Shown piece by piece: positions 1 to 64,000 of a stretch of 64,000 nucleotides of DNA. Numbering within the stretch: the first letter of the stretch is position 1; each line of letters opens with the position of its first letter. The position numbers were made by a program, and so were the translations under genes. This DNA comes from Desulfocarbo indianensis (GTDB taxonomy: Bacteria > Desulfobacterota > Desulfarculia > Desulfarculales > Desulfarculaceae), in the NCBI GenBank assembly GCA_001184205.1, contig LBMP01000001.1, forward strand, positions 1,144,001-1,208,000, given 5' to 3'. The notes beneath the pieces are model-generated. The model was not told the DNA's origin, ran no database searches, and was given only the letters and a program-made list of their open reading frames with translations.

Positions 1-365
1 AACCCATGGCTCTGCGCTTAAAGGTGCGGGGTTTTTTCTATGAAGGCGATCCCATAACGCTTTTACCCAAGGGGATAAGCCAACTGCACAAGGGCCATTT
101 ATGGGTTCCCCGCGAAGTGCTGGAAAAATGTTTGATGGAAGAGACGGACGAGGAAGCGCTCTATGCCAAGAGCAACAACAGCCTCACCATGCGGCAGGAA
201 GAAGTATTGCGATTGATATTGGAAGGTTATCGCAACACGGACATAGCCGATATCTTGCAGGTGAGCACCAATACCGTAAAGGCGCACCTGTATCAAGCCT
301 ATAAGAAAATCAACGCCAATTCCAGATGGCAAGCAGCCAAATGGGCTGAGTCCAACCTCATATAG
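1..365 (+). CDS. LuxR-family response regulator, C-terminal part (5' end outside window)
   Basis: The reading frame is open to the left edge. The first residues (VRGFFYEGDPITLLPKGI) look like the end of a receiver domain and linker rather than a true N-terminus, so the Met at position 6 is probably internal. The C-terminal ~60 residues form a LuxR/NarL helix-turn-helix: LTMRQEEVLRLILEGY, then NTDIADIL and STNTVKAHLYQAYKKIN. The GFFYE and LWVPREVLEKCL stretches resemble CsgD-like regulators. It should bind DNA as a transcription factor. The target is not visible. It is not evidently part of the flagellar cluster, which begins about 5.4 kb further on. Confidence 0.75.
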   Translation, partial: PMALRLKVRGFFYEGDPITLLPKGISQLHKGHLWVPREVLEKCLMEETDEEALYAKSNNSLTMRQEEVLRLILEGYRNTDIADILQVSTNTVKAHLYQAYKKINANSRWQAAKWAESNLI

Positions 366-411
366 CTGACGCGAATTGGCTGGCATAACATCGAAAAACG
401 GAGGCTGGTTT

Positions 412-891
412 ATGGAAAGGCGGCAACTGAAAGTATCCTTTATAAGCTTGGCTATGTTTCTAACTTTATTGCTGGGAACCCTGTCCACGGCCTCGCGGAC
501 AATGGCCGAAGAGGTAATCATATTCCCACCGCAAGACATCGGCGAGATAAGCCTCCCCTGCCTGGGCATGTCCACGGTATCCGACACGGTGTATTTCGAG
601 GGCGACCGCTGGTTGCAGGTATGCACCGACGGTTCCCAGCTTAACGGTTTTATCCTGAATTACGGCGATGGAAGCTATAGCCAATTATTCAGCCTGGAAG
701 CGGATGAAGGCTTCTATTTCCGGGAGCCCAGGGCCGCGGTAATGTCGGCCGGCGGCATAGTGGTGCTCTGGAATCAGACCACAGACGCGTACCAGATCAG
801 CGCTGATTCGCCGATTTACATGATCCTTTTGGACTATGACGGCAACCAGATCGAGCCGCGCCGCGCCATCCTGGCCGAGGGCCAAAAATAA
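412..891 (+). CDS. Small exported protein of unknown function
   Basis: A 159-residue protein. I chose the ATG at 412 over the one at 376 because GGAGG lies at 401-405. The N-terminus is a clear Sec signal peptide: basic MERRQLK, a hydrophobic stretch (FISLAMFLTLLLGTL), and a likely cleavage after a TMA motif near residue 31. The mature part is acidic with short beta-like stretches such as FILNYGDGSYSQLF and GGIVVLWNQTTDAYQI, perhaps one or two propeller-like blades. I do not recognise a family. It follows the LuxR-type gene by 46 bases on the same strand and could be cotranscribed with it. It is convergent with rsmE. Confidence 0.6.
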   Translation: MERRQLKVSFISLAMFLTLLLGTLSTASRTMAEEVIIFPPQDIGEISLPCLGMSTVSDTVYFEGDRWLQVCTDGSQLNGFILNYGDGSYSQLFSLEADEGFYFREPRAAVMSAGGIVVLWNQTTDAYQISADSPIYMILLDYDGNQIEPRRAILAEGQK

Positions 892-1021
892 GGCCATGCC
901 CCACGCCCGACGGCCCAAGCCTGGCCAGGCGATTGACCCAGGCGCGGCGCTGGCGGGATTCGGGGAAGTATTGGCCACCAATAACTGGCCACGGGCGGCG
1001 GCAAGGGGGCGCTCTCCGTGT

Positions 1022-1750
1022 TTACCCGAAGCGCACCACCGCCGCCCCGGCCAGCGACGCGGTCTCGGCCCGCAGGATGGCGCCGGCCAGGCCGCAGGCC
1101 AGCCAGCCGCGGCTGACCGCCAACTCCACCTCTTGCGGCGCGAAACCGCCCTCCGGCCCGATCAGAAGCCAAACCTCCGATAGATTCTGGCGCGGACCCA
1201 AGGCCTGGGCCAGGCTGGGGCCCTGGGAGGCCTCCTCGTAAAGCAAAAGCTTCAAGGCTTCCTCCGGGGGCTGCTCCAGCAATTCGGCCAGGTCCCTGGG
1301 CTCGTGCCATTGGGGCGGCCAGGCCGCGCCGCATTGCTTGAGGGCTTGGCGGGAAAGCCGCCGCCAGCGTTCCCGGCGCGCGGCCGGGTCTTTCAGCCTG
1401 GGCACCGAGCGGCTGCTCACAAAGGGCCGCACCTCGTCCACCATGAGTTCGCAGAGCTTCACGGCCAAGAGCTCCATGGCCTGATTCTTGGCCAGGCCGG
1501 GGCAGATCACCAGGCGGGGAGTAGGGCGGGGCGGGGCGGCCAGGCTCAGCACCCGGCATTTGCCCGAGCGCTTGCCCAGCGCGGTTATCTGCGCCGTGGC
1601 GATCAAGCCGGCTCCGTCCAGGAGCCGCACCTCCGCGCCCGCTTGCAGGCGCAGCACCTTGAGGGCGTGGGCCGCCTCCTCCGGGCTCAGCTCCACTTCC
1701 GCGCCCAGGCTGAGCGCGCCGGGTTCCGCCAGGAAACGCCGCAGGCTCAC
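1022..1750 (-). CDS. rsmE: 16S rRNA (uracil(1498)-N(3))-methyltransferase RsmE
   Basis: A SPOUT-fold methyltransferase that modifies U1498 of 16S rRNA with SAM. The signature motifs are present near the C-terminus: LLIGPEGGF and the knot motif ILRAETA. The N-terminal PUA-like part includes HALKVLRLQAG. The likely start is the GTG at 1750, which overlaps the prmA stop codon (GTGA) and gives 242 residues, typical for the family. An upstream Met at 1774 would lie inside prmA. The prmA-rsmE pairing with overlapping ends is common in bacteria and indicates translational coupling. Confidence 0.92.
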   Translation of the reverse strand: MSLRRFLAEPGALSLGAEVELSPEEAAHALKVLRLQAGAEVRLLDGAGLIATAQITALGKRSGKCRVLSLAAPPRPTPRLVICPGLAKNQAMELLAVKLCELMVDEVRPFVSSRSVPRLKDPAARRERWRRLSRQALKQCGAAWPPQWHEPRDLAELLEQPPEEALKLLLYEEASQGPSLAQALGPRQNLSEVWLLIGPEGGFAPQEVELAVSRGWLACGLAGAILRAETASLAGAAVVRFG

Positions 1751-2655
1751 CGGGCCATCACCAGGGAGCACCATTCGCCCAGGGAGTCGCGCTCCACAAA
1801 GCCCAAGCCCTCATTTTCCAGGGCCTGGCGCACGCCCTGGTCCTGGCCCTGCATCATGCCGGAGGCCACCAGCTCGCCCAGGGGCTCCAGGCGCCGGGCC
1901 AGGGGGCGGGCCAGGCTGATCAGATCCAGGGCGGTGAGGTTGGCCAGGATGAGGGGGAAGCTTTCCCCCACCTCCTCGAATTTCCGGGAGCTTATCTCCA
2001 GACGGCCGGCGAGCCGGTTGAGCTCGGCGTTGTGGCGGGCGGCCTCCAGGGCCAGGGGGTCCAAATCCAGGGCCAGGGCCGAGGCCGCGCCCAGCTTCAG
2101 GGCGGCCAGGGCCAGGATGCCGGTGCCGCAGCCCAAATCCAGGAGCCGGGCGGGCACGCGGTCCTTGCGGCGCATGCGGGCCAGGCGTTTGAGGCAGAGC
2201 ATGGTGCTGGCGTGATGGCCGGTGCCAAAGGCCTGGCCGGGGTCGATGAGCACCACCTGGTAGTCCGGCCCCGCCTCCATGGGCTCCCAGGGCGGGGCCA
2301 CCCAGAGGCCGGGGGCCATTTCCTGGGGATGGAAATGGCGTTTCCAGTTTTCGCTCCAGTCCTGGTCCGGCAGGGGAGTGAATTCCAGGCGCACCGCGCC
2401 GGGTTCGGCGGCTTGCAGCTTGAGCCGCTGCACCATCTCCTCCACGTCCCGCTTTTGCTCGGCCGAGCCGGGGCCGTCGTCCAAAAAGGCCTTGACCAGA
2501 TGGTCCTGTTCCGGGTCCGGGCCCTCGCTGGTTTCCACCCCCCGGCCGGTGAGCCGCACCAGGAAATCAGCCGCCGCCTCGGCCTGGGCGGCCGGGGCCC
2601 AAAGGCTCACCTCGATCCAGCCGGGGCGTTTAGGGCCGTGGGAAGTCTCATGCAT
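1747..2655 (-). CDS. prmA: Ribosomal protein L11 methyltransferase PrmA
   Basis: A SAM-dependent methyltransferase that trimethylates ribosomal protein L11. The 302 residues match family length. Visible motifs are the SAM-binding LLDLGCGTGILALAA, the preceding DPGQAFGTGHHASTMLCL characteristic of PrmA, LALDLDPLALEAARHN and the catalytic-region ILANLTALDL. The N-terminal domain, which recognises L11, is less conserved. It is first in a two-gene minus-strand operon with rsmE and is divergent from larB. A 6-bp inverted repeat (GGGCAC/GTGCCC, 2703-2719) lies in the shared upstream region. Confidence 0.93.
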   Translation of the reverse strand: MHETSHGPKRPGWIEVSLWAPAAQAEAAADFLVRLTGRGVETSEGPDPEQDHLVKAFLDDGPGSAEQKRDVEEMVQRLKLQAAEPGAVRLEFTPLPDQDWSENWKRHFHPQEMAPGLWVAPPWEPMEAGPDYQVVLIDPGQAFGTGHHASTMLCLKRLARMRRKDRVPARLLDLGCGTGILALAALKLGAASALALDLDPLALEAARHNAELNRLAGRLEISSRKFEEVGESFPLILANLTALDLISLARPLARRLEPLGELVASGMMQGQDQGVRQALENEGLGFVERDSLGEWCSLVMAR

Positions 2656-2775
2656 TTATTTGCAGCCTCGCGGAGAGCGCTATAAAATCCAAGACATTGC
2701 CAGGGCACGCCATGTGCCCGGGGCCGTAACCAAACTATAGGGGATGAACCCCGGAAGGGACAAGGCCAATAAACC

Positions 2776-3528
<753 letters not shown>

Positions 3529-3530
3529 GC

Positions 3531-3980
3531 GTGCGGGCGGTGGCGCAGAGAGTGGCCCGGGCCAGGGTGGAGGTGGACGGCCAGGTGACCGGGGCCATCG
3601 GACCGGGGCTTCTGGTGCTTCTGGGCGTGAGCCGGGAGGACGGGCCCCAACAGGCCGCCTGGCTGGCCGGCAAGCTGGCGGCCCTGCGCGTATTTCCCGA
3701 TGAAGACGGCAAGCTGAACCTCTCGGTCAAGGACGTGGGGGGCGCGGTGCTGGTGGTGAGCCAGTTCACCCTGTGGGGCGATTGCCGAAAAGGGACGCGG
3801 CCCTCTTATTCCCGCGCCGCCGGCGGCGAGGAGGCCGAGCCCCTGTACCAGGCCTTTTGCCGGGAGTTGCGCGACCGGGGGCTGGAGGTGGCCACCGGCC
3901 GTTTCGGGGCCATGATGGAGGTGCATCTGGTGAACCAGGGCCCGGTGACGCTTCTCTTGGATACGGAAAAGATGTTCTGA
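3531..3980 (+). CDS. dtd: D-aminoacyl-tRNA deacylase Dtd
   Basis: Removes D-amino acids and glycine mischarged on tRNA. The 149-residue length is canonical. The two active-site motifs are visible: SQFTLWGDCRKGTRPS, which includes the SQxxL motif, and the cross-subunit NQGPVT motif in MMEVHLVNQGPVTLLLD near the C-terminus. The N-terminus MRAVAQRVARARVEVDG is typical. It starts at GTG 3531, only two bases after the larB stop, so the two are probably cotranscribed. Confidence 0.94.
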   Translation: MRAVAQRVARARVEVDGQVTGAIGPGLLVLLGVSREDGPQQAAWLAGKLAALRVFPDEDGKLNLSVKDVGGAVLVVSQFTLWGDCRKGTRPSYSRAAGGEEAEPLYQAFCRELRDRGLEVATGRFGAMMEVHLVNQGPVTLLLDTEKMF

Positions 3981-4054
3981 CCAGCCAGCCCGATCAAGGG
4001 GGCATGCCGGCGGCGGCGCTCTTGCGGCCGGCTCCCAGCGAAAGGAGCCTCTAA

Positions 4055-4918
4055 ATGAAGCCTGCCATGAGAACCTTGCTGAACTTGGCGGCGGTTTTTC
4101 TGCTGCTGGCCTGGGCCGCGCCGGCCACGGCGGAGTTCGCCGATTACCAGGGCTCCAAGGTCTATTACCAGGTCATGGGCCAGGGCGAGCCCGCCCTGGT
4201 GCTGATTCACGGCTGGGCTTGCGATCACACCATCTGGCGCTTAAACGCGCCGGGCCTGGCCAGGAAGCACAAACTGGTGCTGGTGGACATGCCGGGCCAC
4301 GGCCAAAGCGACAAGCCCAGGGTGGCTTACACCTTTGACTTCCTGGCGGGCGGGGTGGAATCCGCCATAAAGGCCTCGGGCGTGAAAAAGCCGGTGTTGG
4401 CCGGGCACAGCCTGGGCGCCACCATCGGCCGCCGGGTGATCGTTCGCCAACCCGGCGCGGTGGCGGGCTTGATCTCGGTGGACGGCGCTTTTGTCGACGT
4501 ACCCCAGGACGCCGAGGCCAGGGCCGCCTGGGAGAAACAATCGGCCGAGCGCCTGGCCGGCTTTGAGAAGAATTTCCGCACCGCCATGCAGCCCTTTGTG
4601 GAATCCATGCTGGGGCCGGCCCCCAAACCGGAGCTGAGAAACATAGTCCTGGCCATGACGCTATCCGCCGATGCCCGGGTGGCCATAAGCGAAGGCCGAG
4701 CCATGAGCGATCCGCATAATTGGCGGCTGGAGCCGATTGAAACGCCGACCCTTGCCATGTATGTGGCCAGCCAGTTCGCGCCGCCCGGATTCGTGGAGCA
4801 TCTGAAAAAGCTGTTCCCCAACCTGGTGTGCCGGCGCTGGGAAAAGGTGGGGCATTTCTTCATGATGGAGCAGCCGGACAAATTCAACGCCCAGGTGGAG
4901 GAATTCTTGGCGAAATAG
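4055..4918 (+). CDS. Exported alpha/beta hydrolase
   Basis: A 287-residue alpha/beta-hydrolase with an N-terminal signal peptide (basic MKPAMR, hydrophobic LLNLAAVFLLLAWAA, cleavage near ATA-EFA). Family features are LVLIHGWACDHTIW (oxyanion-hole HG), VLVDMPGHGQSDKP, the nucleophile elbow AGHSLGA (Ser), and a late His in KVGHFFMMEQP. The catalytic triad looks intact, so an esterase or lipase-like activity in the periplasm is expected. The substrate cannot be read from the sequence. The start is supported by AAAGGAG at 4041-4047. It is an isolated gene between dtd and a DUF1285-like gene. Confidence 0.82.
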   Translation: MKPAMRTLLNLAAVFLLLAWAAPATAEFADYQGSKVYYQVMGQGEPALVLIHGWACDHTIWRLNAPGLARKHKLVLVDMPGHGQSDKPRVAYTFDFLAGGVESAIKASGVKKPVLAGHSLGATIGRRVIVRQPGAVAGLISVDGAFVDVPQDAEARAAWEKQSAERLAGFEKNFRTAMQPFVESMLGPAPKPELRNIVLAMTLSADARVAISEGRAMSDPHNWRLEPIETPTLAMYVASQFAPPGFVEHLKKLFPNLVCRRWEKVGHFFMMEQPDKFNAQVEEFLAK

Positions 4919-5010
4919 GGAGAAATTATCAGAGGGCCGGCCCGACCGGGGGCAGGCCTGAGGGGACCCTGCCGCAAACATTTTTATCTAAAGCGAAAAG
5001 GTTCAGCAGC

Positions 5011-5505
5011 ATGACCGAAGCGGATTTGAAAAAGTACATGCCCGAGGGTTGGCAAGGCAAGTATCCGCCCTGCCAGATACAAGTGGACGCGGAAGGCCAG
5101 TTGAGCCACCAGGGAGCCCCCATGGTGCATCCCAGGATTCTGGCCGAGGTGTTCGCCTCGGTGAGTCTGGAGGATGGCCATTATGTGCTGAAGATGGACG
5201 GCAAGACCTGCGAGCTGGAGGTGGAGGACACTTTTTTCACGGTGCGCCGGGCGGATTTGGCCGGCGAGGCCCTGCTGGTGGTCCTGAACGACGACAGCCA
5301 GGAGAAAATCGACCCGGCCGGGGTGTGGCTGGGCGACAACGAAATGTTTTACTGCCGGGTGAAAGACGGCCGTTTCCCGGCCCGTTTTTCCCGGCCGGCC
5401 TATTACCAACTGGCCCAATATCTCGAGCCCAAGGGCGAGCGTTATGTCTTGCGGGTGGCGGGCCGGGAATACCCCTTGGCCAAGGGCGAGCCGGAAAAAG
5501 CTTAA
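5011..5505 (+). CDS. DUF1285-like protein
   Basis: A 164-residue protein with the pattern seen in DUF1285 members: a substrate-like start (PPCQIQVDAEGQLSHQGAPM), the central block EVFASVSLEDGHYVLKMDGK, then ELEVEDTFFTVRRA, and a C-terminal FSRPAYYQLAQYLE. No signal peptide is visible, so it should be cytoplasmic. The function of the family is not settled. The ATG at 5011 was chosen because the frame upstream (to 4828) overlaps the preceding hydrolase and has an atypical composition. AAAAGG lies nine bases upstream of the ATG. Not obviously linked to the flagellar genes that follow. Confidence 0.65.
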   Translation: MTEADLKKYMPEGWQGKYPPCQIQVDAEGQLSHQGAPMVHPRILAEVFASVSLEDGHYVLKMDGKTCELEVEDTFFTVRRADLAGEALLVVLNDDSQEKIDPAGVWLGDNEMFYCRVKDGRFPARFSRPAYYQLAQYLEPKGERYVLRVAGREYPLAKGEPEKA

Positions 5506-5530
5506 TGCCCTTGTGAAAGACGGCCGATAA
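5503..5530 (+). promoter_or_regulatory. Possible sigma-28 (FliA) promoter
   Basis: A perfect FliA -10 element GCCGATAA lies at 5523-5530. Twelve bases upstream, TAATGCCC at 5503-5510 matches four of eight consensus -35 bases (TAAAGTTT). The 12-base spacer equals that of the flgM promoter in this window. It overlaps the stop codon of the DUF1285-like gene and would give fliK a leader of about 270 bases. The weak -35 keeps confidence low. Confidence 0.3.
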
Positions 5531-5748
5531 GGTATTCAAAGGCCTCCCTAGCTTCCCGCCAACCTCCCACCACCGGCCCGCGGCCGCTGCACAGCGCCGC
5601 GGGTCCACCTTGGGCGGCCCAGACCGGCAAAAACTGCATCCGCGGCGGCGCGGCCGAAAGGTAAAACCTTCCTTTTTCTCCCCTTATCGGAAAGCCTTCA
5701 AAAATGTAACTAGCTGTTATGGCAAGCCAAGTTGTCCGGCGGCCCTCG
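5531..5748. other. Intergenic region before the flagellar cluster
   Basis: No convincing gene in this stretch. It holds a strong imperfect hairpin at 5577-5603 (CCCGCGGCCGCTG against CAGCGCCGCGGG, one bulged base, two-base loop) with no T-run after it, so it is not a standard intrinsic terminator. If the FliA-like promoter at 5503-5530 is used, the hairpin would lie in the leader of the fliK transcript. Confidence 0.4.
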
Positions 5749-5766
5749 CTGGCATCAGCCTTGCTT
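5749..5766 (+). promoter_or_regulatory. Sigma-54 promoter for fliK-flgD-flgE
   Basis: CTGGCATCAGCCTTGCTT has the GG and GC dinucleotides exactly ten bases apart, as sigma-54 requires, and matches TGGCA and TTGCT of the consensus. Transcription should begin near 5776, about 30 bases before the fliK ATG. It places the hook-length and hook genes in the RpoN-dependent flagellar tier. Confidence 0.75.
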
Positions 5767-5805
5767 ATGCCTTGGCCAGCGGAATATATGCTCAGGGAGG
5801 AGCGA

Positions 5806-7524
5806 ATGAAGGCCGTAGCCATGGATTGGGATGCCGCTAGTCAACCCAACCTCGCCATAAAGCAGAATAAAACCAGCGCCGCCGCCGGCCTGTTCGCCGA
5901 GCTGTTCGCCCATTTCAGCCAGCAAAGCCTGACCCAGCCCGCGGCCGTGGCCAGCGCGCAGTCCAGCGGGAGCGGGAGTTTGCTTGCGGCCCAGTCCACC
6001 ACGTCCCAGAGCCAGGATCAGACCAACAGCCCCATCCAGAGCCTCAAAGCCAGTCTGGAGGAGACCGGCCAACCCCTGGAGCGGTTCCAGGTGGCGGCCG
6101 AGGACCGGGATAAGCTGAAGAACGTCCTGGTCATGTCCGGCTACAGCCAGGAAGACGCCCAGGAAATGATCCAGCGGGCCTCCCAGGACGATGGAACCGT
6201 GAACCTGGGCGCGCTCTTCGGGGTCATGCCGCAGTACGAGGCCGACCAGGGGCCGGTGTTCCTTTTGAATGCTGAAGACAAGACTCTCCTGGCCCAGTTG
6301 CTCAAGGACCTGGGGCTGCCCGACAACGAGGTGCGCAGCTATCTGGATTCCCTGGCCAAGCAAGGCGACAACCTGATCGTCAGCGGCCTGCCCCAAATGA
6401 TGGCGCGGGCCCTGGAATTGCAGCAGGTCAGGGACGGCGCCACCGAGGTGGACCAGGACAAGCTGCGCGACCTGCTGGCGCGCATCGGCCTCAGCTCGCA
6501 GGAAATCAACACCCTGTTGAACAAGTCCCTGGACGGGCAGGGCCGCCTCAACCCGGAGGCCTGCCTGGCGCTTCTGGAAAAAGCCGCCGCCAGCCAGGAT
6601 CAGCGCGTCAAGACATCCTTGCAGGAACTGGCGCAAAAAATCCAGGTGAACGACGGGACCAACGGCCAGGCCTCGGACGCCGAGCGCCTCAAGACCCAGG
6701 TCATGCAGTTCCTGCAAAAGACGGAGGTGCAGGCCAATCCCGAGGCAAAGCAGGAATTCGCCCAGACGCTCAAGGATTTCATGCAGGCCGACGCCGCCAG
6801 CAAGACGACCGATCTGACCTCCGAGGAGACGGCCCGGCTGGTGAAGGAGCAGAGCGGCCTGGCCACGGCCCGCTCCGGCGACCAGGGCAAGTCCGAGGGT
6901 CAGGCCCAGGATCAAAGCCAGCAGCAGAGCCAGGCCCAGGCCGGCGAGGCCGGGTTCAAGGCCCTGGCGGCCCAGAGCGCCAAGTCCTCCAGCCAGGGCG
7001 GGCAGAATTTCACGGAAACCCTCAACGCCTCATCGGCCGCCGACGGCCGCCTGGCCCAGGCGGGGAAGGCCGCCGCCGCCCAGAGAACCCTGCCCACCTA
7101 TGTGGTGCGCCAGGTGAGCGAGCAGATCGCCCAGATGGCCAAGAGCAGCCAGAACCAATTGCGCCTGGCCCTGAAGCCCCAGGAGTTGGGTGAGTTGACC
7201 ATCAAGCTCTCCATCAAGGAGGGCGCGTTGAAGGCCACCCTGGTGGCGGAAAGTTCCTCCGCCAAGCAGACCCTGGAGGCGGGGATCAACGAGCTGAAGC
7301 AGCAGTTGGCCCAGCAGGGCTTGAAGGTCGAGCGCCTGGAAGTGGTGATGAGCCCGGACGCCGAACGCCGCGAGGCCAAAAGCGGCGAACAGGACTCCAG
7401 CGGGCAAGGGGGCGACGGCTCCGAGAGCGGCGGCTCCGGGGGGAGCCAGTCCGAAGACGAGGAAATAAGCGTATCCGCGCCCGGCTTGGCTTCGCTGAGC
7501 GGGCGGGTCAATGTTTTCGCCTAA
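5806..7524 (+). CDS. fliK: Flagellar hook-length control protein FliK
   Basis: FliK is secreted by the flagellar export apparatus, measures hook length and switches export specificity through FlhB. The 572-residue protein has the expected layout: a long low-complexity Gln/Ala/Ser-rich N-terminal and central part, then the globular Flg_hook domain near residues 430-515 with LRLALKPQELGELTIKLSI and LKQQLAQQGLKVERLEVVM. The tail is acidic and Gly/Ser-rich. The ATG at 5806 follows GGGAGG at 5795-5800; upstream Met codons lie before or at the sigma-54 transcription start and are unlikely. It is the first gene of the fliK-flgD-flgE unit. Confidence 0.88.
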   Translation: MKAVAMDWDAASQPNLAIKQNKTSAAAGLFAELFAHFSQQSLTQPAAVASAQSSGSGSLLAAQSTTSQSQDQTNSPIQSLKASLEETGQPLERFQVAAEDRDKLKNVLVMSGYSQEDAQEMIQRASQDDGTVNLGALFGVMPQYEADQGPVFLLNAEDKTLLAQLLKDLGLPDNEVRSYLDSLAKQGDNLIVSGLPQMMARALELQQVRDGATEVDQDKLRDLLARIGLSSQEINTLLNKSLDGQGRLNPEACLALLEKAAASQDQRVKTSLQELAQKIQVNDGTNGQASDAERLKTQVMQFLQKTEVQANPEAKQEFAQTLKDFMQADAASKTTDLTSEETARLVKEQSGLATARSGDQGKSEGQAQDQSQQQSQAQAGEAGFKALAAQSAKSSSQGGQNFTETLNASSAADGRLAQAGKAAAAQRTLPTYVVRQVSEQIAQMAKSSQNQLRLALKPQELGELTIKLSIKEGALKATLVAESSSAKQTLEAGINELKQQLAQQGLKVERLEVVMSPDAERREAKSGEQDSSGQGGDGSESGGSGGSQSEDEEISVSAPGLASLSGRVNVFA

Positions 7525-7539
7525 CAGGAGGCGTGAGCG

Positions 7540-8388
7540 GTGATATCCAGCATTTACCAAAGCACTGCCACCGAGAGCACGACGAGCAGCAGTTCGTCCA
7601 CCGATGCCTACAGCAGCGCCATGGGCTTGGACGCCTTTCTCACCATGTTCATGGCCCAGGTGACCAATCAGAACCCCCTGGACCCCATGGACAACACCGA
7701 ATTCACCGCGCAGTTGGCCACTTTTTCCAGCCTGGAGCAGCTCACCAAGATCGCCGACTCCATGGACGCCATGAACGACCTCACCAGCGCGGTGGAGCAG
7801 GGCAACATCGTCAACTACATCGGCCGCGGCGTCACCCTGGCCGGCGACGTGCTGCCCATAGCCCAAGGCTACGTGGGCCGGGTGGGCTACACCCTGGCGG
7901 AGGCCGCCGACGTGTTGGCGGTGATCACCGACGAGGACGGCAACACGGTGGCCCAGGTCTCGTTGGGATACCAAGAGGCGGGGAGCCAATACTTCCAATG
8001 GGACGCCAAGAACACCGCCGATGAAGTGGTGGGCGACGGCGCCTATCAGGTGACCTTATTGGCCACCGACAGCCAGGGCAACGCGGTGGAGGTGAGCGAC
8101 CAGACCGTCAACAGCCTGGTGACCGGGTATCAGAAGGGCTCCGACGGCGAGAACTACCTGCTCCTGGGCGACGTGGCCCTGCCCTTGAGCGAGGTGCTGG
8201 CCGTCTACTACATACCCTCCGCTTCCACCACCGGCGACGGGGAGGAGACCGAGTCGCAGACCTACGCCTCCTCCAGCGAGGAGAGTACCACCGCCGCCAG
8301 CCAGGCCACCGGCGAAGAGGAGAGCGGCGTCCTTGAAGTGTTGAAAAGCGTTCTGTCCGTGGGCGGTTTGGCCGCCGCCCTCTTGTAG
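7540..8388 (+). CDS. flgD: Flagellar hook assembly (scaffold) protein FlgD
   Basis: FlgD caps the growing hook and lets FlgE subunits polymerise. The conserved N-terminal block is clear: FLTMFMAQVTNQNPLDPMDNTEFTAQLATFSSLEQL, followed by the central tudor/FnIII-like region (residues ~90-190, with YFQWDAKNTADEVVGDGAY resembling the FLgD W-D-G motif). The C-terminal ~60 residues are Ser/Thr/Glu-rich and look like an extension. The GTG at 7540 follows AGGAGG. It lies between fliK and flgE, the usual order. Confidence 0.93.
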   Translation: MISSIYQSTATESTTSSSSSTDAYSSAMGLDAFLTMFMAQVTNQNPLDPMDNTEFTAQLATFSSLEQLTKIADSMDAMNDLTSAVEQGNIVNYIGRGVTLAGDVLPIAQGYVGRVGYTLAEAADVLAVITDEDGNTVAQVSLGYQEAGSQYFQWDAKNTADEVVGDGAYQVTLLATDSQGNAVEVSDQTVNSLVTGYQKGSDGENYLLLGDVALPLSEVLAVYYIPSASTTGDGEETESQTYASSSEESTTAASQATGEEESGVLEVLKSVLSVGGLAAALL

Positions 8389-8460
8389 GCCAAGCAAGCA
8401 TTAATCGCCGGGCCAGCCAAAGATGAGCCCGGCGGGAGAAAAATAAAAGGAGAAGCCGCC

Positions 8461-10941
8461 ATGGGAATGCTAACCGCAATGTACTCGGGCGTGTCGGGCC
8501 TGAACGTGCACGGCCGGGCGCTGAGCAGCGTGGCTGACAACATCGCCAACCTCAACACCTATGCCTACAAGGCCACCCGAACCAACTTCGGCGACATCAT
8601 GGTGCATTCGCTTACCGTGGGCGGCAACGTGGTGCAACAGGTGGGCTCCGGCGCGCGGGTCATGAACGTGCAGAACCTGATGAGCCAGGGCGCCTTTGAA
8701 AGCACCGACATCCCCACCGACTTGGCCATCAACGGCAAGGGGTTCTTCCAATTGTCCGATCCCGCCGCGGTGACCGGTACGAACCAGGGCTACTACTACA
8801 CCCGGGCCGGCAATTTCGTCCTGGATGACGAAGGCTACCTGGTCAATCCCCAGGGCCTGCGGCTGAGGGGCCTGAACGTGGACAACGACGGGGTGCTGGA
8901 GCGGATCGTGGAGGACATCCAGATACTCTCCATGCAGGCCGACGCCATCGCCACCGAGACCATCGACGTGAGCGTAAACCTGGACGCAGAGGACTACGAT
9001 TACCACGACCAAAGCCAGCCCATAGACCCCACGGACAAGACCACCTACAACCACCTGACCACGGTGCGCGTCTACGATTCCCTGGGCATCGCCCACGATC
9101 TGGCGGTGTTCTTCCAGCGTCTGGACGCCGACACCTACACCGGGGCCCGGCCCACCACCACCGAGACCATCACCGGCATCTGGAAGGCCTCCGTGTTCGA
9201 GACCTCGGACGGAACCTTCACCCAGACCAATATTTACGATACCAACGCGGGCGTGCTGCCCACCCCCGCGCCCACCACGCAATACTCCAATACCTATTTC
9301 CTGCATTTCGACACCAACGGGCATCTGGTGGGAACCAGCACCGAGTTGGACCCGGCCGTGGACAGCCTCACCGCCTCGGCCACGGTGACCGACAGCACCC
9401 TGCCCTATAGCCCCACCGAGGCTTACGTGAGCAACCGCGCCGGCGAATCCATCACCTACACGCCGGCGCTGGCCGACGGCAGCGAGGACACCACCAACAC
9501 CACGGGCCAGCAGGTGTTCAAGAGCACCCTGGACATCACCTTCACCAACAACACCCACGCGGGCGACGTGTTCGACATCGGCACCACCACCCCCATCACC
9601 CTGACCCAGGCCAACGCGGCGGACGCGGCCAACGAGCTGGCCGACGCCATCAACCAACAGGCCGAGGGCAGGGGCTACTGGGCGGTGGCCAACGGCGCCA
9701 CGGTGACCATCTACGGCGACGCCTCCAATCCCTTCTCGGTGACCGCCACCCCGGCGGGCGCCACCACCGACGTGGGCATCACCGGCGAATCCATGCAGGA
9801 TTTGGAAGACGCCATAGATAACGGCCGGGACGCCACCGTCTCGCTCTGGATGGACACCGCGGCCTGGGGCGCGGCGAGGAGCATCAGCGTGACCACCGCC
9901 ACGGGCACCTACACCACCGCGCCCTTGGCGGTGGGCTCCAACTTTGGCGCGGTAGTGGCCGCCATCAACGCCGTTCTGCCCGCCAACGAGCAGATCACGG
10001 CCACCTACTCGGGCACCGCCGGCGCGGGTTCCACCAGCGGCAGCATTCTGTTGACGGCCTCCGGCACCGACATCACCGGCAAGGCCGGCAACGCCTTGAC
10101 CATCAGCGCCGACGTCGAGGACGGCGACCTGCGCTTTTCGGGCAGCGGTTTCGACGGCGGCATGGACGGCACCGGCACCGGCGGAGGCACCGGCTCGGAT
10201 ATCCTGGCCAACGTGACCGACGACGGCAACGGCGGCTACACCATCCAATTGGTCCGCCGCACCCCGCCGGCCACCACCGCCTACGCCGACGCGCGGATCG
10301 TCATGGCCTCCTCCAACACCTTGGGCGACGGCCTGAGCCTGGACTTCGACACCTGGACCCAGAACACCTACGCCAACAACGGCCACGCCGCCACCGGCAC
10401 CGAGAGCGAGGGAGAGCGCACGGTGACCTTCGGCTGGGAGTCGGACATCGCCGGCGCCACGGACTACGGCTCCACCGAGCCCCAGACCATGACCTTCGAC
10501 TTCACGCCCAGCTCCACCTCCAACAGCACCCAGTCGGCCGGCGCCTCGGAGACCTTCTATCTGTATCAGGACGGCTCGGCGCGCGGCTCCCTGCAATCGG
10601 TGGACATAGACCAGGATGGCCTCATCACCGGCCAGTTCAGCAACGGCACCCTGCGCACCCTGGGAGCGGTGATGCTGGCCAACTTCGCCAACCCGGCGGC
10701 CCTGGAGCGCCAGGGCGACAACCTGTGGGTGCAGACGCTCAATTCCGGCGAACCGGTGATCAACCGGCCCAACCAGGGCGGTCTGGGCGATATCGAATCC
10801 GGGGCCCTGGAGCAGTCCAACGTGGACTTGGCCAACGAGTTCGTGAAAATGATCAACTATCAGCGCGCCTTCCAGGCCAACAGCAAGACCATCAGCACCA
10901 CCGACCAGATGCTGGCCGAGCTGATCGCGCTGAAGCGCTAG
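8461..10941 (+). CDS. flgE: Flagellar hook protein FlgE (very large)
   Basis: Builds the hook joining rod and filament. The N-terminal rod/hook signature (MLTAMYSGVSGLNVHGRALSSVADNIANLNTYAYKA split over residues 3-40) and the C-terminal FlgE block (ALEQSNVDLANEFVKMINYQRAFQANSKTI) are intact. At 826 residues it is about twice the enteric length (~400). The extra ~400 residues lie in the middle, are rich in Thr, Gly, Asp and Ala, and include Flagellin_IN-like stretches (for example ANELADAINQQAEGRGYWAV). The insert should form extra surface domains on the hook. It follows flgD with a 72-base gap and is closed by a terminator-like hairpin. Confidence 0.95.
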   Translation: MGMLTAMYSGVSGLNVHGRALSSVADNIANLNTYAYKATRTNFGDIMVHSLTVGGNVVQQVGSGARVMNVQNLMSQGAFESTDIPTDLAINGKGFFQLSDPAAVTGTNQGYYYTRAGNFVLDDEGYLVNPQGLRLRGLNVDNDGVLERIVEDIQILSMQADAIATETIDVSVNLDAEDYDYHDQSQPIDPTDKTTYNHLTTVRVYDSLGIAHDLAVFFQRLDADTYTGARPTTTETITGIWKASVFETSDGTFTQTNIYDTNAGVLPTPAPTTQYSNTYFLHFDTNGHLVGTSTELDPAVDSLTASATVTDSTLPYSPTEAYVSNRAGESITYTPALADGSEDTTNTTGQQVFKSTLDITFTNNTHAGDVFDIGTTTPITLTQANAADAANELADAINQQAEGRGYWAVANGATVTIYGDASNPFSVTATPAGATTDVGITGESMQDLEDAIDNGRDATVSLWMDTAAWGAARSISVTTATGTYTTAPLAVGSNFGAVVAAINAVLPANEQITATYSGTAGAGSTSGSILLTASGTDITGKAGNALTISADVEDGDLRFSGSGFDGGMDGTGTGGGTGSDILANVTDDGNGGYTIQLVRRTPPATTAYADARIVMASSNTLGDGLSLDFDTWTQNTYANNGHAATGTESEGERTVTFGWESDIAGATDYGSTEPQTMTFDFTPSSTSNSTQSAGASETFYLYQDGSARGSLQSVDIDQDGLITGQFSNGTLRTLGAVMLANFANPAALERQGDNLWVQTLNSGEPVINRPNQGGLGDIESGALEQSNVDLANEFVKMINYQRAFQANSKTISTTDQMLAELIALKR

Positions 10942-10963
10942 AGCGCCGCCTACCGTCATTAAG

Positions 10964-11005
10964 CGCCCCGGCTTTTGCGAAAAAGGCCGGGGCGTCAATT
11001 ATTTG
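10964..11005 (+). terminator. Terminator-like hairpin after flgE
   Basis: CGCCCCGGC at 10964-10972 pairs with GCCGGGGCG at 10985-10993, a 9-bp GC stem with an A/T-rich loop. The downstream stretch TCAATTATTTG is T-rich but has no long T-run, so termination may be partial. It separates the hook unit from the motA unit. Confidence 0.6.
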
Positions 11006-11095
11006 ACCACAAGTATTTGAGCCCCTCGTCTGGCTTTTGTTGCCTAACAGGCCGAAATTTAGTAATAATTTATCACGAAACCCGCGCGGGCCATA

Positions 11096-11111
11096 TGGCA
11101 CGCGCCTTGCT
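11096..11111 (+). promoter_or_regulatory. Sigma-54 promoter for the motA-fliP unit
   Basis: TGGCACGCGCCTTGCT is essentially a perfect -24/-12 element. Transcription should start near 11122, thirty bases before the motA ATG. An AT-rich stretch at 11056-11074 just upstream could host an IHF-type bend. Confidence 0.87.
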
Positions 11112-11151
11112 GACTGTTGGAGAGGTTTCCGGCCTTGCCAAGGAGCGCCAC

Positions 11152-11916
11152 ATGGATCTGGCCACTGTAATCGGAATCGTCAGCGCTTTCGCCCTGGTGC
11201 TCATCGCCATGACCCTGGGCGGCAGCATCCTGATGTTCATAGATATTCCCAGCATGCTCATCGTGGTGGGCGGCACCATCGGCGTTACCCTGGTCAACTA
11301 TCCCTTGCGCGACGTGCTCAAGGTGGTGGGCATCGTCAAGCACGTTTTCTTCCAGAAGCTGGTGGGCGTGCCCCAGATAATCGCCCAGTTCGTGGAGTTC
11401 GCCACCAAGGCCCGCCGCGAGGGCATCCTGGCCCTGGAAGGCAGCATGAAAGAGGTGGACGATCCCTTTCTTTCCAAGGGCCTCCAGCTCACGATCGATG
11501 GCCTGGAACCCAACAATATCAAGGAAATATTGGAAACGGAGATCGACTACGTGGCCGAGCGCCACCGCCTGGGGGCCGAGATTTTTCTCACCATGGGCAC
11601 CTTCGCCCCGGCCTTGGGCATGATCGGCACTTTGATCGGCCTGGTGCAGATGCTGGCCAACCTGAGCGACCCCTCCACCATCGGCCCGGCCATGGCCGTG
11701 GCCATCATCACCACCTTTTACGGCGCGGTGCTGGCCAACATGGTCTTTTTGCCCATGAGCGGCAAGCTGAAAAACCGCTCCCAGGAAGAGGTGATGGTAA
11801 AGGAGATAATGCTTAACGGCATCCTGAGCATAGCCCGGGGCGACAACCCCAGGGTGATCGAGCAGAAGCTGCACAGCTTCCTGCCCCCGGCCATGCGCCA
11901 GTCCGTGTTCAAGTAA
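11152..11916 (+). CDS. motA: Flagellar motor stator protein MotA
   Basis: MotA forms the pentameric ion-channel ring of the stator around MotB. The 254 residues contain four membrane segments: residues ~3-22 and ~30-50, then GTFAPALGMIGTLIGLVQML and AVAIITTFYGAVLANMVFLP. The conserved channel prolines of helices 3 and 4 are present in these motifs. The cytoplasmic loop carries charged residues for FliG contact (for example AERHR). The ATG at 11152 follows AAGGAG and lies downstream of the sigma-54 start site. It is followed by two MotB-type genes, so one MotA may serve two MotB proteins. Confidence 0.93.
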   Translation: MDLATVIGIVSAFALVLIAMTLGGSILMFIDIPSMLIVVGGTIGVTLVNYPLRDVLKVVGIVKHVFFQKLVGVPQIIAQFVEFATKARREGILALEGSMKEVDDPFLSKGLQLTIDGLEPNNIKEILETEIDYVAERHRLGAEIFLTMGTFAPALGMIGTLIGLVQMLANLSDPSTIGPAMAVAIITTFYGAVLANMVFLPMSGKLKNRSQEEVMVKEIMLNGILSIARGDNPRVIEQKLHSFLPPAMRQSVFK

Positions 11917-11928
11917 GGAGAGCCCGCT

Positions 11929-12717
11929 TTGGCCCGCCGCCAGCAAGAAGAGCAGCAATCTCCCGGCATCGTGGTGCTTTACACCGCGCTGATGATTCTG
12001 CTGCTGGCCTTCTTCATCCTCCTCAATTCCATGGCCAAGGTGGAGGAGGCCCGGGTGAAGGCGGTGTTCGAGTCCCTGGTGGGCACCTTCGGCATAACCC
12101 CCGGCGGCGGCCCCAGCCCCATGCCTTCGGTGATGCAGCTCACCAAGAGCGCCAGCGCGCCCATCAACCCGGTGGAGCAGGATTATCTGGCCTTGAAGGG
12201 CCTGGTGCAGACCGAGGGCCTGGAAGGCCAGGTGAGGCTTCTGCGCTCGGACACCATCAAGACGGCGGTGCTGCCGGAGCATCTGCTGTTCCAGCCCGGC
12301 TCGGAGCGGATCAGCCCCCAGGGCGTGGCCTTCCTGAACAAGGTGGCCCAGGTGATAAAGGACCGGGACTACCGCATCAGCGTGCGCGGCCACACCGACG
12401 ACGCGCCTTCCCAACGCAGCGACGGCAAGGACAACTGGGCCATCAGCGCCGACCGGGCCCTGGCCGTGGTGCGCTATCTGGTTGCCCAGGGCGTCAACCC
12501 CGACCGCCTGGCCGCCTTCGGCCTGGCCGGCTTCGACCCCTCCTTCGCCAACGACACCTATGAGCACCGGCGCATGAACAACCGGGTGGAACTGGTGTTC
12601 GACGCCCGCGACGCCAGCCGCTGGCTGGTGCCCGAGGGCTCGGCTCCCCAGGACCGCAAGCTGGACTTCAAGGGCTTCACCTTCGACCTCCTGGGCGAGG
12701 AAAAGGGGAAGAAGTAG
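11929..12717 (+). CDS. MotB-like OmpA-domain protein lacking the channel Asp
   Basis: A 262-residue protein with one N-terminal membrane helix and a C-terminal OmpA/MotB peptidoglycan-binding domain (ISVRGHTDDAP, DNWAISADRALAVVRYL and RMNNRVELVF). In MotB the helix carries an essential Asp (as in FSDLVTLLL of the next gene). Here the aligned segment reads LYTALMILLLAFF, with Ala20 where Asp is expected. The other stator features are kept. It starts at TTG 11929 after TAAGGAG, twelve bases past motA. It cannot conduct ions alone if the alignment is right. It may mix with the canonical MotB, anchor the stator or modulate it. An OmpA-like stator accessory is the alternative. Confidence 0.82.
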   Translation: MARRQQEEQQSPGIVVLYTALMILLLAFFILLNSMAKVEEARVKAVFESLVGTFGITPGGGPSPMPSVMQLTKSASAPINPVEQDYLALKGLVQTEGLEGQVRLLRSDTIKTAVLPEHLLFQPGSERISPQGVAFLNKVAQVIKDRDYRISVRGHTDDAPSQRSDGKDNWAISADRALAVVRYLVAQGVNPDRLAAFGLAGFDPSFANDTYEHRRMNNRVELVFDARDASRWLVPEGSAPQDRKLDFKGFTFDLLGEEKGKK

Positions 12718-12719
12718 CC

Positions 12720-13451
12720 ATGGCCAGGAAGAAGCAAGGCGGGTCCGACTTCAATCCCCTGGGCTGGATGCTCACCTTCAGCGACCTGGTGACCTTGCTG
12801 CTCACCTTTTTCGTGATGCTTTTCGCCATGAAGGCGCCCGAGGTCTCCAAGCTGAAGGCGGCCTTCGGCATCTTCAGCGGCGGCTCGGCTCCCCTGGGGC
12901 TCACCGACCGGGGCACGGTGGGCAACCTGCAGGAACTCCTGGACACCATCCGCCAGCCCAGGGCCGATGAATTCGGCACCCAGGAACAGAAGCTGGCCGA
13001 GAGCCTGGAGCTGCCCCAATCCAGCGAGCCCGGGCTCTCGGGCAATTTGCAATCGGGGGTGAATTTCAAGAGCGAGGAGCGGGGCGTGGTCATAACCCTG
13101 GCCAACGATCTTTTGTTCCCGCCGGGTCAGGCCGTCCTCTCCCCCCAGGCCGAGCGGGCCATCCACCAGGCCGCAGCCGTGCTCAAACACGGCGAGCAGG
13201 AGATATCGGTGGAAGGCCACACGGACAACCTGCCGCCCGGCTCGGGAGCCACGGCCAAGGATAACTGGAGTCTTTCTTTGCAAAGGGCTTTGGCGGTGTT
13301 GCATTATCTAAATGTGAAGGAAGGCGTGGCGGCCCGCCGCCTGCGGGTGGCCGCCCTGGGCTCCACCCGCCCTCTGGCGCCCAACGACACCCCGGAGCAC
13401 AGGGCCATGAACCGCCGCACGGAGATCGTGCTTTTGATGAACAACCAGTAA
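12720..13451 (+). CDS. motB: Flagellar motor stator protein MotB
   Basis: The canonical ion-translocating stator partner. The 243 residues begin with a short basic tail, then a membrane helix with the essential Asp22 in TFSDLVTLLLTFFVML. The C-terminal OmpA domain (~110-243) has ISVEGHTDNLPPGS, DNWSLSLQRALAVLHYL and AMNRRTEIVLL, which anchor the stator to peptidoglycan. The start is two bases after the stop of the preceding MotB-like gene. Helix residues do not clearly settle H+ against Na+ use. Confidence 0.92.
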   Translation: MARKKQGGSDFNPLGWMLTFSDLVTLLLTFFVMLFAMKAPEVSKLKAAFGIFSGGSAPLGLTDRGTVGNLQELLDTIRQPRADEFGTQEQKLAESLELPQSSEPGLSGNLQSGVNFKSEERGVVITLANDLLFPPGQAVLSPQAERAIHQAAAVLKHGEQEISVEGHTDNLPPGSGATAKDNWSLSLQRALAVLHYLNVKEGVAARRLRVAALGSTRPLAPNDTPEHRAMNRRTEIVLLMNNQ

Positions 13452-13469
13452 GCAACGTAGGAGAATGCC

Positions 13470-14048
13470 ATGCCCGACGACATGGACATGGAAGTGGACG
13501 CGGGGGCCGAGGAGGCCGGGGAATCCGGCGAGCCCAAAAAGAAATCGTCCCTTAAGCTGATAATCATCATCGTGGCGGGCGTTCTGCTCTTGGGCGGCGG
13601 CGGCTTTTTCGGCTGGAAATTCTTTCTGGCCTCCGACGACAAGCCCGCCGAGAAGACCGCCCAGGAAGGCCAGGCCGAAGGCGGCAAGGAAGGCGAAGGG
13701 GCCGGCGAAAAGGGCGAGGCGGCCCAAAAGGGCCCCCACGTGCCCGGCACCGTCTTGGACATGGAGCCCTTCATCGTCAACCTGGCCGACCCGGCCGGCA
13801 AGCGCTACCTGAAGCTGAAGATCGCGGTGGACGCCAAGGATGAGAAGCTGAAAAAGGAAATCGAGGCGCGGGTGCCCCAGATCCGCGACAGCATCCTGCT
13901 GCTCCTCACCAGCAAGTCCTACGCCGACATAGCCCCGGTGGCGGGCAAGATACGCCTGCGCAACGAGATATTGCAGATATTCAACCGTTCGCTGGCCGGC
14001 GTGGGCGCGGTGCACGGGGTCTATTTCACCGATTTCGTGGTGCAGTAG
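13470..14048 (+). CDS. fliL: Flagellar basal body-associated protein FliL
   Basis: FliL surrounds stator units and stabilises them in the inner membrane. The 192 residues show an acidic N-terminal cytoplasmic tail, a membrane helix (LIIIIVAGVLLLGGGGFFGW, ~28-50), a charged Glu/Gly/Lys linker, and the periplasmic FliL domain (LDMEPFIVNLADP, then RVPQIRDSILLLLTSKSY and IFNRSL...VYFTDFVVQ). It sits between motB and fliM, its usual place. A second FliL-like gene is found at 24819. Confidence 0.93.
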   Translation: MPDDMDMEVDAGAEEAGESGEPKKKSSLKLIIIIVAGVLLLGGGGFFGWKFFLASDDKPAEKTAQEGQAEGGKEGEGAGEKGEAAQKGPHVPGTVLDMEPFIVNLADPAGKRYLKLKIAVDAKDEKLKKEIEARVPQIRDSILLLLTSKSYADIAPVAGKIRLRNEILQIFNRSLAGVGAVHGVYFTDFVVQ

Positions 14049-14107
14049 GATCAGGGCGGCCCGCCGCCAACAAACCGGACGATCCCCAGGCATTGGGGAG
14101 GTGAAGC

Positions 14108-15094
14108 ATGAGCAAGATACTTAGCCAGGACGAGGTCGACGCCCTATTAAAAGGCATGAGCGGCGGCGAGATCGAGGTGGAGACCGATTCCGGCCCCGAC
14201 GCCGACGGGGTCATCATCTACGACCTCACCAACCAGGACCGCATCATCCGCGGGCGCATGCCCACCCTGGAGATCATCAACGACCGTTTCGCCCGCTTGT
14301 TCCGCACCACCTTGAGCTCGGCCCTGCGCAAGATCGTGGACATGACCACCACCAGCGTGGACATGGTCAAGTTCGGCGAGTTCATGCGCAGCCTGCCGGT
14401 GCCCACCAGCCTGCACATCTTCAAGATGGACCCCTTGCGGGGGCACGCCATCTTCGTCCTGGAGTCCAAGCTGGTCTTCAACCTGGTGGAAACCTTTCTG
14501 GGCGGCACCGGCGGGGGCGAGGTGAAGATCGAGGGCCGCGATTTCACGGCCATCGAGCACCAGCTCACCCGCAAGGTGGTGATGCTGGCCTTGAAGGACA
14601 TGGAGCAGGCCTGGAAGCCGGTGCACGAGGTGACCATGGTCTACCAGCGCACCGAGATAAATCCCCAGTTCGCCTCCATCGTGCCGCCCACCGACGTGGT
14701 CATCGTGGTGAAGTTCGAGATGGAGATGGAGCACGCCGCCGGCACCATCACCGTCTGCATACCCTATTCCACGGTGGAGCCCATCCGCTCCAAGCTCTAC
14801 GCCGGCTTCCAGAGCGATCAGTTGGAGGTGGACCACGAGTGGATGCGCCGCTTCCGCGAGCAGCTCAAGGAGGCGGAGGTGGATTTCACCGTGGAACTGG
14901 GCCGCGCCCATCTGCAATCGGGCGAGCTTCTGGACCTGAAGGTGGGCGACGTCCTGCAATTGGACAAGGACGTGAGCGACGTGCTGGTGGGCCTGGTGGA
15001 GGGCGTGCCCAAGTTCCTGGGGCGTCCCGGCACCTACCGCGGGGCCAAGGCCTTCCGGGTGGAGGGCCTGGTGGAAAGTCCCGGCCAGATATAG
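14108..15094 (+). CDS. fliM: Flagellar motor switch protein FliM
   Basis: FliM forms the C-ring middle and binds CheY-P through its N-terminal peptide, here LSQDEVDALLKG at residues 5-16. The middle CheC-like domain (~45-230) has FRTTLSSALRKIVDM, GGGEVKIEGRDFTAIE and ALKDMEQAW. The C-terminal SpoA domain follows. Total length of 328 residues is normal. The ATG follows GGGGAGGTGA. It is cotranscribed with fliL and fliN. Confidence 0.96.
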   Translation: MSKILSQDEVDALLKGMSGGEIEVETDSGPDADGVIIYDLTNQDRIIRGRMPTLEIINDRFARLFRTTLSSALRKIVDMTTTSVDMVKFGEFMRSLPVPTSLHIFKMDPLRGHAIFVLESKLVFNLVETFLGGTGGGEVKIEGRDFTAIEHQLTRKVVMLALKDMEQAWKPVHEVTMVYQRTEINPQFASIVPPTDVVIVVKFEMEMEHAAGTITVCIPYSTVEPIRSKLYAGFQSDQLEVDHEWMRRFREQLKEAEVDFTVELGRAHLQSGELLDLKVGDVLQLDKDVSDVLVGLVEGVPKFLGRPGTYRGAKAFRVEGLVESPGQI

Positions 15095-15126
15095 TCCGGC
15101 CGGTTTCATAGGGAGAGGAATGAATC

Positions 15127-15480
15127 ATGGCTGAAGAGTGGGAAAGCGAAGAAATCGCGCCCAGCGGCGAGGCTTCCCTGGAGGAATTCGGCGAGCCTCA
15201 GCCCGAGAGCAAGGCGCCGGCCCGCAATATCGATTTCATCCTGGACATCCCCCTGGAAGTCACGGTGGAATTGGGCCGCACCTCCATGCTCATCAACGAC
15301 CTGCTGCAGTTGGGCCAGGGATCGGTCATCGAGCTTAACAAGCTGGCCGGCGAACCCCTGGAGATACTGGTGAACAAGAAGCTCATCGCCCGCGGCGAGG
15401 TGGTGGTGGTAAACGAGAAGTTCGGCGTGCGCCTCACCGATATCGTTTCGCCCATCGAGCGGGTCAAGTCGCTGGCCTAG
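15127..15480 (+). CDS. fliN: Flagellar motor switch protein FliN
   Basis: A C-ring base protein that also helps dock export substrates. The 117 residues comprise an acidic N-terminal ~35 residues and one SpoA domain: [62 protein letters not shown] (here cited in parts) and the usual end SPIERVKSL. It follows fliM by 32 bases and ends two bases before fliO. Confidence 0.96.
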
Positions 15481-15482
15481 CC

Positions 15483-15971
15483 GTGAGAAGAATCACCCGG
15501 CATAGCCTGTGGGCGGCGGCCAGCGCTTTGACGGCCCAGTTATGGGCCCTGGCGGCCTGGGCCGGCCAGGAGGCGGCCCCAAGCCAGGCAGCCGCGCCGC
15601 CGCCGGTGATGGAGATGAGCTTCACCGGCGCGCTGGTGAAAATGGTGGGCGGCCTGGCCGCGGTGCTGGCCATCTTGATGCTCCTCTATTGGCTTTTGCG
15701 CCGCTTTCTGCCCGGCCAGGGGGTGCCGCTGAAAAGCGCCCGCATGCGCCTCTTGGGCCGGCTGGGCCTGGGCCAGCGGGCCCAGGTGGCCCTGGTGCGG
15801 GTGGGGGAGAGGGTCTTGGTGCTGGGCGTCACGCCCAACAGCGTGACCCTTTTGGACAAGCTGGAGCAGGCGGAAACCGCCGAGGAGACCGGCGGCGGCG
15901 GCGAAAAGCCGGCGGGCCGTTTCGCCCAGGTTTTGCGCCGGGCCAGCGGCCGGGAGGAGCAGGGGTCATGA
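15483..15971 (+). CDS. fliO: Flagellar biosynthesis protein FliO
   Basis: FliO is the assembly factor for the FliP ring of the export gate. The 162-residue protein has a signal-like N-terminal hydrophobic segment (~9-28), a membrane helix (VKMVGGLAAVLAILMLLYWLL, ~50-71) and a short cytoplasmic domain with RLLGRLGLGQRAQVALVRVGERVLVLGV, the usual FliO block. The start is GTG 15483. The stop overlaps the fliP ATG (ATGA), showing translational coupling. Confidence 0.9.
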   Translation: MRRITRHSLWAAASALTAQLWALAAWAGQEAAPSQAAAPPPVMEMSFTGALVKMVGGLAAVLAILMLLYWLLRRFLPGQGVPLKSARMRLLGRLGLGQRAQVALVRVGERVLVLGVTPNSVTLLDKLEQAETAEETGGGGEKPAGRFAQVLRRASGREEQGS

Positions 15972-16741
15972 GCCGACCGGCCCTTCTCGCCCTCCGCGTA
16001 TCGCTGCTGGCCGCCTTGGCCGTGCTTTTCCTGGGCGGAGCCGCCCAGGCCCAGGAAGGCCTGCTGCGCCTGCCCAGCATCAGCCTGGGCGTGGAGGAGG
16101 CCACCAGCCCGGAGCAGGTCTCCACCGCCCTGCAAGTGGTGATCCTGCTCACCGTGCTCACCCTGGCGCCGGCCATCATGATAATGATGACCAGCTTCAC
16201 CCGGCTGGCGGTGGTGCTCTCCCTGCTCAGGAACGCCCTGGGCACCCAGCAGATGCCCCCGGCCCAGATAATCGTGGGCTTGAGCCTGTTTTTAACCTTC
16301 TTCATCATGGCCCCCACCTTTAACAAGGTCTATGACAGCGCCTTGGGGCCCTATCTGGACGGCAGGATGGGGCAGACCGAGTTCCTCAGCAAGGCGGCGG
16401 ACCCCATGCGGGATTTCATGCTCAAGCAGACCCGCAAGAAGGACCTGGGCCTTTTCATGCGCATCGCCGGGGAAGCCAAGCCCCAAAACGCCTCCGAGGT
16501 GCCCTTGAGCAGCCTGATTCCCGCCTTCGTGATCAGCGAACTCAAGACGGCCTTTCAGATAGGCTTTTTGATTTACGTGCCTTTTCTGGTTATCGACATG
16601 GTGGTGGCCTCGGTGCTTCTGTCCATGGGCATGATGATGCTGCCGCCGGTCATGGTTTCCCTGCCCTTCAAGCTGATGCTCTTCGTCTTGGTGGACGGCT
16701 GGTATCTCATCGTGGGCTCCTTGGTCAAGAGCTTTTCCTGA
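15968..16741 (+). CDS. fliP: Flagellar export gate protein FliP
   Basis: FliP pentamers form the core of the type III export gate with FliQ and FliR. The 257 residues begin with a cleavable signal peptide (ALLALRVSLLAALAVLFLGG, cut near AQA-QEG), typical of FliP. Family motifs include MIMMTSFTRLAVVLSLLRNALGTQQ, PPAQIIVGLSLFLTFFIMAP and FQIGFLIYVPFLVIDMVVAS with MGMMMLPPVMVSLPFKL. I chose ATG 15968, which overlaps the fliO stop. It ends the motA unit; fliQ has its own sigma-54 promoter. Confidence 0.96.
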   Translation: MSRPALLALRVSLLAALAVLFLGGAAQAQEGLLRLPSISLGVEEATSPEQVSTALQVVILLTVLTLAPAIMIMMTSFTRLAVVLSLLRNALGTQQMPPAQIIVGLSLFLTFFIMAPTFNKVYDSALGPYLDGRMGQTEFLSKAADPMRDFMLKQTRKKDLGLFMRIAGEAKPQNASEVPLSSLIPAFVISELKTAFQIGFLIYVPFLVIDMVVASVLLSMGMMMLPPVMVSLPFKLMLFVLVDGWYLIVGSLVKSFS

Positions 16742-16828
16742 GGCGGCGCGCCTGCCAAATCCCTGACGCCGTCCAGGCGGGGGCCTCTGTATAACTTGCT
16801 GTCATATTTGATAAAATTAAGGCAAGCC

Positions 16829-16845
16829 TTGGAACGCTATTTGCA
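16829..16845 (+). promoter_or_regulatory. Sigma-54 promoter for the fliQ-fliA-cheY unit
   Basis: TTGGAACGCTATTTGCA has GG and GC ten bases apart and matches TGG-A-C-G and TTGCA of the -24/-12 consensus. The start site is expected near 16855, sixty bases before fliQ. It splits fliP from fliQ, which are usually cotranscribed, and makes fliA (sigma-28) expression depend on RpoN. Confidence 0.72.
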
Positions 16846-16914
16846 TCCTACCCATTGGCAGCCCTGGGCCGCGGTCCGGGGCGGGAATTTTGACCCAAGA
16901 GCGGGGAGGAAGGC

Positions 16915-17184
16915 ATGACTCCGGATTTCATCATCGGCTTTGCCCGCGGCGCGGTGGAGACCACCTTGCTCCTGGCGCTGCCCATGCTGGGCCTGGGCAT
17001 GATCGTGGGTCTCATCATCAGTATTTTCCAGTCCGTGACCCAGATCCAGGAGATGACGCTCACCTTCGTGCCCAAGATCATCGCGGTGATGATGGGGCTC
17101 ATGATGTTCGGCCCCTGGATGTTGACCAAGCTCATGAACTACACCGAGCAGATATTCACCTCCTTCCCCCAATACATCGGCTAG
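16915..17184 (+). CDS. fliQ: Flagellar export gate protein FliQ
   Basis: A 89-residue, two-helix membrane protein of the export gate. Motifs are FARGAVETTLLLALPMLGLGMIVGLIISIFQ (parts), SVTQIQEMTLTFVPKIIAV and a second helix ending FGPWMLTKLMNY. The length is exactly that of the family. GGGGAGGAAGG precedes the ATG. It is the first gene of its sigma-54 unit, followed by fliR after 15 bases. Confidence 0.96.
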   Translation: MTPDFIIGFARGAVETTLLLALPMLGLGMIVGLIISIFQSVTQIQEMTLTFVPKIIAVMMGLMMFGPWMLTKLMNYTEQIFTSFPQYIG

Positions 17185-17199
17185 GGAGGTTTTAAAGTC

Positions 17200-17976
17200 A
17201 TGATTTTCGGCGACTTGAGCTATAGTCAATGGGCGGCTTTCGTGCTGGTCCTGTTGCGTTGCTCGGCGCTGATTCTGACCTTGCCTTTTTTCAATTCCAC
17301 CAATATCCCCGATCTGGCCAAGGCCGGCCTCTGCCTGTCCCTGGCCATCCTGCTGACTCCGGTGGTGCCGGTGGACGCCGAGCGCTTCCCCAGCCGCACC
17401 TGGGATTTCGCCCTTCTGGCCGGGGCGGAGGTGATCATAGGCGCCATCCTGGGCCTGGCGGTGAACATCCTGCTCACCTCGGTGCGCATCATGGGCCAAC
17501 TGATCGGCTTCCAGATGGGTTTCGCCGTGGCCAACGTGATCGACCCGGTGGGCGGCGAGCAAATCTCGGTGCTTTCCCAGTTCTCCTTTTTGATGGCCAT
17601 CCTGACGTTGTTCGCCGTCAACGGGCATCACTTCTTTTTCAAGGCGCTGGCCGACAGCTTCAGCCTGCTGCCGGTGGGCAAGGTGGCCTTCACCAAAGAC
17701 CTTTTCGAGCAGATGATGCTGATCAGCGGCGAGATGTTCAGCCTGGCCGTGCGCCTGGGCGCGCCGGTCATCGGCGCGCTGCTGTTCACCCAGGTCAGCA
17801 TGGGGGTGCTGGCCAAGACCGTGCCCCAGATGAATATTTTGATGGTGGGCTTTCCCATCACCATAAGCGTGGGATTGATCTTTCTCTCCCTCAGCATGCT
17901 GGTGATGATCCCCATGCTGGGCGAATTGTTCTCCAACATGGGACCGATGCTGATCGGATTGATAAAGGCGATGTAG
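17200..17976 (+). CDS. fliR: Flagellar export gate protein FliR
   Basis: A 258-residue polytopic membrane protein that completes the FliPQR gate. Typical features are VLLRCSALILTLPFFNSTNIPDLAKAGLCLSLAILL at the start (cited in parts), GFQMGFAVANVIDPVGGEQISVLSQF in the middle, and LGAPVIGALLFTQVSMGVLAKTVPQMNIL near the C-terminus. About six membrane helices are visible. It ends three bases before flhB. Confidence 0.95.
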   Translation: MIFGDLSYSQWAAFVLVLLRCSALILTLPFFNSTNIPDLAKAGLCLSLAILLTPVVPVDAERFPSRTWDFALLAGAEVIIGAILGLAVNILLTSVRIMGQLIGFQMGFAVANVIDPVGGEQISVLSQFSFLMAILTLFAVNGHHFFFKALADSFSLLPVGKVAFTKDLFEQMMLISGEMFSLAVRLGAPVIGALLFTQVSMGVLAKTVPQMNILMVGFPITISVGLIFLSLSMLVMIPMLGELFSNMGPMLIGLIKAM

Positions 17977-17979
17977 ACC

Positions 17980-19089
17980 ATGGCCGACCAGGGCGCGCAG
18001 GAAAAAACCGAAAAACCGACCCCGCGGCGGCGAAGCAAGGCCCGCGAGCAGGGCCAGGTCGCCAAGAGCATGGAGATATCCAGCGTGGCGGTGCTCATGG
18101 CCGGCATCGGCTCTTTGTGGCTTTTCGGCGGGTTTTTCTATGAGCGCATCACCGGGCTCATGCGCCACATGTTCCAGAACTCCGGCTCGGCCGATCTCAA
18201 TTTTCTGGGGGTGGTGGACTTGAGCGCCACCATCTGGAATCATTTTCTCATAACCGTGCTGCCGGTGTGGGCGGCGGTGACCCTGGCCGCCATCGTCATC
18301 AATCTGGCCCAGGTGGGCTTTCTCTTCGCGCCCAAGCGCATCAAGCCCGATCTCAAGAAGATAAATCCCATCAAGGGCTTCAAGAAGTTCTTCTCCCTGC
18401 GGCTCCTGGTAGATCTGGGCAAGAACCTGGGCAAGCTGGCGGTGGTGGGCGGGGTGGCCTACCTCACGGTGCGCCAGGAGTGGGAAAACCTGCCCAACCT
18501 GGGCGATCTGCCGGTCTCGGCCATCGTCATCTACATCCTGGAGGTTTGCTTCACCATCTTTTGGCGCAGCGTCCTGGCCATGGTGATCCTGGCCGTCCTG
18601 GATTGGTCCTATCAGAAATATGATTTCGAAAAGAACCTCAAGATGTCCAAGCAGGAGATCAAGGACGAATTCAAGCAGACCGAGGGCGATCCCCAGGTTA
18701 AGAGCCGCATCAGAAGCATCCAGCGGGAGCAGGTCAAGAAGCGCATGATGAGCCAGGTGCCCGAGGCCGACGTGGTCATCACCAACCCCACCCACTTGGC
18801 GGTGGCGCTTTCCTACAAGGTGGGCCAGATGGACGCCCCCACCGTGGTGGCCAAGGGAGCCAACAAGGTGGCCGAGAAAATCAAGGAGCTGGCCCGCGAG
18901 CACAATATCCCGATCATCGAGGACAAGCCCCTGGCCCAGGCGCTTTTCAAGGCCGTGGAGGTGGGGCAATCCATCCCCGGCGATCTCTACGAGGCGGTGG
19001 CCTCCATCCTGGCCCACGTGTACCGCATGAAGAACAAACACCGCGAGGTCCTGGCCGGCACCAGGGCCTCCAACCGGGCCGCGACCTAA
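17980..19089 (+). CDS. flhB: Flagellar export specificity switch protein FlhB
   Basis: FlhB controls the switch from rod/hook to filament substrates. The 369 residues begin with the conserved KTEKPTPRRRSKAREQGQVAKS. Four membrane helices follow, then the cytoplasmic domain. The autocleavage site NPTH is at residues 269-272, followed by LAVALSYK. Further conserved motifs are KDEFKQTEGDPQVKSRIR upstream and IPIIEDKPLAQALFKAVEVG downstream. It is flanked by fliR and flhA. Confidence 0.97.
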   Translation: MADQGAQEKTEKPTPRRRSKAREQGQVAKSMEISSVAVLMAGIGSLWLFGGFFYERITGLMRHMFQNSGSADLNFLGVVDLSATIWNHFLITVLPVWAAVTLAAIVINLAQVGFLFAPKRIKPDLKKINPIKGFKKFFSLRLLVDLGKNLGKLAVVGGVAYLTVRQEWENLPNLGDLPVSAIVIYILEVCFTIFWRSVLAMVILAVLDWSYQKYDFEKNLKMSKQEIKDEFKQTEGDPQVKSRIRSIQREQVKKRMMSQVPEADVVITNPTHLAVALSYKVGQMDAPTVVAKGANKVAEKIKELAREHNIPIIEDKPLAQALFKAVEVGQSIPGDLYEAVASILAHVYRMKNKHREVLAGTRASNRAAT

Positions 19090-19101
19090 GGAGCACAGGC
19101 C

Positions 19102-21267
19102 ATGGCGGAAGCTTTAAGCAGCAAACTGCGGGGCAGGCTGGGCCTGCCGGCCCTGGACGCCTCCAACATCTCGGAGGTGGGCCTGGCCGTGGGCGTGGTG
19201 GCCATCCTGGTGGTGATGATACTGCCCCTGCCTCCATTTCTCCTGGACATCCTGCTCAGCTTCAACATCACCTTCGCCCTCATCATTCTGCTCACCGGCA
19301 TGTACACCCTGAGGCCCCTGGATTTCTCGGTGTTCCCCTCGGTGCTTTTGGTCACCACCCTGTTCCGGCTCTCCCTGAACGTGGCCTCCACCCGCCTGAT
19401 CCTCCTGCACGGCGACGAGGGCACCGCCGCCGCCGGCCAGGTCATCAAGGCCTTCGGCATGTTCGTGGTGGGCGGCAACTATTTCGTGGGCCTGGTGGTG
19501 TTCGTGATCCTGGTGCTCATCAACTTCATCGTCATCACCAAGGGCGCCGAGCGCATCGCCGAGGTGAGCGCCCGCTTCACCCTGGACGCCATGCCCGGCA
19601 AGCAGATGGCCATCGACGCCGATTTGAACGCGGGCCTCATCGACGAGGATGAGGCCAAGACCCGCCGGCGGGACGTCTCGCGGGAGGCCGATTTCTACGG
19701 GGCCATGGACGGCGCCAGCAAGTTCGTGCGCGGCGACGCCATCGCCGGCATCATCATAACCCTGACCAACATCCTGGGCGGCCTTTTGATAGGCATGCTG
19801 CAAAAGGACATGAGCTTCTTCGACGCGGCCGGCACCTACACCGTGCTGACCATCGGCGACGGTCTGGTCAGCCAGATACCGGCGCTCATCATCTCCACCT
19901 CGGCCGGCGTCATGGTGAGCCGGGCGGCCTCCGACGCCACCATGGGCGCCGAGTTCGCCAAGCAGTTCAGCAAGCAGCCCCGGGTCATCGCCATCGCCGG
20001 CGGCATCGTTTTCTGCTTCGGCCTGGTGCCGGGCCTGCCCCACGTCGCCTTCATGCTCTTGGGCCTGTCCATGGGCGGTCTGGCTTTCACGCTGTATCGG
20101 GCCCAGGCCGCGGCCAGGCTCCAGGAGGCGGCCCAAAAGGCCGAGACCAAGGAGGCGCCTCCGCCGGGGCCGGAGCAGGTGCAGGCGCTGCTGCCCCTGG
20201 ACGTGCTGGAGTTGGAGGTGGGCTACGGTCTCATCCCCCTGGTGGACGAGGAGCAGAACGGCGACCTCCTGGAGCGCATCCGCAGCATCCGCCAGCAATT
20301 GGCCCTGGAGATGGGCATCGTGGTGCCGCCCCTACACGTGCGCGACAATCTGCAGCTCAAGCCCGGCGGCTACGCCATCCTCATCAAGGGCAACGAGGTG
20401 GCCGGCGGCGAGCTGATGATAGATTATCTTCTGGCCATGGACCCCGGCGACGCCAAGAAGCCCCTGGAGGGCATCCCCACCACCGAGCCCGCCTTCAACC
20501 TGCCGGCCCTGTGGATTCCCGAGGCCAAGCGGGAGGAGGCCCAGTTCTCCGGGTATTCGGTGGTGGATCTGTCCACCGTGGTGGCCACCCACCTGACCGA
20601 GGTCATCAAGAGCCACTCCGGCGAGCTTTTGGGCCGCCAGGAGGTGCAGAGCCTTTTGGACAACCTGGCCAAGACCTCGCCCAAGGCGGTGGAGGAGCTG
20701 AACAGCCTGCTCACCCTGGGCCATATCCAGAAGGTGCTCCAGAACCTCCTGAACGAGCGGGTGAGCGTGCGCGACCTCCTGACCATCGCCGAGACCCTGG
20801 CCGATTACGCGCCCATGACCAAGGACGCCGAGGTGCTCACCGAGTACTGCCGGCAAAAGCTGGCCCGGAGCATCGTGAAATCCATCCTGGGCCCCCACGA
20901 GAAGGACCTCCACGTGCTCACCCTGGACCCGGCGGTGGAGGACATCCTCACCGCCGGCATCCATCAGACCGATCACGGGGCCTATCTTTCGGTGGACCCG
21001 GAAAAGGTGCAGTCCATTCTGGGCGGCCTCAACCAGGAACTGGAGAAATTCACCCAACTCAGCCAGCCGCCGGTGGTGCTTTGCTCGCCGGTGGTGCGCC
21101 GCCATTTCCGCCGCCTGGTGGAGCGCTTCGTGCCGACTCTGGCCGTGCTCTCCCACAACGAGCTGGTGCCGGAGCTGAACGTGCACTCCCTGGGCGTGGT
21201 GCGGCCGGCCGCCAGACCGGCGGCCAAGGGCGGCGGCCGTCTGGTCGGCGGCAAGCAGAGGCAATAG
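19102..21267 (+). CDS. flhA: Flagellar export apparatus protein FlhA
   Basis: FlhA is the large export-gate component; its membrane part couples the proton gradient to export and its cytoplasmic part docks chaperone-substrate complexes. The 721 residues show eight N-terminal helices (to ~330), the FHIPEP-type motif LFRLSLNVASTRLIL and DAMPGKQMAIDADLNAGLI, then a C-terminal cytoplasmic domain with YVILIKG-like GGYAILIKGNEVAGGE and a Lys/Arg-rich tail. GGAG lies just before the ATG. Confidence 0.97.
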   Translation: MAEALSSKLRGRLGLPALDASNISEVGLAVGVVAILVVMILPLPPFLLDILLSFNITFALIILLTGMYTLRPLDFSVFPSVLLVTTLFRLSLNVASTRLILLHGDEGTAAAGQVIKAFGMFVVGGNYFVGLVVFVILVLINFIVITKGAERIAEVSARFTLDAMPGKQMAIDADLNAGLIDEDEAKTRRRDVSREADFYGAMDGASKFVRGDAIAGIIITLTNILGGLLIGMLQKDMSFFDAAGTYTVLTIGDGLVSQIPALIISTSAGVMVSRAASDATMGAEFAKQFSKQPRVIAIAGGIVFCFGLVPGLPHVAFMLLGLSMGGLAFTLYRAQAAARLQEAAQKAETKEAPPPGPEQVQALLPLDVLELEVGYGLIPLVDEEQNGDLLERIRSIRQQLALEMGIVVPPLHVRDNLQLKPGGYAILIKGNEVAGGELMIDYLLAMDPGDAKKPLEGIPTTEPAFNLPALWIPEAKREEAQFSGYSVVDLSTVVATHLTEVIKSHSGELLGRQEVQSLLDNLAKTSPKAVEELNSLLTLGHIQKVLQNLLNERVSVRDLLTIAETLADYAPMTKDAEVLTEYCRQKLARSIVKSILGPHEKDLHVLTLDPAVEDILTAGIHQTDHGAYLSVDPEKVQSILGGLNQELEKFTQLSQPPVVLCSPVVRRHFRRLVERFVPTLAVLSHNELVPELNVHSLGVVRPAARPAAKGGGRLVGGKQRQ

Positions 21268-21273
21268 GACGCC

Positions 21274-22362
21274 ATGCGGGTAAAACGATTCACAGCCAAG
21301 GACATGACCCAGGCCATGCGCCAGGTGCGCCAGGAACTGGGCCCGGACGCGGTCATTCTGGCCACCAGCCGCCTGCCCGGCGGCGGGGTGGAGATATCGG
21401 CCGCCATGGACGAGGGCGCCGCCGAGCGCCCCTCCCCGGAGCCCCGCCCCGTGGGCGGGGAGGGGGCGGCCCAGGCCGCCGCGCCGGAACTGGCCGAACT
21501 GGCCCGCCAGGTGGAGGGCCTGGGCCAGATGGTGACCCGCCATCTGATGGTGGCCGAAGCGGCGGCGGGTTTCGCCGCCCGTCCGGAGGTGGCTTCCCTG
21601 TATCATTATCTTATGCGCCAGGAGGTGGCACCGGAACTGATCAATCAGCTCTTGCGCGGGCTTTCCGCCCCGGAGGCGGTGGGGCTCCTGCCGCGTTTTT
21701 CCATCCGCCTGAAAAAAATCCTGCGCATCAGCGATCCCCTGCGGGTGAAAAGCGGCGGGCCGGTGGTGTGGGCCCTGGTGGGGCCCACCGGGGTGGGCAA
21801 GACCACCACCATAGCCAAGCTGGCGGCCAGCCATTCCCTGAAACACCGGCTCAAGGTGGGCATGATAACCGTGGATACCTTCCGCATGGCGGCCCCGGAG
21901 CAGCTCAAGGTCTACGGCCGCATTATGGACCTGCCCACCAAGGTGGCCTCCAGCCCCATCGAGCTGCGCGAGGCGGTGGAGGAGCTTTCCGACCGGGAGC
22001 TCATCCTGGTGGACACCGTGGGGCGTTCGCCCTCGGACGAGGAGAACCTGAACGAGCTGGCCGCGGTGCTGGCCGGCGTCAAGGGGCTGGCGTGCCACCT
22101 GGTCATGGCCGCGCCCACCCGCGACCGCGATTTGCTGGAAGTGACGCGGGCCTTCGGGCGTTTTCAGCCCCGGAGCCTGATTTTCACCAAGCTGGATGAG
22201 ACCTCGACCTACGGCCCCATATTGAACCAGGCGGTGCGCACCGCCAAACCGGTGAGCTATCTGGCCTTTGGCCAGAAAGTGCCCGACGACTTGGAAGAGG
22301 CGACCAGGGAGGGATTGGCCAAGCGGCTGCTCCCCTCCCGGCGCGATCTGGAGACCTTATGA
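21274..22362 (+). CDS. flhF: Flagellar biosynthesis GTPase FlhF
   Basis: An SRP-type GTPase that sets the site and number of polar flagella. The 362 residues start with the FlhF motif MRVKRFTAKDMTQAMRQVRQ. A variable Ala/Pro-rich linker follows, then the NG domain with the P-loop GPTGVGKTTTIAKLAA starting at residue 170, DTFRMAAPEQLKVYGRI, VDTVGRSP and TKLDETSTYGPILNQ. It starts six bases after flhA and precedes flhG, which suggests polar flagellation. Confidence 0.96.
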   Translation: MRVKRFTAKDMTQAMRQVRQELGPDAVILATSRLPGGGVEISAAMDEGAAERPSPEPRPVGGEGAAQAAAPELAELARQVEGLGQMVTRHLMVAEAAAGFAARPEVASLYHYLMRQEVAPELINQLLRGLSAPEAVGLLPRFSIRLKKILRISDPLRVKSGGPVVWALVGPTGVGKTTTIAKLAASHSLKHRLKVGMITVDTFRMAAPEQLKVYGRIMDLPTKVASSPIELREAVEELSDRELILVDTVGRSPSDEENLNELAAVLAGVKGLACHLVMAAPTRDRDLLEVTRAFGRFQPRSLIFTKLDETSTYGPILNQAVRTAKPVSYLAFGQKVPDDLEEATREGLAKRLLPSRRDLETL

Positions 22363-22463
22363 TTCTTGGGCCTGATCCGCCTTGGGGCTTGGCTCCGGGC
22401 GGCATGGCCTGCTATAAAAGCCTTACGGCGTATCGCCGCCGTCATGGGTGACAGGAGTTCTTG

Positions 22464-23327
22464 ATGGACCAAGCCCAATCCCTGAGGCGCCTGACCGCGC
22501 AACACCGCTCTACGCCGGTGGGACCCGCCTTGCGCACCATGGCCATCACCAGCGGCAAGGGCGGCGTGGGCAAAACCAACGTGGTGGTGAACCTGGCCCT
22601 GGAGCTGGCCCGCCTGGGCCGCAAGGTGCTGCTCATCGACGCCGATCTGGGCCTGGCCAACGTGGACGTGGTGTTGGGTCTGGCGCCCAAGTATTCCATC
22701 AACGACGTCATCCGCGGCGAAAAGTCCCTGCGGGAGGTGGTGGTGGAGGGCCCCCAGGGCATCAAGATACTGCCGGCCGCCAGCGGCATCAGCGAGCTGG
22801 CCCATCTCACCAGCGACGAGAAGCTCATGATCCTGCAGGAGCTGGACTCCTACGACACCGACGCCGACACCGTGCTCATAGACACGGCGGCGGGCATCAG
22901 CGACATGGTGCTTTATTTCAACACCGCCGCCCAGGAGCGGGTGGTGGTGGCCACCGGCGAGCCCACCAGCCTGACCGACGCCTACGCCCTGATCAAGGTG
23001 CTGTACACCCAGCGCCAGGAGCGGCGCTTCAAGGTTCTGGTCAACAACGTGCCCGACGCCAGGGCGGCCAAGGAGGTTTACCGCAAGCTGGCCATGGCCG
23101 CGGATCACTTTTTGGGCGGCCTTTCCCTGGATTATTTGGGTTTCATTCCCTCGGATCCCGCGGTGAACAAGTCGGTGATGCAGCAAAAGCCCCTGGTGGA
23201 GGCTTTTCCCAACTCGCCCGCGGCCCAGGCCTTCAAGCGTCTGGCCATAACGGTGGTCAATACGCCGGTGGAACAAACCAGCGGAAATATCAAGTTCTTC
23301 TGGCGCAGGCTGGTCAACATGGCGTAA
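22464..23327 (+). CDS. flhG: MinD-like ATPase FlhG (flagellar number regulator)
   Basis: FlhG (FleN/YlxH) restrains flagellar number and acts with FlhF. The 287-residue protein has the deviant Walker A SGKGGVGKTN with signature Lys near residue 32, LLIDADLGLANVDVVLGL, and VLIDTAAGIS. The short N-terminus before the P-loop (MDQAQSLRRLTAQHR) is the peptide that activates FlhF in homologues. I chose the ATG at 22464 after ACAGGAG; a TTG one codon earlier is possible. A ~100-base gap separates it from flhF. Confidence 0.94.
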   Translation: MDQAQSLRRLTAQHRSTPVGPALRTMAITSGKGGVGKTNVVVNLALELARLGRKVLLIDADLGLANVDVVLGLAPKYSINDVIRGEKSLREVVVEGPQGIKILPAASGISELAHLTSDEKLMILQELDSYDTDADTVLIDTAAGISDMVLYFNTAAQERVVVATGEPTSLTDAYALIKVLYTQRQERRFKVLVNNVPDARAAKEVYRKLAMAADHFLGGLSLDYLGFIPSDPAVNKSVMQQKPLVEAFPNSPAAQAFKRLAITVVNTPVEQTSGNIKFFWRRLVNMA

Positions 23328-23530
23328 AATCACTAGGCTAGGCATTGCGCTCACGCGAAGGAGTGTATTCTGGGGGCTTCGGCGCTGGGCGCGCCGGAAA
23401 TATTGGGGCTTTGGGCGGCCAGAGGGGGTATGAAGGAATCCGACGGCCGGAGCGCCCAAGATCGGTAATGGTATCAACGTCCGGTTGGCCCGTCCCGGAA
23501 GCAGCCGGCCCTGCCCAACGGCTGGAGTGA

Positions 23531-24361
23531 ATGGGCGTTTGGGGCCATGGGTTTGATCCGAAAGAAGACAACGGGCCAAATGGGTTTATGACCGCACAGG
23601 GCGACACCGATCAGCGCTATATCCAGGCCAGACAGGACCCCGCCGTGCGCGAGGCCATAATCCTGGAGCATACGCCCTTGATCCGCTACGTGGCCGGCCG
23701 CATAGCCATGCGGCTGCCCGGCCATGTGGCGCTGGACGATTTGTGGAGCGCGGGCGTCCTGGGATTGATCGACGCGGTGGACAAGTTCGACCCGGCCAAG
23801 CAGGTGCAGTTCAAGACCTACGCCGAGTTCCGCATCCGGGGCGCCATCCTGGACGAACTGCGCGCCATGGACTGGGTGCCCCGCAGCGTTAGGCGCAAGT
23901 CCTCGAGCCTGGAGGAGGTGTACAACAAGCTCCAGAACCAGCTGGGCCGCCCCGCCGAGGACGAGGAGGTGGCCCGCGAACTGGGCGTGGACCTGCAGGA
24001 GCTCTACCGCCTCCTGGACGAGGTGCGCGGGGTCAACCTCCTGAGCCTGGACGACCAGGAGAGCCCCTTGGGCAAGCTGGATTCGGAGACGGTCTTGAAG
24101 GCCCTGGGCAAGGAGGGCGAGGGCGAAGATCCCCTGGTACTATTGGGGCTGGCTGAACTGCGCCAGCAGGTGGCGCACGCCATCGAGGGCCTGCCCGACA
24201 AGGAAAAGCTTGTGGTTTCCTTGTATTATTATGACGAGCTAACCATGCGGGAGATCGGTGAGGTCCTGGGCTACACCGAAAGCCGCATAAGCCAGATGCA
24301 CACGAAGGCCATCCTGCGTCTGCGGGCCAGACTTCGCGACTTGGCCGGGGCCGTGACTTAG
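23531..24361 (+). CDS. fliA: RNA polymerase sigma factor FliA (sigma-28)
   Basis: Directs transcription of late flagellar genes (flgM and the flagellins in this window). The 276 residues carry sigma-70 regions 2 to 4: HTPLIRYVAGRIAMRLP, DLWSAGVLGLIDAVDKFD and FKTYAEFRIRGAILDELRAMDWVPRSVRRK (region 2), LGRPAEDEEVARELG (region 3), and YYDELTMREIGEVLGYTESRISQMHTKA (region 4, cited in parts). The ATG at 23531 has GGAG five bases upstream; a later ATG at 23588 is the alternative and would keep all domains. A ~200-base gap to flhG holds no clear gene. Confidence 0.95.
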   Translation: MGVWGHGFDPKEDNGPNGFMTAQGDTDQRYIQARQDPAVREAIILEHTPLIRYVAGRIAMRLPGHVALDDLWSAGVLGLIDAVDKFDPAKQVQFKTYAEFRIRGAILDELRAMDWVPRSVRRKSSSLEEVYNKLQNQLGRPAEDEEVARELGVDLQELYRLLDEVRGVNLLSLDDQESPLGKLDSETVLKALGKEGEGEDPLVLLGLAELRQQVAHAIEGLPDKEKLVVSLYYYDELTMREIGEVLGYTESRISQMHTKAILRLRARLRDLAGAVT

Positions 24362-24375
24362 GGAGAGGAATTATC

Positions 24376-24768
24376 ATGGGCGCTCCTTACGACACCAAGA
24401 TGAAAGTTCTGGTGGTGGACGACTTCTCGACCATGCGGCGCATTGTGAAAAACATCCTGCGCCAGCTGGGCTTCGACAACATCGTCGAGGCGGACGACGG
24501 CGAGACAGCGGTGGGCAAGCTGGAGAGCGAGCGCATCGACTTCATCATCAGCGACTGGAACATGCCCAAGATGAGCGGCCTGGAGCTGTTGAAATGGGTG
24601 CGTAATCACGACGAGTTCAAGGACCTGCCTTTTCTGATGGTAACCGCCGAGGCGCAGAAAGAGAACGTGCTGGAGGCGGTGAAGGCCAAGGTCTCCAACT
24701 ATATCGTCAAGCCTTTTACCGCGGAGACCTTGAGCGAGAAGATCGAGAAGATCTTCGCCGACAAGTAG
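24376..24768 (+). CDS. cheY: Chemotaxis response regulator CheY
   Basis: A single-domain receiver of 130 residues. The acidic pair is D15-D16 (LVVDDFSTMRRIVKNIL), the phospho-acceptor is D60 in ISDWNMPKMSGLELLKWVR, the switch Thr is T90 (MVTAEA) and the conserved Lys is K112 (VKPF). This pattern matches true CheY proteins. It binds FliM and reverses or stops the motor. It lies 14 bases after fliA. No cheA, cheW or receptor is in the window. Confidence 0.95.
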   Translation: MGAPYDTKMKVLVVDDFSTMRRIVKNILRQLGFDNIVEADDGETAVGKLESERIDFIISDWNMPKMSGLELLKWVRNHDEFKDLPFLMVTAEAQKENVLEAVKAKVSNYIVKPFTAETLSEKIEKIFADK

Positions 24769-24818
24769 CCTTGCCCCGCGTCCCGGCCGGGGCGCGGGAG
24801 ACCGGGGGTGTATAAGCC

Positions 24819-25556
24819 ATGGCCGCGGCCACGCCGGAAAGCAGCGGGCAAAGCCGTAAGGTCTTGGATGAGGCCCGCATCACCGACAGCGGCTTCGACG
24901 AGGAGGTGCTCTCCGATCTGGGGGACGACTTCGTCTCCGAAGCGGGCTCCGGCGACAAGGTCGAGCTGGACAAGGCCGACCTGCCCATGCCCTTCGAGGA
25001 GGAGCCCGCACCCGAGCCGGAAGACGAGCCCGCGGTGGAGGTGGACCTCTCCGACGAGCCGGACCTGCGCCCCAAGGAGGACGAGGAGCCTCCCAAAAGC
25101 AAGGCCCGGCGTTTCGTTTTTTTGGGGGTTCTGGCCGGCGTGGCCATCGGCCTGGGCCTGGGCCTCTGGTACGGGCTCTTGGAGCCCAAGGAACGGGAGC
25201 GGACCGAGCTGCCGCCCTATTTTTTCCGCGGCCCGGTGCCGGACGCCGATAAAATATTGCGGGTCACCCTGGAGCCTTTCATCGTGCCCCTCCTGGCCTC
25301 GGAGGAAGGCAGGCTCCTGCGGGTGGGGGTCAGCCTGGAAAGCCACGACGACGAGGCCAAGCAGCTCTTGGGCGAAAAGACCCGCCTGCTGCGCGACGTC
25401 ATTTACCGCCTGCTGCGCGACAGGCCGGCGGGGGAGATCATGACTTACCGCGGCAAGAAGCTCCTGCAGGCCCAGATAAAGGCCGAGTTGAACCACGTGT
25501 TGAACCAGCGCCTGGTTTACCAGGTCCTGTTCACCGAATTCGTGATCACGGGTTAG
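24819..25556 (+). CDS. Second FliL-like protein
   Basis: A 245-residue membrane protein with a long acidic cytoplasmic N-terminus (~1-98), one membrane helix (FVFLGVLAGVAIGLGLGLW, ~99-119) and a C-terminal domain that resembles FliL: ILRVTLEPFIVPL, LLRVGVSLESHDDEAK, RLLRDVIYRLLRDRPAGEI and HVLNQRLVYQVLFTEFVIT. It is more divergent than the fliL at 13470 and has a much longer cytoplasmic tail. Position after cheY in a sigma-54 unit supports a motor role. It is not certain that it binds stators. Confidence 0.72.
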   Translation: MAAATPESSGQSRKVLDEARITDSGFDEEVLSDLGDDFVSEAGSGDKVELDKADLPMPFEEEPAPEPEDEPAVEVDLSDEPDLRPKEDEEPPKSKARRFVFLGVLAGVAIGLGLGLWYGLLEPKERERTELPPYFFRGPVPDADKILRVTLEPFIVPLLASEEGRLLRVGVSLESHDDEAKQLLGEKTRLLRDVIYRLLRDRPAGEIMTYRGKKLLQAQIKAELNHVLNQRLVYQVLFTEFVITG

Positions 25557-25560
25557 AGCC

Positions 25561-25890
25561 ATGGTGGACGCCAGCGCCAACATACCCGTTGTCCTGCAAC
25601 AGACCGGCGCGGTCAGCAAGGTGCAGGAAAGCGTGCAGCGGGGCCCCGAGGCCCAGCAGGCGGCCGCCGCCGAGGAAGCCGCCCAGGAGGCCAAGGAGCG
25701 CCAGAAAAGCGTGCAAAAACCCGAGGGCTCCGCGGCCGACAACCGGGTGCGCGCCGACGCCGGCGGCGGGCGGGAGCGGGAGCGCGGAGCTTCGGGGCGG
25801 CGCGGCGCCAAAAAGCCGGGGCCTGATAAAAAAGAAGAAGAAAAAGAGGCCAGGCCCGACGGCGGCGGCCTGGTGGACGTGGTGGTGTGA
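25561..25890 (+). CDS. Small charged protein of unknown function in flagellar operon
   Basis: A 109-residue, Ala/Glu/Lys/Arg-rich and probably disordered protein. It has no membrane helix or signal peptide. The N-terminus (MVDASANIPVVLQQTGAVSKVQESV) and the short hydrophobic C-terminus (GGGLVDVVV) are the only ordered-looking parts; a C-terminal hydrophobic tag after a charged linker is seen in several small flagellar-cluster proteins. It starts four bases after the FliL-like gene and its stop overlaps the next start. I do not recognise a family. Confidence 0.6.
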   Translation: MVDASANIPVVLQQTGAVSKVQESVQRGPEAQQAAAAEEAAQEAKERQKSVQKPEGSAADNRVRADAGGGRERERGASGRRGAKKPGPDKKEEEKEARPDGGGLVDVVV

Positions 25891-26384
25891 TGAACTGGCT
25901 GTGGTGGGTGCAGATCGCGGCGGACGTGCTGCTCATCGGGGGCTTGATCGTGCTGCTCAGCCGGCTGCGCGGCGGCGGGGAAGGGCTTTCCGCGCCCCGC
26001 GAGATGCAGAACTTCCTGGAAGAGGGCCAGCGCCTCAGCCGGGAGTTCGACAGGGTGCTCGGCGAGAAGCGGGAGCTGGTGGGCACCACCATGGCGGTTC
26101 TGGACGACCGGGTTTCCCAGATGCGCCGGATGGTGGAAGACCTGGAGCAGAGGCTGAACGCCGCCCGCGAGCTGAGCCGGGAGCTGGCCAAGGCGGCCCC
26201 TCCCCTGGCGGACAAACCCCCCGCCGCCAACCAGCCCAGCGGCCAGGCCATGGACCAGTTTCGCCAGAAGGTCATGAAGCTGGCCCGCCAGGGCAAGGCC
26301 CCGGCCCAGATCGCGGAGCTCACCGGCCGGCCCCGGGGAGAGGTGGAACTGGTGCTGGGGCTTTCCGGGCGTTCCCAATCCTAG
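25890..26384 (+). CDS. Membrane-anchored coiled-coil protein (DUF6115/DUF2802-like)
   Basis: A 164-residue protein with one N-terminal membrane helix (WVQIAADVLLIGGLIVLL), a coiled coil (~35-105, EEGQRLSREFDRVLGEKREL and VSQMRRMVEDLEQRLNAARE), a Pro/Ala linker and a C-terminal helix-turn-helix-like block (QKVMKLARQGKAPAQIAELTGRPRGEVELVLGL, in parts). This layout is that of DUF6115/DUF2802 proteins often found beside flagellar genes; their role is unknown. The ATG overlaps the previous stop (TGATG); a GTG one codon earlier is possible. It is the last gene of the fliQ unit. Confidence 0.65.
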   Translation: MNWLWWVQIAADVLLIGGLIVLLSRLRGGGEGLSAPREMQNFLEEGQRLSREFDRVLGEKRELVGTTMAVLDDRVSQMRRMVEDLEQRLNAARELSRELAKAAPPLADKPPAANQPSGQAMDQFRQKVMKLARQGKAPAQIAELTGRPRGEVELVLGLSGRSQS

Positions 26385-26851
26385 GCATTCCTTTCTCTCA
26401 GAGGCCGCGCCCCCGGCTCCGGGCGGCGAGGCTTTGCAAACCAACCAGTTGATTTGGCGGGATTAAGCTCCTTTCAGCCCAAGCGCGGCCTCGGTACGTC
26501 CGCCCGGCCGCGCCAAGTCGTCGCTGTAGTTGCAACCACACCAGCCTCCTTGCCGGCCGGTCGCCTTGGCGGCGGCCAACCGGCTGCGCCGGTCCGGGTC
26601 ACGGAATGCTTTCTTTGAATATGAGGCCCGTTCTTCAATCAGCTCTCCATGATCGGCAAATCCGCGATTACCAGCCAGCTCGCACGAAACACGCGGGCTA
26701 GGCAAGAACTTCCCCACCCCCTTGCGCCGGGGGGCCAGCGTCAAGATACCGGTGGTGGCCCGTTCAGGCGCCGTCCGAGGGCCTCCAAAAATAGATCAAT
26801 AAAAACAATACGATGCCACGGCATAGGCTTTAGGGGCCGCCCGGCGGGCGG
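26385..26851. other. Long intergenic region before flgF
   Basis: About 470 bases without a convincing gene. Short open frames exist on both strands (plus 26649-26876, minus 26463-26744) but lack a good ribosome site and any recognisable motif. A 12-bp palindrome ATGCCACGGCAT lies at 26813-26824, 28 bases upstream of the sigma-54 promoter. The region is the place to expect binding sites for the RpoN activator. No clear intrinsic terminator for the upstream unit was seen. Confidence 0.4.
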
Positions 26852-26867
26852 TGGCACGAAGGTTGCT
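26852..26867 (+). promoter_or_regulatory. Sigma-54 promoter for flgF-fliW
   Basis: TGGCACGAAGGTTGCT is a full consensus -24/-12 element. Transcription should begin near 26878, about 28 bases before the flgF start. It would drive the eleven closely spaced genes from flgF to fliW. Confidence 0.88.
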
Positions 26868-26905
26868 AATGACTAGGGCGAGTCAAATCATCCCTCGGGA
26901 GAACG

Positions 26906-27613
26906 GTGAATAGCATGGCCTACGATTTCGGATTCGCGGACGCGGTTCACGGCAGCCTGGTGCAGCAGCGCCATCAGGAGATCATTGCCAACAACCTGGC
27001 CAACGTGAACACCCCCGGCTACAAGGCCGACCGCCTGCTTTTCAACGACGTCATGGGCCGCCGGGTCTACAGCGTCATGGAGCAGGGCTCCATGGACGTC
27101 ACCAACGAGGCTTTGGACCTGGGCATCTCCGGCGACGGCTTTTTCCAGGTGCGCACCCGCAACGGCATCCGCATCACCAGGGCCGGCAATTTTCAGATGT
27201 CCGCCGACGGCACCCTGATGACCTCGGCCGGCGACCCGGTGCTGGGCCCCGGCGGCACCACCGTGGCTATGAACCCCCAGGGCGGCCGCCCCCATGTGGA
27301 CGACCAGGGCGGGGTCTATCAGAACAACGAACTGGTGGGCCAGATCAGCGTGGTGGAGGTGGTGGACCCCAACAGCCTGGAAAAAGAGGGCTTTAATATG
27401 TTCTCCGCCAAGGGAGGCGGCGCTCCGGTCACCCGCCCGGCCCAGGATTACAGCCTGGTGCAGGGCGCCCTGGAGATGTCCAACGCCAACGTGGTGCGGG
27501 AGATGGTGGGCATGGTCGACAGCTACCGGGGATTCGAGTCCTATCAAAAGGCCATCAACGTTATGCAGGAAATAGATCAAAAGGCCGCCGCCCAGGTGGG
27601 CCGGGTTGGTTAG
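26906..27613 (+). CDS. flgF: Flagellar proximal/distal rod protein FlgF
   Basis: A rod protein of 235 residues with the N-terminal rod signature (RHQEIIANNLANVNTPGYKADRL in parts), the FlgF/G core GISGDGFFQVRTRNG and ITRAGNFQMSADGTLMTSAGDPVLGP, and the C-terminal block ALEMSNANVVREMVGMVDSYRGFESYQKA (in parts). It is shorter than flgG and lies upstream of it, so FlgF is the best name. The start is GTG 26906 after GGGAG; ATG 26915 is the alternative. Confidence 0.9.
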   Translation: MNSMAYDFGFADAVHGSLVQQRHQEIIANNLANVNTPGYKADRLLFNDVMGRRVYSVMEQGSMDVTNEALDLGISGDGFFQVRTRNGIRITRAGNFQMSADGTLMTSAGDPVLGPGGTTVAMNPQGGRPHVDDQGGVYQNNELVGQISVVEVVDPNSLEKEGFNMFSAKGGGAPVTRPAQDYSLVQGALEMSNANVVREMVGMVDSYRGFESYQKAINVMQEIDQKAAAQVGRVG

Positions 27614-27664
27614 GAAGTTTTTAGCAGGGAGTCCGGCGTGAAGCCGGCAAGGAGGATTTGAGCC

Positions 27665-28447
27665 ATGATGCGCAGCCTGTGGACCGCAGCCACCGGCATG
27701 ATCGGCCAACAGCTGAACATGGACGTGGTCGCCAACAACCTGGCCAACGTGAACACCTCGGGCTTCAAAAAGAGCCGGGTGGATTTCGAGGATCTGATCT
27801 ACCAGACCCTGCGCCAGCCCGGCGCGGCCCAGGCCACGGGCCAGCTCATCCCCACCGGTATCCAGGTGGGCATGGGCGTGCGGCCGGTGGCGGTGCAGAA
27901 GCTCTTCAGCCAGGGCGATTACCAGCAGACCGACAACCAGCTGGACGTGGCCATCGAGGGCGACGGCTTTTTCCGGCTGCTGCAGGGCGATCAGGAGGTC
28001 TACACCAGAAACGGCGCTTTCAAGCTGGACAACAACGGGGTGATCGTGGACAGCCACGGCTACATCCTGCAACCCCAGTTCACGGTGCCCGACGGCACCA
28101 CCAGCGTGACCATCGATCCCGCCGGCACCATCACCGCCCTGGCCTCGGACGGCACCCAGCTGGCCCAGGCCCAGATGGCCATCTACAAGTTCGCCAACAA
28201 CGCCGGGCTTTTCGCCCGGGGCAAGAACCTTTTCACCCCCACCCCCGCCTCGGGAGATCCGGTGGAGGGCATACCCGGCCAGGACGAGTTCGGCACCATC
28301 GCCCAGGGCTTCTTGGAGATGAGCAACGTGTCGGTGGTGGACGAGATGGTGAACATGATCGTGGCGCAGAGGGCCTACGAGGCCAACTCCAAGGCCATCC
28401 AGACCGCCGACGGCATGCTGCAGATGGCCAACAACGTCAAGCGTTAG
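27665..28447 (+). CDS. flgG: Flagellar distal rod protein FlgG
   Basis: The 260-residue distal rod protein. MMRSLWTAATGMIGQQLNMDVVANNLANVNTSGFKK (in parts) is the classical FlgG N-terminus. The FlgG-specific QPGAAQATGQLIPTGIQVGMGVRP follows, then the C-terminal GFLEMSNVSVVDEMVNMIVAQRAYEANSKAIQTADGML (in parts). The ATG at 27665 is preceded by AAGGAGG. It is downstream of flgF and upstream of flgA, a usual order. Confidence 0.96.
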   Translation: MMRSLWTAATGMIGQQLNMDVVANNLANVNTSGFKKSRVDFEDLIYQTLRQPGAAQATGQLIPTGIQVGMGVRPVAVQKLFSQGDYQQTDNQLDVAIEGDGFFRLLQGDQEVYTRNGAFKLDNNGVIVDSHGYILQPQFTVPDGTTSVTIDPAGTITALASDGTQLAQAQMAIYKFANNAGLFARGKNLFTPTPASGDPVEGIPGQDEFGTIAQGFLEMSNVSVVDEMVNMIVAQRAYEANSKAIQTADGMLQMANNVKR

Positions 28448-28458
28448 GGGATGGGATC

Positions 28459-29430
28459 ATGAAGGCCCTGGCAATCGCGACAATCTCGCTTCTGACCCTG
28501 GCGGCGGTCATGACGGCCCGGCCCGCGGCCCAGGCCGCCGGCATGCTCACCTTCGCCAACCAGGCGGAGGTGGCCGCGGCCAAGGTCACCCTGCGGGACC
28601 TGGTGGCCAGCGCCAAGGGTTTGGAAGAGGATTTCAGCGAGCGCCTGAGCCGGGTCAAGGTGGCCGAGGCCCCCCAAATGGGCCGCACCGCCACGGTGGA
28701 CGGGACCAAGCTGCGCGATCTTCTGGCCAAGGCCAAGCCGCCCCGCGATCTGAGCGTGCTCATACCCGGCGAGGTGGAGATAAGCCGCGCCAGCCAGAGG
28801 ATCACCAGCCGCCAAATCTATCAGGCCTTCAGCCAGGCCCTGCGGGAGCGCCTGGATGAGCGGGGGACCGATTACACCCTGCACAGCGTGAAGGCCGGCG
28901 CGGAGCTGACGGTGCCCGCGGGCCGCCTGGAAAGCAGGGTCAATTTCCTGAGCTACGACTTGGAGGGCCTGGTGGCCGCCCAGATCGAATTCTGGGTGAA
29001 CGGCTCCCTGGCCGCCCGCCGCCGGGTCACCGGCAAGGTGGACGTTTACGGCAAGGTGCTGGTGGCCGCCAACGGCCTGGCCCGCAATCACGTGTTGCAG
29101 CCGGAGGACGTGAAGGTGGCGCGCCTGCGCCTGAACGAGCTGAACGGAACCACCACCTCCGACCCCGAGCAGGTGGTGGGCCTGCGCACCCGGGTGCCGG
29201 TGGCCCTGGGCGAGCCTTTGCAGCTTTCCCGCCTGGAGCGCGCGCCCCTGATCCGCCGGGGCGACGTGGTCAGCATGATCTACACCGCCGGCCGGCTGCG
29301 GGTGAGCGCCAAGGGCCGCGCCGAGCAGACCGGCTACAAGGGCGGCAACATCAAGCTCATCAACCTGGCCTCCAAGCGCGAGGTTTACGGCAAAGTGCTG
29401 GATTCGGGCACCGTGCTGGTGGAGTTCTAG
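28459..29430 (+). CDS. flgA: Flagella basal body P-ring formation protein FlgA
   Basis: A periplasmic chaperone for the P-ring protein FlgI. The 323 residues start with a signal peptide (MKALAIATISLLTLAAVM..., cut near AQA-AGM). The C-terminal SAF domain is clear: VLVAANGLARNHVLQPEDVKVARLRLNEL (in parts), RTRVPVALGEPLQLSRLERAPLIRRGDVV and IKLINLASKREVYGKVLDSGTVLVEF. The N-terminal extension is longer than in enterics. I chose ATG 28459 because the frame upstream overlaps flgG. It is five bases from flgH. Confidence 0.92.
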   Translation: MKALAIATISLLTLAAVMTARPAAQAAGMLTFANQAEVAAAKVTLRDLVASAKGLEEDFSERLSRVKVAEAPQMGRTATVDGTKLRDLLAKAKPPRDLSVLIPGEVEISRASQRITSRQIYQAFSQALRERLDERGTDYTLHSVKAGAELTVPAGRLESRVNFLSYDLEGLVAAQIEFWVNGSLAARRRVTGKVDVYGKVLVAANGLARNHVLQPEDVKVARLRLNELNGTTTSDPEQVVGLRTRVPVALGEPLQLSRLERAPLIRRGDVVSMIYTAGRLRVSAKGRAEQTGYKGGNIKLINLASKREVYGKVLDSGTVLVEF

Positions 29431-29435
29431 GAGCG

Positions 29436-30143
29436 ATGAAAATCATGAAGGCCATGGCCTGGCTGATAGTTGCGGCCCTCTTGCTTTTGGCCGCCGGCTG
29501 CGCCGGCGACCCCACCCTGGTGCAGGCGGACAAGCCGGTGATGCCGCCCCCCGAGCCGGTGCGCGACCTGCGGCCGCCCCAGGCCACGCCGGGCTCGCTT
29601 TTCACCAACCAGTCGCCCGATTTTTATCAGGACCTCAGGGCCCGCAACGTGGGCGACATCATAGTGGTAGATATCGTGGAGAACTCCAAGGCCAAGAAGA
29701 AGAACGACACCAAGGCCGAGCGCACCAACGAGTTTTCGGCCGGCGTCCCCAACCTCATGGGCTACGCCGGGGGCCTGCGGCGCGAGGCCGGCTCCACCAA
29801 CTCCGATCCCCTGGTGTCGGCGGACTTCACCTCCAAGCACGACGCCAAGGCGGAGCTGAAGAAGGAAGACTCCATGACGTCTTCCATCGGCTGCACGGTG
29901 GTGGAGAAGCTGCCCAACGGCAACCTGGTGATCCGCGGCTCCCGCGAGCTGCAGGTCAACGGCGAGACCCAGTACATCATCCTGCAGGGCGTGGTGCGGC
30001 CCAGCGACGTGACCACCTCCAACACGGTCTACTCCACCCAATTGGCCGACGCCAAGATTTACTACACCGGCAGCGGGGTATTGAGCGACAAGCAGAAGCC
30101 CGGCTGGCTGGCCCGGCTTTTGGATAATATCTGGCCGTTCTAG
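29436..30143 (+). CDS. flgH: Flagellar L-ring lipoprotein FlgH
   Basis: Forms the outer-membrane L-ring. The 235-residue protein has a lipobox (LLAAGCAG, lipidated Cys at residue 22) and the FlgH motifs GSLFTNQSPDFYQDLRARNVGDIIVVDI (in parts), VVEKLPNGNLVIRGSRELQVNGETQYI (in parts) and GVVRPSDVTTSNTVYSTQLADA. The L- and P-ring genes show that the organism has a conventional Gram-negative basal body with an outer membrane. Confidence 0.96.
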   Translation: MKIMKAMAWLIVAALLLLAAGCAGDPTLVQADKPVMPPPEPVRDLRPPQATPGSLFTNQSPDFYQDLRARNVGDIIVVDIVENSKAKKKNDTKAERTNEFSAGVPNLMGYAGGLRREAGSTNSDPLVSADFTSKHDAKAELKKEDSMTSSIGCTVVEKLPNGNLVIRGSRELQVNGETQYIILQGVVRPSDVTTSNTVYSTQLADAKIYYTGSGVLSDKQKPGWLARLLDNIWPF

Positions 30144-30158
30144 GAGGGCGAAAGCGAC

Positions 30159-31259
30159 ATGCGCAAGGCAAGCCTGACCATAGCTTTTATCGCGCTTCTG
30201 CTGGCGTTCGCCGCGCAGGCCCAGGCCATCCGTCTCAAGGACATGACCTCCTTCAAGGGCGTGCGCGGCAACCAGCTGGTGGGCTATGGCCTGGTGGTGG
30301 GCCTGAACGGCACCGGCGACAAGAGCGCCACCACCTTCACCGTGCAGGGCTTGACCAACATGCTGACCCGCATGGGCGTGCGGGTGACCCCCGACCAGGT
30401 GAAGGTCAAGAACGTGGCCGCGGTGATGGTCACCGCCAATTTGCATCCTTTTGCCCGCGCCGGCCAGAGGGTGGACGTGACTTTATCGTCCTTGGGCGAC
30501 GCCACCAGCCTGGGCGGCGGCACCCTGGTGATGACTCCCCTCAAGGGCATGGACGGCCAGGTCTACGTCATGGCCCAGGGCCCGGTGAGCGTGGGCGGCT
30601 TCCTGGCCGCGGGCGAGGCGGCCAGCGTGAGCAAGAACCATCCCACCGTGGGCCGCATTCCCCGCGGCGGCACGGTGGAGCGCGAGCTGCCCTTTGCCTT
30701 CAAGGACATGGATCAGCTGGAAATAAACTTGGACACCCCGGACTTCACCACCGCCGCCAGGGTGGCCGCCGCCATCAACCGCGGCATGCAGGGGGTCAAG
30801 GCCCAGGCCAGCGACCCCTCCACCGTGAAGGTCAGCCTGCCCCCGGCCCAGGCCGTGGACCGGGTGGGCCTGGTGGCCAAGCTGGAGAACCTGGAAATCC
30901 GGCCCGACACCTCGGCCAAGGTGGTGGTGGACGAACGCACCGGCACCGTGGTCATGGGCGAGGCGGTCCGCATCTCCACCGTGGCGGTGACCTCCGGCGC
31001 GCTGTCCATCAGCATCGCCGAGAGCCAGCAGGTCAGCCAGCCGCTGCCCTTCACCGAGGGCCAGACCGTGGTCACCCCCCAGACCGAGGTGCAGGTGGGC
31101 GAGCAAAAGGCCAAGCTCAAGCTGGTGGACGGCGGGGTGTCCATAGGCGAGGTGGTCAAGGCCCTGAACGCCCTGGGCGCCACCCCCCGCGATCTCATCA
31201 CCATCCTGCAGGCCATCCGGGCGGCCGGGGCCCTGCAGGCCGATTTGGAGATCATCTAG
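30159..31259 (+). CDS. flgI: Flagellar P-ring protein FlgI
   Basis: Forms the P-ring in the peptidoglycan layer. The 366 residues begin with a signal peptide (ASLTIAFIALLLAFAAQAQA) followed directly by the conserved IRLKDMTSFKGVRGNQLVGYGLVVGLNGTGD (in parts). Other motifs are KNVAAVMVTANLHPFARAG, GGTLVMTPLKGMDGQVY, GGTVERELPF and a C-terminal LNALGATPRDLITILQAIRAAGAL (in parts). The length is normal. It ends one base before flgJ. Confidence 0.97.
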   Translation: MRKASLTIAFIALLLAFAAQAQAIRLKDMTSFKGVRGNQLVGYGLVVGLNGTGDKSATTFTVQGLTNMLTRMGVRVTPDQVKVKNVAAVMVTANLHPFARAGQRVDVTLSSLGDATSLGGGTLVMTPLKGMDGQVYVMAQGPVSVGGFLAAGEAASVSKNHPTVGRIPRGGTVERELPFAFKDMDQLEINLDTPDFTTAARVAAAINRGMQGVKAQASDPSTVKVSLPPAQAVDRVGLVAKLENLEIRPDTSAKVVVDERTGTVVMGEAVRISTVAVTSGALSISIAESQQVSQPLPFTEGQTVVTPQTEVQVGEQKAKLKLVDGGVSIGEVVKALNALGATPRDLITILQAIRAAGALQADLEII

Positions 31260-31260
31260 C

Positions 31261-32046
31261 ATGACCTTCGACGCCGCCATCTTGAAGCCGCTGGGCGCCA
31301 AGGCCAGCCAGACCCAGGCCAAGACCACGGAGGAACAGGCCAGGGAAAAAGCGGAGCTCCAGAAGGCCTGCCGCATGTTCGAGGCCCAATTCCTCAAGAT
31401 GCTCTGGAAGGAAATGCGGCAGACCGTGGACAACACCGAGATGTTCCACGGCGGCTACGGCGAGGAGATCTTCACCGACATGCTGGACCAGGCGATGAGC
31501 GACGAGACGGTCAAGGGAGGCTCCATGGGCATCGCCGACATGCTGGAACGCCAGCTCAGCCGCGATGCCTATTCCCGGCCGGGGGTCAAGATCGGCCAGT
31601 CCTTGCGCGTCGAGGCCGGCGGCGGAAGCGATTCCCAGAGCCTGATTCTGCCGGTGCAGGGCATCCTGACCAGCGGCTTCGGCTCCAGGGTGCATCCGCT
31701 GACCGGCGAGGACAGCGAGCACACCGGCCTGGATCTGGCCGCGCCGGAGGGAAGCCCGGTGCAGGCGGCGGCGGCCGGCAGGGTGGAATTCGCCGGCGAG
31801 CGCGGCGGCTACGGCAATCTCTTGATCATCACCCACGCCGACGGCAGCCAGACTTATTACGGTCATTTGCAGGAGATCAAGGTGAGCGAGGGCCAGTTGG
31901 TCTCCGCCGGCCAGCAGGTGGCCACGGTGGGCTCCACCGGCGTTTCCACCGGCCCGCATCTGCATTTCGAGACCCGCGACGCCGCCGGGCGGCCGGTCAA
32001 TCCCTTATCCAAGCTGGCGGGGGTGTCCTTGAACACCACTACCTGA
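31261..32046 (+). CDS. flgJ: FlgJ-type rod-binding protein fused to an M23 peptidase domain
   Basis: The N-terminal ~100 residues are the FlgJ rod-binding domain (ELQKACRMFEAQFLKMLWKEM and FTDMLDQAMS). In enterics the C-terminus is a glucosaminidase; here residues ~125-261 are a LytM/M23 zinc metallopeptidase: SGFGSRVHPLTGE, ligands H154 and D158 in HTGLDLA, H202 in YYGHL, and H233-L-H235. All catalytic residues are present. The protein should cap the rod and cut peptide cross-links in peptidoglycan so that the rod can pass. It starts one base after flgI. Confidence 0.92.
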   Translation: MTFDAAILKPLGAKASQTQAKTTEEQAREKAELQKACRMFEAQFLKMLWKEMRQTVDNTEMFHGGYGEEIFTDMLDQAMSDETVKGGSMGIADMLERQLSRDAYSRPGVKIGQSLRVEAGGGSDSQSLILPVQGILTSGFGSRVHPLTGEDSEHTGLDLAAPEGSPVQAAAAGRVEFAGERGGYGNLLIITHADGSQTYYGHLQEIKVSEGQLVSAGQQVATVGSTGVSTGPHLHFETRDAAGRPVNPLSKLAGVSLNTTT

Positions 32047-32064
32047 TCCCAAGGAGTAGTAGCC

Positions 32065-32553
32065 ATGCAAGCTGTGATGCAGGAAATCGGCCAGCGGCTG
32101 GGCCAGGAGCTGGAGCTGTACCGTCAACTGTTGGAGGTGGTCAGCGAGGAACGCGACATTCTCCTGGACGGCGGTCACCAGCGTCTCATGGGCACGGCCG
32201 AGCGCAAGCTGGCGGTTTGCAAGGAACTGGCCCAGGTGCAGGAGGGACGCCGCGAGCTGATGATGAGCCTTTCGCCGGACAGCGAGCGCTCGCTGAAGCT
32301 TTCCGACCTGGCCGGGTTTCTGCCCAGCGGCCAGCAGGGGCCCTTCCGCACCATGATCTCCAACTTAAGCCGCATGGCCAAGCGCCTGGCCGACCTCAAC
32401 CAGATGAACAAGGGTTTCATCGAGGAGGCCCTGGACACGGTGGAAGGCTTGTTGCACACCCTGACCGGCCGGGGGCGGGGCGCCGCCTACGGCAGCAAGG
32501 GCGTGCAGCAGAGCGGGCCCTCCTTGCCGCGTCTGCTGGCCAGGGAGGTGTGA
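32065..32553 (+). CDS. flgN: Flagellar chaperone FlgN
   Basis: A 162-residue helical protein upstream of flgK, the standard place of FlgN, the export chaperone for FlgK and FlgL. Helical segments such as IGQRLGQELELYRQLLEVVSEERDILLDG (in parts) and RMAKRLADLNQMNKGFIEEALDTVEGLLHTL (in parts) match the FlgN pattern of an N-terminal helix pair and a C-terminal NxxxI-type helix. Sequence conservation in this family is low, so position carries much of the weight. GGAG precedes the ATG, and it ends three bases before flgK. Confidence 0.85.
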   Translation: MQAVMQEIGQRLGQELELYRQLLEVVSEERDILLDGGHQRLMGTAERKLAVCKELAQVQEGRRELMMSLSPDSERSLKLSDLAGFLPSGQQGPFRTMISNLSRMAKRLADLNQMNKGFIEEALDTVEGLLHTLTGRGRGAAYGSKGVQQSGPSLPRLLAREV

Positions 32554-32556
32554 GCC

Positions 32557-34338
32557 GTGCCTTCGATCTATTCCATGATGGATATCTCGCGCTGGGGGCT
32601 CATCGCCTCCACGCGGCAGTTGGACACCATCAGCCACAACGTGGCCAACGTGAACAACGCCGATTACTCGCGCCAAGAAGTGGTGCAGGCCACCCGCAAC
32701 CCGGAGCGCGCCAGCGAGGGTTTCTACGGCACCGGAGTCAAGCTCCTGGACGTGATCCAGCACGTGGACAAGCTGCTTTTCGAGCGCATCTCCGATAAGA
32801 CCAGCGATCAGGAATACCAGAACGCCCGGCTCACCCAGCTCAGCCGCCTGGAGGCCCTTTCCAACGAAGCCGGCGACGCCGGCCTGGGCTACGAGATCAC
32901 CGCCTTTTTCAACGCCTGGCAGGACGTGTCCAACAACCCCGAATCGTCCGCGGTGCGCCAGGTCCTCAAGGAGACGGCCAACAACCTGGTCAACCGCCTG
33001 CAAACCCTCATGACCGACCTGGCCCAGGTCAAGCGGGACCAGGACACCTATCTCTCCGGCGCGGTCAGCGACGCCAACGCCACCTGCCGCCGCATCGCCG
33101 AACTGAACCACCAGATCGCCGCCGACGAGGCCAGCGGCAAGACCTCCAACGACCTGCGCGACGAGCGCATGGCCCAGATCAACAAGCTGGCCGAATTGAT
33201 CGATATCAACTGGTTCGAAACCGGGGACGGCTCCATCACCATACAGGCGGGCACCGGCAAGACCCTGGTGCAGAGCGACTACCCCAGGGACTCCGACGCG
33301 GACCCCCTCTATTTCGGACCGGTGGACGGTTACAGCGAGCACCAGCTGGTGTGGCGCAATCTGAACGTGGTCATGGACGCCTCCGAGGTGACCGGCGGCA
33401 GCATCGGGGCCTGGCTGCAGGTGCGCGGCGGCACCCTGCCCACCGGCTCCACCGGGACCGACACCGGCGACATCCCCCAGATGCAGGCTTTTCTCAACGA
33501 CCTGGCCGAGACCATCATCGTGGAGGTCAACAAGCTGCATTCCCAGGGCGCCGGCCTGGACCTCATGACCAGCGTCACCGGCACCTACGGATCATCCAGC
33601 GCGTCCACCTCCTTCAACGATTCCACCAACGTCCTGCCTTTCGGCTCCATCGTCCAGGACGGGACCTTGGATATCTGGGCCTATGAGAACGGCACCCGCC
33701 GCGGCTACACCATCAACGTCTACGCCAGCGACAGCCTGACCACCCTGGTGAACCGCATCAACGCCACCATCAACCCCACCATGAACCCGACCTCCAACCC
33801 GGTGGCCACGGTGGTGGAAAACAAGTATCTGAGCATCAATTCCTCCGGCGGCATCGAATTCGCCTTTGCCAACGACACCAGCAACGTCCTGGCGGCCCTG
33901 GGCATAAACACCTTTTTCCAGGGCGCCTCGGCCTCCAGCATAAGCCTGAACGACAATATCCAGAACAACGTGCGCAACATCGCGGCGGGCCGTTTGCTGG
34001 AAGACGGCGAACACGCCACGGGCGACGCGACCAACGCCCTGGATTTGGCCGACCTGAAGGACGCCAACACCATGACCGGCGCCACCGAGACCTTCAACGA
34101 GGCGGTGATCGCCTGGGCCGCGGAATTGGGCACCAAGATATCGGCGGCCTCGGACAGTCTCAGTTTCAACGAGACCGCCCTGGCCGAGCTGCAGAACATG
34201 CGGGACAACGTGAGCGCGGTGAACCTGGACGAGGAAATGATCAAGATGATCCGTTTCCAGCGCTCGTACCAGATGGCGGCCAAGATGATCAACGTGGCCG
34301 ACACCCTCTTGGCCACCCTCTTGGAAACCAAGAGGTAG
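32557..34338 (+). CDS. flgK: Flagellar hook-filament junction protein FlgK (HAP1)
   Basis: Joins hook and filament. The 593-residue protein has the N-terminal signature IASTRQLDTISHNVANVNNADYSRQEVV (in parts), the FlgK block QDVSNNPESSAVRQVLKETANNLVNRLQ (in parts), and the C-terminal NLDEEMIKMIRFQRSYQMAAKMINVADTLLATLL (in parts). The length is close to the usual 550. The GTG at 32557 follows GGGAGGTGTGA, so the start overlaps the end region of flgN. Confidence 0.96.
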   Translation: MPSIYSMMDISRWGLIASTRQLDTISHNVANVNNADYSRQEVVQATRNPERASEGFYGTGVKLLDVIQHVDKLLFERISDKTSDQEYQNARLTQLSRLEALSNEAGDAGLGYEITAFFNAWQDVSNNPESSAVRQVLKETANNLVNRLQTLMTDLAQVKRDQDTYLSGAVSDANATCRRIAELNHQIAADEASGKTSNDLRDERMAQINKLAELIDINWFETGDGSITIQAGTGKTLVQSDYPRDSDADPLYFGPVDGYSEHQLVWRNLNVVMDASEVTGGSIGAWLQVRGGTLPTGSTGTDTGDIPQMQAFLNDLAETIIVEVNKLHSQGAGLDLMTSVTGTYGSSSASTSFNDSTNVLPFGSIVQDGTLDIWAYENGTRRGYTINVYASDSLTTLVNRINATINPTMNPTSNPVATVVENKYLSINSSGGIEFAFANDTSNVLAALGINTFFQGASASSISLNDNIQNNVRNIAAGRLLEDGEHATGDATNALDLADLKDANTMTGATETFNEAVIAWAAELGTKISAASDSLSFNETALAELQNMRDNVSAVNLDEEMIKMIRFQRSYQMAAKMINVADTLLATLLETKR

Positions 34339-34350
34339 GGGGCTTTATAG

Positions 34351-36486
34351 ATGTCATCCAATCGCGTCACCCTGGAGACCTTCTACCGCCAGACCATGTA
34401 CTCGGTCCTGCGGCGCAAGGAGGATCTCCTGCGCCTCAACGAGCAGATGTCCAGCGGCAGCCGCATCAACCGGCCCAGCGACGATTCCATCGGGGTAATC
34501 GCTTCCCATCTTTCCCAGCGCATGCTGGAGGAGGTGGAGAAATACGACACCAACCTGGATCACGCCCGGAGCTGGCTGCAGCAGGCCGAGAGCACCATGC
34601 AGTCCATGAGCGATCTGATCAGCATGGCCAAGGAGCGCGCCGAGCAGATGTCCACCGGCACCTACACGCCCGAGCAGCGCCAGATGATCGCCACCGACGT
34701 GCGCAATTTCCTGGACCAGTTGCTTTCCCTGGCCAATACCCAGGTGAACGGCGACTATATTTTCGCGGGCACCCGGGTGGATCAGCCCGCGGCCAGCAGC
34801 GAACTGCAAGTTGATGGCCAGGCCCAGGCCGACTCGGCCAACGCCGGCCCCGGCGAGCTGTGGGGCCAGGGCGCCTACACCGGCCTTTTGTCCCGCGACG
34901 TCAGCTTGACCGTGGTCTCCTTCGGCTCCGGCGCGCTTGCCGGCACGCCGGGCGTGGCCGGCGAAACCATGACCCTGAGCTATTCCTATGTGGATGATTT
35001 CGATCGCACCATAAGCGGCACCGTGACCCTGGACAGCACCGGCACGGGCAACGGGGTGGATATCGGCGACGGCGTGCAGGTCTACGCCAAGGACGCCAAG
35101 CTGTGGGACGCCGCCACCGGCCTGGCCGTGGCTTCTTACAACGTGGGCGATACCTTCACCCTGGAGGTGGGCCGCAATCAGGGCAACGACGAGGCCATGG
35201 ATGTGAACCTCTCCTGGGCCAACCGCATGCAATACAATTACAACCTGGAGGATCTCTTAAAGACGGAGGGCGTCAGCGGCGGCAACCGCAGCAACCTGTT
35301 GGACATTCTGACCCAATGGGCCGACGCCCTGGAGAAGGACCCCACCGAGCAGGACTATTTCGAGGCGGTGCCCAACGGGCTGAACGCCACCAACTCCTCG
35401 CTGATCAACAACCCCAACACGCCTTCCAGCTCGGCCCAGGTGCGGGTGGACGGCGCCTGGCAGGATTTGGTGGTGGCGGACCCCGGCGATCCCACCAGCA
35501 CCATCGCCAAGTACCAGAGCCAGGAGGAGTATTGGAACGATCTCCAGGTGTGGGACCTGGAATTCAACGTGGGCGCGCCGGTGGCCCTGAGTTCGGCCAC
35601 CCTGGACGATGCCACCCTGGACAGCCGCAGCTTCCAGTTCTACCTGGATTCGTCCAACGACCAGTATTCCGGCATCCCCTCCGCCAGCAACCCCATGGTG
35701 CTGCGGGTGGCCTGGGACAACGCCGGCACCTGGACCGACGGCGGCACGGTGACCGTCACCGGCACCGGCGCGGAAGCCGTCGCCACCTTCAACGACCCGG
35801 TCACCGGCGACGCCGTCCAGATGTACGTGGCCAACATGAGCTTCGTCAGCGAGGACATCGTGCCGGCCTCCACCGACCCCCCGGCCAACATCGCGGTTTG
35901 GGACGGGGTGGCGCCCCTGCCGGCCGGCACCTCCTATTCGCCGGTGTTCTATCCGGAAAACACCGATCCCGACGGCTACGCCGGGCCGCCGCCCCTGACC
36001 ATGACGGTGACCTATCAGACCTCTGCCGGCGTGCGTATGCACCAGGTGGTGAACATACCGGGCACCGATTCCCGCAACCCCATAAGCCTGGATTTGGACG
36101 GGGACGGCCACCAGGACACCAGCTTTTACCTGAGCGAAGGCGGCAGCGTGGACGACGGCGATTATCACCGCCTGACCCTAGAGCAATACAACACCGGCCA
36201 GGAGGAGAGCCAGAAGCTTATGGACGAGGCGCTGGACATGCTTGAAAGCGCCCAGTCCAACCTGCTAAAATACGCGGCGGATGCGGGCGCCCGGCTGAAC
36301 CGCCTGGATGTGCGGGAGAATCTGCTGGGCGGCGATAATTTGCGTTTGTACGAGCGGCTGTCGCAGGCCCAGGACGTGGACGTGACCAAGGTGGTCACCG
36401 AGCTCAACACCTACGAGCTCTTGTACCAGGCCACCCTGCAATCCACGGCCTTCATCTCCAGCCGCACCTTGGCCGATTACCTCTAG
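34351..36486 (+). CDS. flgL: Flagellar hook-filament junction protein FlgL (HAP3), enlarged
   Basis: The second hook-filament junction protein. Its N-terminus (QMSSGSRINRPSDDSIGVIASHLSQRM in parts) and C-terminus (GARLNRLDVRENLL, DVTKVVTELNTYELLYQATLQSTAFISSRTLADYL in parts) are standard, but the protein has 711 residues against about 300 in enterics. The ~400 extra residues lie in the middle (about 160-610), are rich in Asp, Gly, Thr and aromatic residues, and look like beta-rich surface domains. It starts twelve bases after flgK. Confidence 0.94.
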   Translation: MSSNRVTLETFYRQTMYSVLRRKEDLLRLNEQMSSGSRINRPSDDSIGVIASHLSQRMLEEVEKYDTNLDHARSWLQQAESTMQSMSDLISMAKERAEQMSTGTYTPEQRQMIATDVRNFLDQLLSLANTQVNGDYIFAGTRVDQPAASSELQVDGQAQADSANAGPGELWGQGAYTGLLSRDVSLTVVSFGSGALAGTPGVAGETMTLSYSYVDDFDRTISGTVTLDSTGTGNGVDIGDGVQVYAKDAKLWDAATGLAVASYNVGDTFTLEVGRNQGNDEAMDVNLSWANRMQYNYNLEDLLKTEGVSGGNRSNLLDILTQWADALEKDPTEQDYFEAVPNGLNATNSSLINNPNTPSSSAQVRVDGAWQDLVVADPGDPTSTIAKYQSQEEYWNDLQVWDLEFNVGAPVALSSATLDDATLDSRSFQFYLDSSNDQYSGIPSASNPMVLRVAWDNAGTWTDGGTVTVTGTGAEAVATFNDPVTGDAVQMYVANMSFVSEDIVPASTDPPANIAVWDGVAPLPAGTSYSPVFYPENTDPDGYAGPPPLTMTVTYQTSAGVRMHQVVNIPGTDSRNPISLDLDGDGHQDTSFYLSEGGSVDDGDYHRLTLEQYNTGQEESQKLMDEALDMLESAQSNLLKYAADAGARLNRLDVRENLLGGDNLRLYERLSQAQDVDVTKVVTELNTYELLYQATLQSTAFISSRTLADYL

Positions 36487-36616
36487 GCCCGAACCGGCCC
36501 GCGCCTTGATAAAGGCCGCCCGGGCCGACAAAAATAGTCGGGGCCCGTCCCCGGGGGGAAAAGCCCGGCTTTTGCCGGACCGGAACCCGCGGGGCCCCAG
36601 GGAAGGGGAAGGATAG

Positions 36617-36862
36617 TTGCTTATCCTAACCAGGAAGGTGGGCGAGAGCATCACCATCGGCGACGGATCGGTCACCGTGAGCGTGATGGATATCAAGGGC
36701 CGGCAGGTGCGCCTGGGCATAGAAGCCCCGGGCGACATGCCCATCCACCGCATGGAGATTTTCCTGAAGATCAAGGAGGCCAATGAGCAGGCGACCGCGG
36801 CCCAGGCCAACGATCTGGACGCTCTGAGCGGTTTGCTGAAGGGAAAGGGCGATAATGCCTGA
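36617..36862 (+). CDS. csrA: Carbon storage regulator CsrA
   Basis: An RNA-binding dimer that blocks translation by covering GGA motifs. The 81-residue protein keeps the family residues: L4 of MLILTRKVGESITIGD and the Arg of PIHRMEIFLKI (R45), both needed for RNA contact. The start is TTG 36617 after GGGGAAGGA. The 130-base leader contains a CCGGC/GCCGG hairpin near 36570 and ANGGA motifs at 36599-36603 and 36609-36613, so CsrA could repress itself. Its end overlaps fliW by eight bases, the classical csrA-fliW pair. Confidence 0.96.
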   Translation: MLILTRKVGESITIGDGSVTVSVMDIKGRQVRLGIEAPGDMPIHRMEIFLKIKEANEQATAAQANDLDALSGLLKGKGDNA

Positions 36863-37352
36863 GACTACCCCACAGGCCACCCTTAGGGTGAAATCCTCCC
36901 GTTTCGGAGAGGTGGAGGTTCCGGCCGACCGGGTCATCACCCTGCCCCAGGGCATGATCGGTTTCCCCCAACTGAGGCGCTACGTGCTCATCCGCCACAG
37001 GGAAGATTCCCCCTTCTTCTGGCTGCAATCCCTGGAAGCGGCGGAGCTGGCCTTCGTGGTGGTCAACCCTCTGCTTTTCGACACGGCCTATAAATTCACC
37101 CTGAGCAACTCCGAAACCAAGTTGCTGAACGCCGAAGACCCCACCCACATTCAGGTGTGGGTGGTGGTGACCATTCCCGCCGGCAAGCCGGACAAGATGA
37201 CGGCCAACCTGAAAGCGCCGGTGGTGATAAACCTGCAAAACCGCCAGGCGGCCCAGATAATACTGGACGACGCCAAGTATTCGGTGCGCCAGCCCCTGGC
37301 CAGCCAGGGAGCCGGCGGGGCGCAAGGCGGCAATCAGGAGGAAACGGCCTAA
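36855..37352 (+). CDS. fliW: Flagellar assembly factor FliW (CsrA antagonist)
   Basis: FliW binds either CsrA or flagellin. When flagellin is exported, freed FliW inhibits CsrA and so allows flagellin translation. The 165-residue protein has the family motifs VITLPQGMIGFPQLRRYVLI, PFFWLQSLEAAELAFVVVNP and the C-terminal APVVINLQNRQAAQIILDD. It overlaps csrA, so both proteins are made in ratio. It is the last gene of the flgF unit and is followed by an intrinsic terminator. Confidence 0.96.
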   Translation: MPETTPQATLRVKSSRFGEVEVPADRVITLPQGMIGFPQLRRYVLIRHREDSPFFWLQSLEAAELAFVVVNPLLFDTAYKFTLSNSETKLLNAEDPTHIQVWVVVTIPAGKPDKMTANLKAPVVINLQNRQAAQIILDDAKYSVRQPLASQGAGGAQGGNQEETA

Positions 37353-37393
37353 AATAGGGGAGCCGGCTCAGGCCGGCGGATGACGGCTAAACC

Positions 37394-37429
37394 AGCGGCC
37401 GCCCTTTGGGGGCGGCCGCTTTGTTTTTA
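37394..37429 (+). terminator. Intrinsic terminator after fliW
   Basis: AGCGGCCGCC (37394-37403) pairs perfectly with GGCGGCCGCT (37411-37420) around a seven-base loop, and TTGTTTTTA follows. This is a strong rho-independent terminator. Its descending arm and T-tract are the first part of the 70-bp repeat unit that is then tandemly repeated downstream. Confidence 0.88.
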
Positions 37430-37721
37430 TGGATTCGGCGGGGAGTAGCACTTGGAGACCACCGCGCCTTCCAGCCGTGGGCGGCCGCTTTGTTTTTTAT
37501 GGATTCGGCGGGGAGCAGTCCTTGGAGACCACCGCGCTTTCCAGCCGTGGGCGGCCGCTTTGTTTTTTATGGATTCGGCGGGGAGTAGCACTTGGAGACC
37601 ACCGCGCCTTCCAGCCGTGGGCGGCCGCTTTGTTTTTTATGAATTCGGCGGGGAGCAGTCCTTGGAGACCACCGCGCTTTCCAGCCGTGGGCGGCCGCTT
37701 TGTTTTTATGGATTCGGCGGA
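37411..37721. repeat. 70-bp tandem repeats with 140-bp ABAB order, five NotI/T-tract units
   Basis: Units begin at 37411, 37480, 37550, 37620 and 37690 (last one partial). Each starts GGCGGCCGCTTTG plus a T-run, then ATGGATTCGGCGGGGAG. Units 1 and 3 share GTAGCA and GCGCCTT; units 2 and 4 share GCAGTC and GCGCTTT, so the real period is 140 bp. Units 2 and 4 differ by one base (ATGGATTC against ATGAATTC); units 1 and 3 differ by one T in the T-run. Each unit can form a short GCCG-TGGG-CGGC hairpin before the T-run. The array fills the gap between convergent fliW and flgM. Apparent reading frames through it are repeat artefacts. Confidence 0.95.
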
Positions 37722-37794
37722 GAGGGGGCGGGCGGGGACGTATCAATCCTGGCGGCCCGGCCGGAAAAGCCGGGGGAACGGGAGCCGGGCCGGC

Positions 37795-38112
37795 CTATAT
37801 GATTTCTTCCAGGAAATTGACGATCATCTTTTGGGCCACCTTGTCGGCGTTCACTTCGTACTGACCGCTGGCGATGCTTTCCTTGATTTCCTGAACCTTT
37901 TGCTGGCGCACATCCGGAGCGGTGGCCACGGCTTCGTGGGCCTTGGCCATCTCCTTGCTGCGCCCGGACAGCTCCACCCGGTCGCCGGAAACCGATTGCG
38001 CCGCCGAGCCGGAGCGGCTGGCCGCCTTATCGCGGGAGCGCGCGGTTTCCTGGGCGCGGTCGCGCCCTTCCACGGTCTTGTTGCCTATCCCCAAGGCATC
38101 CTTAATCAACAT
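37795..38112 (-). CDS. flgM: Anti-sigma-28 factor FlgM
   Basis: FlgM holds FliA inactive until it is secreted through the completed hook. The 105-residue protein has a disordered charged N-terminus and the family C-terminus: DRVELSGRSKEMAKAHEAV, RQQKVQEIKESIASGQYEVNADKVAQKMI (in parts). The order with the partner gene at 38181 and the FliA promoter upstream match flgM operons of Desulfobacterota. Confidence 0.93.
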   Translation of the reverse strand: MLIKDALGIGNKTVEGRDRAQETARSRDKAASRSGSAAQSVSGDRVELSGRSKEMAKAHEAVATAPDVRQQKVQEIKESIASGQYEVNADKVAQKMIVNFLEEII

Positions 38113-38180
38113 GATCCGCCTTCCTTGTCCCCAGCCGTTCTTATCTTAAAACCGCGCCCCTTGGGGGCGGCGGCATTACC

Positions 38181-38621
38181 CTAAACCATGTTTTGATCTA
38201 TGATCTCCTGGGTGATGGCATACAGCCTGTCCTGCAGGCGGGCCGATTCTTCCTGATTCAGGTCTTCGATCCTGTCGCCGGTTTGCTCATCCACCACCAC
38301 GAAAAGCAGGCGGCCCGAAGATTCGTCGGTCCTCAGGTCCAGGCTCTTGCCGTATTCCTGGGAGAGCTGGGCCAGGGCCTGCTCTTCCACCCCGCCCAAA
38401 CCCTGGCCCGAAGCGCCGGGAATCCGCGAACCCAGGTTGGCGACTATCTCGGAGGTAATCTTTTCTATCACCTGCTTGCGCCTGGCCTCGATGCTGATGT
38501 TCACCTGGTCGTTGGGCGCAGGTTCCCTGGCCGCCCGGCTCCGCGCCAAGCGCTGCCCCCGGCTTAGCTGCTTGGCGTAAGTCCGGAGGATGTTCTGAAC
38601 CTGATAAGAGGTGATGGCCAT
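38181..38621 (-). CDS. DVU0524-type FlgM-associated protein
   Basis: A 146-residue protein with the N-terminal MAITSYQVQNILRTYAKQL pattern characteristic of the DVU0524 FlgM-associated family, a basic stretch, then NISIEARRKQVIEKITSEIV and the C-terminal RLYAITQEIIDQNMV. The function is not known to me; the constant pairing with flgM suggests a part in late flagellar gene control or FlgM handling. It is the first gene of the minus-strand unit with flgM 68 bases downstream, behind a strong sigma-28 promoter. Confidence 0.78.
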   Translation of the reverse strand: MAITSYQVQNILRTYAKQLSRGQRLARSRAAREPAPNDQVNISIEARRKQVIEKITSEIVANLGSRIPGASGQGLGGVEEQALAQLSQEYGKSLDLRTDESSGRLLFVVVDEQTGDRIEDLNQEESARLQDRLYAITQEIIDQNMV

Positions 38622-38646
38622 ATGCCTATACTTCCCTTCATTAGGT

Positions 38647-38674
38647 ACATCGGCATCGGCGTGATCAAACTTTA
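38647..38674 (-). promoter_or_regulatory. Sigma-28 promoter for the flgM operon
   Basis: On the minus strand, a perfect -35 TAAAGTTT (38674-38667) is followed after 12 bases by GCCGATGT (38654-38647), six of eight -10 bases with an intact GCCGAT. A second GCCGAT begins six bases earlier. The start site should be near 38640. It makes flgM dependent on FliA, the expected feedback loop. Confidence 0.83.
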
Positions 38675-38718
38675 TCTTTTTTTGGGGTCCAGGTCAAATT
38701 TTCATTGGGCAAACGGCC

Positions 38719-38747
38719 TTGCCGGCCGGCAAGGGATAAGATATAAT
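38719..38747 (+). promoter_or_regulatory. Sigma-70-like promoter
   Basis: TTGCCG (38719-38724) and a perfect TATAAT (38742-38747) are separated by 17 bases. The -35 lies inside a palindromic CTTGCCGGCCGGCAAG. The start site should be near 38754, 36 bases before the ATG at 38790. It faces away from the sigma-28 promoter of the flgM operon, 45 bases off. Confidence 0.55.
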
Positions 38748-38789
38748 TTTCACAGCTAGATCAGTTTTTTAGCCCATGGAGGGGCTGCA

Positions 38790-39245
38790 ATGATTACCAA
38801 GGCTCCGCCCTTGCCGCCCAAGGAGGCGGACCCCGCCGCGCGGGAAGCTCCCAGCCTTGATCTGGACGCGCAAACGGGCGAGCAAGGCTTCGCTCTCACC
38901 AGCCATTCACTGACCTTGAGCACCAAGCATTTCAGCCTGGATTTCACTTGGCGCCGCCTGGAAGTGGAGGGCAAAACGCCGCCCCAGCCGCTCCCGGACC
39001 AAGGCCGCCCACCCGCCAAGGGCGCCGCGGCCCGGCGGACCCCCCAGGAGCAGAGTTTCAGCGAAGTCATGAAACGCCAGCAACTGGCCGCTTTGCTGCT
39101 GGAGCCCTCGGCCCCGCCCGAAGCCACGGAAACCATCCAGGATGGGCAATCCCAACCCCCGGCTTTCGCCGGCCCGGCCCGCCGCGCCTATGGCCAGAAC
39201 ACCCCCTTGGGGCCCCTGAGCGGCGAACGCCTTTATAAAGCCTGA
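38790..39245 (+). CDS. Unknown Pro/Ala-rich protein divergent from the flgM operon
   Basis: A 151-residue protein with GGAGGGG at 38778-38784 and a promoter-like element upstream, so it is likely a real gene. It has no signal peptide or membrane helix. The N-terminal ~35 and C-terminal ~60 residues are Pro/Ala/Glu-rich. The more ordered middle reads FALTSHSLTLSTKHFSLDFTWRRLEVEG in parts, an alternating pattern suggesting a beta hairpin. A helical QSFSEVMKRQQLAALLL follows. No family was recognised. The place between flgM and the glycosylation genes suggests, but does not show, a flagellar link. Confidence 0.55.
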   Translation: MITKAPPLPPKEADPAAREAPSLDLDAQTGEQGFALTSHSLTLSTKHFSLDFTWRRLEVEGKTPPQPLPDQGRPPAKGAAARRTPQEQSFSEVMKRQQLAALLLEPSAPPEATETIQDGQSQPPAFAGPARRAYGQNTPLGPLSGERLYKA

Positions 39246-39436
39246 TCGAGACCATAGCCCGATTTCTTGAAATTTCCTGGGGCGGCCCGGCATTTTTCCA
39301 TGCCCGGCGGTCAAGCTTTTGGCGGCCTTTGCCCACCAGGGTCGGGGAATAAATTACCCCCGGCTGGCTCCGAGGGGAAGCTCCTAGCTAACTAATTGTA
39401 ATATAAGCATTATTATGTAGGGCACCCGGCAGAGGT

Positions 39437-39453
39437 CTGGTATGGGTGTTGCA
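39437..39453 (+). promoter_or_regulatory. Sigma-54 promoter for the first glycosyltransferase unit
   Basis: CTGGTATGGGTGTTGCA has GG and GC ten bases apart and matches TGG and TTGCA; the C positions of TGGCAC are both T. An AT-rich stretch (39392-39417) lies just upstream. The start site would be near 39464, which rules out the ATG at 39446 and supports the gene start at 39503. Confidence 0.66.
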
Positions 39454-39502
39454 TGGTTCTTTATATGTGCCACTGCCGCCGGAGCGGCTTTGTTTGGAGG
39501 GG

Positions 39503-41053
39503 ATGAATTTGCGCCTGGTCCTTTTAGGAAGCGACACCTTTGCCCACCCCCTGCGCCGCTTGGGGCATGAGGCGCTCACCTGCGGGTCCCAGGGCGATCT
39601 GCCCCTGGCGGACCCGGACCCGGAATGGGCGGCGCTGGACAAGCTTTTGAAAAAAAGGGGTTTTCAGGCGGACGCTCTGTTGGTGACCGACGACGTGGGC
39701 AACCGCAAGCTGCCCAGCGGCATCGCCCAGGCTCCCGTGATCACGGCTTTTTATGGGGTTGATTCGCCCCTGAATGAATTTTGGCAGCAACCCTACGCCC
39801 GGCTTTTCGACCTGGCCTGGCTGGATCAGCCCCGGCCGGCGGAGCGCCTGGCGGCCAGGCACGCCGCCGCCGCCTGGCTGCCGGTGGGGGTGGAGCCGGA
39901 GCTTTACGCGCAGCCGCGGGTGGAGGCGGAGACGCCTGGGGTTTGTTTCGTGGGAGTGGTCAACCAGCGGGTGAGGCCCAAGCGTTCGGCAATTCTGGAG
40001 AAAATATCCAAGCTGGCTCCCCTGGCGGTGCGCGGCGGAAGACAAGAGGCCTGGTTCCCCACCCAGGAGGCGGCCAAGCTGTACGCACGCCAGCAGATAA
40101 CCCTGAACGAAAACCTTTTCCCCGGCTTCACCACCCGCCCCCTGGAGGTCATGGCGTCCGGCGGGTGCCTTTTGTCCGAGGCCGCTCCCGGAGCCATGGA
40201 CGGTGCTTTCAAAGAGTTTGAGCATCTTTGCTATTTCGGCCCGGATGACCTGGCGGATAAGTTAAATCTTTTGCTCAAAGACGACGGCTTGCGCCAGCGC
40301 CTGCGGCGGCAAGGCCGGGAATTGGTTTGCCAGGAGCATGGCCTGATCCAGCGCGCCGAGGTAATAGTCAGCAAAATTGAAGGCATGATGCAACGCGCTC
40401 CGGAGAGGCCCAGGGCCGCCGGCGGCGAGGCCCTGCGCCTGGAGGGCGAGGCCCTGTTGATGGCCGGCCTGCGCTGGCCGGCCAAGGCCGGCGCCCGCCG
40501 GGTTTTGCGCGGCGCGGCGCGGCTGCGGGCCGCCGCGGCGGACGGGGCCAGGCCTTTGCCAGCCTCTCGGGCGGCGGGGCTGGCCGAGCTGAGCCTGGGG
40601 CGCGCCCGCGAGGCTCTGGCTCATCTGGGCCGGGCCAGGGAACTGGGCGGCGCGCGGGAGGGCCTCATGTACGCCCTGGCCGCCTGGCAGGCCGGCGAAA
40701 GCGGCGAGTTTAGCGCCTCATGCCAGGCGCTCGGTCTGGCCGGCCAGCCGGGAGAAAGCGGATTTCATTTGCAGGCCGCTCGGTTACTGGCCGAGGCCGG
40801 CCATGGCGCCAGCATAGGGTTCAATCTTGGCGGCCTGCCTCCGTCCCTTTGGTCAGCACTGGAGCATTTGCTTGAAGCTACCCGGCTGGATGCGGGCCAT
40901 GGGGCCGCTTGGGAAACCTTGGGCGATTTGCTCATGGCCCAGGGCGCGCCCAATCAGGCGGCCCAGGCCTATGACCGGGCTTGTGGCCTGGAAAAACGGG
41001 ACGAACTGGCCGCCAAGCGCCAGGAGGCGGCCCGTAAGGGATTTATGCTGTGA
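39503..41053 (+). CDS. CgeB-like glycosyltransferase with helical C-terminal region
   Basis: About 516 residues. The N-terminal half resembles CgeB/GT1-type glycosyltransferases: a Rossmann start (LRLVLLGSDTFAHPLRRLG), VCFVGVVNQRVRPKRSAILEKI, TLNENLFPGFTTRPLEVMASGGCLL, the donor-binding type motif, and FGPDDLADKLNLLLKD. The C-terminal ~190 residues are Ala/Leu-rich repeats of TPR character (GRAREALAHLGRARELG, LLMAQGAPNQAAQAYDRACGLEKRDEL). ATG 39503 is very close to its GGAGGGG; TTG 39509 is an alternative start. It heads a five-gene unit of overlapping genes, probably for flagellin glycosylation. Confidence 0.75.
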   Translation: MNLRLVLLGSDTFAHPLRRLGHEALTCGSQGDLPLADPDPEWAALDKLLKKRGFQADALLVTDDVGNRKLPSGIAQAPVITAFYGVDSPLNEFWQQPYARLFDLAWLDQPRPAERLAARHAAAAWLPVGVEPELYAQPRVEAETPGVCFVGVVNQRVRPKRSAILEKISKLAPLAVRGGRQEAWFPTQEAAKLYARQQITLNENLFPGFTTRPLEVMASGGCLLSEAAPGAMDGAFKEFEHLCYFGPDDLADKLNLLLKDDGLRQRLRRQGRELVCQEHGLIQRAEVIVSKIEGMMQRAPERPRAAGGEALRLEGEALLMAGLRWPAKAGARRVLRGAARLRAAAADGARPLPASRAAGLAELSLGRAREALAHLGRARELGGAREGLMYALAAWQAGESGEFSASCQALGLAGQPGESGFHLQAARLLAEAGHGASIGFNLGGLPPSLWSALEHLLEATRLDAGHGAAWETLGDLLMAQGAPNQAAQAYDRACGLEKRDELAAKRQEAARKGFML

Positions 41054-42591
41054 GCATTGACATCAACATAGCCGAAGACGGCGCCTGCCTCTTGGGGGAG
41101 ACGCCCCTGCATCCGGCCCAGGGAGCCCTGCGCGCGGCCATGGCCGATTTGGCGGGGCTTTTGGCCAAGGCGGGGCCGGATGACACCCTGGTGCTGGCGG
41201 GGTGTGGCCTGGGCTGGCATGCCAAGGCGGCGGCGTTGCGCCCCAACGGCCCCCGCCTGGTGCTGTTCGAGCCGGACGCCAGGCGCTTGGCCATGGCCCG
41301 CAGCTTGGGTCCGGACCTGACCGGTCTGGAAATTGTCCGCGATGCCAACCAGTTGACCGAGTATCTCTCCCGCGTACTGGTTTATGACGAAAAGACAGCC
41401 AAAAACGGCCGGGTGGCGGTGTATTCGCCGGAAGCCTATCGGCGAAACGAGCCCCTTCTCCCGGCCAAGACCAAGGAGATCGTCGATCAGGTGATGAGCC
41501 GGGGCCGGGTGGATTGGCACACCAGGCAGGCCAAGGACGAGCAATGGCTGGCCAATATCCAGGCCAACTTTAAGCATTTGCTAAAAGCACCGGACCTTAC
41601 CCGTCTGGCCCATCGCTTCCGCGGCGCGCCGGCCCTGGTGCTGGGGGCGGGACCATCGCTGGACCGCAGCCTGGCGGCGCTGGGGGGCGCTAGCGGCAAG
41701 GCCTTGCTCCTGGGCGCGGCCTCGGCCATCGGGCCCCTGGCCGCCAAAGGAATGGCCCTGCACTTGGCCGTGGCCCTGGAAGCCAAGGACGAATCGCGCC
41801 AGTTCGCGGCGGTGGATCCCGCCCGAACCTGGCTGGCGGCGGCCACCAGCGGCCACGCCAGGCATTTCGAGCTATGGCGTGGAAAATGCGCGCTATTCCA
41901 CTTGCAGCCCTGGGTGGCCAAGCTGAGCGGCGGCGGCTGGGCCCTGCCCAACGGCGGTCATGCCAGCAGCGCCGCCTTTTCTCTGGCCGTGCTTTGGGGC
42001 TGCGATCCCATAATCCTGGTGGGCCAGGATTTGGCTTACAGCGGAGGCCGCATTCATGCCCACGGCCGGCCAGGCGGGGAAGAGGAAAAACGGCCCGCAA
42101 CCGTTGAGGTGCCCGGCATCCATGGGGACCAGGTGCAGACCTCGCCGGTTTTCATGAGCTATATCAGCTGGTACCGCGAAACCGCCGCCTATTTGGCCAA
42201 ACGCGGCAAAGGGCCCAGGATCATCAACGCCACGGCGGAAGGGGCTTACCTGCCTGGCTTTGAGCATATGCTTTTAGATGAGGCCCTGGACCTGTTGCCC
42301 GAAGGGGCCGCCCTTGAGAGCTTATGGCATAACTGTCTGGATTCCATAGCGATGCCCCCAGCGAGCCTGTTGGTGCAAAACCTTATGGCCGCCAAGACCC
42401 AGATCAGACAATGCCTGGCGGGGCTGGAGCGGGGCGGGCTGGCCCAGGCCAGGGAATTGGCCGGCACGGAAACGGCGGCCGCGGCGGCGCTGCAATACCT
42501 GCCGCCCAGCGCCGATCCGGCGGAAGCCGCCGAAAAGCTGGAGCAAATGTCCAACCGGCTGCGGGCCATGGCGGAGGAGCTTTATGCCTGA
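41050..42591 (+). CDS. Maf-like (DUF115) motility-associated glycosyltransferase
   Basis: A 513-residue protein with the DUF115/MptE-like core: FRGAPALVLGAGPSLDRSL (motif near residues 197-206), ASAIGPLAAKGMALHLAVALE, CDPIILVGQDLAYSGGRIHA and FMSYISWYRETAAYL. Such Maf proteins transfer nonulosonic acid or related sugars onto flagellin and are encoded next to flagellin genes. Its start (GTG 41050) overlaps the previous stop. The 3' end overlaps the next gene by eight bases. The exact sugar cannot be told. Confidence 0.85.
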   Translation: MSIDINIAEDGACLLGETPLHPAQGALRAAMADLAGLLAKAGPDDTLVLAGCGLGWHAKAAALRPNGPRLVLFEPDARRLAMARSLGPDLTGLEIVRDANQLTEYLSRVLVYDEKTAKNGRVAVYSPEAYRRNEPLLPAKTKEIVDQVMSRGRVDWHTRQAKDEQWLANIQANFKHLLKAPDLTRLAHRFRGAPALVLGAGPSLDRSLAALGGASGKALLLGAASAIGPLAAKGMALHLAVALEAKDESRQFAAVDPARTWLAAATSGHARHFELWRGKCALFHLQPWVAKLSGGGWALPNGGHASSAAFSLAVLWGCDPIILVGQDLAYSGGRIHAHGRPGGEEEKRPATVEVPGIHGDQVQTSPVFMSYISWYRETAAYLAKRGKGPRIINATAEGAYLPGFEHMLLDEALDLLPEGAALESLWHNCLDSIAMPPASLLVQNLMAAKTQIRQCLAGLERGGLAQARELAGTETAAAAALQYLPPSADPAEAAEKLEQMSNRLRAMAEELYA

Positions 42592-43762
42592 GGTCAGCCT
42601 GGGTCTCATAATGATTCTGCGCGACGAGGAAGCCAACCTGGGGCGCTCCCTGGCGCCGGTGGCCCATTGCTTCGACGAGGTGGTGGTGGCCGACACCGGC
42701 TCCCAGGACGGCACTGCGGAAATCTGCCGCCGCCTGGGTGCGCGGGTGCATGAGTTCGCCTGGCAGGATAATTTCGCCGCCGCGCGCAACTTCACGATAG
42801 AACAGGCTAAAAGCGACTGGCTCTTCTGGCTGGACGGCGACAACGCCATCACACCCGCAATGGTCACGGAGTTGCGCGAATTGCTGCCGCCTCAGCCCGC
42901 GGTGCTGTGGGCTCTGGAGCGCTTGGAAGGCAAGGGCGGCATGTTGTGGCAAAAGCGCTGCTTTCCCCGTTCGCCTAAGGTCCGCTTCACTGGACGGGTG
43001 CACGAGCAATTGCGGCACCCGCCGCAATGGCCCTCCCTGGCCACGCCCCTGGTGGTGCGCCACTGGGGATATTCCGATCACGGGCACGCCCAAAACAAGG
43101 GGCGCTACTATCTGCAATTGATCGAGCAAATGCTTGAAGATGATCCGGGCGATTTTTACGCCCGCTACCAAATGGGGCGCACCCTGTTCAACCTGCGAGA
43201 ATTCTCCAACGCCATAGAGCATTTAAGTATGCTGATCCTGGACCGGGCGGCTGAAGCGCGCAACCGGCAAATCTGGGCGCACGGCCATTTTCTTCTGGCC
43301 CAGGCCTGGGAGCGCCTGGCCAGGCCGGATTTGGCCGGCGAAGTGTTGCAGGAGTTCCTGCGGCAAGCGCCGGGCGAGGGACTGGGGCATTTTCATTGCG
43401 GCCGGCTGGCTTATGGCCAGGAGGACTGGGCCATGGCCGCCAAGCATCTGGCCAAAGCCCTGAAGCTGGGCCTGGAGGCGCCCTTTGTGGAGCTTGATCC
43501 TGGCAAGACCTTGTTTTTAGCTGAATATTTTCTGGGGCGCAGCCACGAGCGCCTGGGCTCCCCGCAAAAGGCCATGGCCTTTCTGGAGCGGGCGGCGCGC
43601 CGGCAGCCCCAAAACCCCGCGCCGCTCACCGATCTGGCCCGCCTGCTTTTGGGTCAGGGCCAGGCGGGCAAGGCCAGATCGCATTTAGAGCGAGTGCTTG
43701 AATATCATCCCGGCGACCGGCAAGCCCTGCGCCTTTTGGCGCGTCTGGAGCAGGCGGCATGA
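42584..43762 (+). CDS. GT2 glycosyltransferase with TPR tail
   Basis: A 392-residue protein. Residues 1-~200 are a GT-A fold family 2 domain: LGLIMILRDEEANLGRSL, DEVVVADTGSQDGTAEI, the metal-binding FWLDGDNAI (D-x-D type) and RFTGRVHEQL. The C-terminal half has TPR-type helices (PGDFYARYQMGRTLFNL, LAYGQEDWAMAAKHLAKAL, SPQKAMAFLERAARRQPQNP). The architecture matches SunS/Cgt-like and flagellin-cluster transferases. It overlaps its neighbours on both sides, showing tight coupling. Confidence 0.86.
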   Translation: MPEVSLGLIMILRDEEANLGRSLAPVAHCFDEVVVADTGSQDGTAEICRRLGARVHEFAWQDNFAAARNFTIEQAKSDWLFWLDGDNAITPAMVTELRELLPPQPAVLWALERLEGKGGMLWQKRCFPRSPKVRFTGRVHEQLRHPPQWPSLATPLVVRHWGYSDHGHAQNKGRYYLQLIEQMLEDDPGDFYARYQMGRTLFNLREFSNAIEHLSMLILDRAAEARNRQIWAHGHFLLAQAWERLARPDLAGEVLQEFLRQAPGEGLGHFHCGRLAYGQEDWAMAAKHLAKALKLGLEAPFVELDPGKTLFLAEYFLGRSHERLGSPQKAMAFLERAARRQPQNPAPLTDLARLLLGQGQAGKARSHLERVLEYHPGDRQALRLLARLEQAA

Positions 43763-45546
43763 AGCGTCCCAACCTGGCCATAGGCTTTATCACCGACGGC
43801 GAGGCGTTTCACGGAGCTTCGCCCGAGGAGCGGGCCTTGGGCGGCTCGGAAACCGCCCTGGTGCAGGTGGCCCGGGCGCTGGCCCAGCGGGGACATCGGG
43901 TGCAGGTGTTTTGCCGCTGCCCCAAGCCCGGAATCTACCACGCGGTGCGTTACCGCGACCGCAAGGATTTGGTGCGGGCGGCAGGGGAGGAAAGGTTCGA
44001 CGCCCTGGTGGTGAGCCGCTTTTTCGCGGCGCTGGACCTGCCCTTGCAAGCTGGGCTTAAGGTGCTGTGGAATCATGATGTTCTGGATAAGCCCCGCGAG
44101 CTGGCCCAACGCTTGGAAGGCCTGGATTTGGCCTTGGTGCTGAGCTGTTTCCAGGCCCAGGGCTATGCCGAGCGCTTGCCGGCCTGCGCCGGGAAATTGG
44201 CCATAACCCGCAACGGTCTGGACCTGGAGCTGATAGCCGAAACCATCCGGGGCGTGGAGCGCCAGCCTGATCTGGTCACCTATGTCTCCCGGCCGGAAAG
44301 AGGATTAAAGCTATTACTCGAAAAAATATGGCCTCGCCTGAAGGAAGCCCGGCCAGAGCTGCGCCTGGCCGTGTGCGGCTATCAGGTGGCGGATACGGCC
44401 CTGCACCCCGCCCTGCGGCGGGAATATGTCGACATAGAGCGATTACTTAAACAATCCCCCGGCGTGGAAGTGCTGGGCGGCCTGGCCAAGAAAGCCTATT
44501 ACCGCCATTTGGCCTCCTGCGGCGCGCTATTGTATCCATGTGTTTTTCCAGAGATATCGTGCATCGCCGCCCTGGAGGCCCAGGCCCTGGCCACGCCAGT
44601 TTTGACCAGCCGGGCCTTTGCCCTGCCGGAAACCGTGCGCTCTCCGGAATTCCTGGTGGCGGGCAGGCCGGGCTCAAGGGAATACGTTGAAGCATATATT
44701 CAAAAGAGCCTGGACCTGCTGGGCGACCCGCAAACCGCCGCGCGCGTCGCGGACGAGGCGCGGGAGCGTATCTGGCAGGAGCACGATTGGGCGCTCATCG
44801 CCGCCGAATGGGAAGAGCTTTTCCTGGCGCGTCTGCGCCAGAGACTTAGCGACAGCAAGCCGGCCACCGCGGTGAGCCTGATTCTGGCCGGGGACCGCCA
44901 GAGCGCGGCAAAGCTTATGGACGAGCCCCTGGCGGCCATGCAGGAAGGCCCGGTGCCGCCGGACCCGGCCGAGGACGGCCTCTTGGACGAGATAGCCAAG
45001 CTGGCCTCGCCGGCCCTGGACCGGGCCGGGGGGCAGGGCCGGGTGGGGGTCCTGGCCAGGGACGGCGGCCGCAGCGCCGCGGGCCTGGGCCAGCGCCTGC
45101 CCGAGGCCGTGGTGGAGGAGCTGGCCGGGCCCGGCGAGGCCCAAGGCCTGGCCGCCCTCATAATCCGCGATACCCTGGAGCGGCAGACCGATCCGGCCGA
45201 GTTTCTGGGCCGGGCCTTGTCGGCCTGCGCGCCGGACGGCCTCTTGGTGCTCTGCGTGGCCAGCGGGGCCTGGCCCCTGCTGAGCCCCGGTTATCTGGGC
45301 CGGTTGCACGATCTGGGCCGCGATGAGTTGATGCGGCTCCTGCCGGGGCGGCGCATGCTCCTGGCCTTTGCCCCCCGGGGCCTGGTGGGCCGGGGCGCGC
45401 ACCGCTATCACGCCGGGCGCTGGCTGGCCGTGGCGCCGGTGCAGGGCCCCGCGCCGGGCGCGCTGGACCCGGAGGCGGCCTTGCGGCGGGCGCGGCCCGC
45501 GCCGGATTTTCTGATCGAGGAGGTGCGGCGTGTTGGCCTTATCTGA
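43759..45546 (+). CDS. GT4-type glycosyltransferase fused to an unknown C-terminal domain
   Basis: A 595-residue protein. Residues 1-~370 form a GT-B glycosyltransferase: GGSETALVQVARALAQRGHRV, LAITRNGLDLELI, VTYVSRPERGLKLLL and PEISCIAALEAQALATPVL. The remaining ~220 residues do not belong to the GT fold. They contain AALIIRDTLERQTDPAEFLGRAL and PDGLLVLCVASGAWPLL, which recall the second half of a class I methyltransferase but lack a visible SAM-binding glycine motif. It overlaps the previous gene by four bases and the next by seventeen. Confidence 0.8.
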   Translation: MKRPNLAIGFITDGEAFHGASPEERALGGSETALVQVARALAQRGHRVQVFCRCPKPGIYHAVRYRDRKDLVRAAGEERFDALVVSRFFAALDLPLQAGLKVLWNHDVLDKPRELAQRLEGLDLALVLSCFQAQGYAERLPACAGKLAITRNGLDLELIAETIRGVERQPDLVTYVSRPERGLKLLLEKIWPRLKEARPELRLAVCGYQVADTALHPALRREYVDIERLLKQSPGVEVLGGLAKKAYYRHLASCGALLYPCVFPEISCIAALEAQALATPVLTSRAFALPETVRSPEFLVAGRPGSREYVEAYIQKSLDLLGDPQTAARVADEARERIWQEHDWALIAAEWEELFLARLRQRLSDSKPATAVSLILAGDRQSAAKLMDEPLAAMQEGPVPPDPAEDGLLDEIAKLASPALDRAGGQGRVGVLARDGGRSAAGLGQRLPEAVVEELAGPGEAQGLAALIIRDTLERQTDPAEFLGRALSACAPDGLLVLCVASGAWPLLSPGYLGRLHDLGRDELMRLLPGRRMLLAFAPRGLVGRGAHRYHAGRWLAVAPVQGPAPGALDPEAALRRARPAPDFLIEEVRRVGLI

Positions 45547-47116
45547 GCGAACCCCGGCGGAAACCAAATCCCAGGCCAGCGGCGCCAGCCTGGTGATCCA
45601 ACTGGCCCGCCTGGGCGATTTTCTGCAAACCACGCCGCTGTTGGCCGCTCTGGGCAAGCCCCACGTCCTGGTCACCCCGGCCCAAGCGCCCCTGGCCCTG
45701 GCCTGTCGCCACCGGGAGCGGGTTTTGATCATGGACCCCGCCACCCTGGAGGACGCGGCCAGGGCCGGCGAATCCCCGCGCCTGCGCCTGGCGCGGCTGG
45801 GCGGGCTTTTAGAGCCCCTGGCCGGGCTGGCGGTGGGGGAGGTCTACAACCTGAACCTGAGCGGGCTGTGCGCTGGCCTGGCCTCCCTGTGGCCAAGGGC
45901 CGGGCTGCACGGCTGGCGCTGGCAAGAGGGGCGCATGGCGGGCGAGGCCTGGAGTCCCTTCCTCATGCATCTGGTGGCCGACCGCCGGCTTACCCGCCTG
46001 CACCTTTCCGATATCCTGGCTTCCTATGCCGCGCCCCAGGGCCCGCCCCTGGAGCGCCTGGAGCACCGGGTGGAGCCGGCGGCGCGGCAAAAGGCCCGCG
46101 AGCTGTTGCCCGCGGGAAGGCCCCTGGCGGCCTTGCAGCTGGGGGCCAACAACGACCTCAGGCGCTGGCCCGTGGCCTCCTTCGCCCGCCTGGCCCGGGG
46201 CCTTTTGGCCCAGGGCGTGGGCCTGGCCCTGGTGGGCTCTGCCCGGGAGCGGGTGCTGGCCCGGCGTCTGCTGCGGGATCTGGGCGCGGCCGGCCAGGAG
46301 GTGCGGGACCTCATGGGCCGCACCGACCTGCCCACCCTGGCCGCGGTGCTGGAGGCCTGCGACCTGACCGTCTCAGCCGACACCGGCAGCCTGCATCTGG
46401 CCACGGCGGTGGGCAGCCGGGTGCTGGCCCTGTTCATGGGTCCGGCCCAGGTCCATGAAACCGGCCCCTATGGCCACGGCCATCTGGTTTTGCAGGCCCG
46501 CGACCAATGCGGGCCCTGCCAGGAGCACGCGCCCGTCTGCCAGGGCGCCGCCCCCTGCCGGCGGCTGATCACGCCCCAGGCGGCCCTGCGGGCGGCCCTG
46601 GCGCTTTTGGGCGGAGTCTCGGCCTCGCGCGCCTCCGCCGGCCTGAGCCTGCCTGCTGGGGTGGAGGCCCTGGCCGGCGAGATGGACGCTTTCGGCCAGC
46701 GCTATCGCCAGCTTAATGCCCGGCCCCTAACCGTGGGCGATGGCTTGGCCTTGGCCCTGCGGGAGGCGGGCCGTCTGCTCCTGCGGCCGGATTATGTTTT
46801 TGAAGACGGCCTGGTCGGCCGGGAATTGGCCCAGGGCTACTCGGCCCCCAGCCAGGAGACGAGCCGGCAATTGGCGGGCCTGGCCGGGGCCGCCGCCCGC
46901 CTGGCCGCGGCTTGCCACGGCAGTGATGCGGACGCGGCGCGGCGGGTCATGGCCCAGGCTCCGGGGCTGAAGCCCCTGGCGCTAACGGCGGGGCCCCAGG
47001 CCCCGGCAGGTTTATCCCATGCCTGCCGGGCCGCTTCTGCCGTGTTGGCGATGGCCTCCGGGGGCGGCGAGGGGGCGGCGAGGGGGCGGCGAGTTGAATG
47101 TGGCAAGATTGATTAG
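45530..47116 (+). CDS. GT9 (heptosyltransferase-family) glycosyltransferase
   Basis: A 528-residue protein with a GT9 core: LVIQLARLGDFLQTTPLLAAL (N-terminal Rossmann), LAALQLGANNDLRRWPVASFARL, LALVGSARERVLARRLL and the donor motif LTVSADTGSLHLATAVGSRVLALFMGPA (in parts), followed by QCGPCQEHAPVCQG. About 150 C-terminal residues are an Ala-rich helical extension. GAGGAGG precedes GTG 45530. The last codons run over three 11-bp repeats (47060-47092). Its acceptor is more likely protein-linked glycan than LPS core, given the neighbours. Confidence 0.84.
   Translation: MLALSERTPAETKSQASGASLVIQLARLGDFLQTTPLLAALGKPHVLVTPAQAPLALACRHRERVLIMDPATLEDAARAGESPRLRLARLGGLLEPLAGLAVGEVYNLNLSGLCAGLASLWPRAGLHGWRWQEGRMAGEAWSPFLMHLVADRRLTRLHLSDILASYAAPQGPPLERLEHRVEPAARQKARELLPAGRPLAALQLGANNDLRRWPVASFARLARGLLAQGVGLALVGSARERVLARRLLRDLGAAGQEVRDLMGRTDLPTLAAVLEACDLTVSADTGSLHLATAVGSRVLALFMGPAQVHETGPYGHGHLVLQARDQCGPCQEHAPVCQGAAPCRRLITPQAALRAALALLGGVSASRASAGLSLPAGVEALAGEMDAFGQRYRQLNARPLTVGDGLALALREAGRLLLRPDYVFEDGLVGRELAQGYSAPSQETSRQLAGLAGAAARLAAACHGSDADAARRVMAQAPGLKPLALTAGPQAPAGLSHACRAASAVLAMASGGGEGAARGRRVECGKID
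47060..47092. repeat. Three perfect copies of an 11-bp unit at the end of the GT9 gene
   Basis: GGGGGCGGCGA is repeated at 47060-47070, 47071-47081 and 47082-47092. Because 11 is not a multiple of three, gain or loss of a unit shifts the reading frame of the last residues of the GT9 gene (stop at 47114-47116). Confidence 0.92.
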
Positions 47117-47180
47117 TTATTAAAGCTGATTAGCTAAAGCAGCCGGCGCTGGGAACCGCCGCCGCTTGGGGCCGGGTCCC

Positions 47181-47196
47181 TGGTATGGAGTTTGCT
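47181..47196 (+). promoter_or_regulatory. Sigma-54 promoter for the second glycosylation unit
   Basis: TGGTATGGAGTTTGCT has GG and GC ten bases apart, with TGG and TTGCT intact. It shares TGGTATGG with the promoter at 39437. The start site is expected near 47207, about 53 bases before the ATG at 47260, which excludes an upstream start at 47206. Confidence 0.67.
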
Positions 47197-47259
47197 TGAA
47201 TATCATTGAACGCTTCCGGGCCGGCAGCGCGGCCCCAAGCTGATCACCCTGGAGAGGCC

Positions 47260-48915
47260 ATGGATTATCTGGAAACCAATTTGGCCGCCCTGGCCCGGCG
47301 TCAGCCGGATTTGGCCAGGGATTTGGCCAACGCCGCGCCCGATCCCCAGGCGATTCTGGAGCCCAGCCGCCAAGGCCCGCCCGCCTTGCGCCTGGGGCAG
47401 ATCCGGCTCACCTCCACCGTGGACCCGGTGCGGGAAGGCCTCAGCCTGGCCAAGACCGCGCCGCCGGGGCCCCTGGCCTGCCTGGGCTTCGGCCTGGGCT
47501 ATCACCTGGAGCCTCTGGCCGGCCGCGACTTGGTGGTCTGGGAGCCCAACCCGGGTCTTTTGCGGCTGGCTTTTAGCGCCAGGGACCTGAGCGGTCTCTT
47601 GCCCCGGCTGCGCCTGGTGGTGGAGGCGGACAAGCTGGGCGATTTGCGGGGCCGCGGCATGTTCCTGCACCGCCCCAGCGCCCGGCTCTATCCCCTGGAG
47701 GCCAGGGGCCTGGCCCGCCGTCTGGCAGACGAGGCGGCTTTGGGCCGCCCCCGGCCCGCCCGGCCTCGGGTGCTGGTGGTGCCGCCGGTTTGGGGAGGAA
47801 GCCTGCCCATCGCCTATTGGTGCGCCGAGGCCCTGGCCGATCTGGGCTGCGAAGTATTCACCGTGCCCATCGACTGCCTGGAGCCCCTGCACCGCCTGCT
47901 GCGCGAGTCCAAGGGCGACTTGGTCCGCCAGGACAAGATGCAGGCCTCCCTGGTGCGTTTCCTGGGCGAACTCACCGTTCTTTTGGCCGAGGAGTTCCAG
48001 CCCCATCTGGTTTTCGCCATGGCCCAGGCCCCCCTGGCCGCGCAGGCGGTGGAGGCCCTGAACCGGCTGGGCGCGCCCACCGCCTTCTGGTTCATCGAGA
48101 ACTACCGGCACATGGATTATTTCCGCCATCTGGCCTCGGCCTACAGCCATTTTTTCCACATTCAGGGCGCGGCCCTGGAGGAGGAGCTGGACCGGCTGGG
48201 CGCCAAGCACCATTTCCTGCCGGTGGCCGCTCATCCCCCCATCCACCGCCCCCTGGAGCTGAGCAAGGCCGATTACGCGCGCTATTACGCGCCGGTGGGC
48301 TTCATGGGCCACGGCTATCCCAACCGCCGGCTGGTCTTCGCCCGCCTGGCCCGGAAGGGACTGCCCCTGGGCATCTGGGGCACGGCCTGGCCCCAGAGGG
48401 AGCCTTTCGCCGGCCTGGTGCGGGAGAAGGGACGCCGCCTGGAGAGCGGGGAGGTGGTCAAGGTCTACAACGCCTGCCAGGTGGTTTTGAACCTGCATTC
48501 CTCGCCCACCGCCGACGACGGGGTGGCCCGGGCGGATTTCGTCAACCCCCGCACCTTCGAGGTGGCGGCCTGCGGCGGGTTCCAGTTGGTGGACCGGGTG
48601 GCGGGCCTGGAAAAGCTGTTCGCGCCGGGCCGCGAGCTGGCGGTCTTCGGCAGCGAGGACGAGATGCTGGAGATGGCGCGCCATTACCTGGCCAATCCGG
48701 AGGAACGCGCCCGCATCGCCCAAGCCGGGCGGCGCCGGGTGCTTAACGAGCATACCTATTATCACCGCATGGAGCGGATACTAAGCATTTGCCTGGGGCC
48801 GGCCGATCAAGCCGAACCCAATGACCGGGCGCGGCCATCCGCCGCCGCCAAGGATCAGGCGGCCTATGCCATATTGCACAGCCTGGCCCAGACCGAGGCG
48901 GTCGGGCTCAATTAA
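47260..48915 (+). CDS. CgeB-family glycosyltransferase
   Basis: A 551-residue protein with the two-part CgeB/DUF3880 layout. The first half has RPRVLVVPPVWGGSLPIAYWCAEALADLG (in parts) and a HLVFAMAQAPLAAQAVEAL segment. The second half has PTAFWFIENYRHMDYFRHLA, YYAPVGFMGHGYPNRRLVFARLA, VYNACQVVLNLHSSP and FVNPRTFEVAACGGFQLVD, the typical donor-site region. GGAGAGG precedes the ATG at 47260. It heads a separate sigma-54 unit with two small genes. A role in flagellin or surface glycan assembly is inferred from position. Confidence 0.84.
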   Translation: MDYLETNLAALARRQPDLARDLANAAPDPQAILEPSRQGPPALRLGQIRLTSTVDPVREGLSLAKTAPPGPLACLGFGLGYHLEPLAGRDLVVWEPNPGLLRLAFSARDLSGLLPRLRLVVEADKLGDLRGRGMFLHRPSARLYPLEARGLARRLADEAALGRPRPARPRVLVVPPVWGGSLPIAYWCAEALADLGCEVFTVPIDCLEPLHRLLRESKGDLVRQDKMQASLVRFLGELTVLLAEEFQPHLVFAMAQAPLAAQAVEALNRLGAPTAFWFIENYRHMDYFRHLASAYSHFFHIQGAALEEELDRLGAKHHFLPVAAHPPIHRPLELSKADYARYYAPVGFMGHGYPNRRLVFARLARKGLPLGIWGTAWPQREPFAGLVREKGRRLESGEVVKVYNACQVVLNLHSSPTADDGVARADFVNPRTFEVAACGGFQLVDRVAGLEKLFAPGRELAVFGSEDEMLEMARHYLANPEERARIAQAGRRRVLNEHTYYHRMERILSICLGPADQAEPNDRARPSAAAKDQAAYAILHSLAQTEAVGLN

Positions 48916-48928
48916 GGAGGACGGAGAC

Positions 48929-49540
48929 ATGGAAGTCTTGGTGGACGGCAAGCAATTCGCCGGCGAATTGATCGGCGGCACCCTGCAGGACATATTGGGC
49001 GATCTGGCCAACAAGGCGGTGGGCGACGACGCCACCATGCGCGAGGTGCGCATCAACGGCGAGCTCTTCGAGGAGGCCAAGCTGGGCCCGGCCGACCGCC
49101 TGGGCCGCGAGCGCATCCAGCGCCTGGAGGTGGAGACCATCCCGGCCCGGGAAATGGCCGTGCATTTCCTGGCCAACGCGGGGGCCTATCTGGATGCCAT
49201 CAAGCATTCGGTGGGCCGCGTGGCCGAGCTTTTCCGGGTCAGCGACGAGCAGGAGGCCAGCGAGCATTACCTGAACACCCTGGAGAGCATCCAGCTCTTC
49301 CTGCAAATGCTGCAGGAATGCCGCCAGATCTTGGAGCTGGATTTCGAGAGCCCCAGCCTGGAAGGCCTGAGCGGCGAGGAACGCCTGCAAAAGCTCCTGG
49401 TGTTGATCAAGGATCTGCTTTCCGCGCAGGAACAGCAGGATTGGGTGCTCCTGGCCGATATCCTGGAATACGATCTCAGCGCGGAACTCGACCTCTGGAG
49501 GGGCTTCATGCCCACCCTCAAGGAGCAGGCCCTGTCGTGA
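48929..49540 (+). CDS. Unknown helical protein in the second glycosylation unit
   Basis: A 203-residue protein with AAGGAGG upstream of the ATG. The first ~80 residues look like a small mixed alpha/beta domain (MEVLVDGKQFAGELIGGTLQDIL, MREVRINGELF). The rest is helical (FLANAGAYLDAIKHSVGRVAELF, SEHYLNTLESIQLFLQMLQECRQILEL, LILDILEYDLSAELDLWRGFM in part). It has no signal peptide. It overlaps the next gene (GTGA). I do not recognise a family; its place before a FliT-like gene and fliS suggests a flagellar accessory or chaperone role. Confidence 0.62.
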   Translation: MEVLVDGKQFAGELIGGTLQDILGDLANKAVGDDATMREVRINGELFEEAKLGPADRLGRERIQRLEVETIPAREMAVHFLANAGAYLDAIKHSVGRVAELFRVSDEQEASEHYLNTLESIQLFLQMLQECRQILELDFESPSLEGLSGEERLQKLLVLIKDLLSAQEQQDWVLLADILEYDLSAELDLWRGFMPTLKEQALS

Positions 49541-49977
49541 GCCTTTTAAACGAATTGGATCGCCTGCAGCATCTGCACGGAGAGCTCTTGGGCCAGGCCC
49601 AGGTGCTATTGGGGCTGCTGGAAAAGGGAGACCAGGAGGAGGCCTTCGAGGACGCCTGGGCGCGGCGCCAGAAGACCTTCAAGGAGCTTAACGCCATGCA
49701 CCAGCGCCTGGCCCCGACTTTCGCCGCCTGGGAGCCGCAAGGGGGCGGTTTGAGCCCCGGCGAGCAGAGCCGCGCCCAAGAGGTGTTCGAACACATCCGC
49801 CGCCTGGGGAGGCAGGTGCTGGACGTGGACCGGCGCGTGGCCCAACTTCTGGAGGAGCGGAGGACGGCGTTGATGAAGGACCTGGGGCACATCAAGGAAG
49901 TCCAGCGGGTCCGGCACGCCTATGCCGGCGGAGACCGCCGCTGGTGGGGACCGGACCGGGTTTCGCGCACCGGTTAG
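49537..49977 (+). CDS. Putative FliT-like flagellar chaperone
   Basis: A 146-residue, largely helical protein. The pattern LLNELDRLQHLHGELLGQAQVLLGLLEKGDQEEAFEDAWARRQKTFKEL (in parts), then HIRRLGRQVLDVDRRVAQLLEERRTALMKDLGHIKEVQRV (in parts) is like FliT: a first helix pair, a short loop and a long last helix. FliT chaperones FliD and commonly sits by fliS and fliD, which follow here on the other strand. The GTG start overlaps the preceding stop. Sequence identity to known FliT could not be tested. Confidence 0.55.
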   Translation: MSLLNELDRLQHLHGELLGQAQVLLGLLEKGDQEEAFEDAWARRQKTFKELNAMHQRLAPTFAAWEPQGGGLSPGEQSRAQEVFEHIRRLGRQVLDVDRRVAQLLEERRTALMKDLGHIKEVQRVRHAYAGGDRRWWGPDRVSRTG

Positions 49978-50017
49978 CCCGCTTATCGGACCATGATTTG
50001 GCCGGACTCGGCGACGC

Positions 50018-50036
50018 GCCGGGCCCGGCTTTTTTT
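50018..50036 (+). terminator. Intrinsic terminator after the FliT-like gene
   Basis: A GCCGGGCCCGGC palindrome at 50018-50029 is followed directly by seven T (50030-50036). The stem is short but GC-only, and the T-run is good. Confidence 0.65.
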
Positions 50037-50135
50037 CGCCTTGCCAAGGCGTGCAAGCGCGTAAAAAAAGCGGACGCGGCCCCCCAAAGGGACCGCATCG
50101 GCCTTGGCATGGCGCTGGGAAGGGGATAACCCGCA

Positions 50136-50172
50136 GCCCGGCGGCCGGTTTTTTTATAGCCGGGCGGTTTTT
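50136..50172 (+). terminator. Second terminator-like hairpin before convergent fliS
   Basis: GCCCGGC (50136-50142) pairs with GCCGGGC (50159-50165) around a T-rich loop, and GGTTTTT follows. It backs up the first terminator and protects the 3' end of fliS from read-through. Confidence 0.55.
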
Positions 50173-50182
50173 CGGCGCGGCC

Positions 50183-50620
50183 TCAGACCGTGAGGCCGCT
50201 TCTGGTCTGGGCCTTTTGGCCCGCCTGCCGGTCCAGCACCTCCCTGGCCTCGGGCTTGGCCACCGCCTCGCGCCAGGCTTCGTTCAGGGTGGTGAGCATG
50301 CGGGTCACGTCGCGCAGTGGTTCATTGTCGGCCTTGATCTTGGCCCGCACCAGCTGATCGCCCATGAACAAATACAGCCGCCGCAGGTTGGCCGCGATGT
50401 CGCCGCCCTGATCCATGTTGAGGGAGGCGTTCAGCTCGTCGATGATGTCCTGAGCCCGGTTGATGAGGTTGGCGGCGCCGGGGATGTCGCCATCGCTCAG
50501 GCTGGCCTCGGCTTTGGTCAGGAAGCTGATGGCCCCTTCATAGAGCAGCACGATGAGCCGCCCACGGTCCACCGTGGCCACCTGGGCCTTACGGTACTGA
50601 TTCTGTCCATACTGCTGCAT
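50183..50620 (-). CDS. fliS: Flagellin export chaperone FliS
   Basis: FliS binds the C-terminus of flagellin and keeps it unfolded for export. The 145 residues show the family start QYRKAQVATVDRGRLIVLLYEGAISFLTKAE (in parts), the middle INRAQDIIDELNASLNMDQGGDIAANLRRLY (in parts) and MLTTLNEAWREA. It is downstream of fliD in a two-gene minus-strand unit. In other organisms FliS also joins FliW-CsrA control of flagellin level. Confidence 0.95.
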   Translation of the reverse strand: MQQYGQNQYRKAQVATVDRGRLIVLLYEGAISFLTKAEASLSDGDIPGAANLINRAQDIIDELNASLNMDQGGDIAANLRRLYLFMGDQLVRAKIKADNEPLRDVTRMLTTLNEAWREAVAKPEAREVLDRQAGQKAQTRSGLTV

Positions 50621-50674
50621 GATTACCCATCCTTGGTGTTAGCCGGACCCGGCCATGGGCCCTTGATTGCTTAT

Positions 50675-53170
50675 TTAATCCGAATTACTGTTCGGCAACT
50701 GAGCTATGGCGCTCTCAATGGTGCTGGACAGGCCGTTCAACTCGGACAACCTGGTTTCCAGGCGCGCGAAACGATCCAGCTGATGCTGGCGGTAGGTTTC
50801 CAGCCGCTTCTCCTCGCTGTCGATCTTGTTGTCGATATTGGCGATGATGCTGTTGTAGTTCTTCATGAGCACGACGAGGGTGCCGCTGGTGGAATCGGTA
50901 AGCGCCTCCATTTCCTCTTGCATGCGCGCGGCCACGCCCTTGGAACCGTTGGTCTCGTTGTTTATGAATAGATTGGCCACCGCCTCGGGGTCGTTGGCCA
51001 AGGCTTCCCTCAGGGTGGTGCCGATCTCCACGCCGTTTATGGTGACGGCCGTGGTGCTGATGGTCCAGGCGCCGTCGGCGTCGGGGTCGGTGACGATGCC
51101 GATGTCGGCCAGGGTGGTGTAGGCGTCGCTGTCGCTGTCCAGGCCGGCGATGACTTGATTCAGCGCCGAATCGATGCGGGATTTGAGGATGTAGTAGCTG
51201 TAGTTGCCGATCAGGATGCCGGTCTCCTCGCCGTCGGGGTCATAGTAGGTTTCCTGGCGGATGTAGGCTTGGGCGTAGTTGACCGCGTTTATGAAAGCCT
51301 CCACCTTGGCATAGATGGACTCGATGTCGTTGGAGATGGTTATTTCCGCCTCGCCGGCGTCGTGCAGGTTGAGGGTCACCCCGTTTATCACGCCGTCCAC
51401 CTGGTTGGTGTCGCGCTGCAGATAGATGTCGGTCTCCGAGGGATAGCCGTCGATTTTCGTCATGCTGTTGGTGGCCCATTGGGAACGGGTGAAGCCGCCG
51501 CCCACGTCGCCGCCGCCGCCGAAGGTGGTGTCGAAATTGTGCGACACCATGCTGATCTGATTCTCGGCGCCGGTATCCTGGCCGGTCAGCACCAGCTTGT
51601 AGCTGGTGGGCAGGCCCTGGCCGTCGTTGATTATGCTGGCGACCACGCCCGGGTTGTCCGAATCCTGATTGATGGCGTTTTTAACCTGGGTCAGGGTGGA
51701 GCCGGCGGCGATCGAAACCGTGATGGTTTCCCCGGCGTAGGTATAGGAAAAAGTGGCGTTGCTATTGGTGACTGCGGTGGTGGTCTCATCCGCCCAGCCG
51801 GAATGCACCACTTTGGCGGCCTGGGCCAGGCCCTTGTCCTGGCCCTGCTGGTGGTCGGGCGCGAAGACGTTTATCTGAAAGGTGTCGCCGCCGGCCAGGT
51901 TGCCAGCCTCCAGGGATATTTTTACTCCCTGGTCCACGGTGTAGGCCTGGTTGCTCTTGTTGATGCTCACGGTGCCGGTTTTGCCGGTGGAATCGGTCCA
52001 GCGCAGCACCACCGTGTCTTCGTCTCCGGCGTCGTTGATGTCGCCCCCGGTGACCACCGAAAAGGAGTAGGTCCTGTTCACCGAGCCCAGGTAGTTGCCG
52101 CTGGTGGTGATGGTGGAGCCGGACCAGGTGCCCAACTCGGCGTCGTCGATATCGTTGGCGAATCCCGTGACGCTGAAGGACTGGCCGTCGGTCACGTCCC
52201 CCGTGCCCAGGCGCAGGGCAAAGCCGTTTTCCACCGCGACGGAATCGCCGAGCACGTAGTCGGCGGCCACGGTGATGGTGGTGCCCGAGCTTATGGTGGT
52301 GCCGGTGACGCGGTCGATCACGTCGTAGGTCAGCGTCAGCTCCTCCGAACCCAGGGTGACGGTGGTGCCGCTGGTGTGGGCGGTGAAGACGTACTCGAAA
52401 ACCGAAGCCGTGGATTTATCGCCGTTGAACTGGCCGGCCAGGTCTATGCTGGCCGAACCCCAGGAGGAATCGTCGTCCAACACCACGTCGTTTTGGCTGA
52501 ATGAGAGGTCGGTGGCGTTCTTCACCACCTCTATGCGGCCGTCGTCGCCGCCGGTGGTGCTTTTGAAAACCAGATGATAGGCGCGGCTGCCGGTGCCGTC
52601 GCTTTCCACCGTGGCCACGTTGCTGTCCAATTTGGCGTTGATGGCCGCCGCGATGGTGTCCAGGCTGTCGGTGGCGCCTATCCCCACCGTGGTGTAGCTG
52701 GAGCCGATATAAAAGCCCAGTTCGCCGCCGTCGCCGCTCACCACGTCGGCGGAGGCGCTGTCCACGCCGGCCGAGCGCAGGATGTGCTTGACGTCGGTGC
52801 CCACCTCCACGCGGTAGGCTCCGGTGTTGGCTTCGTTGCTGGCCGTGGCCGAGACAATGGTGTAATCGCTGCTGGTGCCCTGGCGCACCATGAAATCGGT
52901 CAGGCTGGCCATGTCCGCGGCGGCTTCCTCAATGGCGTCCAGACGCTGATTGAGGGACTGCATGGAACTGACCTTGGCCTCCCAAGTGGCTTTCCATGAC
53001 TCCAGCCGGGTTTTATGGATCGATTCGATCTCAACCAACTGATCGACGATCTCGGTGAAATCGGTGCCCGAACCCAGGCCGGTGAAGGTCACGCGGCCGC
53101 TGACCGAGTCGTACTCAGCCGTGGGGAGCTGATAGTAACTGGACAGAATACTGCTTGTCGAGTCGGCCAA
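50675..53170 (-). CDS. fliD: Flagellar filament cap protein FliD (HAP2), enlarged
   Basis: FliD caps the filament and folds incoming flagellin. The N-terminal FliD_N domain has GRVTFTGLGSGTDFTEIVDQLVEIESI (in parts) and VSSMQSLNQRLDAIEEAAADM. The C-terminal FliD_C domain has YAKVEAFINAVNYAQAYIRQ, DSALNQVIAG and a coiled-coil end (SLDRFARLETRLSELNGLSSTIESAIAQL in part). The 831 residues compare with ~470 in enterics. The extra ~350 lie mid-protein and consist of Thr/Asp/Gly-rich, Ig-like or Flagellin_IN-like modules. It precedes fliS behind a sigma-54 promoter. Confidence 0.94.
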   Translation of the reverse strand: MADSTSSILSSYYQLPTAEYDSVSGRVTFTGLGSGTDFTEIVDQLVEIESIHKTRLESWKATWEAKVSSMQSLNQRLDAIEEAAADMASLTDFMVRQGTSSDYTIVSATASNEANTGAYRVEVGTDVKHILRSAGVDSASADVVSGDGGELGFYIGSSYTTVGIGATDSLDTIAAAINAKLDSNVATVESDGTGSRAYHLVFKSTTGGDDGRIEVVKNATDLSFSQNDVVLDDDSSWGSASIDLAGQFNGDKSTASVFEYVFTAHTSGTTVTLGSEELTLTYDVIDRVTGTTISSGTTITVAADYVLGDSVAVENGFALRLGTGDVTDGQSFSVTGFANDIDDAELGTWSGSTITTSGNYLGSVNRTYSFSVVTGGDINDAGDEDTVVLRWTDSTGKTGTVSINKSNQAYTVDQGVKISLEAGNLAGGDTFQINVFAPDHQQGQDKGLAQAAKVVHSGWADETTTAVTNSNATFSYTYAGETITVSIAAGSTLTQVKNAINQDSDNPGVVASIINDGQGLPTSYKLVLTGQDTGAENQISMVSHNFDTTFGGGGDVGGGFTRSQWATNSMTKIDGYPSETDIYLQRDTNQVDGVINGVTLNLHDAGEAEITISNDIESIYAKVEAFINAVNYAQAYIRQETYYDPDGEETGILIGNYSYYILKSRIDSALNQVIAGLDSDSDAYTTLADIGIVTDPDADGAWTISTTAVTINGVEIGTTLREALANDPEAVANLFINNETNGSKGVAARMQEEMEALTDSTSGTLVVLMKNYNSIIANIDNKIDSEEKRLETYRQHQLDRFARLETRLSELNGLSSTIESAIAQLPNSNSD

Positions 53171-53236
53171 GGCGCATTCCTCCCGTTGGGGTGCCTTCCC
53201 TTTAAAAGGGGAAGCTATTCGTTCGCGGCATTCTTT

Positions 53237-53252
53237 TGCAACTAACGTGCCG
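53237..53252 (-). promoter_or_regulatory. Sigma-54 promoter for fliD-fliS
   Basis: On the minus strand CGGCACGTTAGTTGCA has GG and GC ten bases apart and matches the consensus from GGCACG through TTGCA; only the first T is C. The start site should be near 53226, 56 bases before fliD. Confidence 0.75.
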
Positions 53253-53414
53253 CTCGATTCGGTTAAAGGCTCGACAAATAACGGGTTGATAAATTTAGCT
53301 AATTTTTATGCGCCCCCACGCGCTCCCTTTGCCGGCGGCAATTTTTACCGCCAGGAGGCAACAACAGATACTGTAATTTAGATCGGCAGCCCAGGCCCCA
53401 TACTTTAAGCCTCT

Positions 53415-53444
53415 TTGACAGGAGGGCCGGGCCAAGTCTATGAT
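53415..53444 (+). promoter_or_regulatory. Sigma-70-like promoter before the GT9-like gene
   Basis: A perfect TTGACA (53415-53420) and TATGAT (53439-53444) are separated by 18 bases. The start site would be near 53451, just upstream of the GTG at 53484. Together with the sigma-54 site for fliD, this accounts for the ~310-base divergent gap 53171-53483. Confidence 0.55.
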
Positions 53445-53483
53445 CTCGTTGATTGCCGTCCTAAAAAGGAAAGGCGGAGGCCG

Positions 53484-54677
53484 GTGCTGGTCAGCGAGAT
53501 TCCCTGGCATTTGCGCAACACGGTGGAGCATTTGGACCTGCCCATCTATATTGAATTGGACGGGAACCAGTGCCACCCCCCGCCCAGGCTGGCCCTGGGC
53601 GACACCCTCATGGTCCTGGGCTTGTTGCGCAACCAGGGCAGGCCGGTGCGGCTGTTTTTCGACCCGGCCAGCGCCGGGGAACTGGTGGAAACCCATCCCC
53701 TGGTCAAGGAATTGAACCCGCCGCGGCAAGCTCCGGGCCGGCTGCGGGTGGAGCAGGTGCCGGTGGCGCGCTCGGGCCGTTTGGCCTCCTGGGTCAGCAA
53801 GACCACCCACCGCTTCCCCTTGCCCGTTCTGCCCGTGGATCGGGTGCGCGCCAATCCCATCCTGGCGCACAGCCTCTATTACGACCTGGAAAACCGCGAC
53901 GACCGGCCCAGCGTCTTTTTGGACCCGGCGCGGCCGGCCGCGCTCAGGGGGCTCCTCAGCCGCGAACGGCCCACCCTGGCGGTGTTTCCCCTCAATCCGG
54001 GGCGGGCGCTCAATCTCTGGCAAGACGTGGAATGGTGGCGGCGGCTTTTAACGGATCTGGGCAGGGATCACGCCCTGGTGGGGGTGGGCGCCGCGGATTA
54101 TCAGGGGCTGGATGACCTGTTGGACCAGACCCTTGGCCTGGAAGACCCGGCCTCCACCCTGCCTGACTTGGCCTGGCTGTTTTCCCAGGCGCAAGGTTTC
54201 GTGGGACGCGACGGCGGCCTTTATCACCTGGCCGCGGCGGTGACGCCCAAGCTGACCGTGATCTGGGATTCCATGGCCTCCTATCGCTATTGGGCGGGCG
54301 GCGGGGGGCATCATTTGCTCATGTCCAACCCCTACGCCTATCGCTATCCCCAGACCATGCGCATGAGCATGGCCGATCTGCTGCGGGCGGTGCGCAGCCT
54401 GCGCCTGGTGGCGGAGGACGGCTCGGCCCAGGTCAAGGAGATACCCCCCAACGCCGGCGAAAAGGAATTGATCGAGCTTTTCGGCAGCGTGGAGGCTTTC
54501 CGCCAGGCGGCCATGACCCACCTGGAGGTGGAGGAGGACCGCCAGGGCGTGCGGTCCTGGTTGGAGCACCCCGAAACCAAGGCGCACTTTTATGACCAGA
54601 GCCTGGCCTTCGCCGCGGCGGCGGCCAGGGGAAGCGCCTCGGCCGGGGCCAACTGGGTGGCCCCGGTGCTCACCTGA
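53484..54677 (+). CDS. GT9-like glycosyltransferase
   Basis: A 397-residue protein resembling the heptosyltransferase family: LALGDTLMVLGLLRNQGRPVRLFF in the N-terminal Rossmann part and, in the donor half, LAWLFSQAQGFVGRDGGLYHLAAAVTPKLTVIWDSM (in parts), the expected D-G-x-x-H-L-A pattern. The C-terminal ~90 residues are a helical extension. I chose GTG 53484, with GGAGG just upstream; the frame opens at a TTG at 53415, but this lies in the -35 of a likely promoter. It is convergent with the GT2/TPR gene that follows. Confidence 0.7.
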   Translation: MLVSEIPWHLRNTVEHLDLPIYIELDGNQCHPPPRLALGDTLMVLGLLRNQGRPVRLFFDPASAGELVETHPLVKELNPPRQAPGRLRVEQVPVARSGRLASWVSKTTHRFPLPVLPVDRVRANPILAHSLYYDLENRDDRPSVFLDPARPAALRGLLSRERPTLAVFPLNPGRALNLWQDVEWWRRLLTDLGRDHALVGVGAADYQGLDDLLDQTLGLEDPASTLPDLAWLFSQAQGFVGRDGGLYHLAAAVTPKLTVIWDSMASYRYWAGGGGHHLLMSNPYAYRYPQTMRMSMADLLRAVRSLRLVAEDGSAQVKEIPPNAGEKELIELFGSVEAFRQAAMTHLEVEEDRQGVRSWLEHPETKAHFYDQSLAFAAAAARGSASAGANWVAPVLT

Positions 54678-54685
54678 ATCCGATC

Positions 54686-57229
54686 CTATTGGCGGGGGCG
54701 GCCCAGAACGCCCGCATCGCCGCCCAGGCGGCGCACCAGCTCCGCGGCCACGTCGGTCAAATGGGCCCTGGCGTTCTCGCCCCTTAGCCACGACATGCAG
54801 TAGAAGCCGCCCAACTGGGCCGCGTGGCCCTGGCGGGGGTAACCGCGCTGGCTGAAGATGGCGAAGGCCTCGGGCCGCACCCCGGCCAGGAAGCTTTCCA
54901 CCCAGCCGTATACCTGCTGGTAGGCGCTGTACAATTGATAGGTGGCCAGTTCGTGGACCTGTTGCAGGTATTCCACGGAGTTGACGCCCACCACCAGGAG
55001 ATCCACCGCCGGCAGGCCGGCGGCGGCGGTGAGCTTGTTGCGCTCGGTTTGCAGCAAAAGCCCTTCCTGGCGGATGTCGCTCTCAATCCTCTGGGGGGCG
55101 GTCTGCAGCTCATACTCGTTCAGCACGAAATCGGTGCGGGCTCCCAGGGCCAGGGCCCCGGGCGCAAGCTCGGCGGGGAACACCGCCTCTGGGCTCAAGA
55201 GGCCCGCCGGAAAGCCGGACACCGCCCAGCCGTTCACCGCGGGCGGAGGCGTGGTCAAGGGCGCGGCCAAAAGCCCGACCGAGGTCTCCGGCCGCAGGGC
55301 CTCCCAAAAGGCTGGCGTTCTCAGGCTGGCGATCGACAGGGGATGGTTGAAGGAGGATTCCTCGCGGAGCCCATGGGCCGCGGGCGGGACGCCGGTGTAA
55401 AGGCTGGCCCAGTTGGGAGCGTCGGGCTGGGGGCCCGGCTCGGCCAGGAACTCGCCCCAGGCGGTTCCCATGAGCAAATGGGGGGCGGGCATGCGCACCA
55501 GTTCCGGGGTGAGCCCGCCCACCAGGAACACCACCAGGCGCGGCGGTTTCTCCGCCACGGTGGGCGCGGCCTCTTTGCCCAGGCACAGGGTCAGGCGGTC
55601 CTTGGCCGCCTGGTCCTGGGGGGCCTGCTGGAGGTAGCGCCGGTAGCAGGCCGCCGCGCCGGCGTGGTCCCGGCGTTCGAAGCAGATATCAGCCAGGCGC
55701 CGCCAGGCCCAGGCGTGGCCGGGGTGGGCGCTGAGCCCCTTGATCAAGGCCGCCTCCGCCTCCGGCAGGCGGCCGGTCCGTTCCAGGGCCCTGGCCAGGC
55801 CCAACAGGACTTCCGGCGACTGGCCGTTCAACATGGCGGCGTTTTCCAGGCTGGCCACGGCTTCCGGCCCGCGGTCCCGCTTCAGCGCTTCCTCGGCTTC
55901 GGCCACCAGGTCGCCGGCCCGCTTTTCCTGTTGCTTGGCCGCGCCCATGCGCAGCACGTTCTCCGGCCAGGACCAGTCGGGCTTTTCCCGGCCGGCCGCC
56001 TGGGCCAGCTCCAGGCCCAGGTCGGCCTGCCCGCCGTTGTAGAGGGTCAATACCGCCGATTTGGCGGCCTCCTCGCCCCCGCGCTCGGCCATGGCCATCT
56101 GCAGGACCCGCTTGGCCTCCTCCGCGCGGCCCAGCTTGCCGGCAGCCACCACCCAGCGCATGAGCACCGTGTTGAGCTGGTCGAAGCTCATGTTTTCGAA
56201 GAAGAGAAAATCGCTGGGATTGGCCCGGCAGCGATCCTGCAGCTCCATGAACTCTTCGCTGTGGCGGCACACCTCTTCCCAGGCCCGCCGCTTGTATTCC
56301 ACCCACACCGTGAAGAAAAGAGGATCAGGATAATAAGGGGCCACTTTCAAGCAATCGGCGGCGTGCTGGAGGAGCTCGTCGTCGCGGGCCAGGTTGGTCA
56401 GCCCGTTGAGGATGGGATAATAGACGTGGGGATAGCGTTGCTGCTCGTTGGGGGTGTTGTGTAAAAGCCGGAGGCTGGTCAGCGCCTCCTCCACGGCTTC
56501 CGCCATGCTCTCCGGCCTGCTCAAGAGGGCGTGGGCCAGGTAGGAATGGGCCAGGAAATTGTCCGGCTCCTCCTCCACCCACTTGCGGATCATGGAGGTC
56601 CGGCGCTGGTGCTTGGCCGCCATGACCTCGGGGGATTCGTTGTAGCCGTAATGAATGAGGCGCACCGTGGTGCGGGCCACGTCGCCCGGCACGGTGGGCC
56701 GGTTGTGCACCTTGCCCTGGTAATGAAAGCCCACTCCGTTTCTGAAAAAGCGGGGGTGCAATACAAAAGTTTGGCCTCCCGCGGTCACATCATTATATAG
56801 CTCGAACAAAAGCCCGTTCACGCCCGGAGGGGCTTTGGTGAGTTTCCTGAGCTGGGGCGCGGTCTCCTGGTCCAATTCCTCGTCCGCGTCCAGGATCAGC
56901 AGCCAGTCGCCGGTGGCGTAGGAAATGGATTGGTTGCGGTGCTTGGAAAAATCGTGCTCCCAGGGGTGGTGATAGACCTTGGCGCCGAAGCTCTCGGCGA
57001 TTTCCACGGTGCGGTCCGTGGAGCCGGTGTCCACCACGATGATCTCGTCCACCCAGTCTTTTACACTGTCCAAGGCCCGGGGCAGGTTCTTTTCCTCGTT
57101 TTTCACCATCATGCAGACGCTAATGGCGGGTCTTTCCCGGGGAAGCGGGGCCGGAGATGCGGGCTCTGGCTGCTTGGGTGCCGTGGCGCTGGGCTTCTTG
57201 GCCTGGCCAGGCCGCTTCTTTTTTGACAT
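54686..57229 (-). CDS. GT2 glycosyltransferase - TPR - alkaline-phosphatase-fold fusion
   Basis: An 847-residue, three-part protein. Residues ~35-230 are a GT2 domain (ISVCMMVKNEEKNLPRAL, IIVVDTGSTDRT, D-A-D at 114-116, FSKHRNQSISYATGDWLLI). Residues ~240-560 are TPR-type helices. Residues ~564-847 resemble a type I phosphodiesterase/alkaline-phosphatase-superfamily domain (RLVVFLVGGL, PNWASLYTGVPPAAHGL, LLVVGVNSVEYLQQVHELA, FAIFSQRG). Key metal ligands seem lost: Gly571 for the first Asp, and SQRG at 793-796 for the usual S-D-H-G. The GT domain looks active. A sigma-54 match upstream and the adjacent fliC suggest flagellin modification. Confidence 0.8.
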   Translation of the reverse strand: MSKKKRPGQAKKPSATAPKQPEPASPAPLPRERPAISVCMMVKNEEKNLPRALDSVKDWVDEIIVVDTGSTDRTVEIAESFGAKVYHHPWEHDFSKHRNQSISYATGDWLLILDADEELDQETAPQLRKLTKAPPGVNGLLFELYNDVTAGGQTFVLHPRFFRNGVGFHYQGKVHNRPTVPGDVARTTVRLIHYGYNESPEVMAAKHQRRTSMIRKWVEEEPDNFLAHSYLAHALLSRPESMAEAVEEALTSLRLLHNTPNEQQRYPHVYYPILNGLTNLARDDELLQHAADCLKVAPYYPDPLFFTVWVEYKRRAWEEVCRHSEEFMELQDRCRANPSDFLFFENMSFDQLNTVLMRWVVAAGKLGRAEEAKRVLQMAMAERGGEEAAKSAVLTLYNGGQADLGLELAQAAGREKPDWSWPENVLRMGAAKQQEKRAGDLVAEAEEALKRDRGPEAVASLENAAMLNGQSPEVLLGLARALERTGRLPEAEAALIKGLSAHPGHAWAWRRLADICFERRDHAGAAACYRRYLQQAPQDQAAKDRLTLCLGKEAAPTVAEKPPRLVVFLVGGLTPELVRMPAPHLLMGTAWGEFLAEPGPQPDAPNWASLYTGVPPAAHGLREESSFNHPLSIASLRTPAFWEALRPETSVGLLAAPLTTPPPAVNGWAVSGFPAGLLSPEAVFPAELAPGALALGARTDFVLNEYELQTAPQRIESDIRQEGLLLQTERNKLTAAAGLPAVDLLVVGVNSVEYLQQVHELATYQLYSAYQQVYGWVESFLAGVRPEAFAIFSQRGYPRQGHAAQLGGFYCMSWLRGENARAHLTDVAAELVRRLGGDAGVLGRPRQ

Positions 57230-57334
57230 CTGCCCGTCCTTTCAGCGTTTTCGCTCCGGGCCGGTGGGCGGATGGCCTCAGGGAGCTTTTTTGCGTCAAT
57301 ACCATGACAGTCTGGTGCTCGACAAGGAGTACGT

Positions 57335-57350
57335 AGCAAATAGCTTGCCG
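57335..57350 (-). promoter_or_regulatory. Sigma-54 promoter for the GT2-TPR fusion gene
   Basis: On the minus strand CGGCAAGCTATTTGCT has GG and GC ten bases apart with GGCA and TTGCT intact. The start site should be near 57324, leaving a leader of about 95 bases. With the sigma-28 promoter and leader of fliC1 it fills the 315-base divergent gap. Confidence 0.62.
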
Positions 57351-57399
57351 CGGCCCACGGGAGCCGGGGGAATAAAAATCAAAAAAATGAAAAAAGTGC

Positions 57400-57426
57400 T
57401 TAACCCATTTTTCCAGATGCCGATAA
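57400..57426 (+). promoter_or_regulatory. Sigma-28 promoter for fliC1
   Basis: A perfect -10 GCCGATAA lies at 57419-57426. Upstream, TTAACCCA (57400-57407) gives a weak -35 at an 11-base spacing. The start site should be near 57433, giving a 112-base leader with CsrA-type elements. Confidence 0.75.
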
Positions 57427-57500
57427 GAACTCTGAAATCAGAGGCCACTGGCACCGGGTGAGCCTCCAGGAGCAAGGGCTAGACGCTTCCGCTCAAGAAC

Positions 57501-57539
57501 TGCGCCAAAGGGATCTTGGCGCAAAAGGACCAAGGAGGG
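57501..57539 (+). promoter_or_regulatory. CsrA-type binding region in the fliC1 leader
   Basis: TGCGCCAA (57501-57508) pairs perfectly with TTGGCGCA (57516-57523) and presents the loop AGGGATC, which contains the CsrA core ANGGA. A second ANGGA (AAGGA) follows at 57525-57529, and the Shine-Dalgarno AAGGAGGG at 57532-57539 is itself ANGGA. One loop site plus one site over the ribosome-binding site is the known arrangement for CsrA repression of flagellin. csrA and fliW are in the same window. Confidence 0.7.
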
Positions 57540-57544
57540 TTCCA

Positions 57545-59281
57545 ATGAGTCTGGTAGTCAACCATAACCTGATGGCCATGAACGCGGCCAGGAACTTGTC
57601 CACAATCTATTCACGCCTGTCCAAGTCGACTCAGAGGCTGTCCTCTGGCCTCAGGGTCAACTCGGCGGCCGACGATGCGGCAGGTTTGGCCATCCGCGAA
57701 CTCATGCGGGCTGACATCCAGGTCATCAATCAGGGCGTCCGCAACGCGTCCGACGCGATCAGCATGATCCAGACGGCCGAGGGCGCCATGAACGTGATCG
57801 ACGAGAAGCTGGTGCGCATGAAGGAACTGGCTGAGCAGGCGGCCACGGGCACCTACACCACGGCCCAGCGCGAAATCATGGATTCAGAATACCAGGCCAT
57901 GGCGCGGGAAATCGACCGTATAGCCAACGCCACCGAGTTCAACGGCGTGAAGCTCCTGGACGGCACCCTGCACACCTTCCACGAAGGCTCGGGCATGAAG
58001 ATCCACTTCGGCACGGGCAACTCCTCGGCCGAGGACTACTACTTCATAGACATGGGCGACATGCGCGCCACCGAGGCCACCGGCCTGCGGGTGGGCAACA
58101 GCGACCCCAGGGAATACTGGCGCACCACCTACCTGGACGCACCCACCGCCACCAGCTACCTGGGTGAATCGGCCCGCGGCGCCACCACCACCAGCGACGG
58201 CGTGTTCGGCATCCAATACAGCACGTCCTTGGATTCCAGCAACGATCCGGTGTGGCAGATGTACGGCTACGTGCCGGTGGACGCCAACCGGGACAGCGTC
58301 ACCTCCCTGGTGGACAAGATCAACCGCGGCGCCCAGGCCAGGGGCTACTTCAACTTCCGCTCCATGAGTTCCACGGAGCTGGAAGCCGCCCGGCTCACGG
58401 TCAACGGCCAGGTCATCGCCTTCTCCTCGGTGGGCACCAACCTGGATTACAACGGCCCGACCGCCATAAGCACGGTGGGCATCAACGGCCTCAACGACAA
58501 CATGACTTCGGTGGCCCTGCAGACCGCGGCCCTCATGAACAGCAACTACGCCTCCACCGGCGTTTTCGGAGTGGTCGACGGCGCCACCTTGTGGATTTAC
58601 GCCGCCGAGTTCGGCGAGTCGGGCAACGATATCCAGATCGTGAGCAACACCACCGCCATCGCCCGCAGCGCCCCCACCCTGAGGGACGGCGGCGCCAAGG
58701 TGCTCACGGCCGACGCCTGGTGGGATGAGGATAACCAGCAGTTCGAGCTGCAAATCTCCATGGACCAAGGCGGCGATCATCAGCAGATGCGGCTCTTCAG
58801 CCTCACCAGCCTGAGCGGAGCCGGCGACGTCATCGACAGCACCGCCACCGTGGGCTACCTGGGCACCCTGACCACCAACTTCAGTGGTACCGGTTTCATC
58901 AACAACTTCCCCGGCACCGACGAGGACGACGAGTGGGTGGAGGCCCAGAACGGATCCGGCAACACCGACTGGGACGGCGCCGACATCCGCACCCAGTCCG
59001 CCGCCCAGCTGGCCTTGGGCGCCCTCGAGGACGCCATCACCAGGAAGGACATCAGGCGGGCCGAACTGGGCGCCTTCGCCAACCGCCTGGAGAACACCAT
59101 CACCAACCTGCAGATTCAGGCGGAGAACCTGCAAGCGGCCGAGTCCCGCATCTCGGACGTGGACGTGGCCTTGGAAATGACCGAGTTCACCAGGAACAAC
59201 ATCCTGGCCCAGGCGGCCACCGCCATGCTGGCCCAGGCCAACAGCCTGCCGCAACTGGCTCTCCAGTTGCTGAACGGATAG
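57545..59281 (+). CDS. fliC: Flagellin 1
   Basis: A filament subunit of 578 residues. The N-terminal D0/D1 is canonical: MSLVVNHNLMAMNAARNL, RLSSGLRVNSAADDAAGLAI, NQGVRNASDAISMIQTAEGAM. The C-terminal D1/D0 has ENTITNLQIQAENLQAAESRISDVD (in parts) and ILAQAATAMLAQANSLPQLALQLLNG (in parts). The central domain (~160-470) is enlarged, with Ser/Thr-rich segments as possible O-glycosylation sites. ATG 57545 has AAGGAGGG upstream; an upstream in-frame start at 57458 lies in the leader and is rejected. It is the first of two tandem paralogues. Confidence 0.96.
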   Translation: MSLVVNHNLMAMNAARNLSTIYSRLSKSTQRLSSGLRVNSAADDAAGLAIRELMRADIQVINQGVRNASDAISMIQTAEGAMNVIDEKLVRMKELAEQAATGTYTTAQREIMDSEYQAMAREIDRIANATEFNGVKLLDGTLHTFHEGSGMKIHFGTGNSSAEDYYFIDMGDMRATEATGLRVGNSDPREYWRTTYLDAPTATSYLGESARGATTTSDGVFGIQYSTSLDSSNDPVWQMYGYVPVDANRDSVTSLVDKINRGAQARGYFNFRSMSSTELEAARLTVNGQVIAFSSVGTNLDYNGPTAISTVGINGLNDNMTSVALQTAALMNSNYASTGVFGVVDGATLWIYAAEFGESGNDIQIVSNTTAIARSAPTLRDGGAKVLTADAWWDEDNQQFELQISMDQGGDHQQMRLFSLTSLSGAGDVIDSTATVGYLGTLTTNFSGTGFINNFPGTDEDDEWVEAQNGSGNTDWDGADIRTQSAAQLALGALEDAITRKDIRRAELGAFANRLENTITNLQIQAENLQAAESRISDVDVALEMTEFTRNNILAQAATAMLAQANSLPQLALQLLNG

Positions 59282-59297
59282 GCAAAACAACCGATCC

Positions 59298-59334
59298 GCC
59301 GGGCCCGGCCTCAGCCGGGCCCGGCTTAAAAAAC
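59298..59334 (+). terminator. Terminator-like hairpin after fliC1
   Basis: GCCGGGCCCGGC at 59298-59309 and again at 59314-59325 can pair over 12 bp around CTCA. No T-run follows (TTAAAAAAC), so termination may be incomplete and some read-through into fliC2 is possible. Confidence 0.5.
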
Positions 59335-59370
59335 TAGCTCCCAGGGACAAGGCTCAAATCCCAAAATCGA

Positions 59371-59385
59371 AATTTTTTGGTTCCC
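59371..59385 (+). repeat. Left arm of a 15-bp inverted repeat flanking the fliC2 promoter
   Basis: AATTTTTTGGTTCCC is the exact reverse complement of 59485-59499. The 99 bases between the arms hold the fliC2 sigma-28 promoter and the first part of its leader. The match stops at the arm edges on both sides. Confidence 0.93.
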
Positions 59386-59389
59386 CGGT

Positions 59390-59417
59390 TCAAGAAACCC
59401 CCTCCCCTTGCCGATCA
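59390..59417 (+). promoter_or_regulatory. Sigma-28 promoter for fliC2
   Basis: TCAAGAAA (59390-59397) shares T, A, A, G with the -35 consensus; 12 bases later GCCGATCA (59410-59417) keeps GCCGAT and a final A. The spacing equals that of the flgM promoter. The start site should be near 59424, giving a leader of about 126 bases. It lies wholly inside the inverted repeat. Confidence 0.66.
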
Positions 59418-59434
59418 GAACTATGAGCGCTCCG

Positions 59435-59542
59435 TGAGGATGACGATCCTCATGCCCGGGAACGGGTAATAGCTCAACGGCTAAGGGAACCAAAAAATTA
59501 GGTTTTCCGCGCGGAAGGAACCACGCGGCACCGCCAAGGAGG
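59435..59542 (+). promoter_or_regulatory. Structured leader of fliC2 with CsrA-type motifs
   Basis: Two hairpins are visible: TGAGGAT/ATCCTCA (59435-59452, loop GACG) and CCCG-GGAA-CGGG (59455-59466, GGA in the loop). A TTCCGCGCGGAA palindrome lies at 59504-59515. ANGGA motifs occur at 59484-59488, 59514-59518 and 59536-59540, the last within the Shine-Dalgarno AAGGAGG. CsrA control as for fliC1 is plausible, but the fold differs from the fliC1 leader. Confidence 0.5.
59485..59499 (-). repeat. Right arm of the 15-bp inverted repeat
   Basis: GGGAACCAAAAAATT, the reverse complement of 59371-59385. It lies in the fliC2 leader, 51 bases before the ATG. Confidence 0.93.
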
Positions 59543-59549
59543 GGATTTA

Positions 59550-61310
59550 ATGAGCCTTGTCATCAACCACAACCTTATGGCCATGACGGCCGCGCGCAAC
59601 CTGAACACTATTTACAACAACTTAAGCACCTCGGTCTCCAGGCTGTCGTCCGGTTTGCGGGTCAACTCCGCCGCCGATGACGCGGCCGGTTTGGCCATTC
59701 GCGAGTTGATGCGTTCGGACATCGCGGTGCTCAACCAGGGCATTCGTAACGCTTCCGACGCCATCAGCCTGATTCAGACCGCCGAGGGCGCCATGAGCGT
59801 CATCGACGAAAAGCTGATTCGTATGAAGGAGTTGGCCGAACAGGCGGCCACCGGTACCTACACCACGGCTCAGCGCGAGATCATGAACTCCGAGTACCAG
59901 GCCATGGCGGCGGAGATCGACCGTATCGCCAACGCCACCGACTTCAACGGCGTGAAGCTTCTGGACGGCAGCATGGTCCAGTCCCACTCCGGCTCGGGCA
60001 TGAAGATCCACTTCGGCACCGGCAACGACGCGGCCGAGGACTACTACTACATCAACGTGGGCGACATGCGCGCCACCTACGAGACCGGCCTGCGGGTGGG
60101 CAACAGCGACGACCGCGACACCCTGCGCACCACCATGCTCAACGCCGCCAGCCAGACCGCGTCCCTGATCGATAGCGCCACCGACGCCGACGGCATCTTC
60201 GGCATACGTTATTCCACGGACTTCAACGAGGAAGCCCCGGGCTCCGCGACCTGGAACCTTTACGGCTACGTGAAGGTGGATAGCAGCCGCGACAGCATCT
60301 CCGATTTGGTCAGCGAAATCAACGCGGGCAGCCAGGCCACCGGCACCTTGACCGCCAGCGCTTTCAGCGCCACCACCACGGCCAGCAACTTCGTGGGTTC
60401 TCAGAGCCTGACCGTCAACGGATTCAGCTTTACCTTTACTTCCGGCGGCACCGATACCTTCGACGCCACCAACAAGACGGGTAACATTGCCCTGGGCACC
60501 CTGTCCTCGGCCACCAGCATTGCCATCGAAATCGGCGGTTACATGAACACGCACGCCTCCACCCTTGGCGTGAACGCGGCCTGGAACGGCACCACCCTGA
60601 ACCTCAGCGCTTATGCCGGCGGCGCCGACGGCAACAGCATCAACACCGTGAGCGGCACCACCACCCTCTCGGCCGGCCAGGCCACCCTGTCCGGCGGCGG
60701 CGAAACGCCGCTGACCGCCAGCGCCTACTACGACGAGGCGAACGAGGAGTGGGAGCTGCAGATCCAGATGAACCACGGCGGTGAGAAGTACCAGGTCCAG
60801 ATCTTCAGCCTCACCACCACGACCGGGACCCCCTCCATCGTGGGCGGCCTCCTCACCGGCACCTCCATGAACGGCACCGGCGGCAGCCAGCCCTTCTATG
60901 GCAGACTGCCCGAGGGCGATACCGATTGGATGGATGATTACCTCTTGCTGGACGAGGTTGATGAGTGGTCCCAGCCGCAGAACGGCTCCGGCACCACCGA
61001 GTGGGACGGCGCCGACATCCTGACCCAGTCCGGGGCCCAGGTCGCCCTGTCCGCCATGGACGCGGCCATCAACAAGAAGGACACGGCCCGCGCCAACCTG
61101 GGCGCCATCCAGAACCGGTTGGAGAACACCATCACCAACCTGCAGATCCAGGCGGAGAACCTGCAAGCGGCCGAGTCGCGCATCTCCGATGTGGACGTGG
61201 CCACCGAGATGACCGAGTTCACCAGCAACAACATCCTGGCCCAGGCGGCCACCGCCATGCTGGCCCAGGCCAACAGCCTGCCGCAGCTGGCTCTCCAGCT
61301 CTTGGGCTAG
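59550..61310 (+). CDS. fliC: Flagellin 2
   Basis: A 586-residue paralogue of the preceding flagellin. The N-terminal (SLVINHNLMAMTAARNL, RLSSGLRVNSAADDAAGLAI) and C-terminal regions (ENTITNLQIQAENLQAA, ILAQAATAMLAQANSLPQL) are nearly the same in both, while the central surface domain differs strongly (here with FTFTSGGTDTFDATNKTGNI and NLSAYAGGADGNSINTVSG). AAGGAGG precedes the ATG. It has its own sigma-28 promoter and an inverted repeat. Each may contribute to a mixed filament or be used at different times. Confidence 0.96.
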   Translation: MSLVINHNLMAMTAARNLNTIYNNLSTSVSRLSSGLRVNSAADDAAGLAIRELMRSDIAVLNQGIRNASDAISLIQTAEGAMSVIDEKLIRMKELAEQAATGTYTTAQREIMNSEYQAMAAEIDRIANATDFNGVKLLDGSMVQSHSGSGMKIHFGTGNDAAEDYYYINVGDMRATYETGLRVGNSDDRDTLRTTMLNAASQTASLIDSATDADGIFGIRYSTDFNEEAPGSATWNLYGYVKVDSSRDSISDLVSEINAGSQATGTLTASAFSATTTASNFVGSQSLTVNGFSFTFTSGGTDTFDATNKTGNIALGTLSSATSIAIEIGGYMNTHASTLGVNAAWNGTTLNLSAYAGGADGNSINTVSGTTTLSAGQATLSGGGETPLTASAYYDEANEEWELQIQMNHGGEKYQVQIFSLTTTTGTPSIVGGLLTGTSMNGTGGSQPFYGRLPEGDTDWMDDYLLLDEVDEWSQPQNGSGTTEWDGADILTQSGAQVALSAMDAAINKKDTARANLGAIQNRLENTITNLQIQAENLQAAESRISDVDVATEMTEFTSNNILAQAATAMLAQANSLPQLALQLLG

Positions 61311-61343
61311 ACTTAGAAAACCAATCAAAGCGAACACCTAACG

Positions 61344-61371
61344 CTCTGGGAGGCCTTCGGGCCTCCCAGAG
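61344..61371 (+). terminator. Hairpin terminator after fliC2
   Basis: A perfect 12-bp stem, CTCTGGGAGGCC (61344-61355) with GGCCTCCCAGAG (61360-61371), is closed by a stable TTCG tetraloop. The tail TCATTTGAC is only weakly T-rich. It lies between the convergent fliC2 and TPR genes. Confidence 0.72.
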
Positions 61372-61445
61372 TCATTTGACGTAGCCTGGGTGGGGAATTA
61401 AGCGGTTTTTTTTAAAGGCGCACAGGAGTCTCGGTTCTGCCGCGC

Positions 61446-61976
61446 TCAGAATCGCACGATGGGGAAGTCGAGTTTTTCCTGGCAAAAGTCCTTCATTTCC
61501 ACCACTTGGCTCATCAGGCCGGGGGGTATTTCGCCTTCCAGGGCGTCGAAGGTGTCCTTGGCCCGGGCCCAGTCCTCGTTCAGCATGTAAAGCTTGCCGA
61601 GATTCAGACGGTTGCGCCAGGATTCGGGCGCCAATTCCACGCAACGCGTCATGGCTTTGAGGGCCTCGTCCTGAAAGCCGGCCATGGACAAAGCCACGGA
61701 CAGGGGGTTATGCGCCCTGGCGTCCTGGGGAAACAGCCCGGCCACCAGTTGAAAGACCAGAACGGCGGAGTCGTAGGCGCGCCGCTCCATGAACAGCCTT
61801 CCCCAGCGCTCCAGAAAAGCGCGGTGCTCGGGATTGGCCTCTATCTTCCCCCGCAGGAACTCCACGGCTTGCCGCGCCTGGTCGGCCTGGAACAGCCTCT
61901 CCGCGCGCTGCAAGCCTTCCAAGCCCTGCCGTTGGGCCGCGGTTGCTTTAGCTTTTTCGCGATTTTTTGGCTCCAT
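61446..61976 (-). CDS. TPR-repeat protein
   Basis: A 176-residue soluble protein with about three to four TPR motifs, for example AERLFQADQARQAVEFLRGKIEANPEHRAF (in parts), DSAVLVFQLVAGLFPQDARAHNPLSVALSMAGFQDEALKAMTRCVELAPES (in parts) and NLGKLYMLNEDWARAKDTFDALE. The N-terminus is Lys/Ala-rich. TPR proteins near flagellin glycosylation genes often hold substrates or transferases; here this is inference only. It is the last gene of a minus-strand unit behind the aminotransferase. Confidence 0.75.
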   Translation of the reverse strand: MEPKNREKAKATAAQRQGLEGLQRAERLFQADQARQAVEFLRGKIEANPEHRAFLERWGRLFMERRAYDSAVLVFQLVAGLFPQDARAHNPLSVALSMAGFQDEALKAMTRCVELAPESWRNRLNLGKLYMLNEDWARAKDTFDALEGEIPPGLMSQVVEMKDFCQEKLDFPIVRF

Positions 61977-61992
61977 GCCCGAATCTCCTTGG

Positions 61993-62190
61993 CTATAAAA
62001 ATGTCCTTAAGCCCGACACGGTTCTTTTGAGCCTTGAAATGACGCCCTTGGCAAGGATGGGCTCCCGGGCGGGCCGCCTCGGCTTTTCGAGCAGGCCCCG
62101 GCCAGGCAGGGACCCGCCCAGGGGCCGCAAGGTCTCATGAGGGACCGTGGCCCGTTGACGCAGGTCCAGAATGCCGGCCATGCCACCCAT
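61993..62190 (-). CDS. Small basic ORF coupled to the aminotransferase gene
   Basis: A 65-residue, Arg-rich reading frame (MGGMAGILDLRQRATVPHET, then RLKRTVSGLRTFL). Its ATG overlaps the aminotransferase stop as TGATG, and it ends 17 bases before the TPR gene, so spacing fits a gene in the operon. No family is recognised and there is no independent ribosome site. It could be a spurious frame in a short intercistronic region. Confidence 0.35.
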   Translation of the reverse strand: MGGMAGILDLRQRATVPHETLRPLGGSLPGRGLLEKPRRPAREPILAKGVISRLKRTVSGLRTFL

Positions 62191-63380
62191 CAGATATACC
62201 GCTCCGGGTTAAGGAGATAGGCGGCCACCCGCTCTTGCGCCTTTGGCTCGATGCCCATGAACAAGGGCAGGGCGATGCTGAGCCGGTCGGCCAAAAGGCT
62301 CATGGGCAAATCTTCCGGCTTCAGTCCGTATTTCTTTTGGTAGTAGCCCAGGGTGTGCACGGCGTGGGTGCCCTGCCGGACGGAAACGCCGTCCTTTTCC
62401 ATTCTCGCCATGAGGCGGTTGCGTTGCCGGTTCAGTTGCGCCAGGTTTTCCAGGGAGGGCTCGCCGCCGCCGGTGAAGGTCGCCACATAGGACTGGTAGG
62501 CGTGCTCGTATCCCTTTGGCGCCAGGGGCGGCCGCACCGCTTGGGCCCCGGCCAGAAGCGCGTCGTAATTGGCCGCCGCCGCGCGCCGGCCGGCGATGAT
62601 GTCCCCCACCCGCTCCATCTGGGCCACGCCCAGGGCGCCCTGCAGATCGGTCATGCGGTAATTGAAGCCCAACAGGTTGAACGCCGGCAGCAGGGAGCCG
62701 CCGGTCTGTTGGTGGCGCTCCAAATCCGTGGCTTCCGCGCCGTGGTTCCGCAGCTTGGCCGCCCGCTCGGCCAGCTCGCCGTCGTTGGTGGTGACCATGC
62801 CGCCCTCGCCGGTGGTGATGGCCTTGCGCGGGTGAAAAGAAAAAGCGGCCGCCGTGCCCAGCACCCCGCTGTGCGCGCCGCCGACCCTGGCGCCCAGGGC
62901 GCAGGCCGCGTCCTCGATCACATGGAGCCCTTTGGCCTTGGCCAATTCCAGGCAGCCGGGCAGGTCGGCCGAGAGGCCGAAAAGGGAAACCGGCAGGATG
63001 GCCTTGGTGCGGGGGCCTATCAGCCTGGCGGCCTCTTTCAGGTCGATATTAAACGTGGCCAGCTCGATGTCGCAGAACACGGGCCGCGCACCGGCGTATT
63101 CCACCGCGTTGGCCGTGGCCACGTAGGTGAACGAGGGAACGATGACCTCGTCGCCGGGGCCGACGCTCAGGGCGCACAGGATGAGATGCAGGGCGCTGGT
63201 GCAGGAAGTGGTGGCCAGGGAGTGCTTGGCTCCGGTGTAGGCGCAGAATTCCCGCTCGAAGCGGCTGACGTAAGGGCCCTGCACCACCCAGCCGGTCTCC
63301 AGGGGCTTGAGCAGCAGCTCTTTCTCCCGCTCGCCGAACACGGGCATGGTGATGGGTATGGGCGTGGCGTGCTCAAGCAT
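62190..63380 (-). CDS. DegT/DnrJ/EryC1-family aminotransferase
   Basis: A PLP-dependent sugar aminotransferase of 396 residues, the type that makes amino sugars for flagellin or O-antigen glycans (for example PseC- or PglE-like steps). Features are TGWVVQGPYVSRFEREF, SLATTSCTSALHLIL, GDEVIVPSFTYVATANAV, HVIEDAACALGA (D157) and the PLP Lys K186 in SFHPRKAITTGEGGM. The C-terminal block FNYRMTDLQGALGVAQMERV is typical. It overlaps the radical SAM gene upstream by eight bases. Substrate cannot be told from sequence. Confidence 0.9.
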   Translation of the reverse strand: MLEHATPIPITMPVFGEREKELLLKPLETGWVVQGPYVSRFEREFCAYTGAKHSLATTSCTSALHLILCALSVGPGDEVIVPSFTYVATANAVEYAGARPVFCDIELATFNIDLKEAARLIGPRTKAILPVSLFGLSADLPGCLELAKAKGLHVIEDAACALGARVGGAHSGVLGTAAAFSFHPRKAITTGEGGMVTTNDGELAERAAKLRNHGAEATDLERHQQTGGSLLPAFNLLGFNYRMTDLQGALGVAQMERVGDIIAGRRAAAANYDALLAGAQAVRPPLAPKGYEHAYQSYVATFTGGGEPSLENLAQLNRQRNRLMARMEKDGVSVRQGTHAVHTLGYYQKKYGLKPEDLPMSLLADRLSIALPLFMGIEPKAQERVAAYLLNPERYI

Positions 63381-64000
63381 AGGCCGTGCTCTGTTCTTTC
63401 AGATAGAGTTCGCCCACCAGCTGGTTTTCCAGGTAGTGGACCCGCCAGTGATCGCAGTGCAGGCAGGTGGCATCGCTCAGGCCGGCGGGATCCTTGTGCT
63501 GCCCGCGCAAACGGGCGTAGGCCTCCCCTTGCCACACCGCCTGTATGCCCGACCGGCCCACGTCGCCCAGGGGCGGATCGCGGTACCAATCGTGATTGCA
63601 AAGCGCGGCTTGGCCGTTGTGATAGACCACCATTTCGCTGAAAGGCTTTTGGCAGGCCAAACGCTCTTGCGGCCCGGCCTGGCCCAGGCCGGGCAGGCTG
63701 CCGGTGTGGCCGTCGGCCGAATGCTCGTAATAGATGCGCACCCGGTCGGCCACGTTTTGCCAGGCGGCTATGAATTTTTGCATGCTCTCCTGGTTGAGCC
63801 CGGTGCGGGTGGCCGATACCTGAACCGTGGTGGCGTAGCCGCCCTGGTCGCGCAGCCTGAGGAAGCGCCTGACGTTGCGCAGCACCTGGGGGAGATCGCC
63901 GCCTTTCCTTATGCGGCGGTACTCCAACTCATCCATGGTGTCCAGGCTGAAGGAGATGAAATCCAGGCCGGCGTCCAAAAGGCGCTTGGCCATCAGCTCG
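63373..64000 (-). CDS. Radical SAM/SPASM-type protein, C-terminal part (5' end outside window)
   Basis: The frame is open to the right edge, so the N-terminal radical SAM cluster motif (C-x3-C-x2-C) is not visible. The visible part has LLDAGLDFISFSLDTMDELEYRRIRKGGDLPQVLRNV (in parts), typical of the radical SAM barrel, and a Cys-rich C-terminus (LACQKPFSEMVVYHNGQAALCNHDW, then CLHCDHW) resembling a SPASM iron-sulphur domain. Such proteins occur in surface-glycan and flagellin-modification clusters. It overlaps the aminotransferase start, so the two are coupled. Confidence 0.78.
   Translation of the reverse strand, partial: ELMAKRLLDAGLDFISFSLDTMDELEYRRIRKGGDLPQVLRNVRRFLRLRDQGGYATTVQVSATRTGLNQESMQKFIAAWQNVADRVRIYYEHSADGHTGSLPGLGQAGPQERLACQKPFSEMVVYHNGQAALCNHDWYRDPPLGDVGRSGIQAVWQGEAYARLRGQHKDPAGLSDATCLHCDHWRVHYLENQLVGELYLKEQSTAYA

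Follow-up and report, generated by a model that had tools for sequence, protein, structure and literature searches.

A MotB paralogue without the ion-binding aspartate in the flagellar operon of Desulfocarbo indianensis and many other Desulfobacterota: a candidate passive half of a one-site stator

A flagellar operon of Desulfocarbo indianensis encodes one MotA followed by two MotB-type proteins, and the first of these, MotB', has alanine in place of the aspartate with which MotB binds the coupling ion. Such Asp-less motA-motB'-motB loci were read 45 times, from at least 17 Desulfobacterota families. The membrane Asp of MotB carries the coupling proton or sodium ion, and its loss abolishes the function of E. 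coli MotB. We propose that MotB' may pair with MotB as its passive partner in a one-site MotA5-MotB-MotB' unit, and we judge the chances of this reading to be about even.

The window, a stretch of 64,000 nucleotides analysed as a whole (contig LBMP01000001.1, positions 1,144,001 to 1,208,000), carries flagellar genes in the Pfam-assigned order fliK-flgD-flgE-motA-motB'-motB-fliL-fliM-fliN, followed by fliR, flhB, and flhA. Upstream of motA lie fliK (5719-7524), flgD (7540-8388), and an flgE-type hook gene (8461..10941, + strand), all identified by Pfam and found in the same order in relatives. The A subunit common to the tandem is encoded by motA (11152..11916, + strand; Pfam MotA_ExbB, 111 bits), and its top NCBIfam model is PomA, with a score under the cut-off of that model. 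On the same strand, motB' (11929..12717; MotB_plug 40.7 bits, OmpA 70.3 bits, and alignments) and motB (12720..13451; MotB_plug 50.1 bits, OmpA 70.7 bits) both exceed the Pfam cut-offs for MotB_plug (24 bits) and OmpA, with two bases (12718-12719) between the stop of motB' and the start of motB. The coordinates and Pfam thus bear out the initial annotation, which had placed two OmpA-domain stator genes two bases apart. Downstream on the + strand, Pfam identifies fliL (13470..14048; Pfam FliL, 86 bits), fliM (14108-15094), and fliN (15127-15480). The start codon of motB' is TTG with GGAG upstream, and a wrong start or frame was rejected for this gene, as the alignment of relatives begins at the same place. 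Long open frames on the - strand opposite the flagellar genes (5755-6915, 8470-10998, and 11059-12567) are an ordinary effect of high G+C content, and no evidence of genes was seen in them.

MotB' consists of a transmembrane helix and plug at about residues 12-54, an OmpA domain at residues 120-217, and a C-terminal tail with the sequence LDFKGFTFDL (residues 245-254; 12661..12690, + strand), which contains a GFxFxL motif absent from MotB. An AlphaFold2 model built from three sequences (mean pLDDT 56) gives, at low confidence, a long helix at residues 12-54 and a C-terminal strand at residues 247-253. MotB' and MotB are 34% identical over 224 residues, and their helices align without a gap, which places Ala20 of MotB' (codon 11986..11988, + strand) opposite Asp22 of MotB (codon 12783..12785, + strand), the ion-binding residue that is invariant in the second-copy alignment. 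Pfam and this pairwise alignment agree with the earlier description of an Ala20 at the Asp position of a protein that keeps its OmpA domain. A substitute acidic residue in the channel, an objection that the annotation itself had raised, was sought and rejected, since neither Asp nor Glu occurs from -4 to +14 (helix positions numbered from the Asp site, 0) in the 45 Asp-less first copies. Among the features of a stator B subunit, MotB' has the plug helix, the OmpA domain with its peptidoglycan-binding residues, and a co-encoded MotA, whose gene lies immediately upstream here and in nearly all tandem loci, and it lacks the membrane Asp; it is therefore a MotB-family paralogue and not a functional ion-carrying MotB. 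The second copy has the plug, the OmpA domain, and the Asp. Judged by its sequence, MotB' is incapable of carrying ions via the usual residue.

Fifty tandem loci were read in whole genomes of the same phylum and in two named Desulfarculaceae records. At the Asp site, 27 first copies have Ser, 11 Ala, 5 Asp, 4 Gly, 2 Thr, and 1 Asn, a count that is no unbiased survey because these copies were picked by likeness to a MotB' profile. The second copies were not selected, and all 50 carry Asp, as do all 28 single MotBs; a 29th apparently single MotB (L042) lies at a contig edge, is in fact a first copy, and stands outside the 28. Most Asp-less loci have motA upstream and fliL-fliM-fliN downstream, motB' and motB touch or overlap in many loci with one motA serving both, and an Asp-bearing MotB follows the Asp-less MotB' in each of the 45 complete tandem loci. 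The tandem thus recurs at the same operon position across the phylum; 45 of its 50 first copies have a residue other than Asp, all 50 second copies have Asp, and this pattern is not due to chance. With a broader MotB' profile applied to 395 genomes, all matches over about 250 bits that were read (about forty genomes) proved to be first copies, and below this score first copies were mixed with ordinary MotBs. Plasmid records, judged by annotation, held single MotBs only. The view that this is an unusual stator design holds against the textbook MotAB, but not inside the phylum, where the tandem is common. In one sub-group (L082, L085, L087, and L115, from families f50, f58, and f90), the first copies carry Gly in place of the Asp and the helix sequence CFFIML, and the second copies have FNDL, with Asn preceding the Asp.

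The companions of the Asp have been lost along with it. Of the 45 Asp-less first copies, 6 have a polar residue at -3 and 3 have one at +3, versus all 45 and 42 of 45, respectively, of their second copies; these counts treat related sequences as independent and the p values are therefore too small, although the contrast is still almost complete. The residues concerned are Thr-3 and Thr+3, Trp at -6 is usually lost as well, and positions -3, 0, +3, and +7 form one helix face. The five first copies that keep the Asp retain the full set of W-6, T-3, T+3, and T/S+7. The rest of the protein tells the opposite story. In the LLxFF core, F+8 and F+9 are present in all 46 Asp-less copies (the 45 and L042), positions +4 to +6 stay aliphatic, and both the core and the helix register are as conserved in MotB' as in MotB. 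The Asp site of the Asp-less copies holds only the small residues Ser, Ala, Gly, Thr, and Asn, through about 14 changes on the tree, and the same residues account for 15% at the remaining positions of the helix. The peptidoglycan-binding residues of the OmpA domain (D157, S173, R176, and R219) are invariant or nearly so among first copies. The ion path in MotB' has evidently been dismantled as a unit with the remainder of the protein preserved, and the alignments indicate that MotB' is under selection to keep its pore-facing core and its wall-binding domain. Loss of the polar face with retention of the core and the OmpA domain fits a helix that packs inside the MotA ring without carrying an ion. 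The joint loss of the Asp and the polar residues of the same face across the phylum likewise supports the earlier suggestion that the first protein is non-conducting. Differences in MotA between tandem and single loci (e.g., at position 204) are indistinguishable from ordinary clade variation.

The tandem provides the sole two MotB_plug proteins in each of ten genomes that were checked (six of these are 97% complete or better), which makes it part of the main motor; nine of the ten have the Asp-less form, and the other, G107, is the probable conversion case described below. Together with the operon position and the constant company of an Asp-bearing MotB, these genomes support the annotated partner role of the first protein and place it within the main motor. 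Three further ordinary MotAB pairs occur in the genome of the window, where the tandem is one of four stator sets. The other MotA-MotB pairs of this genome (G000 C290, C279, and C1:1110555) belong to the same MotB family, but each has a single Asp-bearing MotB. The pair at G000:C1:1110555-1110638 (L007), which precedes the window by about 33 kb, has a divergent Asp-bearing helix, FYLSLSDLMSLLLVFF, and a MotB on a very long branch; perhaps it is not a flagellar stator.

A maximum-likelihood tree of 129 proteins placed all first copies on one side of a branch, and the second copies and single MotBs on the other, with moderate support (bootstrap 91, SH-aLRT 81), and the distribution of Asp and non-Asp residues on the tree needs only three changes. 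A quick tree built without helix and tail still clustered the groups strongly, but its first copies need three changes. MotB' likely goes back to one old event in which motB was duplicated in tandem within the main flagellar operon, a single origin that the result of the helix-free tree leaves short of proven. The first copies that keep the Asp belong to families f38 and f72 (L032, L092, and L114) and f107 (L081), and to one member of f39 (L076). The f38/f72 pairs lie between flgI-like and flgK-like genes with no adjacent motA, and their Asp-bearing first copies have the GFxFxL tail. In L076 (3933-4676, genome G107), the Asp-bearing first copy shares 79% of its helix residues with the second copy beside it, versus a mean of 30% in Asp-less pairs, and outside the helix its domain and tail group with the Asp-less copies of the same family. 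Gene conversion at the N-terminus probably explains this mixture in L076.

The tandem shares with the MotAB/PomAB stator (MotA5MotB2) its operon, MotA, transmembrane helix, plug, OmpA domain, and peptidoglycan-binding residues, and the second-copy MotB is an ordinary member of that family. The difference lies in the presence of two unlike B subunits, one of which is without the Asp and its polar companions and mostly bears the tail motif. The gliding motor AglR-AglQ-AglS of Myxococcus also combines one A-type subunit with two B-type subunits, but AglQ and AglS are both described as keeping the Asp, and whether they form heterodimers is stated as unknown (PMC9389320). The flagellar pair described here has the Asp in MotB only and thus does not belong to the AglQ/AglS type. 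Nor does MotB' match the MotY/MotX type of periplasmic scaffold, an exported protein with no MotA-pore helix, as it has a MotB_plug helix with the LLxFF core. The closest solved structure to its OmpA domain is PDB 3khn ("MotB protein, putative"), a Desulfovibrio protein; it was rejected as a solved MotB' because, within the phylum, it is most closely related to single Asp-bearing MotBs. In the proteolipid ring of V-ATPases, the ion-carrying subunit was duplicated and one carboxylate was lost, with fewer ions per turn as a result, but that protein is unrelated and its duplicated halves are fused, which makes the likeness an analogy only. A search of the open-access literature yielded no account of a tandem MotB without the Asp, and the words aspartate and tandem do not occur in the text of a 2025 MotAB phylogeny paper.

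In the one-site unit proposed here, as already suggested in the annotation, one MotB and one MotB' would form the inner dimer within a ring of five MotA. Ions would be carried by MotB only, MotB' would act as a permanently neutral bearing and a second wall anchor, and a full turn would use 5 ions at 72 degrees each rather than 10 at 36 degrees each. Since loss of the Asp abolishes the function of E. coli MotB, such a half-site unit might not turn. In the current view, two identical sites alternate in 5:2 rotary motors and each ion drives a step of 36 degrees; the 10-fold symmetry of these motors has been called almost certainly universal, and it is considered unknown if states with both sites protonated or both charged occur in the cycle (PMC9389320). 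A simple turnstile model has the unit locked when both sites are protonated, and the model that the same review attributes to Santiveri et al. allows rotation only in that state (PMC9389320). A permanently neutral MotB' would fit the latter model, with one ion per 72 degrees. The wider claim, that a MotA5-MotB-MotB' stator with one ion site has become fixed in many Desulfobacterota, breaks the 10-fold symmetry, passes through a both-neutral state, and halves the ions per turn, is offered tentatively, with a probability that we place slightly below even.

It is also conceivable that MotB' pairs with itself, and that non-conducting MotA5-MotB'2 units serve as spacers, brakes, or a torque-tuning structural ring. 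A homodimer could assemble, as the helix, plug, and peptidoglycan-binding domain are complete, and the single motA is common to both B genes. The sequence data fit heterodimers and two kinds of homodimer alike. We nevertheless regard this as improbable, since many stators would then be dead weight, kept over deep divergence, in species without any other MotB_plug protein, and the Asp-less copy never occurs without an Asp-bearing partner in complete loci. A further unlikely reading, with a modest share of our confidence, places MotB' outside the MotA pore as a periplasmic scaffold or wall anchor (cf. MotY and other extra ring proteins) that positions stators or binds FliL, with the tail used for docking. 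This would suit the intact peptidoglycan-binding residues, the position of fliL as the next gene in the operon, and the occurrence of the GFxFxL tail in 36 of 50 first copies (three of them Asp-keeping) and in none of the 50 second copies; as a guess, the tail could be a docking strand for another motor part. However, the motif is missing in fourteen first copies, and a MotA-facing LLxFF core and helix register conserved as in MotB, with small residues enforced at the Asp site, are more than the mere peptidoglycan anchor named as an alternative in the annotation would need.

Two further readings were weighed against the one-site unit. From established knowledge of MotB, loss of the Asp is expected to be dominant-negative, and a dominant inactive subunit could regulate the motor if its share among the dimers set the number of running stators with growth phase or load. 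This seems to us very improbable, because the common operon and the frequent translational coupling of motB' to motB argue for a fixed dosage. Hardly credible is a decaying duplicate (an incipient pseudogene) or an assembly error: the catalytic residue has indeed been lost, but the frames are open, the domain is conserved in at least 17 families and in named genomes and metagenome-assembled genomes (MAGs) alike, and the other invariant residues are retained, a degree of conservation that already contradicts both explanations.

A doubled motB with one Asp-less copy amounts to a natural test of how the rotary engine works. If the one-site MotA5-MotB-MotB' unit is real, it would turn if both-neutral rotation occurs and stall if the both-neutral state is locked, and it would thus decide the cycle. 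It would also mean that the gear ratio of the flagellum can evolve by site loss, as in V-ATPases. If MotB' forms dead units or a scaffold instead, it would represent a new motor part in a whole phylum.
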